Shown here one piece after another: positions 1 to 64,000 of a DNA stretch of 64,000 nt. Origin of the DNA: Flammula alnicola (taxonomy: Eukaryota > Basidiomycota > Agaricomycetes > Agaricales > Strophariaceae); the NCBI GenBank assembly GCA_015499995.1, contig JADNRV010000092.1, positions 151,761 through 215,760 of the forward strand, read 5' to 3'. The first letter of the stretch is position 1; each line of letters starts with the position of its first letter. The translations under genes and the position numbers were made by a program. The notes beneath the pieces are model-generated. The model did not search any database. It was not told where the DNA came from and saw only the letters and a list, made by a program, of their open reading frames with translations.

Positions 1-964
1 GGGCAGGCGCTCCTGGCGCAGGAGGGGCAGCGAGCGCACCTGGCTCGACGACAGGCGAGTCATTCATCTACCGACGCTGGGAGCGCGACGCCGCCCTCGG
101 CTTGGGGGGCATGTCCTCCTCACCCACAACGTTCCGCGCCAAAGGCCCTAATTCGCGATGGCCATTCCACTTCACCTCGCCCGCTTCGTCTCTCACGCCC
201 GCATTTTGGGCGTTCTGGCTAGGCTTCGTCTTCCCGGTGCTGTGGCTCGTGGGCGGGTGGCACTTCACGAACGCGGGGAGCTCCGCCGCGCGTGTCCGTG
301 TGGGAGTGGTATTTCTGGAGCTCTACGTGCAGCGTGGGCGGGTGGTGTAGGGCAGTCGGGGATAGGGTGTTTGGGTGCTGTGCAGGGAGGAGGAGAAGGG
401 GGCAGAGGCGAATAATTAAGAAGGCACGAGGGGAAGTACGGATAGTGCGGCGAATGGTGGAGGGCAGGGCAGCAGCAGCAAAGGAGAAGAGGGAAGAGGC
501 GGAGCAGCTCGCAGACGCAGGCACGTGCGGGGATGGTGTATCCGGCGCTTCCGCGGTGGGTGGCGGAGAAGCAGAGTACGGACGATGGCGGATGCGGTTG
601 AACGACCCCAAGCGGTCGTTAAGGGGCATATCGTTCGGGTACCCGTTCATAGCACGTCCTCCGACGTCGCAGGACTCGTCTGCCCCCGCTGGTGTGCCAT
701 CGCAGTCATCTCCGTCGGTGTTCGGTCGGATTCTGAAGCGTGTTGGGTTGTACTCGGCAAGCCCAATAGGGTCCTGGATTTACTGTACGGAGTGAAGCTG
801 ATGGAGGTGCGCGGTCGACCGGAGAGTGGACGACGGATGTTGACCCTTGGATCCAGCGGTGCCGATACGTGTTCTGCTATGGCTTAGCGCTCCTTGCGGT
901 GGGACTGTGTACGGCGTCGGCGTATTTGATTGTAGTGAGCACGAGGGGGATAGGGCAGGAATAG
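1..964 (+). CDS. 3' part of a two-helix membrane protein gene, function unknown
   Basis: An open frame enters from the left edge (frame 3) and carries a hydrophobic helix at about 204-265 (AFWAFWLGFVFPVLWLVGGW). A second hydrophobic segment (VFCYGLALLAVGLCTASAYLI) lies at about 866-935 in frame 2, before a TAG at 962-964. Between them frame 1 holds a basic, Arg/Lys/Ala-rich stretch followed by ISFGYPFIARPP. At least two introns or frame breaks must join these frames; I could not fix the splice sites. The arrangement of a long polar N-terminus, one helix, a basic linker and a C-terminal helix resembles serine-rich fungal membrane proteins, but I do not recognise the family and claim no function. 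The last ~270 bp and the 3' flank are repeated near 16.5 kb. Confidence 0.45.
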
Positions 965-2701
965 GACCTTTTCGCTTTGTATTTGCTTTGTGTTGCTTTC
1001 GTGATTCTTCGTTTTCGTCGTTTTCGTTGACTGCTTTCCATGACCATACTGTATCTATGCTTTGTACATAGAAACTCATATGGAACATGCGGCGATCTGT
1101 AAAATAGGTGGAAACAGAGCTGCGGCCTTGAAGGGAGTCGGAACCGGACAGCGATAATTGTGCTCTTTTTTGAGAGGACGACGTTGAGGTCGAACATTGA
1201 AGACAGACGACCGGAGGCAGAAAGGAAGGACGCGCGAGTACTGGGAAAAAGGGTCACGTGCTTCGCGCCACACACGAAATTCACGATGACTCTGAGTTTG
1301 CTCTGAGTACTTAGTCTCTGACTTCAAGCTTGCGGAACATCGGAGTCTTGCCTAATCCTTGCCCATCGTTCAGCTCAGCCATTCGCTTGCAGATTCTGGG
1401 AGGCCGGAGTGGTTCAGAGAGGTGTGAAATGGCAAGTAATGTTATTCTTCAAGGATGTTGATTCTTTTTAGGACCTCTGCGACCGATCAAGCTTTCAAGC
1501 TTCAAGTGCGTCGCTGCTCTCTCTGACGTGCTTATTGCTAGTTTTCAGTTTTCCGATGCACTCCTAATTTATGCGGATCAAGAATGCGTCATGCAAGATT
1601 TGCCGTTGTTGCTTATGCTTGCTAGATTTTGCCATTGCTGCTCATGCGCAATGTGCTGCTGCTGCTTACCGCTCAACATTGCTGTTCAGGGCCCAGACGA
1701 ATTGCTGCTGCCCTGCTTATGCTCGCCGAACTGCTTGCGCTCACGCTCGGAGCTTGCTTGCTTAATGGACGAAACGCATCCTCAAACGTCAAGTGCTGAC
1801 TTCAAGAGCTTGTGCCCATCTCAAAGGTGGCCAAGACAATGCAACCAAGACAGTTCCCAATACACGCTAAGTGGTCGTATACTCATTTCATCTCCCTGGG
1901 CTCTGTAGATCCTACGTACTGTTGCGAATTGTATGATGGCAACGTAAGCATAAAGCATCGCCAAAATCGTTGGCTATTTAGGTCCGGGTAATGCGTAAAA
2001 CAACCTCTTTTACTAGGTCTGGACAAAAATAAAGCAATTTTTGAGATTTTTCAGTGCTTTAAGACATCTATCTAGCTATCTACAAGGTCTTTCCAGCTCC
2101 TGCCGTCATCTCTATAGGCCCAGATATTTTCTGTCGTCTCTTGAGGCTGGAACATACCATCTACCTCATTACAGATTCCGTGACATGCAAAACCGGCCCT
2201 CGGTGCAAAGGCCGCCTTCTCCTTGACATCTTGCTCATCAAGACCGAAAGAGAGTCGATGCGGTGGTACACCTTTTGTCGGCGGCATGATGATGTGCTTG
2301 GATGGGATGAAAGTTCAAATTCAAGTCGAGTCAGGATCTGTTGGCACCCCCCTTCTCCCAAGTGCAAATAGTCGAATATCAGGTGTAAATTGTAAAGACT
2401 TATATTTTAGAGACTTTCGAAATAAATGTTAATTCAATTTACAAACTACTTATGCAACATCTAGACTACTGCAGAACCCCCACGCGAGCAAGCGCCTCGT
2501 TGCCCACCCGGGAACCTGTAATGTGTAATGCAACCCTGTTGCCCAACCCGGACCTTTTTGATGGGGGGGGGGGTAACGCACCTCGAGGCGTTGCCACCAT
2601 ACCATTCGCAGCAGTGATAGAGGCCGTTTAAGCGCCCGTGCCTTATCGATAGCACATCGAACGATCGATGCTCCCACGCCTCTTGAGTCTTGACCACTGC
2701 C
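965..2701. other. Intergenic stretch without a supported gene
   Basis: No frame shows protein-like composition with splice support. It contains a GCT/TGC-rich stretch at about 1605-1735, a G homopolymer near 2565-2574, and two loose copies of TTGCCCA-CCGG near 2499 and 2540. The last ~200 bp probably hold the promoter of the following helicase/AAA gene. Confidence 0.5.
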
Positions 2702-5700
2702 ATGGCCGCCAACGACCAGCGCAGTGCACGACTCAACCGACTATTAGACACAGTCTTAAAAGGTAAAACCGATCTAGGGACACCTACGCAATGCAAGCAG
2801 TTTATCGAGGCTATCTGTATCAGCCAGACCCACCGCTTTGTATCGAAAACATCATCATCAGCCCACACGGTATTTCCTCTATCCAGGCGGCTATCCGCAC
2901 TGACGTCTCGGTCAGCGGTCTCAACGAGCACGGCGTTAATCTGCTGTCTTACATCCAGGCGCCAGCAATCAAGACCCTCAGCGCGGACAATTCTTGACCC
3001 GCATTCTCAATGCCATCGTCGAGTCATCGAGCTTTTGGATGGCTTTCACCGCTGCATTCAAAGAGCGAAAACTCACAGAAGCCGGTCATAAATGCTTCGC
3101 CTGGGCTCTCCTCCATCTTATCCAGATACCTACCGAAACTGTCTCGCCCCACCTCACCCTTGCCAAGGAAGTCGAGCCTCTCCTTCTCGGATCCCCATAT
3201 ATCGATGTTCGGAATTTGGGGCAAAAAATCAAACATACAATCTCTGTCTCATCGTCATCGCCGTCCACCACAACAGCGCAGGACGATATCACCCCAGGGG
3301 GCAGACATGATAACGACTTTCTCGAGTTTCGTGATATCGCCATTTTGCCCACTGCCGACGAGCTTGCGTCGACTGAGGCGCCTTTCTTACGACCAAGTGC
3401 GGCGTTGGATGACCCGCACACGGAAGAGAACAGGGAAGCGCTGTACCTAGACAACCAGTTTCGGTTGCTGCGAGAGGATATGATTTACGAGATGAGGGAG
3501 GAGTTGCAGATGCTCTGGGTCCTCAAAGGGCAAAAAGCATCGCGGTTTGTGGTGGAGGGGCTGTATCTCCTCGATTGCGATCTGGGGAACTCGGCTCGCC
3601 GGAACAGATTGTCCTTGTCCTTCAGTGTCAAAACGAGCTCCCCCAGTTCCATAAGATGAAACCCGCCAAACGCAAAGACTGGCTGAAAGCCACCCTCGCT
3701 TCCTGAAGCATCAATCCCTCACGTCCCTCATTGTTGACGGCGAGGTCTTGGCCTTCCCGACCATACGTCGCGAGGAGGACTTGCTCGTGAAGAGCAAACC
3801 GCAGATTGTGCTCGAATTAGAGGGGGAGATGGCCATACAGAAGCTTCTGCTCCGGATGGAGTCGGCCACACACGTGAAGCTCATCCAAATCGATGTTGCT
3901 GTCTTCGCCTACGAACCTGTCCTTAATGCCCTGAAGGGCATGAAGGTCCTTCCTCTCTCCACCGAGCTATTGTACTGGAAGGAAGGTTCAGCGCCCGGTC
4001 AGTTGACGCTTCCACGCAAGCTGAAAGTGGTCGTCGACTACATGAAAGCCCTTCGCGGAGTCGATATTGGGACGTTGGTTGGTTTGAAGAAGTCGTCAGG
4101 CTCGACCCCGCTCAGGAAAGATCTCTCATCAATGGTTTGACACAAAATTTATCTATCATCCAAGGTCCACCCGGTAAGTTTTTGATCATGATAGCATTGA
4201 TAATGAGGGTGTGAACTCGGATTGCAGGAACTGGAAAGTCTTTCATCGGCGCATTACTTGCCAATTCATCCACGAACTCTCCGACCTCAAGATTCTCGTT
4301 GTTTGTTACACTAACCATGCTCTCGATCAATTCTGGAGGACCTTCTTGACGTCGGCATATCTTCCACGTCAATGGTTCGCATCGGTGGGAAGTCGACAAC
4401 CCGCACGGAGCCAATGCTTATTCGGAATCAGAAAACGGACTTCCGCTTTTCTCGAGGAGACCATGCCATTATCAATGAGAAAAAGGCCGAGATCGAGACT
4501 CGAGCCACGAGTTTGACCTCTGCATTTAAGCGATATCTCCAGTCATCAACTGGGGATGCTGTCCTCATGAGCTACCTGGAATTCGAGGAAGAAGATTTCT
4601 ATTCTGCATTCAAGGTACCTAGCTGGATGATGGGATGAAGGCGGTGGGCAGGCTGGACGTGTAGCGAATGATTTTACTTGATCATTGGTGGCGACGAGGC
4701 GGACATCCTGGAATCTTCTCTGAGCACCGAACGTCCAGGAGGCTCATGAGATTTGGTCATTGCCAAAGGATTCTCGCAGGCTATCGTCATCAGTGGGTGG
4801 AGAAAATTCGTAGAGAGGAGGTGGAGGGTTGTACAAGACGGCGTCTCTGTACAACAACATCGTGGATGAGTTGGACAGGAAGTTCAAAGAGAAGGACGGA
4901 TATATTCTGAAGAGCAAGAGGATCATCGGATGCACGACGACTGCGGCAGCAAATACACTCGTAATATCCACGAAGCTGCTCCAGACGTCGTGCTTGTTGA
5001 AGAAGCTGGCGAGATTTTGGAGAGTCACGTCATCACCGCGCTTGGACATGCTGCCAAGCAGCTTATTCTCATCGGTGATCACAAGTACGCTCCATAATTA
5101 CTCGTTCATATGTTTACTGATAAATGTCCTGCAGGCAGTTGCGTCCGAAAGTCAACAACTATAAGCTAACAGTTGAGAAAGGCGAAGGCTACGACCTTAA
5201 TATGTCCTCTTCGAGCGCCTCGTGCTGAAAGGCTATCCGCACGACACTCTTGTTTCTCAGCACCGAATGCGACCGAGATTTCTTCATGATCCGCCATCTC
5301 ACTTATCCTGACCTTCAGGATGCTCCCGAAACAAGGGCCGCCTGACTTCGCGGGTGCAGGACAAATAATCTTCATCAATCACGATCATCCTGAAGATGAA
5401 TTACTTAACGTCGCCGACATGCGGGATATGGGGTCAAAGTCCTCCAAGCAAAATCTGTACGAAGCGAGGATGGTCCTCAAGATCGTGAGATATCTGGCTC
5501 AGCAGGGGTATGGTACGGACAAGATGGTTGTTTTGACACCGTACTTGGGCCAGCTACGCAAGCTGCAGGATGAACTCAAAACGGAGAACGATCCAGTCTC
5601 AACGATCTTGATTCGTATGATCTTATTCGTGCGGGCTTGTTACACCAGGAGCTGCGAAACGACAAGCGAAACTGAAGCTTGCCACTATCGGTAAATTTTC

Positions 5701-8700
5701 TAGTTTCATGCTTTCAACGCAAATTCTAAGATATCTGTAGATAACTACCAGGGCGAGGAGAGCGACATCGTTATAGCCTCCTTGACCCGAAGCAACGCTA
5801 GCAACGACATCGGTTTCATGACAGCGCCCGAACGTCTCAACGTGCTACTCTCCCGCGCCCGGAATGGCATTATAATGATCGGTGATTCTAACACATTCAC
5901 GAAGTCGAAGAAAGGCGGTGCACTATGGCAAAAGTTCTTTGCGCACATTCAAGGTCATGTCTACGACGGGTTTCCGGTCAAGTGCGAACAGCATCCCCAG
6001 CGCAAAGCCCTCTTGTCTTCCGAGGTGCAATTCGAGCAGCATTGTCCAGATGGTGGTTGTGCTGAACCTTGGTACATGTCATGATTTTGGTCACATTTCG
6101 ATCTTCCTCTCTAACTACATATCGTTGACAGTGGGCGGCCTTGGGCTGTGGGCTTCACAAGTGCCCTTCAAAATGTCATCAATTATACGACCATTCAAGA
6201 TGCGCTGCGAGGAGATCATACCCATGACGTGTCCGAAAGGCCACTACCAATCGAAGAAGTGCTTTGAACCGTCCTTCCGGGGTGCAAGAAATGCGACCGG
6301 GAAACCAAGGTGCGGAGCTGAGCGCCAGAAGGAATTTGCCCGTCAGCAAAAACGCGACGAGGAGGAGGCGGAGCATTTACGAAAGAAGAAAGAGATAGAC
6401 GAGCAGGTGGCGGAACAGCAACAGCTTCGTCGTGATGCGCAGCTGAAAGACGAGCGAGAGAACGAGATTCGGCAGAAGTTGGCTGATCTCGAGGAAATGA
6501 AATCGATGGACCATTTACCCGGCCCATCATCAAGCATGAACATGCCATCGTCCCAAGTCCCTGATCCCTCGTTTTCCGCACCCAGTGGCGCCCTTCCCAC
6601 AGAGTACGGCTCAGACCCCCGCTCCTCCGCCACAGTCTGTCCCGCTGCATTGGCGCCCTCTCTCTTTCGGAAGCTGAATGGCAACGCAGAAGACAATTGA
6701 GGGTGTTGTCAATTCTTCTGTGATTCCATAATGGAGATGACGGGTCTCGAGGATGTCAAATCACAAGTTCTTCAGATTCTGGATAAGATCGAGTCAGAAA
6801 TCGGCAGGGTGCGTCATTTGACAAGGATCGGTACAATGTTACTCTCCTTGGGAACCCAGGAACAGGTGCGTGCTTGCTCCTGTAGTCAACTCACAAGATT
6901 TCTAATATGACCTCCAGGAAAGACGACGGTAGCCCGCCATTATGCCAAGTTTCTTGCTTCGGTCAGAGTTCTTCCTGGAAATGCCTTTGAGGAGACGACT
7001 GGCTCTCGGCTCGCCGATGACGGCGTCAAGGGTGCAAAGGCTTTGCTTGAGAAGGTCATCAATGCTGGCGGTGGTGCGATCTTTGTCGACGAGGCGTACC
7101 AGCTGGCCTCCCAACACAACTTCCAGGGATCCCAAGTCCTCGATTTCCTCCTTGCTGAGATGGAAAACAACGTTGGCAAGGTTGTCTTCATTCTTGCCGG
7201 CTACAACAAGCAGATGGAGAAATTCTTCGAACACAATCCAGGCCTGACCAGTCGGGTCCCATATCGGTTTCAGTTCAAGGATTATACTGATGACGACTTC
7301 GCTCGATGCTAGAGAAAATGATCCACCGCAAATACGGTGGTCGTATGAAGGTGGAGGATGGTATTCATGGTCTTTATGGTAGGATTGCTGTCCGTCGTCT
7401 AGGCCGGGGTCGTGGTCGCGATGGCTTTGGTAACGCTCGGGCTTTGGAGAACTTACTTGCGACTATCTCGGTCGGCAGAGTCGAGAATTTCCAAGGCGCG
7501 CCGGAGCGGTTCTCGTCCTGACGAGTTTTACTCATCAAGGAGGATCTCATTGGTCCGACCATCGACTGCTATTCTGGAAAGCAAGAGTTGGAAGAAGCTC
7601 CAGACACTCATGGTCTTCCATCTGTCAAGCGCTCAATACAGGATTTGTACGATATGATTCTGGGGAACTACACCCGCGAACTGAAGGAGCAAGAACCACT
7701 GGCAGTTTCCCTGAACCGCGCCTTCATAGGCTCACCTGGAACGGGAAAAACAACTGTCGCTAAGCTATATGGGAGTATTCTGGCTGACCTTGGCCTGTTA
7801 AGTAACGAAGAAGGTGAGGTCTTATGCTGCATTTATAAACGCAAAGTTGACTCTGTTACAGTGGTGACGAAGAACCCAGCTGACTTCATCGGAAACGCCC
7901 TGGGAGTATCCGAGAGCAACACCAAGGCCATCCTTGCAAACACGATTGGAAAGGTTTTGATTATCGACGAGGTAAGAACACATCTCTTTGCGAGTAAGAG
8001 CCTTATTTCATCTCCTATTTTCCCAGGCATATATGCTTTATGGTGCTGGTGCAACTGGCCAGCAGAATGACCCATACAAAACTGCTGTAATCGACACCTT
8101 GGTCGCAGAGGTACAAAGCACACTTGGCGAGGACCGTTGTGTTCTTCTCTTGGATACGAAAAGGAAATGAGAGAAATGTTTCAGGTATGTAACAACACAA
8201 TCCAACGTCGCCTAAGATCTAACGTCTGCGCTTAAAGAACGTGAACCCAGGTAATTCTTGTCTGCATGTTGAAGTTACTCGTTACTCATTAGCAATTTAA
8301 GGTCTCAGTCGACGCTTTGCCATCGAAGACGCTTTCATGTTTGAGGACTTCAGCTCTGACGAGCTCTTGGAAATCCTCAATCTGAAACTCGCACAACAGA
8401 ACCTCGATGCTACCCTGAAGCCAAGAAGGTCGCACTGGAAGTCCTTGAACGATCCAGTGAGTAATTATCAGAACTTCAGTGATGCATGTCTCATGCGTCG
8501 CAGAAAAACGTCCGAACTTTGGTAATGGAGGCGAAGTTGAGAATCTTCTCAGCAACGCGAAAAAGAATTATACCACCCGTAACCGAGGAAAATCCGATGC
8601 TTTTGACGCCATCGTGTTCCAACCTGTGGATTTCGATCCTAAATTCGATCGTGCGCATCACGCAGGTGACAAACTCGCTGAACTCTTCAAGGACGTTGTC

Positions 8701-10181
8701 GGTTGCGACGAGATCGTGAAGAAGCTCCGAACCTTTCAAAAGACAGCTCTTTCGGCGGCGAGAAGAGGAGAAAGTGTTGGTGATCTTGTGCCGACTACTT
8801 TCGTGTTCAAGGGTCCACCAGGTTCGTGATTCTTACACCAAGTCTAGATTTTCGCAGCTGAACAGTATAAGGTACCGGCAAGACCACTACCGCTCGCAAG
8901 ATGGGCGAAGTGTATTTTGATATGGGGCTTCTCGCTCAAGCCACCGTCCATGATTGTTCCGCCTCCGACATTGTGGCCCAATATGTTGGGCAGACTGGTC
9001 CGCTTGTCCGGAAGACATTCGAGAAGGCTCTCGGACAAGTTCTCTTCATCGACGAGGCGTACAGATTGAAAGATGGTCCATTTGCCAAAGAAGCCACGGA
9101 CGAGATTGTCTCTCTCCTCACCGACGAGCACTACAAGGGCAAGATCATCGTCATCCTTGCCGGCTACGACAACGACATCAATGAGCTCCTCGCTGTCAAC
9201 AGGGGGTTGTCCAGTCGTTTCACCGAGGAGGTTATCTTCGTCAATCTGCGTCCGGAGGAATGCCTACAGATCCTGGAAAAAGAAATGCAGAAGAAGAATG
9301 TTTCCTTACCGGGCTTAGAGGATCGGTCCAGCGCTCTTTCGTGCGCTCTTTCAAAGATCTTCGTCGATTTCTCGTCGCTCGAATCGTGGGGAAACGCACG
9401 AGACGTGCTGACGCTCGCTAAGAAGCTCGTTGGTCTCGCATTGCAGGAGGATGACGGTACAGGGGGAAAGGATTCGTCGCTGATCCTGGACCCGACCAAG
9501 GCCATCCAAGCTGCCCAGGATATGCTAAGCACTCGAAGCGAAAGGCAGCCCTCTACCACACTGCAACAACCTTTCAATCTCAACAATCCGTTGTTCGCGC
9601 CCTCTCCTCCATTGACCGCTACCCCGCTCGTCACGAAGACCGCGGTCAAAAGCAATATCGCCCAGCCTCCTCCGAAGCAGCAGCTGAAAACACCGGAATC
9701 AGCAGAAGATGCTCGCGATGATGGGGTATCGGATGCTGTCTGGTCGGAGCTTCAGATGGCCAAGGCAGCATCTGCCTTGGAAGAGAAGAGAGTCAAGGAC
9801 GAGATTGCAGCAAACGAGCGTGCAGTTCGCGAAGCAGCCGAACGTGAACAAGCAGAGCGTCTGCAGCTCGAGGCATTGGAATTGTCATTGGCGCTGGAAA
9901 AGGATCGTGCGAAGCAAGAAGAGCTGAAGCGGCAGAGGGAAGCTCAACGGTTGAAGGAGATAGCAGCACAACGGCAACGAGAACAACTCGAAGCTGCGTT
10001 GAAGGCTCGTCGGGAGGCGGATGCGACGGCTAGGAAGCAGGAAGTGCAGGTTCAGGCTAAGCTACGGCAGATGGGTGTTTGTGTGGCAGGATATCGATGG
10101 ATAAACGTTGGTTCGGGATATAGATGCGCTGGGGGATCCACTTTATCAGTAACGGGCAGCTTGGTATCTAGGGCGAAGTGA
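2702..10181 (+). pseudogene. Decayed ZNFX1-like SF1 helicase fused to three CbxX-type AAA+ ATPase domains
   Basis: Domains in order: a start like NDQRSARLNRLLD; helicase Walker A GPPG/TGKS split by an intron at ~4172-4228; VVCYTNHALDQF (~4300); motif II LVEEAGEILE (~4990); GDHKQLRPK across an intron near 5085-5135; and NYQGEESDIVIASLTR plus LNVLLSRARN (~5740-5870). A Cys-rich NFX1-like patch and coiled coil follow (~6190-6500). The three AAA modules have Walker A GNPGTGKTT (~6865-6925), GSPGTGKTT (~7730) and GPPGTGKTT (~8820-8890), and Walker B FVDEAYQL, IIDEAYML and FIDEAYRL. The C-terminal tail is a coiled coil. Intron borders survive, but the frame breaks at roughly 2825, 2990, 3590, 3690, 4085, 4250, 4340, 5260-5290, 5600, 5675, 7310 and 8155. 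Only the last ORF (8901-10181, third AAA module) is long and clean. Family members are nuclear or cytoplasmic RNA-helicase-like proteins; this copy looks non-functional unless the indels are assembly errors. Confidence 0.8.
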
Positions 10182-11639
10182 ATGGTTGGCGAGTCGATCT
10201 ATGTCTGACCTTATCACACGTTCCAGTAGCACGGAACTCTACTACATGCGTCCACGCATTTCGAATGAATGAAATTTTCTTTCCTTGTAAGGTAGCAAGG
10301 GGGTACCGAAACCTTAGATATTACCTTATGTCGACAAAATATTTAAGGACCTGGCGGATGACCCACCCTCCATCGTAAGCATTACATAATGATCAATACA
10401 TCCTAATATAGTATATACGATCAATTTGTCATCCAAGGCGGCGCCTTGGCCGCATGCCCCGCTGCACCGCACCATCGGAAATACATGTTTCGCACATCCA
10501 GCCCCTCAGCGCAATGTCCAAACCAACACAGTCGAGATGATACTATCCATAGTTAATAAGAAATGTCATGAAAAAAATTAATAAACAGTACATACCCATT
10601 TTGTAACACACTTTGTGTTTTTACATTGAACTGTTCCTTCCATAACACTCTATCCAGCACGCAGGATTCTATTTGCTGGGAAATAGCCTTGTAAATCGAT
10701 AGGTGCCTTCAATGTGTGCTCAAACATAAAGCTTGGCAGACAGCCGTATGAGATTGATGCGTGATTGGGGTCATGTGACATTCCCTTTCTGGTGTCATTG
10801 ACTGTAGGACAGCTTATACTGTACTATTTGGTAAAGTATGTGGTCCCTTTGACAGTTCAAGGTGTTTGAAGATTGCTAGACACCTCTATTGGTTGATATA
10901 ACATGTAAAATATGCTATAATGTGCCTAAAATAGCAGTATATGGTGAAATATTAAGTACACATTACAAAAAATTTAGCGGCCTGGCGGCCGACCCTCCCT
11001 ACCTACATCAGGCCTGGCATTGTAATCCCGGTACTTGTAAGGTAGAGGAAATCCATAGCCATCCAATGTCACGTGAATTTCGTGACAACGTCAATGAAAA
11101 TCTATCAGAAAACAATAGAGAAGACTTTTGCAAGTTCTGCTCCCAAGCAAAATTTCATTTTTCAATTTCAGAATTTTGGTTGGGGACGTTTTTTGGAAAT
11201 GTGTGGTGGGTGAATTGTTAATAGATTTTGACTTGCGCCATCCGTGTCAATCAGCCTGGCGTGACTTTCAGTCTTCAGCCAAATTTGGCTGGGTCACATT
11301 ACGTCACAATCATGGGACATTGGATTTCCTCTACCTTATAAAAGGTCGTCTTCGTCGACAGCGCCTTGCTGTTTTTTTGTTGTTGTTTTGGCCAAGAATA
11401 AGCATTAATTTACTTATTCATGTCATAACTAAAATACTACAAATAACCAGCTACTCAAATCTATTGGCCCCCAGAATGTAAGAAACTAGATAGTAATATG
11501 CTCAGTCATTGGGGGCAAAGACTATAAGAGTCATAGATACCTAGATAGTAATACGCTAGGATATCGTAAGTAAAAGTGTACAAACAGTAAAGTAGAATAA
11601 GTTCTCACCTCAGTTGTTGGGGGCAAAGACTGAGGGGAG
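10182..11639. other. AT-rich non-coding stretch
   Basis: No convincing gene. Two related blocks (CCTGGCGG followed by GACCC) occur near 10350 and 10982, and CTTGTAAGGTAG recurs near 10284 and 11035. A GGGGGCAAAGACT phrase occurs near 11510 and 11616. These look like worn transposon debris, but no terminal repeats or target duplication could be paired. Confidence 0.4.
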
Positions 11640-11721
11640 TGAAATTGTAACACTACGGAGCAACTCCAACACAGAATTCTCTGTAAATTGTAACCTCTGA
11701 GACAATAGGAAAGGATGCACA

Positions 11722-12165
11722 CCTTTCCATCGTAGATACCAATAACATTGCCAATCATCTCGGAGACGATAATCATATCACAGAGATGTGTCTTGACAAC
11801 AGTGGCTTCTCATTGGGAGGGGCCTCCTCCTTGGCCTTGCGGAGTTTATTTGATGAGACCCATGGGACGGCGCTTAAGACCGCATTGGAAGCAACGGCGG
11901 GCACGGGCATGGACGAGCTAGCAGGTTTATGTCTTCGGTTATTTAAGTGTAATAATCCACATACTTCAATGAACTAAGCCGAAAAATTGGTAAATCAATA
12001 AGTTTTTTGAGGTGATAAAAAGGAAAGAAAAGAAAGCGCACATCTACATTGCTCAGATCGAGGAGTTTGTCGAGCTCGACTCCACGGTAAGAAAATGTGC
12101 GGAAGGTACACTTCTTCTTGAGGTCAGCGGCGACTTGGGGATTGGTGATTTCAGCCTGGAGACAT
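11722..12165 (-). pseudogene. Fragment of ribosomal protein uS19 (S15) gene
   Basis: The minus strand reads KKKCTFRTFSYRGVELDKL near 12115-12065. A break or intron follows, then KRRPMGLIK, LRKAKEEAPPNEKP and MIIVSEMIGNVIGIYDGKV down to ~11722. This is the N-terminal two thirds of eukaryotic S15 (uS19), a small-subunit protein near the decoding centre. The end that should follow GKV is absent, there is a stop after GLIK, and frames shift. Intron-like sequence is retained between blocks, so this is a DNA-level fragment and not a processed retrocopy. It lies on the same strand as the P2 and P450 fragments next to it. Confidence 0.8.
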
Positions 12166-12288
12166 AATAATTGGCACTTCAGTTCTCCGACATGGCCTCC
12201 AGAGTCCAGAGACAGAAATGAGCACACCATGGTTGTTTCTGGCAGTCGTCAGTACAATCTTCCTCTTAAAATTACACAACACCCAAAC

Positions 12289-12414
12289 CTCAGCAGTGGA
12301 TTTGCCCTCGAGCTCAGAGATGAGAGTCTTCAGGCGGTCCTCGTCAGTCTCGATGCCTACAAATCCGCAGCGGTGGGGTTGGCATTTCCACCGGTCTGGA
12401 GCAAAAGTAGGCAG
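12289..12414 (-). pseudogene. Fragment of acidic ribosomal protein P2 gene
   Basis: The minus strand reads LLLLQTGGNANPTAAD, then after a small gap VGIETDEDRLKTLISELEGK followed by STAEV. This matches the N-terminal dimerisation domain of 60S stalk protein P2. The initiator region, ~10 residues in the middle, and the acidic GFGLFD tail are missing. It lies directly upstream, in minus-strand order, of the uS19 fragment, as though both were carried as gene pieces. Confidence 0.75.
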
Positions 12415-12549
12415 CAATGTTACACATCATCTAATGTGTTCGAGAGAAAACAAATACTAATTTTGCGTACTTTGAAGATTGGTAGTGTGTTGAGAATCTA
12501 TGAAATCTGGTAGCCACAAATCACTGTAAAACAGCGAAATCAGTGTCTC

Positions 12550-12598
12550 TTTTACAATATTAACAGAGCGGAGGGAGTCCCTTGTTAATATTGTAAAA
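12550..12598. repeat. Perfect 16-bp AT-rich hairpin
   Basis: TTTTACAATATTAACA (12550-12565) is exactly mirrored by TGTTAATATTGTAAAA (12583-12598) around a 17-nt loop. It lies between the P2 and P450 fragments. It could be the remnant of a small foldback element. Confidence 0.7.
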
Positions 12599-12962
12599 AC
12601 TAGTATCATTATTAAGGTAAAAACTTAAGTAAAAAGAGTAGACCAGACAGCAACTTGTGTTTGGCCATGGAATGAAGAGAAAAGAAAAGCAAAAGAAAAA
12701 AGTGTGTGATTGCGCTCGAACATGAGCATGGGAACGTGTAATCAAAGAGAATACACGCAAAGTAAAATGAAAAAAGATATGGATACGCAGACTTGGCGCA
12801 CCAGAACAAGTTGAATTCAAATTTGTGGATGTCAAAAATGTCCATCCAACGAAAACAACAATGGAGGAGCAAGCAACTTGTGCCCGCCTATCCCTCGACT
12901 GGAAGCATCTTCCTCCCGAGTCGACGACCTTGGTTCATAGTCGAACACCAACCAACCACAAT

Positions 12963-14170
12963 TCAAGCACCAAGAACCTCCGACTGCCTGATCAACGAAA
13001 GCGCCTTGGGTCCTCTCGGACGCATATCGCACTCGAACTGGTTCGGCATCCTATAAGTGTATGTATGGCAACAAGACAAGACTCGTCAGCATTGTGCCTT
13101 GTGCCATATATCCAAAACACAGTATGGATTACGAAAGGGAAGAAGACCGCGCACACGCACCTAAAGATCGGATTATCAAACTCCACCACGGGCTCGACCA
13201 TATTCCCATGCTCATCGACGGCTTTCGCAATGTCCAGTGTGGCGAGCATGGACGCGATGAGGAGCCACACGGATGACTCGACGAGGTTCATTCCCGGGCA
13301 TTGTCTATCTGGTTGATCGGTCAGCCGGTCCACGAGCAGAAGCACACACAGAGAGAAAGGACAAAGAAAGAAAGAATCATCAGCGCCCAACGAACTACAC
13401 GTGACCAGCCCAAACCAGCCCCAAATGAACTCGACTCACCGCCGCCCGAACCCAAACACATAATTCTTCGGATTGCGCCTCTTCTCTGTCTCCGGACTAA
13501 CGGGGTCGATGAACCTCTCGGGGCGGAAGACGTCCGGCTCGGAATATATCTCTTCATTGCGGAGCATCGCCCTGTCATTGCAAAAACAAAAAAAAATCAG
13601 CACATATTCCTCCGAGTCTCTTTGGATTTTTTGGGAAGTAAGAAAGGGTTGCAATTTGAAAGAAACACACAGAAGAAAGACAGAAGACAGAAGCGAAGAC
13701 GACGGAAAGGGCAGGCAGCCCTAGCACTCACCAAATATTCCCAAACACAAGTGATCCCTTGGGTATATGCATGCCATTGTACACATTGTCTTCCATCAAC
13801 CGGTGCGGATTCCGGAAGACCTAAGTAAGTAAGTAACCAAATGACCCAAAAAGTCGTTAGACCTCCCTTCCACCAAGATAATTCCGAGAAAGAAAGAACG
13901 AAAGGACGCACTCAGCGGAACAGGCACACCCCACCTCAGCGTCTCCTTGTAAATATATTCCACTACACATTCAAAGTTCAGATAGCTCTCAACCACATAA
14001 TCAAGAGTCCAAGACCAAAGGACCCAAGGACATAAAGGACCCAAAGGACACAAAAAAGGCAACGGTACACATACCAAACGGCAACATCGCGCGATCCGCG
14101 AATGTAGGCAGGCGATCCATGCCGACGACATCATTGCCGCCTGGAACTTGAAGACAGGCGGCATACTAGT
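12963..14170 (-). pseudogene. C-terminal fragment of a fungal cytochrome P450 gene
   Basis: Reading from 14170 down, the minus strand shows NDVVGMDRLPTFADRAMLPF, then the K-helix YKETLRW with its ExxR motif. [29 protein letters not shown] and the haem loop FGFGRRQCPGM follow, ending RQSEVLGA and a stop at 12965-12963. Consensus introns join these blocks in frame, for example the one ending ATAG before the Cys-ligand exon. The first ~270 residues of a normal ~500-residue P450 (membrane anchor, I-helix oxygen-binding motif) are missing. The fragment begins inside an intron, so it cannot make a working monooxygenase. What remains is not decayed, which suggests a fairly recent duplication of the 3' half. 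Confidence 0.85.
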
Positions 14171-14193
14171 TGGAGGTCACAAGCAAACAAGGC

Positions 14194-14309
14194 CAAAGAG
14201 AGCCGCAACTTTCGAACGAGTTCAAGAAGAGATCATGCTTTTATTTCATATACGGGAGGCAGAGAGTAAACAAGAACAAAGAGAGCCGCAACTTTCAAAC
14301 GAGTTCAAG
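14194..14309. repeat. Two direct 33-bp repeats flanking a 50-bp spacer
   Basis: A 33-bp block starting CAAAGAGAGCCGCAACTTTC occurs at 14194-14226 and again at 14277-14309 with one mismatch. The second copy abuts the target duplication of the MULE-like element that starts at 14319. Confidence 0.75.
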
Positions 14310-14318
14310 GGAGAGATG

Positions 14319-15201
14319 TAGGTTCGTGCCAAGCCCCTTGTCGGCAGTGCTTCGGCAGGCATTTGTTTGTTTGTATGTATATTGCGGAACACAATCCTGA
14401 CAAGGGGCTTGCTTCAGAGTGACGAAATTTGGGGGCTTTGTCTTCGTCGATGCTTGAACTAGTTTGTAATCCTACCGTTCAACGTTGGCTGAGAAATTTT
14501 TTCTCAGACATCTAATACACCTTTTGACATAAAGGAATTATCTTAGCGCTTATTCATGATAATTATATGGCTCAGGCAATGTAGACTGATTTAGGATCCT
14601 TGGAAGGAGGCTTCCCTTCTAAGCATGCAGCCATCCTGGTGCTATAAAACATTTGCATCACATAGTTTTAGCATATATATCTATGATTGTGCAACCAAAT
14701 TGGAGCTTAGAAGTACTTCAACATCTAAAATCCTCCTCCCAATGTACGAGAATCATGAAGCGCACTCGATCACGTGATGACCGCGACAGAAATTTGGGCT
14801 CGCCCATGTATATGCCGCTCACCCACTTCCCGATAACGCTCGGTCTCAAGGTTTCAGCCAAAGATTATATATATGTTCTATACCTCATATCAAATTTTAC
14901 TTTAATGAAAAACACCCAGTAATAACCTTGTATTCATCACATATTGTCAACCAAGGATTTCACAAAATGATTCTTGTGTATGGACTGGAAATTTTTCAAG
15001 ACAATTATTTTTATTACAAATTACATAGAATAGTAGCTATACATCCTGGCTTTATGATACAGTTTACTTGAAGAAGAAAGGTTGAGACCTCGTTGAGTTA
15101 GATACCATTCAGAAAGCCCATCAAATCCGTCACTCTGAAGCAAGCCCCTTCAGCAAAGGTGTCCGGGAACCGGACCGGAGCAGGGGCTTGCTCCGAACCT
15201 A
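14319..15201. mobile_element. Non-autonomous MULE-like DNA transposon with nested inverted repeats
   Basis: The ends are inverted: TAGGTTCG..CAAGCCCCT at 14319-14338, mirrored at 15182-15201 with three mismatches. The 9-bp GGAGAGATG is repeated directly outside both ends (14310-14318 and 15202-15210), which is the target-site length typical of Mutator-like elements. A second inverted pair lies inside, GGGGCTTGCTTCAGAGTGACG at 14405-14425 mirrored near 15129-15149. Each end can therefore fold into its own hairpin and also pair with the other end. No transposase ORF is present in the 883 bp. Confidence 0.75.
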
Positions 15202-15326
15202 GGAGAGATGGTCGTGGTGCTTCTATTTGGGTGTTGTACAGGAGGCAGACACCAAACAAAGGCAACATCATGACTAATTTAGACTGGGTGGAACCTTCCT
15301 GTTAACACAGCAAGGCGACTGTGACG

Positions 15327-16065
15327 AGGACCCCTGATAATACCGTGAGAGGTTGGATACCAAATACCCAAATTTTGGGTTGGCATAGGTGTTCGAAATT
15401 TCAGCAATTTTGGGCGAAATTTAGGTGTTTTCAGGATCCAACATAAAAATTTCGGCTCATATAGGTGTGCATAGTATCTGACCTCCAAAAATGTATATAA
15501 AATAGCTAAAAATTCAAAAAAAAAATTCTATGGCTTGTATTCTACTTTGTCATCTTGCGTCTTCATTTTGGGCCTCTTTTTCTTGTGGTGGTTGAGTAGG
15601 TGAGTGTTTTGAATGACAAAAATGCCAAGATTGAATGAAATTGAAATTTTTGTAAATAGATTTTAATGGAAGAAAAGCAAAATAATTTTCATTCCTCACT
15701 GCACTCTGATATGCGACTGACAATAGAGAAATTAGCCAATCATTCTACCACTGTCTAATCTGAAATGTGGCCCAAGGGCCAAGTACAAGCTAATGCCTAA
15801 TGGATAACTCAAGTCTCGACATTAGATAAAAATTATTGTCGGTCATCATGTAATGGCTGACTGGGACCGAGCAACCCATGGGTGTGCGGGATCTGACCTA
15901 ACACAGATTGGGTGGCCCTTGGGTGTGCAGGAGACATAGAGATATAATAAATTTTGGCCTGTCCATAGGTGTGCGCCTGCATAACAGTATCTGAGCTCGC
16001 GCGGCCTGTGGCCACGCTCATAGGTGTGGGAATATCCAACCTCTCACGGTATTATCAGGGGTCCT
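15327..16065. mobile_element. hAT-like MITE, 739 bp, 33-bp perfect TIRs
   Basis: The left end AGGACCCCTGATAATACCGT (continuing to 15359) is perfectly mirrored at 16033-16065. The 8-bp CTGTGACG flanks both sides (15319-15326 and 16066-16073), the target length of hAT superfamily transposons. Short subterminal words of the type TAGGTGTG recur at least seven times near both ends in the same orientation, as expected for transposase-binding sites. No coding capacity is visible. Confidence 0.85.
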
Positions 16066-16498
16066 CTGTGACGGAGACAAATACGGGAGCACGTGACTTC
16101 GACGCATCTTATTATATAACAGGCCAAATTGGGTCGCGTTGAGTCTTGACAAAATATTCACCGGGAGCCAGGTAGACGCTCAAAAAATTTATAACTCGGC
16201 AGACGAATATGACACACACAATAACATCTATTTGAAAACTTTCAAAGCATTCTGTAAGGTATTGCGAGAACGGTGGTAAGAAAACTCTTTGGTGGCCAGG
16301 TTCCTCATTACGTTACACGTACAGTATTGAAAATGTTAATCCATGTTAAGTAGTCCCTATGCAAGACCTCTTTCCCAACCTATAGCTGACCCCACACCTC
16401 GGCTCCACGTAGGAAGTTGGCATTGTCGAAGAGATCGGGCGCCTGTTCATCCTGACCTGAGCTCGAATCGCTACCCGCTCTTTGTCTTCAGTGGGAAT

Positions 16499-16765
16499 GG
16501 GCTGGAGAGTGGACGACAGATGTTCGACCCATGGATCCAGCGGTTCCGGTACGTGTTTTGCTATGGCTTAGCGGTTCTGGCGGTGGCGTCCGATGGCGTA
16601 TTTGATTATAGTGAGCATGCGCCGGATTCAATAGTGTATGAATAGGACTTATTTTGTTTTTTTGTTTCATATTTGCTTTGTTGCTTTCGACCGCTCGTTG
16701 TTTACTGCTTCCCATGAGTATTTACTATTTCTGCTTTTGCATATGATAGAATTCGAATGGAACTT
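16499..16765 (+). pseudogene. Second copy of the 3' end of the membrane-protein gene at the window start
   Basis: From GAGAGTGGACGAC through DPWIQRFRYVFCYGLAVLAV and on into the 3' flank, this stretch parallels about 822-1095. The match covers the last coding ~140 bp plus ~120 bp downstream. In this copy the frame ends DYSEHAPDSIVYE, unlike the first copy. Upstream (16066-16498) nothing further of the gene could be matched, so only the 3' end is duplicated. Confidence 0.7.
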
Positions 16766-16846
16766 CCACGGCGGCTGCGGTTTTAAAAGAGACATTGCCA
16801 ATCTTGGTACAGTATAACACATGTAGTAGAGTGACATCAGCACTGG

Positions 16847-17364
16847 TGTTACGACCGTTTCATTTCTTTTCATTTCTCTTATCTTATCTTATCTTCACCC
16901 GCGCTTAGATGTACGCCAGCTATACTGGACACTTTCTATTTTAGTAGGAGTACCTTCCCGGTTCCGGACTATTTATAGTTTCCATACTTATGCATCCTCG
17001 ACGACACTATTATCGTCGAGAGGACTCTCCTCTCTCCATTCTGACTCCTCCACATTCCTGACTCCATTCTAACGACTCTAAAGGAGTCACTTTATCATGG
17101 TCTGTGCATGCTCAGAGCTAGTATAAATATCGTAGACACGCAACGATGTACTTTAGCTAGTTCTTGAGAATCTTGACTATTTTGTCTTGCCTCTCTCCTC
17201 GCCACGAACGTCTAAGCTCGTCGAGCCTCTAGACACGATCACTTAAGCTCGTCTGAGCCTCTAAGTGTGAACGATCTGATCCAGGCACCTCTTGGCACGA
17301 CTTTGGAATCACTGGTTGTTTGACTTCGACGTCGCAATCACGTTGTTTCTTGCTAGTCGTAACA
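16847..17364 (+). repeat. 5' LTR (518 bp)
   Basis: Begins TGTTACGACC and ends CGTAACA, about 97% identical by eye to the 3' LTR (~14 differences, including a 2-nt gap). A TATA-like AGTATAAATA lies near 17120, with the CTTAAGCTCGTC phrases downstream, consistent with a U3 promoter. Confidence 0.9.
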
Positions 17365-17890
17365 AAAGAACTAGCTACTACTCCTTTCCACCACTATCTA
17401 GTGGTCGACTACCCTTCGAACCTCGACACTCGTCGCAGTAGGACTCCTCGGAGTCCGAGACTGCACAACGCCTCCGAAACCCTCAGTAACTCGACCGACA
17501 GTAGCTTCGCAAGCTAGGTCACGAGTAACCAGATCGACTACCCGAGAACAAATCCTTGTCGCAGCCACTCCCGAACCTGAACCATCTACCCCCAGCGTCC
17601 CATCCCGCGAGCCCACCGAAACCCTAGAAGAAGCGGCAGATCCACTATCCGCTAGCTTTTTCACCTCTTCCAGATCCAGAACTCCTGTCCAACTTCCCTC
17701 CTTCTCGGATCTCGAAGACGAAGGTCTCCACGACCACCACGCACCTTCAGAACCTCCTCCTGACCCTCCTAGTTCTTCAGAAGAACTCTCCCCACCACCA
17801 GGGCGACAGCCTTCGAGACAACCGCAAGGTCCACCTCCACCTCCACCTCCATTTCCCCCGAACCCCCCAGGTCAACAGACCGCTCCACCC

Positions 17891-18859
17891 ATGGCTAATC
17901 CTACCCCGAAAGAAATAAACTTGAACCGACCCCAGGACTTTGATGGCGATATTGAAAAATATGCCTCTTGGAAGAAGACGGTGATGCTTTACCTAAAGAT
18001 CAATTCCGCCATCTACGACACAGACGAGAAGAAGATCGTCTTCGTTCTCTCCTTCATGAGAGGAGAAGCCTCATCTAATTGGGCCGAAGAGTTCTATGAC
18101 TCCCACTATACTGCTGCCGCTCCCGCGGTTGGAACGACTCCAGCAACCAATGCGGTGCTAGACCTTGGAACCTGGGATGCCTTTATTGACCAACTTGACA
18201 AAGACTACGAGATCACCGACCTGAAGGGTAACTCCCTCGAACAGTTATATGCGATCCGACAAGGGAAGGCACCCTTAGAAGAGCACATCACGAACTTCAA
18301 GATCCTGGTCAAAAAGACTGGGATCTCTGACCCGTCGATTTTAATCGACCTGTTCTGAAAATCCCTTAGGACAGAGTTGTTGAAAGAAGTCATGCGTCTC
18401 GAGACCCGACCAACTACTCTCCAAGGATGGTACGACAAAGCGAAAGACCGTGAAACAAACATGAAGATCGCCGACACAATTGAGAAGAGATACGCCAGAC
18501 AGAACTCTGGGTATCAGAAGCCGAGATACGAACCGAAACCCACGAGACGCCCATTCTCGTACCGACCGCGTGACCCTGATGCGATGGACGTCGACGCGAT
18601 GACGACCGACGAACGAAAGGAACTCCTCAGAACAGGATCCTGCTTCTACTGCAGGGAGCCCGGCCACATGGCGCGCGACTGCCCGAAGAAGAAGGGGAGA
18701 CAGAACCCGACGAACCAACAGAAACGATATGACCCACCGAAGAAGAAACTCACTGGTAGGCAAACCAGTGCCCACATCCGTTCGCTCATTGAGGAATTGG
18801 ATACCGAAGAGAAAGATGCCTGCCTGGACGACTTGGCTGAAGGACGCGAGGGTTTTTAA
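17891..18859 (+). pseudogene. gag of the gypsy element, interrupted by a TGA
   Basis: The ORF starts MANPTPKEINLNRPQDFDG and continues with the LPxxFDG-like capsid region typical of Ty3-type Gag. It stops at TGA 18356-18358 and then continues in the same frame to a zinc knuckle, CFYCREPGHMARDC (CX2CX4HX4C), and the stop at 18857-18859. The break is a single codon in an otherwise continuous frame. Gag would form the particle and bind element RNA. Codon use matches pol. About 530 nt of untranslated leader separate it from the LTR. Confidence 0.85.
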
Positions 18860-18939
18860 TAGGGAGACGCCGCCCAACGTCAGTCTCTCCCTATCTTTCT
18901 ATTCACTCTGTATTAGTAGCCGAGATCGAGAATCAAACC

Positions 18940-21900
18940 ATGCAATTACCATGCTCTCTCTCGTGCGAAAGTCAGAACGGTAGAACAATCGTTGGAACCA
19001 CTGCCCTCTTGGACTCGGGCGCTGGCGGACAATTCATCCACCAGCAGTTTGCGAACTCTCTTGGACTGAAACTACGACGGCTTTGGAGACCGATCAAAGC
19101 CAAGAACGTGGACGGAACACCTAATAAGGAAGGAATGATATCATACTATGTCATCATCGACCTCACCATCAACGGAAGAATGGACCCGACCCGACTTTTA
19201 GTCACCGGCCTCGGGAAGCAGAAGATTATTCTGGGCTTCCCTTGGCTTCAAAGACAAAACCCGAACATTGACTGGGAACTGGGAACTCTGACCTGGAGAG
19301 AAAAGATTAAGAACTCCCTTCGCAAATTCAGGGATGTATTCATTCGACTTCTTAGGACCGAACCAGCAAAGGAACCACGAAGGGGTTTCACCCCTTCATC
19401 GGACGAAATGGACCTACATCTTGACGAACTAAGGACCGATCCAGAACCTGACAGGAGCCCCACGTATGCGGAGTTTACTCCCGTATTGAAGAGGACTGTC
19501 GAGGTAACCTCGGACGAACTCAACACAGAGACGGACACCACGGATGACCTAGTAATTTCTTTTATCAGCGGCGAACTTACCAAAGAAACAAAGGAGACTT
19601 GGATCAATGCCAAGACAACCCAAGCGCAAACCTTCGCCTTCGCCCAAGAAAAACCAAAAGAAGAGAAAACACTGGAAGAAATGATACCGGCAGAATACCA
19701 CGAATACTTGGACATCTTCGACAAACAAGCGGCAGCTCGCTTCCCTGAATCTCGACCTTGGGACCACAAGATCGAGATGAAGGAAGGCTTTGAACCAAAA
19801 TCGTTCAAAACCTACGCCTTGTCACCTGTCGAAGAAGTAAAGCTGAACGAATTTCTGAAGGAAAACCTCGACAAAGGCTATATCCGACCCTCGACCTCAC
19901 CTATGGCGTCACCCTTCTTTTTCACCTCGAAGAAGGACGGATCCCTGAGACCCTGTCAAGATTATCGGTTTCTAAACGAATGGACGATCAAAAATGCCTA
20001 TCCACTACCCCTCATTCCCGAACTTATGGACAAGCTCAAAGGGGCCAAGTACTTCACGAAACTAGATGTGCGTTGGGGCTACAATAACATTCGGATCCGA
20101 GATGGAGACCAATGGAAAGCGGCGTTCAAGACAAACAAAGGACTATTCGAACCCACTGTTATGTTCTTTGGGATGTGCAACTCACCGGCGACCTTCCAAT
20201 CCATGATGGACGACATGTTCAAAGATATGACCGCCGACACCCAAGTCGAACATTGGATAATTATCTACATGGACGACATCCTGCTTTTTTCTAAAAGCAA
20301 AGAACGGCTCAAAGAGTACACCAGACGAGTCTTACAACGACTCAGAAAGAACGACCTCTTTTTGAAACCTGAAAAGTGCTTCTTCGAACTGCCAACCATG
20401 GAGTACCTAGGCATGATCATTGAGGAAGGACGAATTAGGATGGACTCTGCCAAACTCAAAGGCATCGCGGACTGGCCAGTACCGAAAACGCTCAAACAAG
20501 TTCGATCGTTCCTTGGATTCGGAAACTTCTATCGGAAATTCATCAGAGCCTATTCAGAAATAGCCCGTTCCATGAACGAGTTATTAAAGAAAGACCAACC
20601 CTTTGAATGGACAGACACCGCGCAAAAAGCCTTTGACACCCTGAAGAGGCGCTTCACTGAAGAACCCGTACTCCTAATGCCAGATACGACCAAACCATTC
20701 CAGATAGAATGCGACGCTTCGAAATACGCATCTGGTGCCGTGCTGTCACAGTTGGACACGAACGGCTCCAGACACCCTTGTGCATTCATCTCGAAGACCT
20801 TTTCACCGGCCGAACGGAACTATGAAATCTATGACAGAGAGCTCCTGGCAATCATCCGAGCCATGCAAGAGTGGAGACACTACATCCAAGGATCACCATT
20901 CACGACGACTATCCTATCGGACCACAAGAACCTGACCTACTTCCGTTCTGCCCAGAAACTGAACAGACGACAAGCGCGCTGGTCTCTGTTCCTGTCAGAA
21001 TATGACGTCAAACTGGTTCACCAAGCAGGAAGCAAAATGATCCAATCCGACGCACTATCCCGACGGCCAGACCATATCCCAGATGATGATACAGATAACG
21101 ACGACATGACGCTCTTGCCCGAAGGACTCTTCGTAAACCTCATAGACCTCGAATTGCAAGAAAAGATTGCCAATTCTCCAAACCTCGACACCGAAGCAGC
21201 AGAAGCGCTCAGAATGCTACTGGACGATGGACCACGGCACCTACGAAAACGACTAGAGGACTGGACCACCGCTGAACACGATGGAAAACGATTGTTGTTC
21301 TATAAAGGGAAAAACTATATCCCTAATAGTCAATCACTGCGACGCGAAATCGTGGAAAATATCACAAACCGCTGACAGCCGGACACCCGGGTGAACTGGA
21401 AACATATAATGCTATTCAGGAACATTACTGGTGGCCCGGTATGCGAACCTTCGTGAAATCCTACGTAAAAGGATGCGGAATCTGCCAACAATTCAAGATC
21501 AACAGAAATCCGTCACACCCGGCATTAATAGCACAGGAAACCGCTCACTCGAAACGACCCTTTGCCGATCCAACGATGGATTTCATCACTGGACTACCCG
21601 AGATCAACGGAAAAGATGCGGTACTGGTCGTGGTCGACCATGGTCTTACAGGGGGGGTGATTACCATTCCTTGCTCCACTTCGGTCACGCAAGAAGAGAC
21701 CGGACGCCTACTTTTGGACAATCTATACAAAAGATTCGGACTACCTGACAGCCTCAGGTCTGACCGTGGCCCTCAATTTGCGGCAAAAGCCTTCCGAGAG
21801 CTTCTGAAGCTCCTTGGCATCAAATCCAAATTGACCACCGCCTATCACCCGCAGTCGGATGGTGCTACGGAACGTCTTAACCAAGAAATCGAAGCATATA

Positions 21901-22630
21901 TCTCCATATACTGCTCATCAAATCCAGACACCTGGCTCGACTCCATCAGCACTTTGGAATTCACGCACAATGATCGGCGACATGCGGACAGGCAGAGAAC
22001 CCCGTTTGAACTACAAATGGGGTATTCACCAATCTCCGTTCCCACCTCATTCGAAAACACGAAATTTCCTGCCGTTGAAACCGAATGAAGCAGTTAATCA
22101 AAGATCGAGAAGAAGCACTTGCGGCACATGAACTAGCCCGAGCAAGGATAGCCGAACGTCGCCAATCGAGATTCGCCCCCTTCAAGAAAGGACAAAGAGT
22201 CTGGTTGGATTCACGAAATCTCAAGACGCGTTACAACAAAAAGATGGCACCTAAACGGGAAGGACCATTTTTGATCAAAGACGTTCTGGGACCCCTAACC
22301 TATCGACTCCAGCTCCCGAAACACTGGAGAATTCACGACGTCTTTCATGCTGTCCTCTTAATGCCTTATGTGGAAAATGAGATTCATGGGAAGAATTTCA
22401 CACAACCTCCTCCGGATCTCATCGACGGAGAAGAAGAATACGAAGTCGACTCAATCCTGAACCACGAGAAACTCCGAAACGGCCGATACCGATTCCTCAT
22501 CAAATGGAAAGGCTATTCGGTCGAAGAAGCCAATTGGGAAAACGAAAGCGGGCTTACAAATGCACAGGAAATCCTCACGGCTTACAAACAACGAGTCCAC
22601 CTCCCGCCCTACCAGAAACGTCAAACTTAG
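18940..22630 (+). pseudogene. pol of the gypsy element: protease, RT, RNase H, integrase, chromodomain
   Basis: In order: aspartic protease LLDSGAGGQFI (~19011); RT with KLDVRWGYNNIRI and catalytic YMDD (~20266); RNase H with FQIECDASKYASGAVLSQ (~20699); and the integrase zinc region GHPGE..HYWWPGM..CGICQQ (~21384-21490). The DDE core follows, with the first Asp in TMDFITGLP, then SDRGPQFAA, and Glu in GATERLNQE. The chromodomain is YEVDSILNHE..YRFLIKWKGYS (~22440-22515). The frame breaks by one base near 21365, before the integrase zinc region, and again near 22085. A chromodomain would steer integration to marked chromatin. Confidence 0.9.
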
Positions 22631-22680
22631 ACGCTCACAGCCTACCGCACAATCAAACACAGCCACCATTTCATACGACA

Positions 22681-23156
22681 TGTGGATCCCGACATTCTAT
22701 TTTCGAATCCCTTCTGTTCATCGAGCCCAGTCATCGCCACCACCTAGACCGTATTCAACGCGATGCCCACCCTTATTCAAAGAAGGATGGACCCCCATTC
22801 GACGAGAAACAAATGACATATTGAGAGATGCGAAGAGGGAAGAGGACAATCTACGAGAGATCGCGAGGAGGATGGAACACAGACGACAAGAGCTAGAAGA
22901 AATCCTGAACGACCAAGGAATCCCCACTAAACTACAAGTTTCACGCACACTGCCCCAACTCTCGACACTCCGAGTCATCACTGACTCACCTGAACCTTCT
23001 TCGAGGTTCTCCACAGCCTCGCCGGACCCGACCCCACTCATTTTTGGTCGCCGACCTATCAAGAAGAGTCAGTCGGAACCGACACTCCAACTGCTCCGAA
23101 AAATCAACAAATCGATCGAAGACTTAGTCAAGTCATTCCGGAAACACACCCAGTAA
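22681..23156 (+). CDS. Accessory ORF 1 of the gypsy element (coiled coil)
   Basis: The open frame reaches back to 22560, overlapping the end of pol by ~70 nt, but the first ATG clear of pol is 22681 (MWIPTFYFRIPSVHRA). The product has a charged, heptad-like middle (EEDNLREIARRMEHRRQELE) and a basic C-terminus. I recognise no domain. It is undamaged while gag and pol are broken. It may be a trailing part of Pol or an independent product. Confidence 0.5.
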
Positions 23157-23217
23157 ATCGACTCAGAACCAGTCAAAACAACACCGCCCTCCTCTCGCAC
23201 AGACCAGGAGGCTTTAG

Positions 23218-23225
23218 TATATAAA
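23218..23225 (+). promoter_or_regulatory. Internal TATA box before accessory ORF 2
   Basis: TATATAAA lies 50 nt upstream of the ATG at 23275, followed by a C/T-rich leader (CCATCTCATTCCAACC) like a yeast-type start region. It suggests a separate transcript from inside the element. Confidence 0.5.
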
Positions 23226-23274
23226 TTGTATCTTTTGTACCATAACTCCCCATCTCATTCCAACCATTCACAAC

Positions 23275-24286
23275 ATGTCTATCACCTCTAACATTATCGA
23301 TCAGCTCATCGACCGCACTGAGGACCTCTCCCTTGAAGAAGCCCCTTCCAACTCCGCCCAAGACCGGGTTAACGGCAACTCCGTCACCTCTGGCACCACC
23401 AGCACCCCCGAGTCTCGCCGTGCAGCAATAGACACGGTCTTCAGTAGGGTACGAAGCAACACGATGCGGCTGATCGCCCCGAAGGGCCTGGTCCCAATGC
23501 CGTAGAAGCCGAAGCAGAAAACGACGCCATGCCGACCCTCGAGCCGAACCCGATAACTCCGGTTGGGATACTCCTCCCGACTACTCTGGTTGGGGAACCA
23601 CCGGCGCACCAGAAGCGACCAACTGGACTGATCGGACCGACGTCACGTTCACCTATGAAGAATACACCAGTCGGGTGACCACCGCGCAAGACTACGCTCA
23701 GGTCCAGCGTCTGACCCGCACTCATACCTTGTTAGCCTATGACACCGAAATCCTCCACCAAACTCAAACGAGCATTGTCGCCCTTCAGGAAGAAATAACA
23801 CGGCTCCGTGCATACGCCCACACCACCTTCGACAACGCGGTCTGGCATGGCATACACAGACAGCTCGGTGCTATGTTTGCCCTCAGGAGGACCTTTGTCC
23901 CGGCGCGAGGAAACGTACCCAATGGACCCAGGACCCTTCGAAGAACACCCCACGTACAATTCGTTCCAACTATAATCGTCGAGAGGTCGGACCCTTCCGG
24001 CTCCTCTTCCACAGACAGGAGCGGACGTACTAGATCTTCGGCGTACCACACTGCTCCCCAGTCCCCTATCGTCGGCACACAACGTCGCACGCATTCACAC
24101 CGACGCTGCTATTCTTGTGGTTCTACCCACCATGTCAGGAGGGACTGCCGACGTTACGTATGCCGCAGTTGCCACGTCCATGCACCAGGCCATGTCACGG
24201 CCAATTGTCCCCGATGGGGATCCAGCAGCGACAACGATAGCATTGAAATCTATTTTGATGCTGCCGGACGGCCAATCGAAGTCTAG
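23275..24286 (+). pseudogene. Accessory ORF 2 of the gypsy element with two zinc knuckles
   Basis: It starts MSITSNIIDQLIDRTEDLS and stays open to 23505. It must then shift one frame, with GWDTPPDYSGWGTTG readable at ~23560-23600, to continue to 24286. The C-terminal part has CYSCGSTHHVRRDC (CX2CX4HX4C) and CRSCHVHAPGHVTANC (CX2CX6HX4C), both nucleic-acid-binding knuckles like those of Gag. It sits where retroviral-like elements carry an extra gene, but no signal peptide or transmembrane helix is seen, so I do not call it env-like. A second Gag-like RNA-binding protein is possible. Confidence 0.65.
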
Positions 24287-24305
24287 GTCGATACGGAGTC
24301 TCGAC

Positions 24306-24320
24306 ATAAGAAGGGGGTAA
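24306..24320 (+). other. Polypurine tract of the gypsy element
   Basis: ATAAGAAGGGGGTAA directly precedes the 3' LTR, the expected place for plus-strand priming in reverse transcription. Confidence 0.7.
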
Positions 24321-24836
24321 TGTTACGACCGTTTCATTTCTTTTCATTTCTCTTATCTTATCTTATCTTCACCCGCGCTTAGATGTACGCCAGCTATACT
24401 GGACACTTTCTATTTTAGTAGGAGTACCTTCCCGGTTCCGGACTATTTATAGTTTCCATACTTATGCATCCTCGACGACACTATTATCGTCGAGAGGACT
24501 CTCCTCTCTCCATTCTGACTCCTCCACATTCCTGACTCCATTCTAACGACTCTAAAGGAGTCACTTTATCATGGTCTGTGCACGCTCAGAGCTAGTATAA
24601 ATATCGTAGACACGCAACGATGTACTTTAGCTAGTTCTTGAGAATCTAGACTTCTTGTCTTGCCTCTCTCCTCGCCACGAACATCTAAGCTCGTCGAGCC
24701 TCTAGACACATCACTTAAGCTCGTCTGAGCCTCTAAGTGCGAACGATCCGATCCCAGCACTTCTTGACACGACTTTGGAATCACTGGTTGCTTGACTTCG
24801 ACGTCGCAATCACGTTGTTTCTTGCTAGTCGTAACA
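24321..24836 (+). repeat. 3' LTR (516 bp)
   Basis: Starts TGTTACGACC directly after the purine tract and ends CGTAACA. It is immediately followed by the minisatellite that also flanks the KDZ element. Confidence 0.9.
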
Positions 24837-24837
24837 A

Positions 24838-25374
24838 TGCCGTCTCCGCACCCACAGACGGCCAGGGCGTGCAATCTGCACTCCCAGCTCTTGCGTCGAC
24901 GCCGCCCTCGCACCTACACACCTACAGAAGGCCAGGACGTGCATGCTGCTGCACGTCCTGCTCTCGGACCCGTCATCCCTAGGTCATTCGACCATCCCAC
25001 CAGAGCGAACGGCAGATGAACGGAGGGGAACGAGGTTGGTCGCGACCTTCGCTCTGGGCGTGGATGGGAACGGGCATCGGCGTTGCCGTGCGCTCAGAGG
25101 GGTTCAACGAATAGATGCCGCCTCCGCACCCACAGACGACCAGGGCATGCCAGATTGCAGCTCTCGCGTCGATGCCGCCTCCGCCCTCGAATGCCCTCCA
25201 CACCCACAGACGGCCAGGGCGTGCAATATGCATGCCCAGCTCTCGCATTGATGCCACCTCGCATCAACGCCGCCTCCACATACAGACGACCAGGGCGTGC
25301 AATCTGCATGCCCTGCTCTCACGTCGACACCTCCGTACCCACAGACAGGACGTGCTCTGTGCACGTCCTGCTCT
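24838..25374. repeat. GC-rich minisatellite, left block
   Basis: Degenerate units of roughly 55-65 bp built from ACCCACAGACGGCCAGGGCG, a TGCAATCTGCATGCCC hairpin core, then CAGCTCTCGCGTCGATGCC and GCCTCCGC. The same unit occurs in the same plus-strand orientation at 39.75-40.44 kb. A non-repetitive insert lies near 24965-25110. ORFs here are translated satellite. Confidence 0.8.
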
Positions 25375-25699
25375 CACATAGGTAAGCTACAATGTAGTGT
25401 ACGATACGGTGTAGCGAACGCATACAATGTACCGTATCATACGGGGCCAGCGAATTCGCTGGACGGCATATAATACCTACTGAGGCGTGCCTATATACAT
25501 TGTACCGTATCATACGAGGCCAGCGAATTCGCTGGAGCACCCTACGGCAGTTAAATTGGTCGGCAATACCACTCGGGAGGTGTTCGGCACTTGCTCGGGA
25601 CCCATCGCGGTGCCGACGTATGGCACCGGTACCGGCACTCGGTCAGTCGTCGGCAATGGTGTTGAGGTGCCGACAAGCTGTGGCAGGTCTGCGACTGAC
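25375..25699 (+). repeat. Left terminal inverted repeat of the KDZ element
   Basis: Near-identical (~95% by eye over the outer 290 bp) to the reverse complement of the right end. It contains two direct ~73-bp subrepeats, each with GTACCGTATCATACG followed by the perfect palindrome CCAGCGAATTCGCTGG (25447-25462 and 25520-25535). The inner part holds CGG/CCG motifs such as GGCACCGGTACCGGCAC. Confidence 0.9.
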
Positions 25700-25856
25700 A
25701 CAAATACAGTATAGCGAGAGTCTTATGAATGTATGGTTAGCAGTGGTACTACTAGGAGTAACTTCACTCTGGATGTTGTGGATCAATAGTAAACATGAGC
25801 AATAGCACCGAAATACATGTTATCGACAGTTTCAAGAATGTGACCGTGCTAAAAAA

Positions 25857-28433
25857 GGTCAGATATAGTAGTGCCCATGCTCGTCTACGCCCTCCTCATA
25901 GTCCGTGTCCTCCTCATCTCCCTCATCAGATTCTTCCTCCTCATCATCAGGATCAATATCCTCCTCCGGCTGCCCGGCCAGCCACTCAGCATCTACGAAG
26001 TCGAAATCTGCAGGGCCAAAAGGACCCTGGGGAAGCGTTATGCGGCTGGGGGTCAATGTCAGGGATGCACCAGGTTCATTGAAGGAGGAAGGCAGACGAG
26101 GCTGAGTACCGAAATCGGCACCACCACTATCGGCACCGGATGTTTCGGCACCTGCGTCATCGGCATCATCGTTGTCTGTAGGAACATGTTAACCAAGAAG
26201 GGAGGGAAAGGGAGACGCCATATTTACCATCCTCAGCTGACCAGGCAGATGCTGCATCATCAGCAGTGGCGTGCATCTCAGCCTGACGCGCCTGGTTGCC
26301 ATCGGCATCGGCCGTAGTGTCCTGCTCATCTGAGTCGAAAGCATTGGCAGCATCATCGGCTGTGATTTCCTTGGATTGGTGCGTCAGAATCGATCTCATA
26401 ACACAAGGAGTCACCAATACTAACCACGCGATAGTGACCAGCCGGGGCATCGGCATCGGCATCATAAGTACTTGATCTGGGTGAATGCTCTGATTCATCG
26501 TCGGACCAGACATCTGCGGCATCTTCAAATGTAGGAATGACATTGGCGCGTGCAGTGTACTGCCGTGGGTTCCGACGGGCAAATTGTTGTCGATGGTCAG
26601 TCACGTCAGGAGCAGAGGGGCCCGACCCGGCCACGGCAGGTTCATCGGGAGTTGGGTCGCCAGGGGAATCGTCATCGCTCCAGACAGCCACAGCATCATC
26701 AACTGACAGATGAACGGGTACATTTGGATGGTCCGCACGCCCGGCAGTTGAGTCGGCAGTTCCTCCGGCAGTGAGGGCGGCAGTGGCTCCGGGCCCGGCA
26801 GTTGGACCGGCAGTTGACCCGGCAGTGGTTGGGGCAGTTGAGGCGGCAGGTGGGTCGGCCTCAGAGTCATTGTCACTCCATGCGATAGCAGCATCCTCAG
26901 CAGAGATGCCAGCAGACTTCATGGCAGGGTAACTGCGAACACCATCCCTTGACGGTGTACTGGCATTGATGCCGACAACGGATTCATTCCCGGAGGATGC
27001 GTCGCTCCAAATGTCACCAGCGTCATCAGCAGTTACATACAGGGGCAGGGGAGTAGGGCGGCCAGTGGCATGGGCCATGAGATTCGCTTCAGTGAGGGGA
27101 TCCGCGCCAGATGTTGGAGGCAGAGTGTCCCCAGGCTCGGCCCTTCCAGCGAGACCAGCATCGGCATTTGTCGGGACTGGACGCGTCATTTCGTGCGGCA
27201 ATGAGGCACGACCGTCACTCGGGAGCATTGTAAAATGAGGATCGTTGTGCCACGGTGGGTATGGCTGTGCATCTGGAACTGACATGAGGTCGGGTGCAAG
27301 TCCCGTGAACTGTGCACTGCCGGTCCGTAGGGCAGACGGAACCGTATCTTTCCTTCTCATTACCCCAAGAGGCAAGGACTCGTTATATCCAGAATGCTGT
27401 TTTGCCTTACTGTTTGTCAGCATTAACACCTCGTCCTCCGTCAGATCGGCACCCCAAACCCACTTCAGGGAGCTTGGTGGCAAGCTTATCAATTGTTGTA
27501 GCTCTGAACGAGCCTGGGCAGCAACAGATTTCGATTTCCGATTAATCGAGACCGCAGGAGTATCGCCACGGGACCCCGGTGCTTGTTGGCTCAACAACGT
27601 CAATAACGGTTCGACTGCCGGTGCCGGTCCTGATGCCGATGCCGGTTCACCACCGAGTTCCTTCAGTAACGATTGCTCGTGCAGCACGTGGAGCGAGTCT
27701 GCTTTCCGCATGTCTTGTGCGAGTTGATTGGTTGTTTTGGCCGCCATGCCATCTGCGAGCTGGTAGATCGATTGCAACTCAGTCATGAGGTCCCGGGTGA
27801 GATCTTCATTACCTCGGCACCTTTCACAATCGGCAGTGGAACGGAGGCCGAACTTAGCCTGCGGGGTGGGAATCAGCTGTCTGCCCTGTCGGACAGTAGG
27901 ATGTTGCTTATGGTGTACATCCAACGCTGTTTGTATTGTGGTAAAGGTGAGACGTTCTAGACGTTCCGGTGGGGCATCACCATTCCACCAGTCGAACGCA
28001 TAGGTGGGAACGAGAGCTGCAGGACTATCGGCATCGATCCCTGCATCTAGTGCAGCCAGCAGGCTGCTGTGGAATGCCATTGGGAGCAACTGCCGGCGGG
28101 CGTGGGCAAGGTTATCGGCCAAAGATCGGATGAGGATCGGCACCTCGACAACTTGTCCCACAGCAGTCGCAGCACCGACAAATCCGAGCACGTAAAACTG
28201 GGGAATATGAGCAACCGGGAATGCTGCTACCATTGAAAACATACCAGCTCCTCTCGAAGACAATATTGCATCCATCGTTGCATTTCGGCATCGGCTTTGC
28301 TAATCACAATGAGGGCCTGCCGGAATCGAGATTCTCCGTACCAGATAATGTCTTGTGTCAGACGATGGCAGCTTTTTGTAGAACCATTTTGTAAAGAGAA
28401 CGGGCTGAAGATAGCGAGTACATGGCGCGACAT
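25857..28433 (-). CDS. KDZ-element cargo: acidic protein with repeated DDAxxxWSD motif
   Basis: Four exons join with consensus introns: 28433-28245, 28197-26425, 26369-26228 and 26175 to the stop at ~25857. It starts MSRHVLAIFSPFSLQNGS. The product is ~790 residues. The first third is ordinary globular sequence with a single CERCRG. The rest is low-complexity and carries six copies of a short motif: ADDAGDIWSD, AEDAAIAWSD, VDDAVAVWSD, FEDAADVWSD, ADDAANAFDSD and ADDAASAWSA. The C-terminus is strongly acidic (DPDDEEEESDEGDEEDTD). No family is recognised. It lies just downstream of the transposase on the same strand. An adaptor or chromatin-contacting accessory of the transposon is possible but unproven. 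Confidence 0.75.
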
Positions 28434-28502
28434 TGTTGAAAGAGATTGTGGTCAGAATCAGAGATAATCAAATTTGTAGATTTTCACAGGCGGATTACAT
28501 AA

Positions 28503-31500
28503 CTATGACAGGGGCGATGCATAGTTAAGACATGACTGCCGGAATGCTTTGTCGGCCACCAGTGCCATTTTATACCAAAATAAATATTTGCGATGGGCGT
28601 AGGCTTTGGCGCCGGCACTCGCACTGGGTATATCCAGGGCAGATCTCCACTTACTACTCTCACGCGTCCAATAGCGTACAGTCCACTGCATTTCATATGC
28701 GACAAGTGTGAGTTCCTCATGCCATCGTTGTCTTTGTGCCCGGGCGCGTAGCCAGTGAACGCGCTTGACTTGGTTTTAATCAGTAAATGGGGATGTGCTA
28801 CTGTCATTGAGGGACTCACATTCCAAAAGTGTGGCAGGGTCGGCATCATAGAAGTCGGCATCGGCATCGGCAGTAGCACCGGACCAGCAGTGGCGGCGAG
28901 ACCGGCACCGGGACCACTCCCCAGTATTTGCCATCGTCGTATGTGCCACAGCCAGGATAAGCGTAGCGAGGTTGATCCAGCGATATTCGGATTGACGATA
29001 GCAGTACTCGCTCGTAGATCGGCCTTGGTCAAAACTCGGAATACCCGTAGGGTTTCTGGGTCACAACCCAATTGTACCAATCGCATTCGGCACCGCGAAT
29101 ATATCCTGGCGTGGAAGACAAGTTCATGCCCAATGCGCCGGACATTTTGATGACCGCGAATTCGAACAGCCTTTCGGGCGCTGCTCTGATCACATGTGAG
29201 TACTGAAATGAGATATCGGCAACAAGCTCCCGAAGTCGATTGAGTTGTGCATGAGCCTGCTTTTTGCGGGCCGAAATTTCGACATGTTTAAGATCACCAC
29301 CCACATTGCCATTCGATGGGAGAGACAGTTGCTGCCGTTCGACAGGAATCATGTCGGTCGATGGAAGTGTCGGTGCCGGTGTCTCCTCGCCCGATATTTC
29401 TTCGGCAGCCTCATCAAATTCTGCCTCATCTTCATCGATCGATGGCATCTCGGGACGTTTGTCAGTGATTTCAGCTGCCTCCTTCAGCTGCTTTAATTTG
29501 ACCAGAAGCGGCGCAAGTGCTTCATGAAGCTGTTCAATAATGTGGACTTCGTCCTCCCGAGGGACGGAGCCGAGCCGCCGAACCTTGTCCTGGATATCAA
29601 TCCTTTGAATGGAATTGGTGAATTATGAGCAGGGAGCGGAGTCTTAGATTACTCACTGTTTCTCCTCAATCATCAGTGAGAACTCAATCCATTGCTGTAC
29701 CGGTGAAGCCGAGCCTGCCGGTGCCGGTGCCAAGACTTGTTCCTGTCGATCCGGCACTCGGGCAGCATAGATGTCCATGGCTTTGACATTGGCAAGTCGC
29801 ATTGCCTCTACTCCCAGTACCTCATTTTCCCATGTATTCATCATCTGCGAATCAACTGTGGCGGACAGTTCTGCATAGTATTTATCTGTTTGCGCCACCA
29901 TTGCCTTCGCATCTAGGGACCGGGAGCATAGCGTTGCGGTCATTGCGAGGGTTTTTTTGTGGTTGGAGTCACATGCATGATCGTCGAGCATCTCAGTCCG
30001 ATGGGCCAGAGTGGCTGTTCTGGCTGTCGGCGAAATCTTATTTAAGATCGACCAATTAGACTCTAGGATTTGCCCCTTCACGATACCAGCGCCGGGGATG
30101 AACGTGGTTGCATATCGGAAATAGCATTCATCCTTATGGGCGTGAACATGGAAATGGTCGATCGCCCGGTCGACTTGGAGACCGACCGGCAGCAGGTGCC
30201 CGATTCGGTCACGGAGATGGACAGAGTATTGGCAGGCAATGTCGTAGATGAGCATAACCCCTTGCTGGGGGTCAACTCGGGTGGAGTCCAAGGCTTTGAG
30301 AAATGCGAAATCAACATTCTTTTGTTGCTCTCCTTTGAACAAGTCAACGAGAGCGTTCGGCACATAAAACCCGTGTCGGGCGCAGACGAGGGCGACCAAA
30401 CCTGTGATATCACAGGCCTTGGAAGCCAGGAGAGCATTCATGATTGCTCGAAATGTGTTTTCGCATGGTGCTTTCTGCATGGGATGGTTAGATCGGCATC
30501 GGCATCGGCATCGGCAGTGAAAGACATACCGTTAATCTCTCGATAGCTGTGCGCAAAAATTCTAGATACTCAGCGCGATTTGGGGCCATGCCCGCGCCAT
30601 CCAAGAGCCAAAAATCTTCTTGAGCGCTCTTCTGACGAACGTGATCGGCCTTGAAATTACCATCGGCAACAAAAATGCGCTGAAATGCAAAGCTTCACGA
30701 CGTTTATACAACCATGGGTGTTATACATGTCGGCACCTACCCGTTTTCATCATCTTTCCAATCATCGGGCAAATTTATTCCGGGCTGTGGACATGCTGGA
30801 CAGAAATTGGCCAATGAGCCTGGTGGAGGCTGCATGGGATCCTGTTGATTGTGACCATACCCGGCCCATTTGAGTTTCTTCATCCACCGCCATAGCCGCC
30901 CCATGCGCCTAAACTCATGGTAGAGGTTTGGAATCTCGGCAGTGCCGATCGGCAGTGTCAACCGCCGGAGCAGCTGGTCGAACTGATATGCCGATGCTTT
31001 GAGCTCTAAATTACACAACCGAAAGTAATCCAGCAAGGCCAACGAAAAGAGAGTTCGAATACGCGTGAAGCTTGCTGGCATTAATCGAGAGGCCATCAGA
31101 TCAAGGGGAATGCAATCTGCCCCTCGACACTGACAGGCGACCATGGCAAGATGATGGATGCCATTTATATGCACAATACGCACATAAGTATTGTTGAGGG
31201 CATCGGCCTGTGGCAATGTGCGATCCTCTTGATTGGTGGATGCCGGTGGAATGCCGGTGCCGGTGCCGTCATTGCCTGCAGTACTGGGACTATAGCCGGT
31301 ACCGGCACTATCGGGATTGTGGTTGGTAGGTGCGGGCAGATACGGCTCGAATTCTAAGAACTCATCATGGGCTTCTTGCCCTTCAAAATCATCTTCACCG
31401 TCGCCAAATATGGCAGGATCAGAAGGGTCGACACCATCCCAAGTGCCTGCCTTTGCCTGCCGGAGATTATTCAGAACCTCGAGATATGCAACATCTTCTT

Positions 31501-32379
31501 CTGCCTCCTGCTCCCAATTGGTTGGATGAATATCACCGGGAGCCATGTCATCCATGTCTGAATGCAATGTGCTGTGTGATGACGACTCCGCTTCATGGTG
31601 TCGATGACCTGAGGGCGGTGCCGGTGCCGATGCCGATGCCTTATCTCGGAGCTTCATTTGTTCGTCACTGTCTTTTTGAATTTGAAAAGTCTCCAGAAAA
31701 GTCATGTTGAACTCAAGTGAGTCGCAAATTGGTGTTGACAGTTGATGCGGCACCAACAGATAAGTGCCGACTTCCCATAGTTCGGCCCTCCGAAAATGAG
31801 TGCCGGTCCAGCATTCAATTCGGTGCAATGGATTTTCCCTGTGGTCAAATCGCATACATTTGCGGCAAACGGGAGTTGAGAGAGTGCAGTCGATGCACCT
31901 CCAGATAGCCCAATTGTGGTCTGAGCAGTGTCGGCATATTCGGCTCTCTGTCGACATAGTCTCTCGGCTTAGGAGACCTTGCAGCATTTCGTCCACACGA
32001 TTCACAAATTCCACAACGTAATCTCTCTGTCGCTTTAATGGAATTTTTAGCATCTGCAACAATTGCTATATGTTCATCTCACCTTCCCTTGGCTGCGTGG
32101 AGGAGGCGCATCAACTGCCGATATTTCCTCGTTGAGATCAAAATCGAAGGGATTTGTGTCCATGTGCACGGAGTTGGACGTCTCCTCTTCCACGCGTTCT
32201 GGTTGTAATGGTACAAGTACACGTTTGATTTTGCGCCCTGCTCGCGTGTTTCTGTCGATGTTCTTGTGTGTATACGTATCGGCAGAACCGGCACCGGCAT
32301 CATCTTCATGCAAGGATGCATTGTGTTTCGACACTCTTTTGCGCTTGTAGGCAGAGACCGTCAGGGCATCTGAGCTCAT
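28503..32379 (-). CDS. KDZ transposase with N-terminal CxC2 cysteine cluster
   Basis: Start at ATG 32379 (MSSDALTVSAYKRKRV). Exons: 32379-32083, 32053-30741, 30692-30530, 30474-29657, 29602 to ~29040, then ~29075-28830 and 28768-28503. The CxC2 region reads CRHCSDHNWAIWRCIDC and VCRKCMRFDH..PLHRIECW. The catalytic region contains IFVADGNFKADH, ACDITGLVALVCARHGFYVP, GVMLIYDIACQYSVH and ATTFIPGAGIVKGQILE. The end has RVHWLRARAQ and LVAYEMQWTVRYW. These are hallmarks of the KDZ family, which excises and inserts DNA through a DDE-type nuclease. One frame shift near 29060 is needed, so activity is uncertain. The first intron would be only 29 nt. The intron at 30529-30475 carries four TCGGCA repeats. 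Confidence 0.9.
30493..30516. repeat. Intronic CGG hexamer array (TCGGCA x4)
   Basis: Four tandem TCGGCA hexamers lie inside the third transposase intron, giving CGG triplets every 6 bp. It is one of more than 20 such clusters in the KDZ element. Confidence 0.85.
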
Positions 32380-32574
32380 CGAGATGGTTAGAACAAAGGA
32401 TAGTATGAGGATTCCGTGAGAAGGGGTTCCACACGTGTGGTGTGCATGTTTCACATGAAGGAGGCCACGAGGATTCCATGACAAAGTGTTCCATACTTGA
32501 CATGTATGCTTCCCTTTCCCCCCATTCCGATAATCACACTCTCACATTTGGACATTGAAACACTGTTTATTCCC
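32380..32574. promoter_or_regulatory. Divergent promoter between the transposase and the plus-strand cargo gene
   Basis: 195 bp separate two start codons pointing away from each other (ATG 32379 minus, ATG 32575 plus). AGGATTCC(A/G)TG appears twice (near 32407 and 32470), each within a longer related block, giving a candidate paired control site for both genes. Confidence 0.45.
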
Positions 32575-34881
32575 ATGGAACGTGCCCACAAAAAACCACG
32601 CAAGGACTGTAAATATTCCGCGAAAGAGCTGGAGCAGATTCAAGCCTTCAAAAAGGAGTTCATCATGGCCGACACAATTGACAAGCGGGCGACCATTTTA
32701 AAAACGCAAATTCTCCCCGCTATGTGCAACTATTGGGTCTCAACCGGGCAGCTTTCCACCGAAGACATTGACGACAGCCTTGATCGTGCGAAGGTGAATG
32801 CAACAACGCTTGTGAATGGCGAACCAAACTGACTAGTATGCCAGGAATTGTCCAAATGGGTCGCCAATAACTGGCGGACGGCGCGAGGAGTCGCAACAAG
32901 ATCAAATCACTTTCATCCGAAGAAATCCGAAGTTATGTGGTATCTACATCCGGAAGAAGTGATGAAAGAGGTTGCGTCTTTACTTGGAGTTGAAGAGGCA
33001 ACGACGACGACGACGGGGTGGTTTCAGGAGAGATTGCCAGCCATTGCGAACATATTAGCTCGCATGAGCCCGACAGAGAAGGCAGAATTTGAGGCCGAGG
33101 TTGCGAAGATGGCCAAGGAAGGGTATCCAGAAGAAACGAAGAGATCGTACGTGACTGCCGATGCCGATGCCGGTACTACTGCCGATCTGACTGACTGATG
33201 ATCGGCAGCATAGCGAAGAGGTTCTCTACCAAACGCATCGCAAAGGTTATGGATGAACACTGGAAAGAGATGGGCCTTGTTTCCATCATGATTACTGCCT
33301 ATACTCTACCAGACGGGAAACTGGTCATTGATGCGTGAGTCACAGTGAACATGTGCCGGTGCCGATACTAAGTCGGGTGCCGAAGCCATGATGAAATAGC
33401 AGATTTAATGGGCATTCCTGCAAGGTCCTTGATTGACAGTCACCCAGAGGAAATTTCCAAAATGAAACTGTTACTAATGGATTACATGAAGACATTACGC
33501 ACTAAGGCTCAAGTGCCGGTCGCGGGCGGTATCGGCACCAATCCAGGACTGCAGAAGGTACTTCTCACAACCACTAGTGAGGGGTATCCAATGCTCCCAG
33601 AACCATGGCGGAATGGCGATGAATCGAAGAAGAAGCTAGAGGAATTGTTCAGCTTATATATAGGGCGACATTATAGTAAGTGCGGAGTGACTGCCGCCCG
33701 GCACCGGCACCGGCATCAGCTTATACATTATTTAGAACTGGCAACCAATGGTCGCACGGTACATCCACCATACGCAGCAATAATCGAGAATCACGCAGCA
33801 TATTTCAGTCCGGAATATCTCCCTCCATCGTTCACTGTCAAACACCCCCGAAATCTGACGAAACTGTCGTTAGAAGCATTTTTTGATCACATTGAAGCAC
33901 GCCAAAAAGATCATGGACCAACAGGGGCCTTCCGATTTAAATCTATCAAACATGGTGACACTCTCCTACCCGCAAAATATCCTGCCAGTGCGGCCGATGC
34001 CGGTGCCGGTGCCGGTGCCGCTGGTCGAAGAAAAGCCAAGACAAGAAAAACTAAAACCACTGCGAAGAAAACAAAACGAACCAAAGCTGCAAATACAAAG
34101 AAAGCCCCAAACCCAGTCAATGATCCTAACACATCAGCCACATCTAGTCACCAAGGCCCAGGCGCTGGTGCAGTTCCCTCAGAGGAGAGACTTCCCGATG
34201 CAACGACCGACCTGACAAACTCTGAGGCAGGTGACAATTCCTTTGTCATTGTAAATGAATATGTCATGGCACAGATTCATGCTGCTGGGTATCCAATGCC
34301 CCTCCCGGTAAATGGACCGGCAGATGGATTACCTAAATATGCGATAGATTCAACAACTTACCGAGCTTACGAGCAGTTACAAGATGCAAACGAGAGGCAT
34401 ACTAATCCAACAAATCCCCACCGAAATATCGATCCAGCTCTATTACACCCACCACTGGCACCTATGCCAACACCGGCGGCCACACCGGCACCAGAAACCC
34501 GCCCGGGAGTTGGACCGGCATCGGCACCTGCACACGCATCGGCCCGTGCCCGTCATCCGCGACAGGCTCATGGCCCTCGAACGATCACACAATCGTCGGC
34601 ACCTGCAGTGCAAGTGACTCCAGGAGCGATGGCAATGGCAGCTACACTGACCGCGGAACCGGTACTGACACAGGGACGGAGAGTACCAATCACTCCCGGC
34701 AATGGCAACGAGCAGTGCGGCCAATAGTGGAGCCGCAAGAAACACAAGATCACAAGCAAAAAAAGGGCCTGACCCAGTCTCTATGCAGAAGAGAACTAGA
34801 ATGACTGCTGACGCGTTAGCAAGAGAGGAAGCCACTTCGGCACTTACTCCACGTTCACGACGGAAAACAAGAAAGGGCTGA
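32575..34881 (+). CDS. KDZ-element cargo: basic protein of unknown function
   Basis: Start MERAHKKPRKDCKYSAKELE. Exon 1 ends at 32793; a 51-nt intron with a CTGAC branch point leads to ELSKWVANNWRTARG at 32845. Further introns are 33147-33208, 33335-33399 (one base off phase as written) and a 60-nt intron starting GTAAGTGCGG near 33678. Recognisable blocks include HFHPKKSEVMWYLHPEE and GWFQERLPAIANILARMS, seen in other agaric transposon-linked proteins. A lysine/arginine-rich stretch (RRKAKTRKTKTTAKKTKRTK) looks like a nuclear signal or DNA contact, and a proline-rich tail follows. The C-terminus (TRSQAKKGPDP..RRKTRKG) needs one more frame change near 34700. No TET/JBP iron-binding motif is seen. 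Three of the four introns contain the CCG/CGG hexamers. Confidence 0.7.
33156..33174. repeat. Intronic CCG hexamer array
   Basis: TGCCGATGCCGATGCCGGT sits within the intron 33147-33208, with further GCCGAT and ATCGGC copies beside it, so the motif makes up most of the intron. Confidence 0.8.
33993..34020. repeat. Coding CCGGTG hexamer array
   Basis: One GCCGAT followed by repeated GCCGGT units; read in frame it gives Ala-Asp-Ala-Gly repeats in the basic cargo protein. The same hexamer reads as Pro-Val or His-Arg runs elsewhere in the element, so it is conserved as DNA and not as protein. Confidence 0.85.
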
Positions 34882-35078
34882 GTGCCGGACTATGCCTACA
34901 GGGCAAATGGCTGCTTATGATGTCTCACAAAGGAACACCAAAACTCACGTTATAACATTTGTATATACATCACAAAATATCCGTGCAATATATATACAAA
35001 TTTCGACAAGCGCGCAAAATAAAAATGTCCCAAAAAGCGCCCGTGCTATTGACCAAAAATAAGACCGCTGGCAAACAC

Positions 35079-37665
35079 TTACGACTGCCGAGCTCGCTTT
35101 GCATTGCTCTCCTCCGCTGTGGCATCTGCAGGCCGTTTGTTCCCACCAGCACTTGAAGATGGTGTTGCCGCCGGCGAGGGTGATCGGGTATGGTTGCGAG
35201 GTGAGCGGCGCCATCCACTTTCGGGGACTGGCGAGTTGTGACGGCTTCGGCGAGGAGAGAGGCGACCTGGGTCAACATGTGGAACAGCCAGTAAACTGGG
35301 TTGAGCGGATGGTTGCTCTGGTACGATGGGAGGGATGGAAGGCAGTTCCGCGCTGGGCCTTGAGTCACTGTCGGCAGGGATATCACCACCGGCACCGGCA
35401 TCGGCATCGGGAGCAGGAGATACTGGTGGTGAATGTGAGCGGGGACGGGGTGGAAGAGGGACGTGAGTCTCGTCTTGCATGGCGGGAAGCTCCACACCCA
35501 CCGGCGGCTTTGTTGTGGGAGCAGTGGAGGGCGGTGTAGGGACGAGGCGGCTCGTGGCATACTCGGCGGCTTCCTGCGATGTGTCGGGAGTCGGCGGGAT
35601 TAGGTTGACTGGCGGAACGTCTGGCCTAGAACCACTCTCAATCGTGCCAACACCCATTGTGAGTGTGTGCTCTGCCGATACTGGGACTGGTGCCGGGCGG
35701 GGTCCTGATGCTGCTTGTGACAATAGATGTGCTGTGCCGATGCAGCACGGGAAGGTGGCGAAGCACGCTGCAGTGCCGGTACACTCGAAGAGCGCATGGA
35801 TGCAGGTGCAATCGCTGGTACTGGCACTGTCACGGGTGCCGATGGGGGCAGTCCAGGTACTGGTGCTGATGGTGTAGATACTGCCGATGACGGTGCACCA
35901 CGCGGGACCGGCACCGGTGCTTCTGCCGATGACGAGACGGGAGATGATTGTCGGGAGGCCGGGATTGGCACCGGCATCCCGACGTAGTCTCTCAGGGCTT
36001 TGACGTTGACCTGCAGCGCCTGTTGCCCCTCATCCAGCCATTCCAAGCTCGAGTTCATCTTGCCGATCGTCTCGCCCTGGTGGCGCACGGTTTTCTCCAA
36101 TTTGTCAATCCGGCCCTGGAGCGACAGGAATTTCTGGCCGAAGCCGACAAGGGCAAGATTGTGGTCACCATTGCTGGTGTCCACGTCATCGACTTGTCGC
36201 TCCAGCTCCTCAACACGGCTAACCAGGGTCTCCATGCGCTCGACCATGTCCATGAGGTCCTCCGGCTCTGTTGAAGACATCAAGCAACAAATATATAACA
36301 AAATGGGTTAACTCACCTGCCGACGTGTCCCTCTCCAACACTGCAAATTGAGGCGTTGACGGTCCCGGTATCGGTGCCGACTTCTTCGAGGGTCCCGGTG
36401 CCGGCGTGGTGTCAACTGCCGACGGCCTGCGAGGTGCCAGTGTCTTGGCGTGTGCCGATGCCCTCGTCGGTACCGATGCTTTCGCAGCCGCCGGTCTCTT
36501 CTTAGGCCCCGGTGCTGACGGTTTCGCCTGCGCCTTTCCCTTTCCCTTGGAGGCCGGTGCCGATTTCTTCTTCCATCGGGGTGCCTCCTCCTCATCCTCC
36601 TCCTCATCCTCCTCTGAGCTGGAAACGTCGATATGGATGGGGTCGTTTTTCTTCTTCCCCTTCTTGCATTTGCCGTCCCAGGTACATGCCACCCGTTGCG
36701 TTCCACAGTGGTGACACGCTGAAATCCCTCTTGCCTGCTCCCAACATTCAAATCCTCCCTTTTTGCACCGATCACATTCGCGCTCCATCATCTTGCTGCC
36801 TATCCGAGGTGGCGGCCGTGATTTCGAAGCAGCTGGCCTCGGCTCCTCCTCCTCCTCTTCGGCCTCATCATCCACATCCATTTCCTCATCCTCCTCCTCC
36901 TCGACCGGCGTCGCCTTCACCTTGCGCGGTAATTTTGCCCGTCCATTGGCTTCTTCCCCCTCTGATTCAGCCCTGGCTTTCCTCTTCCCCTTTCTGCCAT
37001 CCCTTTCCTGCCCACGGTTTCTGGAAGCAGGTGCGGGACCGGGACCGGGACCGGCAGAATCACGACCACCGGGAGTGCGACCGACACCGGCACCGGCAGC
37101 GGGACGAGCAGGTCGACTGGTAACCGCACAAGGAGACGGCGCAGTGGGAGTCGCCAGACGAGGAGACGGCGCAGTGGGAGTGGCCAGACGAGGAGACAGC
37201 GGAGTGGGAGCACCCGTAGGTGCAGCGAGCACAGGACCAACGGCCGTCACTGTTTGCCGGGTCGGTGATGCAGGACGAGGGGGAGGGGGTGCCGAGTGTG
37301 AGGCGGGGGGTGCTTGGCCTGCCGTGTCAAAACAGACGAGCTGGGCACGCTGCGTCGCAATGAACGCGTTGTCTGCCTTCTTACCCGCCCCTTTCCAGGC
37401 CACCACAAAGCCCCACAAGAACACATGGGCCTTGTAGGCTTCCTGAACTTCTGCCGAGAGATCGGCACTCTTCTTGGTGTCGAAAAGCCAGCGCTGTCAT
37501 TTGGATTAAGCACAAACCTCTGTAATGAAGGGACGAAACACATACCAGGTTGGCCTTCTGTGCCTTCATCGCCTGCTCGATGTTTCCTGATGTCAATCCC
37601 TGCCGAATCGCATTGTCGACGTCCTGGATGATGCTATTGACTGCGGCGGCGGTAATGGTAGACAT
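35079..37665 (-). CDS. KDZ-element cargo: Zn2Cys6 cluster and coiled-coil protein
   Basis: Exon 1 37665-37546 (MSTITAAAVNSIIQDVDNAI), exon 2 37493-36317, exon 3 from 36267, all in phase across consensus introns. One probable frame shift near 35725-35760 joins the tail ending NAKRARQS at 35079. Exon 2 carries RECDRCKKGGFECWEQ followed by ACHHCGTQRVACTW. Its spacing, CX2CX6CX9CX2CX6C, is that of the Gal4-type binuclear zinc cluster, and a Lys-rich CKKGKKK follows. Exon 3 begins with a long heptad region (MVERMETLVSRVEELERQ). Gal4-type proteins bind CGG triplets, often as dimers through a coiled coil. The N-terminal ~130 residues (VFLWGFVVAWKGAGKKADNA) are unrecognised. Proline- and acid-rich linkers make up the rest. 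Likely a nuclear DNA-binding factor of the transposon. Confidence 0.75.
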
Positions 37666-37900
37666 GGTAGGTAGAATAGATGGTAGAGGTGGGGGCTATG
37701 GGTCTGATACAAAGGTGCCGGGATGGTGCGGCAGTGGAAGTCGGCAGGCAAGGTGAAAGGACGCAGAATCGAGTCATCGAGAAATTCAACAGTCACGTGA
37801 CTGATCGATCACATCACTTAACATAGCCACACAGTCAATATATCCGTTGCAGATTAGGATGGTGATCCTCTGCTATTAGCTCACATCTGTTAGGACCGCC

Positions 37901-38713
37901 ATGGATGCAACACCCGAGAGAGAACCTGAGCCATCTACCCTACATATCCCCGATGGTTTCGCTGCCCTGGTCACTCCCGATGGGGACCGGTACATTGTTC
38001 CCGAATTCATGATTCCAGCGACCCAGCAAGCTTTTGGAGCCTATCGGAAACAGGTCGAGTTGGATGTTGTGAATGAAAACGGATGCGTAAGTTCTCTTTC
38101 TTCCGCTCATTCATTGTTTAGGTGCATTGGCCCTCGGTGGATCTGACCGATACCGGGAACAATGCCGGTGTACCTGCCGGTGCCGATGTCAGTGCAATGC
38201 ACCCGGTGTTGGTGCCGGTGCCGGTTCTATTCCTGCTGCCGGGACCGGGTGCCCTTCCTGTTGCCGACTGGTGCAGATAATCCCGACACAATAAATGCTG
38301 ATCAAAATTCACAGTCTGAGAATTCCCAAGGCATTCCTTGCATACTTCTGGGGCACAAGGCACTCGTATTCCCAGCTGACCCAGTGGGTGCTCCATTGAC
38401 TCCTGGCCATTGTCACTCACTCACGAGACTATAGCCTTTGACTGATAGGGAGCTACTGGCCGCCCATGCAGAAGTGAAGGCTCTCCAGGAGCAACTGGGC
38501 TTATCCTACAAGGATGCAAGCCACCGGCTTTACATGTCAACATGGGAGAAGGTCAAAGCTGATGAGGAGACGAAGAAGTTTTTCACAATATTGTCCGAAC
38601 GAACCAAGAACTCCCTGGAAACATTTCAAACTCGCCTTTCGGACATTGCATGCAGCAATGGTCATCCTGTCAGCGAGGACACTGCCGGTGCCGAGGTGCT
38701 TCCACATGTATAA
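37901..38713 (+). CDS. KDZ-element cargo: small protein of unknown function
   Basis: Starts MDATPEREPEPSTLHIPDG. An intron begins GTAAGTTC after ENGC near 38087, and a middle part is dense in CCGGTG hexamers. The last part reads LLAAHAEVKALQEQLGLSYK..DASHRLYMSTWEKVKADE and ends at 38713. The middle needs one frame change near 38265. The end resembles proteins that accompany agaric KDZ-type elements, but no domain can be named. It is divergent from the Zn2Cys6 gene, with ~235 bp between start codons. Confidence 0.6.
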
Positions 38714-39419
38714 TCAAATTGTTCAAATACTTCCCTTCCAATAGACAGTCGTCATTTAGTCAAAATTATTAAGAATACTGATTAAGCATACATGCTGAAC
38801 CCGCCGGTGGGCAATGCCAACATCCTGCCGATGCGCGATCAAGTGCCGGTCGTTCTACCGGACGTCGGCACCAGACGTCGGCACTGCACTGGTGCCGACC
38901 GAGTGCCGCTCACCTACCGACTCGTATGATGACTTACCCCCGGTCGGCAGTAGCCTGGCGTCTATGCTTAACCATTTTCTTTGAACAAAAACTTTGCCTT
39001 TTACGAGACTAATATCTGCCCGGACACATCAACTACTGCCTTGACATAACACAGCTCGAGACCCAAATGAACGAGGTATGAAAGGAGGTTTGATCAGCAC
39101 TGACCAAAATCCAGGAAAGGTTGGAAGAAATGTGTCATGGAGAGCACTCCATAACTCAATTCTTCTAACGTTTCATGGATCTTGGATGCTGCTGATCAAA
39201 CCCTCAGTCATACCACATTCATCTGGGTCTCAGGCTGTAGGGAAATAGTTGGGGAGTCCCCCCTTATATAAGTCATCTACCCAGATATAAATAAACACTT
39301 GCACATGTTACAATGGGCTTCTTTCTATGTCATGGACAACTGCTGAGCACACCTCCTGACCATCGCGTGCATGGCGGGCCGGCGTCATGGTGGACTGGTA
39401 GTGCATGGCGGACCGGCAG
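38714..39419. other. Non-coding right interior of the KDZ element
   Basis: No gene is seen. It holds a dense CGGCA cluster at ~38840-38960. A 13-bp hairpin GGTTTGATCAGCA/TGCTGATCAAACC (39087-39099 and 39190-39202) follows, then a TATATAAG plus AATAAA stretch near 39266-39295 that may be promoter/poly(A) debris of an old LTR. Confidence 0.5.
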
Positions 39420-39753
39420 TTAGTCGCAGAACTGCCACCGCTTGTCGGGCCCGAGCGGGGTGCCGACAACAGTGCCGACGACAGACCGAGTGCCGGTACC
39501 GGTGCCATACGTCGGCACCGCGATGGGTCCCGAGACAGTGCCGAACCCCTCCCGAGTGGTATTGCCGACCAATTTAACTGCCTTAGGGTGCTCCAGCGAA
39601 TTCGCTGGCCTCGTATGATACGGTACAATGTATATAGGCATGCCTCAGTAGGTATTGTAGGCCGTCCAGCGAATTCGCTGGCCCCGTATGATACGGTACA
39701 ATGTATGTGTTCGCTATACCGTATCGTACACTACATTGTAGCTTACCTATGTG
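39420..39753 (-). repeat. Right terminal inverted repeat of the KDZ element
   Basis: Reverse complement of the left end, with the two 16-bp palindromes CCAGCGAATTCGCTGG at 39593-39608 and 39666-39681. It ends GCTTACCTATGTG, directly followed by CTGCTCT, the duplicated target. Confidence 0.9.
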
Positions 39754-40440
39754 CTGCTCTCGTGTCGACGCTGCCTCCGCCCTCGAACGCCCTCCATACC
39801 CACAGACGGCCAGGGCGTGCAATCTGTATGCCCAGCTCTCGCATCGATGCCGCCTCGCGTCGACGCCACCTCCACGTATACAGACGACCTGGACGTGCAA
39901 TCTGCACGCCCAGCTCTCGCGTCGATGCCGCCTCCGCCCTCGAACGCCCTCTGCACCTACAGAAAGCCAGGACGTGCAGCATCTCGCATCGACACTGCCT
40001 CTGCACCCATAGACGACCAGGGCGTGCAATATGCACGCCCAGCTCTTGCATCGACGCCACCTCCACATACAGACGACCAGGGCGTGCAATCTGCATGCCC
40101 TGCTCTCGCCTCGACATCGCCTCGACACCTACGACCAGGCGAGAGCAGGACGTGCAGATTGCACGCCCCGGCTCCACACCCACAGACGACTAGGTGACCA
40201 GGGCGTGCCAATCTGCATGCCCTGCTCTCGTGTGTCGACGCCGCCTCTACACTCACAGACGGCCACCGTCGACGCCGGCTCCACACCTACAGACGACCAG
40301 GCGACCAGGGCGTGCAGATTGCACGTCCGGGTCTCGTGTCGATGCCGCCTCCATACCCCACAGATGGCCAGAATGTGCTGCACGCCCTGGCTCTCGAGGT
40401 TGTCATGTGGGGCCGAGAAGAGGAGCAGGGCGTACCATAT
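39754..40440. repeat. GC-rich minisatellite, right block, then spacer
   Basis: The same unit as at 24.84-25.37 kb in the same chromosomal orientation, with a few units inverted near 40130-40180. The next ~425 bp (40441-40866) hold nothing recognisable apart from the promoter region of the nuclease gene. Confidence 0.8.
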
Positions 40441-40866
40441 CTTCTCTCCCAAAACACTGATCTCGCGAGCTAGGGCATGGTAAACCCTTCGCATTTAAAT
40501 CACAGAGACAGCTTTAATGTATTGTAAATAAAATGTAAAATCTCCTTAACATTTGAACAAGTAACTAGTTATGGTACCTTGGGGGTTATATTTGCGGCAT
40601 ACCTGTGTAAGCGCCAGCCAGAGCTGAAATTAAAGGAGAAGTTAGTTTCAGTGAATAGAAATTGAAGCTCGTGTAACCACGAGCTTCTAGTTGGCGCAAT
40701 GCAGTGTAGTCGGTCTTTTCAAATGTGTCAGTCAGAAAGGAGTACTTAAAAGGAGCTTCTAAAGGAGCCCAACTATGAGACTTTAGATGTGTACGTCTTC
40801 GCTCTTATTCCTGACCCCGAGAACCTTCGCAAATCTCAATTAAAGCTTCAGACTAGTACTACACCT

Positions 40867-42632
40867 ATGGGAATTGACGGTCTCTGGAAGGTAAGTCATG
40901 TTATAATTAAAAGCATTGAACATGAGCTCATAGTTTTCTCTGACAGATTATCGAGCCTGCAGCTCAAACGTACGCGCTCAATGACATATGCTTGATGAGC
41001 GGACGTTCTTCAACAAACGCGCGGCCAATTCTGCGGATAGGTGTGGATGTTAGGTTCGTCTTGTCATATTCACGTATCCCGGCAATATTATTCATGAAAC
41101 TTGCCCAGTGTGGTTATGAACGAATGTGTTGCAGCAGATAAAGCCGCTCACCACTACCAGTACAAGTCTGGGGGTGCCTTGCGAATTTTCTTCTTCAAAC
41201 TCTGCCGATTTCTACAGGAATCACCTGCAGTTATGGTCTTCGTCTTCGATGGGCCCAATCGACCCTCGTACAAGCACGGAAGGCATATTGATATGCACAG
41301 TATCCCAGAGTGGTGCAATCTATGTAAGAATCTCATTGAATCCTTTGGGTTCTATTGGTATCAGGTGAGTACCGGAATTTACTTCGTCTCGAACTGGATT
41401 ATATTGAAAGTTATATTTAGGCGCCCGGAGAAGCAGAGGCAGAGTTGGCCAGATTGTGCGATTTGCACGCAATCGACGTCACATTAACAAGTGATAGTGA
41501 TGCATTTGTGTTCGGAGCGCAGTATGTTCTTAGAAGGTGAGTGTTGCAGCCAGTCTTTTCGCCGTTTGAGTGAATGATTACATTATATTCTTTATGCATT
41601 ATAGTATTCCTCGCTCGAAGAAATACGACCTCTATTCAATTGACGCTATTGAAAATGCTGAGAGCGTCGAGCTTTCCCGTGGAGGGCTCCTCTTGATTGC
41701 TCTTCTCTCGAAAAGCGATTATTCGAATGGACTCCCGGGTTGTGGCCTTATAATCTCAGCTGGTCTTGCACGCTGCGGCTTTGGCGATGAAATTCTCCAT
41801 GCATTTCACAAATTCGAAGATTTTAAGCTGTCTCGTAGGCTTATCAAGATTACCGAAGCGATCAAGGCCGAGCTGCAGAATAACACAAAGGGTCACCTGA
41901 ATTCAACACATCCAAATCTCGCGTCGAAGCTTAATGCTGAGTACCTGACTGCCGATAAAATCTCTGCATATCTGAATCCTGTTACTTCAAGTAGCTCTTC
42001 AGCGCTCATTCCTACCTGGATTCAACGCGAACCAATACTTCCTCGCATTGCGCAGATCTGTTCGGAGGCTTTTGATTGGGCGCCTAATGTCTTGGAAGAC
42101 CGATTCAAGAACATTCTCTGGCCTGGCGTCCTTCTCTGAATGCTTATCTCGGTATGTTCACTTCAATATGCTTCTTGCATTTAAGTCTGATGCAAGATAC
42201 ATTGAGCCTCTACTGCAGTACAACAAGTCTACAAAGATCTGTTTGACCCCACACTGCCAGTCTAAAATCATCAAAGTCGCAAGACGCTCTCGCAGAAATA
42301 AGCCAGGGTCATGGGTGCGCATGACCCTCTCCACTGCTAATCTGGTCGCGCTAATCAAGCCTCGAGCCAACGCTTCTGCTGCCGCCAATCCGCAGGAATC
42401 TGATATCAAGATGTGGATTTCAATGGAGTATCTTCCCGAGATTATTTCAGTGGACCCTGCTCATGCAGCATTGTCTTCAACATGTTCTAGATCCACAGCA
42501 GCACCAGCTCGCATCGCTTCTTCTTCTTCTGCGATGGATACTACCTCCATCCTTGATTTACTTGACTCATTGCAGCCGGACATTCACACTAGGGCTATTC
42601 ACGAGTGCACCCACAGGTTAACTTGCACTTGA
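40867..42632 (+). pseudogene. XPG/PIN-type structure-specific nuclease gene, 3' end disrupted
   Basis: Exons 40867-40890 (MGIDGLWK), 40947-41053, 41109-41364, 41421-41536 and 41605 onward are in phase. XPG-N features are MGIDGLW, GVDVSVVMNEC and VFVFDGPNRPSYK. XPG-I features are APGEAEAELARLCD and TLTSDSDAFVFGA with the metal-binding Asp and Glu residues. The helix-hairpin region has LPGCGLIISAGLARCGFGDE. This matches the GEN1-like 'PIN domain' nucleases amplified in basidiomycetes, which cut branched DNA in the nucleus. A TGA near 42137 requires a one-base shift before the last exon (SKIIKVARRSRRNK..MWISMEYLPEI), and a hAT MITE at 42590 replaces the true C-terminus. Probably damaged; a truncated product with the catalytic core is possible. 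Confidence 0.75.
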
Positions 42633-43089
42633 ACTTGCAGGTTTTCAAATTTCAAAACTCAAACTTGGACTCTTACAAGTTTGTTCACATGAGTCACCTG
42701 TGCTCATGAGTTAACTTACAAGTTAACTTGCCATTTACAGGTACTTGTAAGTACCTACAAGTAACTTATAAGTATAGGCACAAGATCAATGTACTTTTAA
42801 GAAAAATGTCAGCAGAGTACCTAAGGGTAGCAATATAAGTCATCTCTAGTCTGATTTGGCCTCAAGGTAAGTCATTCCAAGTGTTTCTTCTCAATTCTCA
42901 GTCCCAAATAATATAATTTTCTATAAGTTGACCTACAAGTACTTGCAACTTGTACTCCAGATTCACTACTTAGACTTGTTGTAACTCATGGGAAACAGGT
43001 ACTTGAACTTGTGAGTTATGACCTTACGAGTTTTCCCACAAGTTAACTTGCTTATACTTACAGGTGACTCTAACTTGTGAATAGCCCTA
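42590..43089. mobile_element. hAT-like MITE, 500 bp, inserted in the nuclease gene
   Basis: Terminal repeats TAGGGCTATTCAC(G/A)AGT are inverted at both ends. The 8-bp ATTCACAC flanks each side (42582-42589 and 43090-43097). The interior is built almost wholly of ACTTG/CAAGT words, so the element can fold on itself. There is no ORF. The coding frame of the host gene stops soon after entering the MITE and would resume on the far side. Confidence 0.85.
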
Positions 43090-43230
43090 ATTCACACGTC
43101 AACTTCCTCTGAAGTTATCATTATTAGTGACTGAATTTGTATGCTATCATATCTTTATGCTCATGTCCTACTATGTGTTATGATAATTTATCCGCGGTTG
43201 AATTTTAATTCTCCTGATCTATAAAACGCA

Positions 43231-44397
43231 TTATACAACCTTATGTGTGTGATCCCAATCCTCTAAAAAGCGGAGCAGAGCACTGCAGCCCAATGGTACA
43301 TCGCGGATGGCAGTCAATTCAGCAACGACCTCATTTGACTCTTGTGTACCTCCAGGCCCATACAACTTGGCCAAACGACTTCCAAGCCGTGCATCTGCCA
43401 TCCATGTTTCGCCGACCCCAAGGCATGATTGTATTAAAGTGAGCGAAATACGTGTCTGCTGTTAATAGGTAGCATAAGTCTATGCACAGGATGTAAAGTA
43501 ATCGAGAACTTACTGTGAGCTCACACGTTGCCTTATGGTACAGATTATAGATACTAGATGCGAAGTTCCATCCTTCCAAGATCTGCGGATTTTGAAGGCG
43601 TCGATGGCGAGCAACTTGAAACTCTGAATATCCAGGGAGCTGCGTAATTCTCGCCTGGAGCCATGTTCCCGTAGAATGCAGATTGCTGATTTGGTCTGCG
43701 GAATCTGATTGAAGTACAGTTCTCGGAGCATTCAAAGAGATCTAATCAAATTGTTGCCAGGTCAAAACAATGTAGAAATAAATATATTTGGATGCACCGA
43801 ATCAATGTATACAACCAATTTATGGTCAGCCGTGACGTGTAGCCTCTCGGGGTCGAATTGACAGCCTTGTAGATCGCTGTCTTCCCACTTAACAATGTAT
43901 TGAGAGTAGGTGGGGTCGAGGTAGTACGGGCATGAAAGAATAGCTGGTCCTTTGAGTTGTGCCCGTTAGATAAGAGCCGTAAAGTGAGATGTAATTGAGT
44001 ACTTACCCTCGATTGCCGAAATAGACCTTTGCAGCCGTGTAAAGATCTCTAAAGCGGAGACAGTGTAGAATCGATTGATAGAGGCAGCGGTGGTGGTCAG
44101 GTCAACAGCAGTTCTTCGGATTGGACTACGTCTTCGATCCTGCAGCAAAACATGGATGTCGATGATGGAAGATCTGTCCGTAGATGTGGTTACCGAGTGT
44201 GGAGGTGGCTGGGGACTCCGGGATAGCTCGGGATCCATGGAATCACATCGTGTAAAGCCATTTTGGGGGTCGAGAAGCGCAGTCCTCATGTCATTGATTC
44301 GAGTCTGCGAAGGATTGAATGTTGGATGCGGCCATTTATCGCGTTGTCGATTGATAAAAGCCGCGAGGTCTTTCTTTGTTAGGTTTCTTGGAACCAT
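43231..44397 (-). CDS. Conserved fungal protein of unknown function, 332 aa
   Basis: Four exons (44397-44007, 43949-43798, 43741-43514, 43458-43231) close in phase and give 332 residues. It begins MVPRNLTKKDLAAFINRQRD and ends WDHTHKVV. Exon 2 contains CPYYLDPTYSQYIVKWED and the last exon LGVGETWMADARLGSRLAKL. I do not recognise a domain. No signal peptide or membrane helix is seen. The gene converges on the nuclease gene. All introns have GT-AG ends, which argues for a live gene. Confidence 0.75.
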
Positions 44398-46543
44398 CTG
44401 ATTAACACTGATAATTGATAAATGTTAGACAGCTCTCACTCAAGATCGCTTTCAGTGTACGAGGCCATCTGCGTGCGAGAGATTATGTGTGCGAGAGATT
44501 GTAGAAAGAGAGACAAATGAAGAGAGACACAAATGGCCGTATATGGACGGGGTGCTTACTACTAACCGCACACTCAGTTTCCTATCTGTCAGCCACAGGA
44601 CACAAGGCAATGGCAACCCAAATCATTTTTATTTAAGGTACATTACAACGTTGGAAGCACAGGCGAGCCATAATGGAGTCGTACGAACATTAGGCGCCCA
44701 TCAGGCGTGACAATCTGCGCCTTCGGCACAGGCCAGGCGCGAGGTGCCCTGGCGTGACGCGACGTGACGCGCGCATCACAGCGCAGGTAACCCACCCGCC
44801 AAAAGCCGCGGGTGCCCAGGTCACGTGACGTGTCCCGGGCATTTCAGCAGGCCAGATACATAGCAGGAGGTCTGTGGTTCAATTCCATACCTGATCGCTT
44901 TTCTTTTCCAAGGTCAACTCAATGGTTTCTAATAGGCCCCTGCTGAGCAGTACAGCACTTTACGGCTTCCTAGGGCCTACGGCTCGGGCTTCAAATTTCC
45001 GAGGGTTTTCAGGCCGAGCCAGGCGCACCCGCACATCACTTTTGGAAACTATTTCAATTCTGCCTCTTGCCAACAACCCCTTCGCCCCTCAAAGTTAGTG
45101 CTTAACCAACAATTGGAACCGTACATTTCTAGCGCACCTACTAGTTCGCCTGAGAATATATCTTTGCAAGAACAAGACCATGTTTCAATACCACTGCGTG
45201 CCAGGCACTCTGACGGACCGAAGCTCCAGTAGGCCGGCTACACAAGCTAATATCCCGCATGGGCTTGCGAACAGACTGGTCGCGAGTCTAGTTGAAGACT
45301 GTGTTTGAGCGCGCCCTCCAGACCTAGTCCAGAACAGGTCCCAAACAGCTGACAATTTCCCCTGAATGAAAGTCAAGGCATTGCGCTGCATGGCGATCAA
45401 GCCAGCGTCCAGATTGGTATCCGGATCCACTAGTGTAGCTAAATTCGACCCCCAGATGACGATAAACTCGGGAAATAATTTAGATATGACATACATGTAA
45501 CCCAACCGTTATATGCAAGGTATATGTGCAAAACTACGAGTAAGGAACCTACATTCAAACAACAATGGTGTGTTTACAGAGCGCCGTGGGTTGGTGTTCG
45601 AATCTACATAGAACCGCTGAGCCAATTCAGTAAGCTTTAATTACGTCTGGCAGTCCGGCCGATACTTCGAATTTCTCCTGCAATCCCGCACCTTGCAATG
45701 CTTTCGAAAGCAGGGAGACCCTTCCTTTATATGTATTGGGCCTCATGATCAACTCTATGTAGCTAGCCGTCTGTTTGACTAGAAGATCCGGATTTTGGGG
45801 GTGGGTAGGCTTTAGGCGTGAGGTTTGTGTTCTGTGAACGCAGGTACTGCATAGAGTAAGTACCTATGGAGGCTATTGCGCACGACTTCAAGTTCAAGCT
45901 CAGGTTGTTCGCGGGTGTACATAGAGAATTCGCGGGTGAGCTATCAGTATGCATCAACGCCCATTGGTTTTTCAAAGACTGATACGCCTGCCTCCAAGTT
46001 CAAGCACCTTTACGAGAACCAATGGCGGTCGGGAATCGGAACGTAGGGCTTTAAGGGTGTGGTATTTCGCCTTATGACGCATCGAAAGTTTAATTTCGCA
46101 AAGCACACGGAACTAAATACATACATATACTGCCTCCCATATCCTATGTATACTTTGCTCACACGACCAAAGGCTGTACGGGTCACACGACCGCGACTGC
46201 GCTGATCTGCGGTGTCAAGATTGAAGTTGGCAGTCCGCGAATTCTCCCGTTGTTCTCCCTTTGAATACGACTCGGAGTTGCGAAGGTGTCCTGCTCGACT
46301 TCTGCAGTTCTGTGTTATGCTAAAGAAAGAACACAAGTACGCCATAACTGCTGACTGATTGAACATGGAGTATACAATATATATATGCTTGATTTGATTG
46401 GAATGCGACTTGGGTTGAATTCTACAAATACACTGAAGCAGGTATGCTGGGGGTTTATTATGTACAATGCAACTATGACCTTCGTGGGTTATAATAATAA
46501 ATTAGACGGGGGAAGGGATCTATCATTGTATGCGTCGTTAGAA
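44398..46543. other. Intergenic stretch, no supported gene
   Basis: A GC-rich block at 44.70-44.90 kb ends in GTGGTTCAATTCCATAC, which matches a Pol III B-box and can form a 5-bp T-arm-like stem, but no A-box or full tRNA fold was found. The rest is unremarkable. A possible worn tRNA-derived SINE, weakly supported. Confidence 0.35.
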
Positions 46544-47174
46544 TTAATTGGAGAATGATGGACGACAGGTGAGACTTACGGTTTGCTTGTTGTCCTGGCC
46601 TGGACGACGGACGAAGCTGGCGTCCGCCGGGGGAGAGCCGACCGCAGCAGAGGTGCGGGCAATAGCAGACAAGTCGATTTCTAAAAGACCAATAAGTCAG
46701 AAGATTGTCGTCAGGGTGGGCGCGAAACGCGAAACGTACCAGCAGTCTTCTTGAATGCGTTCTTCCTGAACTGACGAGCCTTCTCGAGCTCTTCCTGTGA
46801 CAGCCCAGCGCTGGGGCTGCTGGATATCTCGGACTTGTGCGAGGGAGAGACGGCTGGTGAGACGCGTGTGTGTGTTAGCGGGGTGTGTTCAGGGGCAGTG
46901 GCAATCGAGCGGGGCAATCGAGCGGCAACTTACACCTTGTGGAACTAGAGCTCGCAGCGAGGTCCTCGGTGGCGGCGTGAGGCTCTCCGCTCTCCTCTTC
47001 GTCGAGGGAGACGTCCTCGAGGGCGGCATTCTCGAGCTGGCGCTCGTCGGCGATGCTGCCCCAGTTGTGTTGGCCTGCGCCCGACTTGCGCATGGAGGAG
47101 TCCAGTCCTGAGCGCGACTCGGAGCGGTCCTTGATGATGGCGCGAGGGTAGGCGGCACGAGCTGTACGGGTCAT
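46544..47174 (-). CDS. Stm1/HABP4-like small mRNA-binding protein
   Basis: Exons 47174-46934, 46853-46740 and 46680-46544 close in phase for 163 residues. The N-terminus MTRTARAAYPRAIIKDRSES is followed by MRKSGAGQHNWGSIAD, which resembles the GGAGxxNWG core of hyaluronan/mRNA-binding (HABP4/Stm1) proteins. The second part has QEELEKARQFRKNAFKKTAE. Such proteins bind ribosomes or mRNA in the cytoplasm. A perfect GTAAGT overlaps the last codons, so a further small exon downstream cannot be excluded. A TTG repeat lies in the 5' flank at ~47214. Confidence 0.7.
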
Positions 47175-48669
47175 GATGAACGATGAACGGGTACGATGGA
47201 AAGATGTAGTAGGGTTGTTGTTGTTGTTGTGGGTAATGAGGTTGGATGGGAAGAGAGTGGGTTTATATACGGTGGACCATTACGCCATCAGAGACCAAAG
47301 GGTAAATAGGTGGTGCGAGCACCACAACACCCGCGTGACTCGACAACGACGTCTATTCATTCTAGAGCCTTCCACACACCTTCCCAACCGCTACTCTTGT
47401 TCTCTTTGTTTCGCTTACACTTGTATCTTTCCTATGCCACTCCCACTCAAAAATCCGCGTTCTATATGCTTTGTTTGCGGAAAAGCGAAATGTCTGAAAT
47501 GGGATACCAAAATGCGGGGTAATGTGGGGAAACGCTACACGTGATCTCAGGCCCTTTATGCAATGATCGGGATCGCTTCCAGGCCCGTCTTGGACCCTTT
47601 TCGGGCCTTCCTTGATCATTTCCGGTCGGCGTCATCCAGCATTCTTCGTTCTGGCCCGAGCGCGAGTGTGTCGTCCAGAGCCGCGTTATCGCATATACCG
47701 AGCGCGAAGGGCTGCGCAGCTTCTCAATCTTCTGATAGAAGCGGGAATGAGTCACAGAAACGGTTGCATCATGAAGTTTGGATGAATGGTCGACAGCGGT
47801 TTTAACAGCGCATGCGCCACATAAATAAGGCTCTGAAATAGGAAGAAACTTCGGCCAGTCAGTTCACATACAGGCGAGCACTTTTTCCGAACGTACACAT
47901 AAAGCGAATTTCGAAGGAGGGGAAGGCTGGTCTCACGACAAGGAATTTAGCTTGGTGACTTCACGTACGGCCATCGGTGTACCTGATGGTTACTTTCGGA
48001 AGGTTACCTGCAATGGCTGACCCCGGTATCAATTTACGGCGGTTACCATACACAGAGTTCAAGCGTTCAAGACCCAACGATGATCCGGGGATGCTGGTAG
48101 GAGTGTGCTCTAGAACAAGCAGATGAATTCCATTGAATCAGAGTTCGGGCAGAGCGAGAAGGGCCCTTGCTGAACTTATTCTTGTGAACGAACTGAATGG
48201 CGGATATTAAGCGCCCACAAGGTTAACACCGCTTTATCCTTCTTTATCGTGTATTTAAATTCCAGATAGTCAGAATTGATGAAGGATAATTTGTGCGTCA
48301 TAGAGAGCGTCGGAGGCTCGGAGCTATCCATTCGATGAGCACTGATTGCAACGCAAAGAACTCCAAATAGTGGCTAGCGCTACGCAATCATACGTATCAC
48401 TCGGAGAAGGCTGGGCTAGGTCTTTCGCGTCAATTTCAAGTTCGAGGTTTAAGGGTTCAGAGTAAAATGGGGTGATGAGTCGTAGCGCTGGGCCTACATT
48501 TCCGAAATGCAAAAACAAAAAATTTCTTGTTTCTAGACCGTTTTTGTCGTCCTCCAAGCGCTCCGTTGCGACACGGCGACCGATGACAGCGATGACGCGG
48601 AAAACGGCGGGACATCACATGATTACTTTCCTTTCCAGGAACGGTTCCTGGACCAGAGGACTGAGGTCA
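47175..48669. other. Intergenic region between divergent genes
   Basis: No gene is supported. It contains the upstream regions of the HABP4-like gene (minus) and the DJ-1-like gene (plus). ORFs here are short and lack splice support. Confidence 0.5.
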
Positions 48670-49904
48670 ATGTCGTCAGTGATGGTTGCGTCTTCCTTCA
48701 TCAACCTCTTCAAGTCTGCACATCGAGCTCTTCGATCCACATCGTTGAGGCGACTTTCTGCTATTTCTACTACCCGCAATTTAAATATGCCTTCCGCTCT
48801 AGTCTTGATCGCCGATGGGACGGAAGAGATGGAGTTGTAAGTCCAAGTCGACTAGCCACTTACTTACTTGTAGCTCGGATGCAACCATTTAAATAACTGC
48901 CTTTATGTTCTAGTACCATCACGTACGACACCCTCGTACGCGGCGGCGTACACACCGTGTCCGCGTACGTCCCCGACGTCTCCTCTCCCGGGCTGCTAGC
49001 GCAGAACGTGAGCCCCCCGTCGGCGAGAGGATCGCGCGGGATCAACATCATGCCGGATGTGTACTTTGATCTTAACCATTGTGGGCCTGTCAGTGTCTTT
49101 CCAAAGTCTTTCAAATCCACCTCCGCCACCATGCGTGCACATGCGTTCTGATCATTGGCATCACTGAACTTTTTCCTTTTACTTTTTCTCTGCAGGACAT
49201 GTACGATCTGCTCGTCATTCCCGGAGGCGCGAAGGGCGCGGATACGATGTCCAAGCACCCGTCGGTGCAGGAGGTCATTAGGCGGTATGTGGAGAGGAAT
49301 AAGCTCGTGGGGATGATTTGTGCGGGTACGTTCGTGCTTTTCTTTTGGTTGAGTTTGTTTTCACTTTACGTCCGTCCGTCCATGTAGGCAGCCTAGCAGC
49401 GAAAACCGCGAAACTGCCGAAACAGCCACTGACGTCGCATCCTAGCGTCAAGGCACAGCTCGAACATGGTGAGAACAGGACTTGATTCCAGCGCTGACAT
49501 CTGAGATCTTCTAATTTAATTCGCCTTTTCCCCCACTTCGTCGTCAGATTTCGAATACCTCGAAGATCCAGTTGTCGTTTCCGATAACCTAATAACGAGG
49601 TACGTTAGTTAATCCCTTTAATCCACCACTTTGAACCCAGCGTGCAACTCAACACCGTGATAAAAAATATTCCACATAGTCGAGGTCCAGGTATGTATTT
49701 CCACTCTCAATCTCAACCTATGTAACATACCTGCGTACCCATCCCTCACTGTAAATCCCAAATCGACCCTGACTCACATCCGGCTTCGCGTTTTTAGGCA
49801 CAGCGTTCCCGTTCGCGCTCACACTCGTCGAGCTGCTCTGTGGGGCTGAGAGGCGCGAAGAGATCCGTGGGCATATGGTCTTCCCTGCGGATACGCCTTT
49901 TTGA
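48670..49904 (+). CDS. DJ-1/PfpI family protein with possible mitochondrial presequence
   Basis: From ATG 48787 (MPSALVLIADGTEEME) seven exons (to 48836, 48914-49088, 49196-49325, 49388-49468, 49548-49599, 49680-49690, 49798-49904) give 201 residues in perfect phase. Conserved features are LVIPGGAKGAD and the nucleophile-elbow Cys in GMICAGSLAAKTAK, whose G is completed across an intron. The C-terminus reads RGPGTAFPFALTLVELL. DJ-1 proteins are glyoxalase/deglycase-like or redox-sensing enzymes. Exon 6 is only 11 nt. In-frame ATGs upstream at 48670 and 48682 add about 35-39 residues rich in Arg, Ser and Leu with no acidic residue, like a mitochondrial targeting peptide. Both starts may be used. 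Confidence 0.85.
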
Positions 49905-50232
49905 GAGCAGGATGGAGCTTGAGGGTTACCAAGTTCAGGGTGTTTTTCGATATGTATATTTGTGATTATTTCTATGTCTTGTGATTATTTCTTATCCTGT
50001 GGTTAATGTGTTTTCTTTATTTTTGAAGAATGAAGCAATCGGTCTGTTCAGCAGATAGCATGACGTGCTGTGGTGATCCTTCAAGTTGAATACAGAAGGA
50101 CTATACCGTTCTGCGACGGTTGGTTCTGAATTTTGGTGAAAGACACAAGACCATTAACTTGTCGCAATCTAGAACTATATGTAAACGGCTTTTCCACTCC
50201 TTGCGGATTTTATTCGAACAAAGACTTAGCAT

Positions 50233-50944
50233 TGCCTACGACCCTTTTCGGCGGACATCCTCCCCAGCTTCGAATACTCCATCTGAAAGGATTCATATGC
50301 CAACTTGAATCCCTTTCCTTCCAACATCTTACCTCACCTCACTGTCACTAATGGGTACACCGAGTGCCAGCATTGCTTCTCGTGAACCTCAGGCCCTTAC
50401 AGCGGCAGCGTGGATAGGCGCACTTGCCCCTTGCGCCAAAGACGTTAGGCTGCCGCAACTCGAATCCATCAAGCTCCAAGGCAACCTTACATCCCTGCGG
50501 CGTGATCCACTCCCAGCTCAATTTTCCTTGGGACTGTAACATAGATATCAGATACCTCAATACCGCTGTCAATGATCGCTTCCACTCCATGATATCGACT
50601 GTCGACCGAATATTGAGATCCATCGATGTCCAGGAAAAAAGGCATTTCGTTATTATCAATCCATCCTGCAGAACACTCCTTAACAAACACCCATCATCAC
50701 CTATCGGGAAAAAGTATCTTCTCTGTCTTTTGGTCCGCTGAGAGCGCCGTGAATTTCACGGACACACTTCTTCCCTTCGTTTCCCTCCTAAAAATCGCCG
50801 GTTCGGAAGAAAATGAGTTCTTCCTTAACTTTACCGATATCCAGTCTCCAATTATCGTGGGACGCCTCCTCGTTGATGCTTTACTTTCCTTCCCGAAAAT
50901 CGAGACTTTGCGCATGACACAAACCAACTTGGAAACGAGACGAC
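50233..50944 (+). pseudogene. Truncated copy of the neighbouring F-box gene
   Basis: It matches the middle of the F-box gene at 53914-55593, from the LPTTLFDGHAPQLR-equivalent to the IETLRMTQT-equivalent. An internal deletion of ~120 bp, stops and frame shifts break it, and the F-box itself is missing. The flanking 49905-50232 and 50945-51468 hold no gene. Confidence 0.85.
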
Positions 50945-51468
50945 ACGCTGGGACGTATTGCTTGGTGTTGTCTACGAATTGAAGCTCATCAATAATCGTG
51001 CTCGTCAATATGATATTAGAGGTAAGATCTCAAACGCAAAGGAGGGTAGGGAAAGAGAGGGCTATTGTCACCGACATGTTAAGGTCCAAGGTGTGATCCG
51101 CCGACTTTCGCAGTGTGATCACTGCTGCATTCGTCAGCAAGCGCCCATCCTCCGAATCACCCACGAGGCCTATCGATTCACAGCTCTCCCAAAAAATCTA
51201 TCAAGTGCGGAGTGTTGGCGCACATAGTGCATGCGCAAATAAGTCTCGAGTCCATTACCCCATTACCCTGTATTTTGTTTCCGATGGATTTCACTCTAAG
51301 AGCTTGCTTCATCCACCTATTCGCCATTTATATTACGCTATACCAACCCTGGTGAATGCAAGCTTAAGTCAATTTGAAGTCAGTGGAATTATCAGGATTA
51401 AACAAACAAACCTCATACTATTGTTTTAAGCTTTTGATGCCTGGCTTGTTGATCGCTCCAGGTATTTA

Positions 51469-52960
51469 ATGGATATAAATTTCGTGTTGAGTTCGCTACC
51501 GCATTCGCCCCCAAACTTCCAGCCAGCTCCGGACGCCATCATGTCTCCACAGACAATTCAAGACTTCTTAGGTGAATCAATAATGTACCTCTTCGTGCAT
51601 GAAGTCGCCTACTTACTACTTGATTTGAAGCCAATGGCAACTGGTCACCCCAACCATACGAATCCGAGTCCCGTTCAGTTATAGACTGGATTGGAGATCC
51701 TGCCAATGACGCCTGCCTACTCGACTGGATCGATAAGCATCCTCTCGAGAGGGAAATTTTGTTCTCGCCGACGTCGCTGCAAGGGACACGAACAATAAGC
51801 AAGAACCAATGCATCGTCAGGGCGGCCAAGCACTTCTTTTCTTCTGATAGTGATCCAGCTGTCCGCAGAGACCTCAAGACTGAAGCTGGCAGAGATCGTC
51901 TTGGTAATCTAATTGGAACCCGTTTTTTCAAGTGAGTCTCAAGTCTTTATTTAACCCAGTTAAAGTGCTCATACACTCAGGTGGAAGCGAAAATATCAAG
52001 ATTTCAATAGCGAGATTGGGCCTGCGGCTTCTAACATGCGGTACGAAGAACTTCTTAAAATTGGAGGTGAAACCCGCCGAAAATTTGGCAAGTCCTGTCG
52101 CCAATTTAAAGACATGTTTTTCTAAAACTTTATTAGAGGAACTTCTAGAAGAATTTCCCATATGGAAGCGCCTACATGCATATTGGAGGACACTACCCGA
52201 ATACAATTTGTACTGCTCAGGCTTCAGCTCCTCTCCGTCATCTAGCGCGTTACCATCACCCTTTGGAACCATCAGAAAAATTATGCAACCACCAGAGAAG
52301 GGATGGCCCGGGGGACGCAATGAAACTGAAAGATCTAGCGTCTTTGTTGAATCCAAATCTCGAGACCCTTCCGAGTCTCCTGATGTGAGTTTTATGGTAT
52401 CTATCTGTCAGATGTCTGTATACAGTGTTTAACCGTTTCGATAGTCCGAAGTTATCATCGTTAACAATCTGCCCAGAGAAGAAAAAAATATGAACATCAT
52501 ATCAAAGGGGGCTTTTCAAGTATTCAACAACTTTGTCCCGTTAGTTAATATTTTTTCCACGCTTTCCTCTGCGCATGACTTATCTTCTTTCAGCGGTCGT
52601 AAAACCCAGAGAAACAGTAAACGCACCCGCCAAGAATTCGAGGAAGAAGACATTCATTCTGAAATCAACAACACCTTCGCAGATGATGATACAGCAAAAG
52701 GGCTTACCGCGATCCAGAAATATGAGCTACAAATGGCCGAAATCCAACTGAAACGGCAGAAGCTCGAGCTCGAAATCCAAGAAAAGAAGACTGCAGCTGA
52801 AATACGCCATATCGAGGTGGAAGCGGAGGAACGCCGTCGTGCGTTAGATGACAGACGCCAGCGCGAGAAGGAGAAACATGAAATTATGATACATTTCATG
52901 GCGCTTGTCACTGGATCGAGTAGCAAAGAGAACATGGTGGAGCAGCTAGGAAACACGTGA
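51469..52960 (+). CDS. Unknown 399-aa protein with C-terminal coiled coil
   Basis: Six exons (51469-51571, 51631-51931, 51981-52066, 52137-52384, 52445-52539, 52594-52960) total 1200 nt in phase. The first half has VIDWIGDPANDACLLDWIDK, a KTEAGRDRLGNLIGTRFFK block and EELLEEFPIWKRLHAYWRTL. This is reminiscent of the Myb/SANT-like plus C-terminal helical layout of proteins linked to DNA transposons, but I cannot name the family. The end is a long charged coiled coil (LKRQKLELEIQEKKTAAEI). The basic KTQRNSKRTRQE may be a nuclear signal. All introns are canonical. Confidence 0.7.
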
Positions 52961-53913
52961 AGTTCAGGTTGTAATTTGTCCTTAAGTACTATATACACAT
53001 GTATCTGAACAGTACTCTGGCTGCAATAACTCCATGGATTGAGGCCCTGGAGGTTCACATCTTGTCTGGGTAGCATCGAATTTCGGACACTTTAAGCGCC
53101 CATGATTGTCATTGATCATGATGTCGGAATTCTGGGATAACTTGCTTCCTGCCACTCAATCCGATTCTTCATCAAGGCAACATATGATGCAAGCTCTTGC
53201 TTGTTCTATTTCCTGCACCCCGGCTTGATGGTCATGAAGAATCATGCTCGCCGTCGTCCAATAGAAAAGATCAAGTTGGCATACCAAGGGTGGCCTGCTT
53301 CCCCAGTCCTGGTCTAACCACATCTTGGAAGCATCAGACAACGGGATTGAGGAAGTTGAAAGTTGGCTTATCGTTCGGCAGTTTGGCTGAGGCAATGCCA
53401 CTGCGCGGGGTTACAGAAATGCAATTAGTGGATCGCCAGAACGCGACCGGCGCGTGACCGCACTGAATTTGGTGGTGGAGGAAAGAAAGAAAGATTCCTG
53501 GCCATTTCAACATGTTTCCTAGGGTATTAACGAGGCCAGAGACCACCAGCCTCCAGTCGCTTGCAGAGTTTGTCGAGCAACTTGCAAACTTGAAAAGAAT
53601 TCATTTGCCACCTGCACTTGCCTGGTCCAAACAGAGCCAAATTGGATCCCACAAAGAACCCCCCTTTTGTACTCTTTGAGTCTTTCGTCATTATTTCCTT
53701 CATTTATTCGTTTCATCTCTTCAACTTTTTAAGAACGATGCGCTCGCGTAAGCTCTACAATATTATTCAAATTTTACCTATTTTGAGCTCCTTTTGTTAC
53801 GGTTTTAGGGTGACTTTGTTCTGGCATACCATCCGGCTAGCTCCGGCTCATCCAGCGCCTCTTCTTCGCTGTTTACTGTCATCTTCTTCCTTCAAACAAC
53901 GAGCTGTCGGCTA
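52961..53913. other. Intergenic region upstream of the F-box gene
   Basis: No supported gene. The final 150 bp, with a C/T-rich leader before ATG 53914, probably hold the F-box gene promoter. Confidence 0.5.
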
Positions 53914-55593
53914 ATGTCCGACGATTCCCTCTTTTACGACGCGGAGCTCACCCCTCCTCCAAATCTACCGACCCTAGAGGATCGTCGTATATTCAATTCC
54001 AGAGCCCCTATTTCCACGCTTGACGATGACATTTTGTCAAGAATATTCATGCTCAACGCCTCTCTCGATTTCGAGTGCATACACTGTCCTAGCCGGACGA
54101 CACGAAGAACATCGCAAGTATTCCATAAATGGAGGCAGTTCGCGCTCAGATTCCCAATGATCTGGGCATCATCTTTGGATTTTGGAGATCCTTTGCCGTG
54201 GATAGAGAAAGTTATTTCACGTACAGGGTCTGCTCCGCTTGCGATCATCCTTCCATCGATAACTCGTTGGAAGACTTGGATGATGCCGTCGCCCCATGAA
54301 GCTCAGACTTGGTCCCTTTTTGCCGTGCTGGACTTCAGCTCACACGGAATCGATATCACAGACGGCATCTTCGACCTGGCTTTGCCACTCATCAATAGAT
54401 CCCGTATATTAGCCATTAAACCCACCAGACCACAATGGGAGCATTTGGTACCAGTCCTAACGCGACGGTTATCAAACCTACAGTCCTTTTCCCTCATTCG
54501 TGGGTTTCCGGGGTCGGACGTAGAGTTGCCTACGACTCTTTTCGACGGACATGCTCCTCAGCTACGAACACTCCATCTAAAAGGATTCATATGCCAACCT
54601 AAATACCTTTCCTTCCAACATCTCACCTCACTCTTAGTAGCGGGTACATTTGCCCACATGAAGTCTGGCGCACCTCGGGGCCTTACAGCTGTAGCGTGGC
54701 TGCGCGCCCTTGAAGGCATGCCGAAACTGAAAAACCTCGAGTTGGTGTACTGTGTCTGGGAAACTACAAGCGAGACGTTGGCCCCCCCGCCCGCAAAAGA
54801 CATTAGGCTGCCACAACTCGAATCCATCAAGCTCCAAGGCAACCTTACATCCTGCAGCGTGATCCTCACCCACCTCAATTTTCCTTGGGACTGTAACATA
54901 GATATCAGATGTCTCAATACCGCCGTCAATGATCACCTCCACTCTATGGTATCGACTTTTGACCGAATATTGAGATCTAGATCCATCGACCCGGTGTCCA
55001 GGAGAAAAGGCATTTCATTATTATCACTGTACCCCATGGAACTCTCGTTAACAAACACTCATCATCACCCATCGGGAAACGGTATCTTCTCTGTCATTTG
55101 GTCCGCTGAAAGCGCCGTGGATTTCACGGACATACTTCTTCCCTTCATTTCCCTCCTACAAATCGCCGGTTCAGAAGCAAATGATTTCTTCCTTAACCTT
55201 TCCGATATCCAGTCTCCAATTATCGTGGGACACCTCATTGATGCTTTACTTTTCTTCCCGAAAATCGAGACTTTGCGCATGACACAAACCGACACATTCA
55301 GCCGTCTTCTTCCAGTCCTTGGTACTCGTATTACCGACTCGGAAACAGGAGAACAAGTCACACTCTTCCCTTGTCTGACCAAAATTTCATTTGTTTACGC
55401 CTCTTTCAGTAACAATCGATATCCTTTCATGCCTTCCGGGGAGGATATCCTCAGGTTCTTGCGTCGGCGATCAGAGATGGGAGTACCAATTGGTACTGTT
55501 AAGTTCGTGCGATGCAGAGGTGTTCAACAACTGGTTGGAAAGATAGAAGGGCTGGGCATTCTTGTTGAGTTGGACGAATCAGTCGAGTATTAA
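53914..55593 (+). CDS. Single-exon F-box protein, 559 aa
   Basis: It begins MSDDSLFYDAELTPPPNLPT. At residues ~30-85 the F-box-like block STLDDDILSRIFMLNASLDF..TSQVFHKWRQFAL..FPMIWASSLDF fits the usual agaric pattern. The rest alternates leucine-rich segments (LRTLHLKGFICQ, LPQLESIKLQGN, KIETLRMTQT), a degenerate LRR solenoid for substrate choice in an SCF ubiquitin ligase. The C-terminus is VRCRGVQQLVGKIEGLG. There is no intron or break. A decayed partial copy lies 3.7 kb upstream, showing tandem duplication. Confidence 0.85.
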   Translation: MSDDSLFYDAELTPPPNLPTLEDRRIFNSRAPISTLDDDILSRIFMLNASLDFECIHCPSRTTRRTSQVFHKWRQFALRFPMIWASSLDFGDPLPWIEKVISRTGSAPLAIILPSITRWKTWMMPSPHEAQTWSLFAVLDFSSHGIDITDGIFDLALPLINRSRILAIKPTRPQWEHLVPVLTRRLSNLQSFSLIRGFPGSDVELPTTLFDGHAPQLRTLHLKGFICQPKYLSFQHLTSLLVAGTFAHMKSGAPRGLTAVAWLRALEGMPKLKNLELVYCVWETTSETLAPPPAKDIRLPQLESIKLQGNLTSCSVILTHLNFPWDCNIDIRCLNTAVNDHLHSMVSTFDRILRSRSIDPVSRRKGISLLSLYPMELSLTNTHHHPSGNGIFSVIWSAESAVDFTDILLPFISLLQIAGSEANDFFLNLSDIQSPIIVGHLIDALLFFPKIETLRMTQTDTFSRLLPVLGTRITDSETGEQVTLFPCLTKISFVYASFSNNRYPFMPSGEDILRFLRRRSEMGVPIGTVKFVRCRGVQQLVGKIEGLGILVELDESVEY

Positions 55594-55748
55594 TACGGTC
55601 GTTAGCGGTATTTCAGTTCGCTAATCTTCTACGTGATACAATCTAGCTGGTATTAAATTAGATGGTCAGTCATAGTATCTCGGTTCCAGCAAAATCGAAA
55701 TGGCATTGATAATAAGAAATAAGTGGAGGTCGAGTTCCTTGACACGGC

Positions 55749-57478
55749 TTAAGTTCGCACAACAGTAAACTGCTCAGGTATTTCAGGACTTCCATACGGA
55801 GCCAAGATTCGTTCGGCGCGCAATGTACCATCTTCATCTCTGACAATGCGTCGATCCACCTATGTATGAAGGATGGGAGATCAGCAGAAGAGGCATTTGT
55901 ACAGAGAATACACCATACCTGCCACACTTTCGCGTTGCACCCGAACTGAGTGAGGGTTGAATTGCACCGTTGAATGATCGACAATGCTTGATCTACTCTG
56001 AGGACAAAAGGGAAGACATCCATAGAGGCTTCTATCGGAGAATTGATGTGTACTGTCCGCAGCTTCTTGGCGAAGGATAGACAATCGGCCAGTTTATCCT
56101 GAAATGTCATTAGCCGTTAGAGCAGTGAAAGAGAGAGTATCAGTCGTTGCTTACAAATGAACTAGATTCCATTACGACGAAAAGTTCTTCGAGATTGGTG
56201 CATTGTGAGCATATATTCGAGATTGCTTCCAAACTGATTAACATCCGGTGTACGGATATTCGTATAAGGCATTTTCCGTGGGTCAAAACCAGCTTGCTCC
56301 AAAGATCCTCTGTTACAGGAGACTCGAAGGATGCGCCTGTAGAGTAGATTTGGAATCGTTCAAGCGGGGAAGAGCTGAGCAGGTCGATAACATTCTTGGT
56401 CCATTCCTGGATGGGTAGTTGCTGATGCACAGTAAGCGTGATAGAGCGAAGGCCGTTCAAAGCACCCGAGGATGTACACCGGCTGGCAAAGGTTGCCATG
56501 TCCTATCGTATGACGTCAGTTAGCCGATGTAATTATATGAAGTTAGAGATAGATTTTACGAATTTGGGAGAAACACCTTCTAGGCCCAAAGAGCGAAGTC
56601 CATTAAGGCTGGAGGATGCAACGGCCCACACTCCATGGTGAGTCACCTTTGGACATCCCGTTAGATGAAGGTGTTCAAGGTTTACCAAGTACGGTGCTAG
56701 GGAGCTTAGGAGAGCATCCGTGATGAGGGTTGACCCCTGTCGGGGAAATCAGATTGGGTCGAATGGGAATTCACGGGACATACTTTACATATTAGGGTAA
56801 AACTTCGCAGAGAAGTCCCCGTTACGGTCAACCACGGATTGAGCTGGGATACCACAGCTGGACTGGGCATAATAATTAATATTCGCTGGAGATTTGTGAA
56901 GCCCAGGAGCAGCCGGGGATCATAGTGGCCGTCATTGTGCCCATTGAACTCCAATTCTCGTAAATGTGGGCATTGTTGTAAAGCCTTGAAAATGTCTGAG
57001 TTGAGCGATCCATCTCGCGTCCAGGTGCACGACTTTAAGTTGGTGCAATTCCTGAGTCCACGCAGGACGTGATTGAGGATATCATTGTCTACGGTGGTGA
57101 CGGCCTTCGGGAAGTCTCGGATTTCTGGGTGTTTGGAGGACTCAGCAGTATTGACATAGAGACGATTCAGAGACTAACCGAGTCTGCGCAAATGATTCGC
57201 TAGGTAGACATATCGTGAAAGAGTGTTGAAGAGTTTGACGACCTGAATACTTGGCGATCAGTCAAGGAATTTCTTGCAGATCGAAAGGACGGAATGTAGT
57301 TTACTTTGGATTTTCCTTCTCTGTGCCACGAGTAAATATATATCTTCTCATAGAGCCGCGATGTTGCAAAGGGTCGAAACGTCTTGTTAACCAAGCAAAG
57401 CTTCGCTAAATGCTGAGGTTTGACGACATATTCCAGGATTTCTGGGAGGATTTCGATCGGCAGGTCCAGGAATAACAT
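55749..57478 (-). CDS. F-box/LRR protein, multi-exon
   Basis: Starts MLFLDLPIEILPEILEYVVK, a compact F-box, at ATG 57478. Exon 1 ends 57305 and exon 2 is 57242-57179 (VVKLFNTLSRYVYLANHLRR). Later exons carry LRR-like blocks: NCTNLKSCTWTRDGSLNSDI, CPHLRELEFNGHND, LVNLEHLHLTGCPKVTHHG and CTNLEELFVVMES. The gene ends GSPEIPEQFTVVRT at 55749, reached by an intron after AKVWQ. This conserved tail is shared by many agaric F-box proteins. Probable SCF substrate receptor. It is unrelated at sequence level to the single-exon F-box gene next door. Confidence 0.8.
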
Positions 57479-57721
57479 AAAAGGTCTTAACCTTATCGTT
57501 AACTGTACCACACTGAATATTCTTCGCTACTCACCAGCAAGGACTTGAAGGCCAAGGCGTCCGCGTCAGAACTCAGAAGGTCGTGGTCACAGAAAGAGGA
57601 CACTATGGTCGGACGGCCCGGGGTTTGCCCGTCCCGTTGTTTGTCCAAACCAAATAGAATCTCAAAACGTCCGAGTCTGCGATGCCCGTCAAACCGCTAC
57701 TCTTGAACCACAACCACCATC
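57479..57721. promoter_or_regulatory. Divergent promoter between the F-box/LRR gene and SPT5
   Basis: Only 243 bp separate the two start codons. No clear TATA box was seen. The last 25 bp before the SPT5 ATG are C/A-rich (CCACAACCACCATC), a normal fungal leader. Confidence 0.5.
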
Positions 57722-60700
57722 ATGTCCGACGAAGAGGACCAGCATATGTATCATAACGACGGGGAAGAAGGTCTAGCACCCGCAGTCGAAGAGGACGAGC
57801 AGGGTGACGAGGAAATGGCGGAGGACATACCAAAGAAAAGCAAGTCGACAGAAAGAGCTGGGAGAGATGACGAGGAGGAAGAGGAGGACGAGGACGAGGA
57901 TGATGACGAGGAAGACGAAGAAGACGAAGACGAAGCTCCGGGGAGAAAAGGGAAGAAACGCGCGAAGGTACGTGGCTCTTTGCCTTATTTGCTGTACTCA
58001 AGCCAATAATACTTTGCCTTTAGCATCGTCATAAGCGCTCTGGCCTGAGTCGTTTCCTCGATATCGAAGCCGAAGTCAGTGACGAGGACGATGAAGATGA
58101 GGAAGAAGAGGAATATGGAGCAGGTATGCACCTACGTTGTCATAATATTATCTGCAGTGTCGAATTCACCTTGATGATGCAGATGCTTTTATCACCAATG
58201 CTGATGACGTGGACGACGATATGACCAGAAGGAACCATGCTCTCCTGGATAGCTCGAGACATTTCGAGGAGGAAGATAGCCGAAGTCCTGAAGAGATTGC
58301 AAAAGCTGTCGCTCGTCGGCACAAAGATCGAGCAGCACCATACACAGGCGACATGAATGAAATCCCTCAGCGTCTTCTAATGCCATCGGTGCACGATGCT
58401 AGTCTTTGGCAAGTCCGTGTGAAGGTATGTCTTTTGTTTGCACTTTTCGAACTTCTCCACAATTCAGTCTTAGCCTGGCCGCGAACGCGACATCGTTTTC
58501 AGTCTTATGCGAAAGGCTATCGACGTGGAATACAGCGCTCGGCCACTCAATATCATGTCGGCATTCCAGCGTGACTCGTTACCCGGCATGATCTATGTTG
58601 AAGCTCGCAGTGCAAAACAAGTTCAACAGGCGTGTATCGGTCTCGTCGGCGTTTACCCCAGTCGTGGCATTCAGCTCGTGCCTATTGAAGAAATGGCGAG
58701 TTTGCTACAAATAAGAAGACAAGAAACAACCTTGACGCCAGGTACTTGGGTCCGGATACGCCGCGGAAAATACGCAGGAGACCTGGCTCAGGTGGTGGAT
58801 CTTACGGACACTGGAGAAGACGTTGGCTTGAGGCTCGTACCGCGCATTGACATGAACCCACGCGACGACGGCTCCCTCGACCCTTCTAGTAAAAAAAGGA
58901 AGAAAGCTGCCCTCGGAGCAGGCTCCGTTCGACCGCCACAACGGCTATTCAACTTCGAGGAAATTATCAAGGTCTATGGACGCAAAAACGTCACCAAGCG
59001 AAACCAGGCCTATGTTTTCCAGAACGAGACCTACAAGGAAGGCTTCTTAGAGAAGGACTTCAAATCGAGTGCATTGATTACGGAGGACGTGAATCCGACG
59101 CTTGACGAGATTACTCAGTTCACGCGGAGACAGGATGGCGGCGACGACAACGTGGTCAATCTCTCTGTCATCGCTGAGGCATCGAGAAAAGCTGCTATTG
59201 CCGTTCTTCAGCCCGGAGATCACATCGAGGTCTTCGAAGGCGAACAAGCTGGTGTACATGGTGTTGTAGACGAGATCGCTGGCGACGTGGTGACGATCAC
59301 CGCTCAAGGCTTGGACCTTGATGGGCAGAAAATGGAGATGCCAGCTCGCAGCGTGCGGAAACGCTTCAAGCCTGGTGATCACGTCAAAGTCATGGCTGGT
59401 CAGAACGCCGACGAAACGGGTTTGGTGGTGTCAGTCTCCGACAATGTGGTCACGTTTGTATCAGACATGTCGATGCAGGAGGCGAGTTCTTCCCAACTAC
59501 GACAGACGCTATGCTTACTGATCTTATCAATAGATCTCTGTATTCTCTAAAGACTTGCGAGAAGCCGCAGAAGTTGGCTCAGGTTCGAATATTGTCGGAA
59601 ACTACGAACTTTATGATCTGGTACAACTTGAGTATGTTGTATATTTTTATGGTTGCGCATTATTTCTGACGAGTGTTCAGTGCCCAAACCGTTGGTGTAA
59701 TCTTCAAGACGGAACGAGATTCTTTCCGGGTCCTTGATCAAAATGGTCAAGTCCGCCTCGTTCTGCCTCATCAAATTTCAATGCGTCGAGATTCTGCCAA
59801 AGCCATCGCCACGGACTCTGAAGGTCATGAGCTGCGCGTTAACGACAATGTGAAAGAGATCGACGGCGAAGTGAGTAGTCTCTTAAAATATGTGCTCGTA
59901 TTCTTGCTTAACAAAAATAAAGGGTCGCAAAGGTCGTGTACTACATACCCACCAATCTTTCTTCGCCTTCTTGCACAACCGAGATATCGCCGAGAACAGC
60001 GGCGTCTTCGTCACACGGGCTCGCTCTCTTGCGTCTCTAGCACCCAAGAGCAACGTGATCAAGATTGGCGCCGACTTGTCGAAAATGAATCCTGCGTTGG
60101 TCGCACCCACGGGAGGTATGGTCGGATCGGGAAATATGGGTCGTGGACCTCGAGATCGCCACATCGGAACTACTGTTACAGTGATCAAAGGTCCTCACAA
60201 AGGATACGTCGGCACCATCAAGGACACCAATGGAGCCATTGCGCGTGTGGAACTTCGAACGGGTAACAAGATCATCATGGTGGACAAGGAAAAACTGTAC
60301 CGACGATTGTGAGTGGTTTTCATGTTTTGGAATTTCTGCTTCATTGCTCAGTATCTTTGATTGTCAGGCCCGATGGTAAACTGGAACCACTAGACAAACC
60401 TGGCGGTGGACCACGATCAGGAGGCGGAAACAGCAACCCATATCATACAGGAGGGGCTGGATTCGGTGGTCAAGTCAACAGTGGCGGTCGGACACCGTAC
60501 GCCGCGGGCAAAACGCCCAACCCATACGGAGGAGATTCGCGGACACCAGCTTGGAACGCAGCGTCTCGCACACCCAATCCATACGCGGACGCGCGGACGC
60601 CCGCGTGGAATGCTTCGTCGCGGACACCCAACCCATATGCGGACGGCGGACGCACACCGGCGTGGAATGTGGGCTCGAGGACGCCGAATCCGTATGCTAC

Positions 60701-61662
60701 TGGGGCCAATGCGGGTGCAGTGCCGGGTACAGGGTGGGGTGGGGCTACTCCTGGACGGAATGCGGGTGGGTGGCAGACGCCTGCGCGGGCGGCGGCTACG
60801 AGTACTTCAGGTTGGGGTGCGCCGGCGGAAGAATGGGCCAGTCCTGGGAGACCAGCTGGGAATTCGTGGGCTAGTCCGCCGAGGCAGACGACGAATTCGT
60901 GGGATTTACAGACAAGTTGGGTTCGTATTCTTTTTTAATGTTCAGCCTTATTGCTTTTGATAACTGATATGAACTTTGTTTTGAACAGAGCGCTCCTACA
61001 CCTGCCGCTGCTGCCACTCCTGGAGTACACATAGGTCAAACACCTGCCTATTCTGCGTTAACGCCAGCTGTCAATGGTCGTACACCCGCCGGTGTTTGGA
61101 GTGCCGCTACGGATATCGCTACTCCTGGAGTTATGAATGATGTCTATAACCATCTTCCAGATGTTGAAGACGGTAAGATTCTCTTTACCCATGGCTCGTT
61201 CCATGTTACTGACCTCTGTTGTTTACGCTTTTTCCAGAGCTGGACGAAAATTGGTTATTCGACAATGCATTGGCCAACTACCTGACCCGCGTCAAGGTTG
61301 TCATCCAAGGAACAAAAGCGTCTCAATATCTCGAAGGAGAGTATGAAGACAAGACCGGCCGACTCGTGGCCGCTCAGGAAAATCCGGGGGCGTTCGAGCA
61401 GACTGCGCGCGTGCAATTCGATAGCGGCGAGGAGAGGAGTATCGTTGCTCGGTATATCATGCCGCAGCGTCCTACGTATAGCGGCGAAGAGGTGCTGGTG
61501 TTAGCTGGGAAGCAAAAAGGGCGCGCGCTGGTGGTGCGAGAGAAACCGGAGGAGGACGATAAGAAGGTCGTCGTTTCGAGCAAAGCGAATCCGGCGGATA
61601 TCGATAACGTGCTTATGAATCGGGTGGTTTCGTTGCATGAGGAGACTGGGGTCGTATCTTGA
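57722..61662 (+). CDS. SPT5: Transcription elongation factor SPT5
   Basis: Ten exons (57722-57967, 58024-58123, 58183-58424, 58474-59481, 59534-59631, 59681-59870, 59933 corrected to 59923-60308, 60368-60920, 60989-61172, 61238-61662) close in phase for 1143 residues. It has an acidic N-terminus (to ~115), the NGN domain from PGRERDIVFSLMRK (~197-290), and KOW repeats at GTWVRIRRGKYAGDLAQVV, GDHIEVFEGEQAGVHGVV, GDHVKVMAGQNADETGLVV and IGTTVTVIKGPHKGYVGTI. The C-terminal repeat region is rich in SRTPAWN/RTPNPY, the kinase-target CTR, and a last KOW-like segment is EEVLVLAGKQKGRALVV. With SPT4 it forms DSIF on RNA polymerase II. Intron 4 (59482-59533) starts with GC, not GT. The gene is intact, unlike several neighbours. 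Confidence 0.95.
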
Positions 61663-62469
61663 GCTTGAGAGATGCGGGCTTCTTCTTGCTTCTTGCTTCT
61701 TGGTGCTTGCCGTAGTATTTTCTTTCTGTTATTTACTTAGCTTTTTGTGTTGTGTACTGCCGTCGTCGTCTACTGCCGTTTGCTTTTTAATTCGTGTTTT
61801 ATATATGGGCATGGCTCTAAATTCATTTCTGTATATTACATACGTGGCTGGAAATTTATTCTAGGGATGTACGATTCCTTTTACTGTTTTGATGATTTTA
61901 TGAGTGCGAAAGTTGTGTGTTGTAAGTCGGGCAAGTCGACTCTGAGCCTGTGACTTTTGGATCACTGAACTCTTCACCCAGGACCATCACGACCTTTTCA
62001 CTTGGGTTTGCCTACCACAATGGCTAAGCCGCCGAAACTCTCGCTCGAAGCTCGTCGAATACGCATGATAATTGTTTCTCTACCTATATTGGTAGCTTCC
62101 TCATGTCAATATCTTTTACTTCCGTAAACCGTGTCGCGCTGATGAAAATCTTGTTTTATTCGAACAGTTGTTCTCTACAAACGGCTCTACCTCGGAGAGG
62201 AACAACGAAGACTACCAAGGGCTCTGGACACCGAAAACAGCAGCATAAGGCTCCTGGACGAGGAGAAAAAAGACGCGAACAAACACGCGGAATGATCTCA
62301 CGGGGGCAGGAGAAGGACATGGACACAACGGCAGCTTTGTGTGTAGGATAAATGGAAAATCTATGTTGCCGGGGCGCGTTTTAACAAAAAGTGCGACTTA
62401 TCTATCACGGAATATATAGTGCCATGAAGAAGCAAGCCTTCAGCTTCCCAGAACCCTTCTCCGACTCCT
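61663..62469. other. Intergenic region between convergent SPT5 and MIC10
   Basis: T-rich 3' flank of SPT5 with no supported gene; short ORFs have no domain or splice support. Confidence 0.55.
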
Positions 62470-62972
62470 CTAGGCTGCAGTCTCTTTACTCGGTGGTGCT
62501 TCTGACTGAGGGATGATGCGTGTGCCTGGAATTCTGGCGGGATTGAAGGAACGGTCGCAGTCCGCCCATGCTGCTCCTGCACCGAAACCTGTAGATAGTG
62601 CGATAGGCCATGTCCGTCCTGCAATGAAAAATGGAGATGAGGTTGGGTTCTCCTGAAACTTGGTTTGAGAGATACGGACGGCGGAAGAGGATTACTGATG
62701 CAACGACGCCCGCGCCAAAGCCAATTCCTCTGTAATAAACCATCGGTATATGTATATACGTAATAGAAAGAGTAGACTCACGCTTTCACCAGGAGGTCCG
62801 CCACTATGAGAATTTCTCGTCAAATGAACAGAACATAGAAGATGACACGAGACATACAACACCGATCATACTGCACTGATAATTAGACAAATTTTGATAT
62901 GAGAGAGTGTAATAAGCTCACCTTTTGACCAAGGATATCCTCACTGGGTACAGGCTTTTGGGCGGCGGACAT
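62470..62972 (-). CDS. MIC10: MICOS subunit MIC10
   Basis: Five exons (62972-62922, 62870-62858, 62803-62782, 62729-62680, 62618-62470) total 285 nt and give 94 residues. It reads MSAAQKPVPSEDILGQK, then YDRCLADLLVKA, the first helix GIGFGAGVVASVILF, a basic RRR loop, and a second helix with GFGAGAAWADCDRSF. The paired GxGxG-type helices bend the inner mitochondrial membrane at crista junctions. The length fits the family. Exon 2 is only 13 nt, so simple gene finders would miss or break this gene. Confidence 0.9.
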
Positions 62973-63244
62973 TTTGTTGGACGTTTAGGACTGAGATTGG
63001 CCGCCAGAGCAGGACGGGAGCAACCGTGAGCACATTGTTTGGCTCTGGAGATGATGGCAAGCACCCCGAAATGGTGGAACCTTTACAACGGATCCTTGTC
63101 ACCGTCAAGCGCGACCCAGTACTGCGGTCCACAACATAGGGCTGTGTACTTCTACCACTGCGCAGTAGGCCCTAGGGACGACCTTCTCACTACTATACTC
63201 TTGCTAGAAGGCTATTGAACCCCGAAACCGCCGTTGGAGCACCG

Positions 63245-64000
63245 ATGGCGCACCAATCACCCATGATATCGATTCCAAAGAAGACAACGGAGGAAGTGGA
63301 TTGGACGACGCCCATACGCAATCTAATCGCACAGTCGTACGGAGAGAGCCCAGAAAACTATGCTGCTGAATGTGCGCTGTTGCAGCGGTGTCGTCAGGAC
63401 GCCGTCCGAGGCGCCGGGAGCGATATTACAGGTAAGATTATCTTACCAGATCTTGTATAGCCAAGTGATCACTGACCCTTGGGCTTGGATAGCCCGCGAT
63501 CTGCTATACAAGTACTTTGGCCAATTAGAGCTTCTAGAACTGCGGTTCTCGGAAATCCGAGTCAACTTTCCCTGGCGCGACGCGTTCACAACAAGCTGAT
63601 CACGCAGACCTCCATTGCATACGAGAAGGCATCCGTGCTTTTCCAGATTGCCGTTACGCACTCGGCTATAGCTGCGTCCCAGAGTCGGTCGGATCCCGAA
63701 GGCTGAAACGCGCGTTCTACTACTTTAGAACTTGCGCCGGGAATGCTGACGTATATCAACGAGAATTTCCTCCACGCCCCATCGACAGACCTCAGCCGTG
63801 AAGTCGTCAAATTCCTCATCAACATTATCCTAGCTCAGGCGACTGAGGTCTTTTTTGAGAATGCACAGACGAGAAGAAGAGTAACACTCTGGTTTCCAAG
63901 ATCGCATCACAGGCAGCCGCAATGTATACGTCATTGACAGAAGAAGTGAAGGATTTCATGGGTAAAGGCATATTTGATCGAAACTGGGTTACTATTATTA
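63245..64000 (+). CDS. BRO1: 5' part of BRO1/ALIX-like endosomal sorting protein, with frame breaks
   Basis: Start [20 protein letters not shown]. Exon 1 ends at 63431; the intron 63432-63492 leads in phase to [19 protein letters not shown], the conserved start of the BRO1 domain, which binds ESCRT-III (Snf7) at endosomes. Downstream the frame breaks by single bases near 63590, 63705, 63740 and 63865, yet each side reads as clean BRO1 ([52 protein letters not shown]). The gene runs off the window. As an essential-type gene with four breaks in 300 bp, it is either a pseudogene copy or a stretch of poor base quality. Confidence 0.75.

Follow-up and report, generated by a model that had tools for sequence, protein, structure and literature searches.

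A short DNA word under selection throughout a Kyakuja-like transposon of Flammula alnicola, and a candidate zinc-cluster protein to read it

In the CACTA (En/Spm) transposons, an element-encoded protein binds many short repeats in the element's own DNA (TnpA binds subterminal repeats), and small derivatives keep these repeats. In the VANDAL/VANC system of Arabidopsis, the short word YAGTATTAY, which has C- and T-types, occurs in tandem in the element's own copies; VANC21 sites lie in non-coding DNA, and related VANDAL families have diverged words (sections of PMC5735166 and PMC10398659). The Kyakuja (KDZ) elements of Agaricomycetes have a KDZ transposase, 7-bp TSDs, and CA..TG termini, and some carry TET/JBP; two Laccaria families were reported without TIRs (sections of PMC12730594).

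The window that we analyzed, a stretch of 64,000 nucleotides from Flammula alnicola, contains a KDZ element (Table 1). Its termini, CACATAGG..CCTATGTG, are flanked on both sides by CTGCTCT, its TIRs of ~325 bp are 91% identical, and its transposase matches the KDZ domain PF18758 (E 2.8e-38, 132.2 bits vs. a cut-off of 26.6). We also found 7-bp TSDs at five further elements (C66, C203, C153, C861, and C54); a TSD search at C183, C612, C33, and C268 found none. The element resembles Kyakuja in its transposase, TSD, and termini but differs from the two Laccaria families in having TIRs, so we consider it Kyakuja-like rather than proven Kyakuja. Also, it encodes a zinc-cluster protein, whereas the word "zinc" is absent from the main text of PMC12730594. 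(The 648-aa open frame contains a repeated DDAxxxWSDxxS-like peptide, which was spotted by eye.)

Table 1. Features of the element, in window coordinates.
Feature	Position	Strand	Details
KDZ (Kyakuja-like) DNA transposon	25375..39753	.	14,379 bp; CA..TG termini; ~325-bp TIRs; identified by TIR match, 7-bp TSD, KDZ transposase
TSD CTGCTCT, left copy	25368..25374	.	duplicate adjoins other end
TSD CTGCTCT, right copy	39754..39760	.	duplicate adjoins other end
Left TIR	25375..25699	+	6 YCGGCA sites in 25375-25710
Right TIR	39419..39753	-	6 YCGGCA sites in 39420-39753
Open frame, 648 aa	26353..28299	-	no Pfam match; 22 YCGGCA vs. 7.5 in synonymous shuffles
KDZ transposase gene	29029..32065	-	CxC2 and KDZ domains; 745-aa annotated F. 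alnicola product
Perfect YCGGCA array in transposase gene	30492..30516	+	unit ATCGGC, 4.2 copies; word on + strand
Open frame, 451 aa	33372..34727	+	no Pfam match; 15 YCGGCA vs. 4.7 in shuffles
YCGGCA array in open frame	33993..34020	-	unit GCCGGT on +, so word on - strand; 4.7 copies
Zinc-cluster gene	35079..37665	-	809-aa annotated product
YCGGCA array in tail of zinc-cluster gene	35385..35412	+	unit CACCGG
Likely coiled coil, C-terminal of zinc cluster	35980..36266	-	limits approximate; weak matches, all below cut-off
Zinc cluster CX2CX6CX9CX2CX6C	36684..36776	-	cysteines invariant in 6/6 aligned copies

The original prediction was that this element is filled with tandem CGG arrays. The arrays are present, but the unit is not CGG alone: it is YCGGCA, and because 34 of its 152 sites are singletons, it is scattered along the element in addition to forming arrays. 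The element has 77 sites on the + strand and 75 on the - strand, whereas 300 first-order Markov simulations of it averaged 19.9 sites and never exceeded 33; in the left flank, 23 sites were observed and 24.4 expected. The prediction hinged on the flanks being poorer in the motif, and we counted 10.6 sites/kb inside vs. 0.8/kb in the flanks, with the high density ending at the element's termini. The exact words are enriched 11- to 19-fold over the flank (88 TCGGCA and 64 CCGGCA, whereas a flank 3.5 times as long has 28 and 11), against 1.1-fold for ACGGCA and 1.4-fold for GCGGCA; of the 30 other one-letter neighbors, 21 lie at 0.4- to 2-fold, five at 2.2- to 2.6-fold, and four at 3.4- to 5.4-fold. 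More than 20 clusters had been claimed, and there are 23 (at least three sites, gaps of at most 40 bp); all 14 that were listed, and both TIRs, hold three to seven sites each. Tandem copies of the word are absent from the surrounding host DNA: adjacent pairs at 6 bp occur 27 times and triples eight times in the element, and neither occurs in the 49.6 kb outside. For CGG-N3-CGG-N3-CGG on both strands, the counts within the window are 21 inside and 0 outside, while plain CGG-N3-CGG occurs 85 times in the 14.4 kb of the element vs. 27 times in the 49.6 kb outside. The site phases agree with the runs in every reading frame that had been described. Annotated gene segments (10.4 sites/kb) are as dense as the rest of the element (10.7/kb), where 98 of the 152 sites lie.

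The DNA word itself is under selection, in coding and non-coding parts alike, because it is retained better than words of the same composition and because its counts exceed those in synonymous-codon shuffles (94 observed vs. 33.5). Between copies that are ~80% identical, 66% of YCGGCA sites are retained vs. 42% of same-composition words (134/202 vs. 346/819 against C630, p 4e-12). The other comparisons gave 76/105 vs. 206/432 (C66), 18/36 vs. 26/122 (C268), 218/263 vs. 716/966 (C250), and 120/133 vs. 412/498 (C858). Selection on DNA, which had been proposed from the use of every frame, is thus upheld, as it is by the exactness and element specificity of the word, and it holds whichever protein reads the word.

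The word is specific to a group of elements and is linked to zinc-cluster genes, as the original prediction implied. Its density is 9.0-11.5/kb in the window's element and in its diverged relatives C250, C858, C630, C66, C268, C147, and C99, and 0.7-1.3/kb in four other KDZ loci, the flank, and host DNA. Seven small elements, of which four have exact 7-bp TSDs (as does C66), align to eight autonomous-type copies only over the TIRs (472-522 bp, with matches below 40 bp dropped), and their non-aligning bodies (2.0-6.3 kb) have 5.4-14 sites/kb. A YCGGCA triple lies within 15 kb of at least 15 of 19 zinc-cluster loci, and with the window added, 16 of 19 are verified as motif-bearing (the cysteine spacing was seen in six loci; the others are protein matches). 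Conversely, 93 of the 100 triples listed, of 128 genome-wide, have a zinc-cluster, TIR, or C33-type small-element match no more than 15 kb away (32 were assigned by hand). The preference for T or C also differs with the zinc-cluster clade, although this amounts to two events at most. In one clade, the T:C ratios are 88:64, 70:58, 40:24, 69:48, and 38:24, and residue +4 of the second half of the zinc cluster is R (3/3 aligned); in the T-rich clade, the ratios are 134:20, 97:12, and 55:7, and the residue is K (3/3). (We do not rely on a chi-square test of these types, which omitted C250, C858, C147, and fragments and in which the sites are non-independent.) A KDZ tree of 11 rows was too weak to group the zinc-cluster elements as one clade. 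Separately, two-residue runs occur in 21 of 120 CxC2 homologs listed of 774, and 14 of the 21 are of types that YCGGCA can encode (counted by hand, without a control set); as a proxy for YCGGCA elsewhere, these runs are only a lead.

The zinc-cluster protein comprises an N-terminal segment, a basic low-complexity region, the zinc cluster, a likely coiled coil, and a proline/serine-rich tail. The cysteine spacing had been described exactly, and in all six aligned copies it fits the Gal4-type Zn2Cys6 pattern, CX2CX6CX5-12CX2CX6-8C. The Gal4-type assignment stands for the spacing, but not for a textbook domain: in native order, Pfam Zn_clus (PF00172) matches C147 at 23.2 bits (above the cut-off of 21) and C268 and C630 just below it (20.5 and 20.4), and the window copy and C99 have no match. 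Swapping the two halves raised the score for C630 (to 25.1), C99 (from none to 9.9), and the window copy (from none to 9.8), whereas C268 and C147 scored lower after the swap (19.8 and 20.4), so a reversed order of the halves is only suggestive. The second half matches the start of the profile (C268, C147), the first half matches its end (C630), and a swapped-half alignment was also obtained to PPR1. The best PDB match of the family profile was LAC9 (E 0.025), which is of the Gal4 type and recognizes CGG triplets; the match aligned in native order. An AlphaFold model from the zinc-cluster alignment was too poor to use (pLDDT 46.5). A homolog search with the spliced C630 protein and with region 260-330 yielded, among four candidates, only the window's own annotated protein and no relative from outside the F. 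alnicola genome. Overall, the protein is like Gal4-type proteins in its spacing, in the likely coiled coil that follows, and in the CGG within the word, and unlike them in that its halves look swapped in some comparisons.

The pattern suggests that the element recognizes its own copies. The explanation that we favor, with a probability of roughly 50%, is that YCGGCA is a selected self-recognition word that is read by the element's zinc-cluster protein, with anti-silencing as the outcome. The Gal4-type-spaced domain (perhaps order-swapped), followed by its coiled coil, would bind YCGGCA copies across family members and across small elements with the same ends. The bound protein would coat the elements, and this coating could keep them open or counter silencing, in a fungal analogue of VANDAL/VANC. 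Judging from sequence, it is plausible that the zinc-cluster protein reads the word; we infer that its effect would be to activate the elements or to counter their silencing.

A second possibility, which we take seriously but consider doubtful, is that the KDZ transposase, or an accessory transposition protein, binds YCGGCA, much as TnpA does with the subterminal repeats of CACTA elements, so that clusters aid synapsis and mark members for mobilization. The small elements keep the word and the TIRs and have nothing else in common with the autonomous-type copies, and C203, C183, C612, and C54 have site-poor middles, as this would predict. On the other hand, recognition of the ends does not need a uniform density over 14 kb including genes. 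Because the zinc-cluster and transposase groups coincide, linkage does not distinguish between the two candidate readers.

Other KDZ loci in the genome bear on this question. At three KDZ loci that carry TET, the dispersed words are different ones (CCGAGG; CCGG), and the portions that were read show no zinc-cluster spacing, so another reader is needed there, and the transposase or another element protein is a serious alternative. Indeed, if all KDZ words have one cause, then the reader would be the transposase or another shared protein, which the lineage-specific words fit. Facing CCGAGG pairs number 169 genome-wide (each site counted on both strands) vs. 90 for a control, or about twofold, and several of those listed are at TET-KDZ loci (C9, C49, C59, C77, and C119). 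At one TET locus, C314, the surplus of CCGG includes 14 CCGGCA sites and brings YCGGCA to 3.0/kb, so the word is not entirely private. No TET match above the cut-off lies within 15 kb of the 19 zinc-cluster loci, and 0 of 82 KDZ loci have both TET and a zinc cluster (p 0.06, which is not significant and is confounded by ancestry). Finally, the C105 family (9 loci, 99-100%) and the C160 family (4 loci) consist of near-identical copies with neither cargo gene (zinc cluster or TET/JBP) found nearby, and the 7.3-7.5 kb of element read have no comparable enriched word, so KDZ transposition as such does not seem to require one. The genome holds DNA-methylase and TET matches. (TET matches are to PF12851; PF20515 was dropped as a TET family, as it matched nothing anywhere, controls included.) CpG observed/expected is 0.88 in the element, 0.96 in the flank, 0.91 in C105, 0.95 in C160, and 0.75-0.80 in the TET loci; the depletion in the element is mild, and we do not use it as evidence.

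Third, a host factor could read YCGGCA, as a borrowed enhancer, insulator, or origin or as a host silencing tag. CGG/CCG words are typical of fungal zinc-cluster regulators, and the use of both strands and any frame would be expected. This is unlikely because pairs and triples are absent from the flanking host DNA, because nearly all of the listed triples are near the element group, and because KDZ lineages in one genome differ in their word. Fourth, neutral microsatellite growth and gene conversion could have spread a CGG-rich hexamer in one transposon lineage. Many sites stand in tandem at 6 bp, in arrays that slippage probably makes, and 9 of the 30 neighbors exceed 2-fold, as decay would give. 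However, we consider this very improbable and set it aside, given the exactness of the word, its retention, its singletons, and its occurrence in the non-aligning bodies of the small elements. Selection on the encoded Ala-Asp, Pro-Val, or Arg-His runs, instead of on DNA, is hardly credible even though low-complexity stretches of the proteins contain some of the sites. Most sites fall where no gene segment is annotated, and they are equally dense there; every frame is used, on either strand, and synonymous shuffles give far fewer sites.

Returning to self-recognition by an element-encoded protein, we tentatively extend it, at somewhat less than even odds, to KDZ elements more broadly. Each lineage with chromatin cargo (zinc cluster or TET/JBP) would be stamped with its own CpG-containing word (YCGGCA, CCGAGG, or CCGG), read by an element-encoded protein that spares or opens its own family only, and cargo-free lineages would have no word. 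If so, sequence-specific anti-silencing arose independently in fungi; as far as our literature search went, its precedent among transposons is the Arabidopsis VANDALs. The word is exact and spans the whole element, a candidate reader is linked to it, small elements whose bodies otherwise differ have it too, and sister lineages combine other words with TET cargo. Comparison among these would make the rules of such systems testable and could address the identity of the reader, the coevolution of word and reader, and whether zinc clusters and TET enzymes can stand in for each other against silencing.

The pattern is consistent with self-marking that is specific to each family and is connected with chromatin-type cargo, and by analogy it resembles plant VANDAL/VANC. 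To the extent that the cited sections describe that system, both have an element-specific short word with a pyrimidine ambiguity that is repeated through the element, related families with diverged words, and a candidate reader encoded by the transposon. They differ in that the host here is a fungus, the transposase is KDZ rather than MULE, the putative reader is Zn2Cys6-like, and YCGGCA is as dense in genes as elsewhere, whereas VANC21 sites are non-coding; also, anti-silencing is known for VANDAL/VANC, whereas binding and demethylation are putative here. The TET/JBP-carrying KDZ loci with other dispersed words, and the two KDZ families with no such word and neither cargo gene found nearby, are new here.

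Similarly, CACTA elements have short repeats in their own DNA that are kept by small elements, but their sites are subterminal, while YCGGCA covers the whole of the window's element.

The KDZ transposon in the window is filled with one short word, YCGGCA (TCGGCA or CCGGCA), and this word is under selection. In an unbiased analysis of 6-mer enrichment, all of the top words overlap TCGGCA or CCGGCA. The element contains 88 TCGGCA and 64 CCGGCA, as compared to 28 and 11 in 49.6 kb of flank, and the total of 152 compares to a Markov expectation of 19.9 and a maximum of 33 across 300 simulations. ACGGCA (8) and GCGGCA (11) are near background (24 and 27 in the flank). Among the remaining one-letter neighbors, 13 of the 15 for TCGGCA are at 0.4-1.5x (the exceptions are at 2.6x and 3.8x), and those for CCGGCA range from 0.8x to 5.4x, with CCGGTA, CCGACA, and CCGGGA the highest. 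Adjacent sites within 60 bp of each other are mostly in direct orientation (67 direct, 10 convergent, and 15 divergent); the most common spacing is 6 bp (27 cases), and these pairs showed no fixed palindromic spacing.

The selection acts on the DNA. In nine open frames, which include three parts of the transposase and three parts of the zinc-cluster gene, we observed 94 sites, as compared to 33.5 under synonymous-codon shuffling (1000 shuffles). For four frames, no shuffle reached the observed count; for the other five, 1, 7, 31, 34, and 39 of 1000 did. Site density is the same in the annotated gene segments as elsewhere in the element. Furthermore, YCGGCA is retained between copies more often than words of the same composition: 66% vs. 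42% in C630, 72% vs. 48% in C66, 50% vs. 21% in C268, 83% vs. 74% in C250, and 90% vs. 83% in C858 (C numbers are contigs or loci of this genome; sites were tallied from each side of a comparison, which doubles the kept ones and makes the P values optimistic).

The window lies within contig C854 (215,760 bp) of a 74.4-Mb assembly with 861 contigs. The element has TIRs of about 325 bp (91% identity) and is flanked by a 7-bp duplication, CTGCTCT. It encodes a KDZ transposase with a CxC2 domain, one exon of which has a stretch (37% of the query) that is 100% identical to a Flammula alnicola protein, and a zinc-cluster gene whose annotated product is an 809-amino-acid protein of F. alnicola. The transposase of Tricholoma matsutake, also of the Agaricales, is close to that of this element. 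Kyakuja elements are reported to have 7-bp target site duplications and CA..TG ends, as here, but to lack TIRs in Laccaria (PMC12730594), so we label this element only as Kyakuja-like. By eye, short related repeats with spurious open frames that resemble each other are present in both flanks (24835-25385 and 39743-40309), and the element seems to have inserted into a repeat array. Also by eye, an element protein (window 26353-28299; 3352-5003 of stretch L025) has a repeated short peptide, which is DDAxxxWSDxxS-like in the window and DALASRWLADxxADS-like in the C268 clade. The copy in C250 (L013, L014) is about 100% identical to the window element over the first 1 kb, only 92.5% identical over the whole 13 kb, and just 61-75% identical in the zinc-cluster protein. 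This uneven identity implies that the copies are mosaics, which suggests recombination between family members.

Coordinates of the window transposon and of a TET-carrying KDZ locus with a different word
Feature	Coordinates	Length	Strand	Basis
KDZ transposon	window 25375-39753	14,379 bp		CACATAGGTAAG termini, TIRs, TSD
CCGAGG/CCTCGG-rich TET-carrying KDZ locus C415	L030 702-1754 and 4320-9874		both strands	word count

Across eight autonomous-type copies (some partial; C66 is a 6.9-kb deleted copy), YCGGCA density is 9.0-11.5 per kb, vs. 0.7-1.3 per kb in flanks, in one stretch of host DNA, and at four further KDZ loci (C105, C645, C160, and C415). Where the edge of a copy was covered, the counts fall at the element boundary. 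In seven small elements of 2.5-6.8 kb (C203, C153, C861, C183, C612, C54, and C33), alignment to the autonomous-type copies is confined to 472-522 bp of TIR, and their bodies carry 5.4, 7.5, 8.0, 8.8, 13.0, 13.8, and 14.0 sites per kb. These bodies contain tandem repeats of 163-165 bp (L018-L023, L033), a period near the nucleosome repeat. In one group, 10 aligned units have 2 or 4 sites each, and because of their repeat unit, C153 and C861 have frequent divergent pairs 2 bp apart (13 and 15). The C33-type body can be aligned to those of C861, C153, C468, and C612 at about 66-67%, so, judging from these alignments, the bodies probably have a single origin, in which case their words would represent one line of descent and not seven. 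The ratio of TCGGCA to CCGGCA is 54:3 in C33, whose TIR is of the C268 type, and 14:49, 28:65, 8:22, 2:18, 13:15, and 9:11 in the other six. Window-clade fragments in C357 (13:2) and C88 (13:5) are also T-rich; the window stretch that matches the C357 fragment is at 14:6.

The word and the zinc-cluster gene are linked across the genome. Three YCGGCA in tandem (a triple) occur at 128 sites, vs. 3 for a reversed control. Among the 100 of 128 triples listed, at least 15 of the 19 zinc-cluster loci have one within 15 kb. (The others are C186, C679, C801, and C854; the contigs of the last three are not represented among those 100, and C854 holds the window, which has 8 triples.) Of these 100, 61 have a zinc-cluster or TIR match no more than 15 kb away, another 32 were placed by hand from a C33-type or TIR match, and one (C174) adjoins a KDZ match, which accounts for all but six (C7, C168, C245, C355, C455, and C590).

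The cysteine spacing of the zinc-cluster domain is exactly that of Zn2Cys6, and six copies share 15 invariant positions, all six cysteines among them. The start of the Pfam Zn_clus profile is matched by the second half of the domain (C268, C147) and its end by the first half (C630). In native order, C147 passes the cutoff (23.2 vs. 21), C268 and C630 are slightly under, and the window and C99 copies have no match to this profile. Swapping the halves by hand gave 25.1 for C630, 19.8 for C268, 20.4 for C147, 9.9 for C99, and 9.8 for the window, which raised the score in three of five copies and lowered it in two. In PDB, GAL4 is the best match for the swapped C630 domain (E = 0.11); the native family profile aligns to LAC9 without a swap (E = 0.025) and to PPR1 with the halves exchanged (E = 9.8). 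The Pfam and PDB matches are all weak. At the position of Gal4's CGG-contacting lysine, the window clade has R and the C268 clade has K.

Other KDZ lineages have other cargo and, in some cases, other words. We merged 119 KDZ matches into 82 loci. An over-cutoff TET/JBP match lies within 7 kb of 16 of them and a zinc-cluster match within 14 kb of 13; no locus is near both, and 53 are near neither (Fisher P = 0.06, uncorrected for ancestry). At least 3 of those 53 bear the motif: C174 and C429 have triples, and C858, whose contig ends inside the element, has the density. Ten of the 26 over-cutoff TET matches are away from KDZ, so another type of transposon may carry TET in this genome. (Five with near-equal scores that are not near KDZ are at C323:355796, C235:392351, C268:24478, C588:20551, and C779:212696.) The TET locus C415 is rich in CCGAGG (41 in 9.9 kb on both strands vs. 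3.2 expected); among 18 neighbors of this word, CCGTGG (18 vs. 4.3) and CCGCGG (7 vs. 2.0) are the most raised, and four others are at about twofold. In C59 (L034), a second copy of this family at 91% identity, CCGAGG occurs 27 times in 5 kb against a background of 1.6, several of its neighbors are at 3-5x, and 44 of 54 CCGAGG sites are kept between the two copies, vs. 224 of 335 for words of the same composition. A third TET locus, C314 (L035, C314:35500-40500), has only 2 CCGAGG, which is no enrichment, and 62 CCGG (vs. 12.2); these include 14 CCGGCA, which gives a YCGGCA density of 3.0 per kb. No zinc-cluster spacing was found in the covered parts of C415, C59, or C314. Several CxC2 homologs (P0004, P0019, P0050, P0080, P0089, P0096, and others) contain two-residue runs (SASASA, ADADAD, PVPVPV) such as hexamer arrays would encode, a possible sign of such words elsewhere.

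Most likely, the element marks its own family through YCGGCA. We propose that the family is coated via this word by a protein of the element, probably that of the zinc-cluster gene, and that the coated family would stay active in a host whose genome has 8 DNA-methylase matches over the cutoff; both the reader and its effect are our inference. The strongest point against the zinc-cluster protein as the reader is that there are words at TET loci that lack its gene. The main rival is that the KDZ transposase reads YCGGCA. The strongest counterpoints to this are that YCGGCA covers the genes uniformly and that such a word is missing from KDZ families whose copies are near-identical. Namely, the C105 (L027 from 2443; 9 loci) and C160 (L029 from 2642; 4 loci) families, near which we found neither zinc-cluster nor TET cargo, show no word of similar enrichment in the parts of the element covered (best hexamer z = 5.3 and 5.6, vs. 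34.7 in the window, 49.7 in C268, 21.4 in C415, 17.1 in C59, and 10.1 in C314). In C645, the enriched words are A/T-rich only (best AAAAAA, z = 9.7).

In the titles and abstracts searched, which covered few subscription papers, we found no report of KDZ elements with dispersed words or with a zinc-cluster gene as cargo. If self-marking by a zinc-cluster protein is correct, then the likeness to the VANDAL transposons of Arabidopsis and their anti-silencing VANC proteins would be one of function only (PMC5735166, PMC10398659). VANDAL words are concentrated in noncoding DNA, whereas YCGGCA is not.
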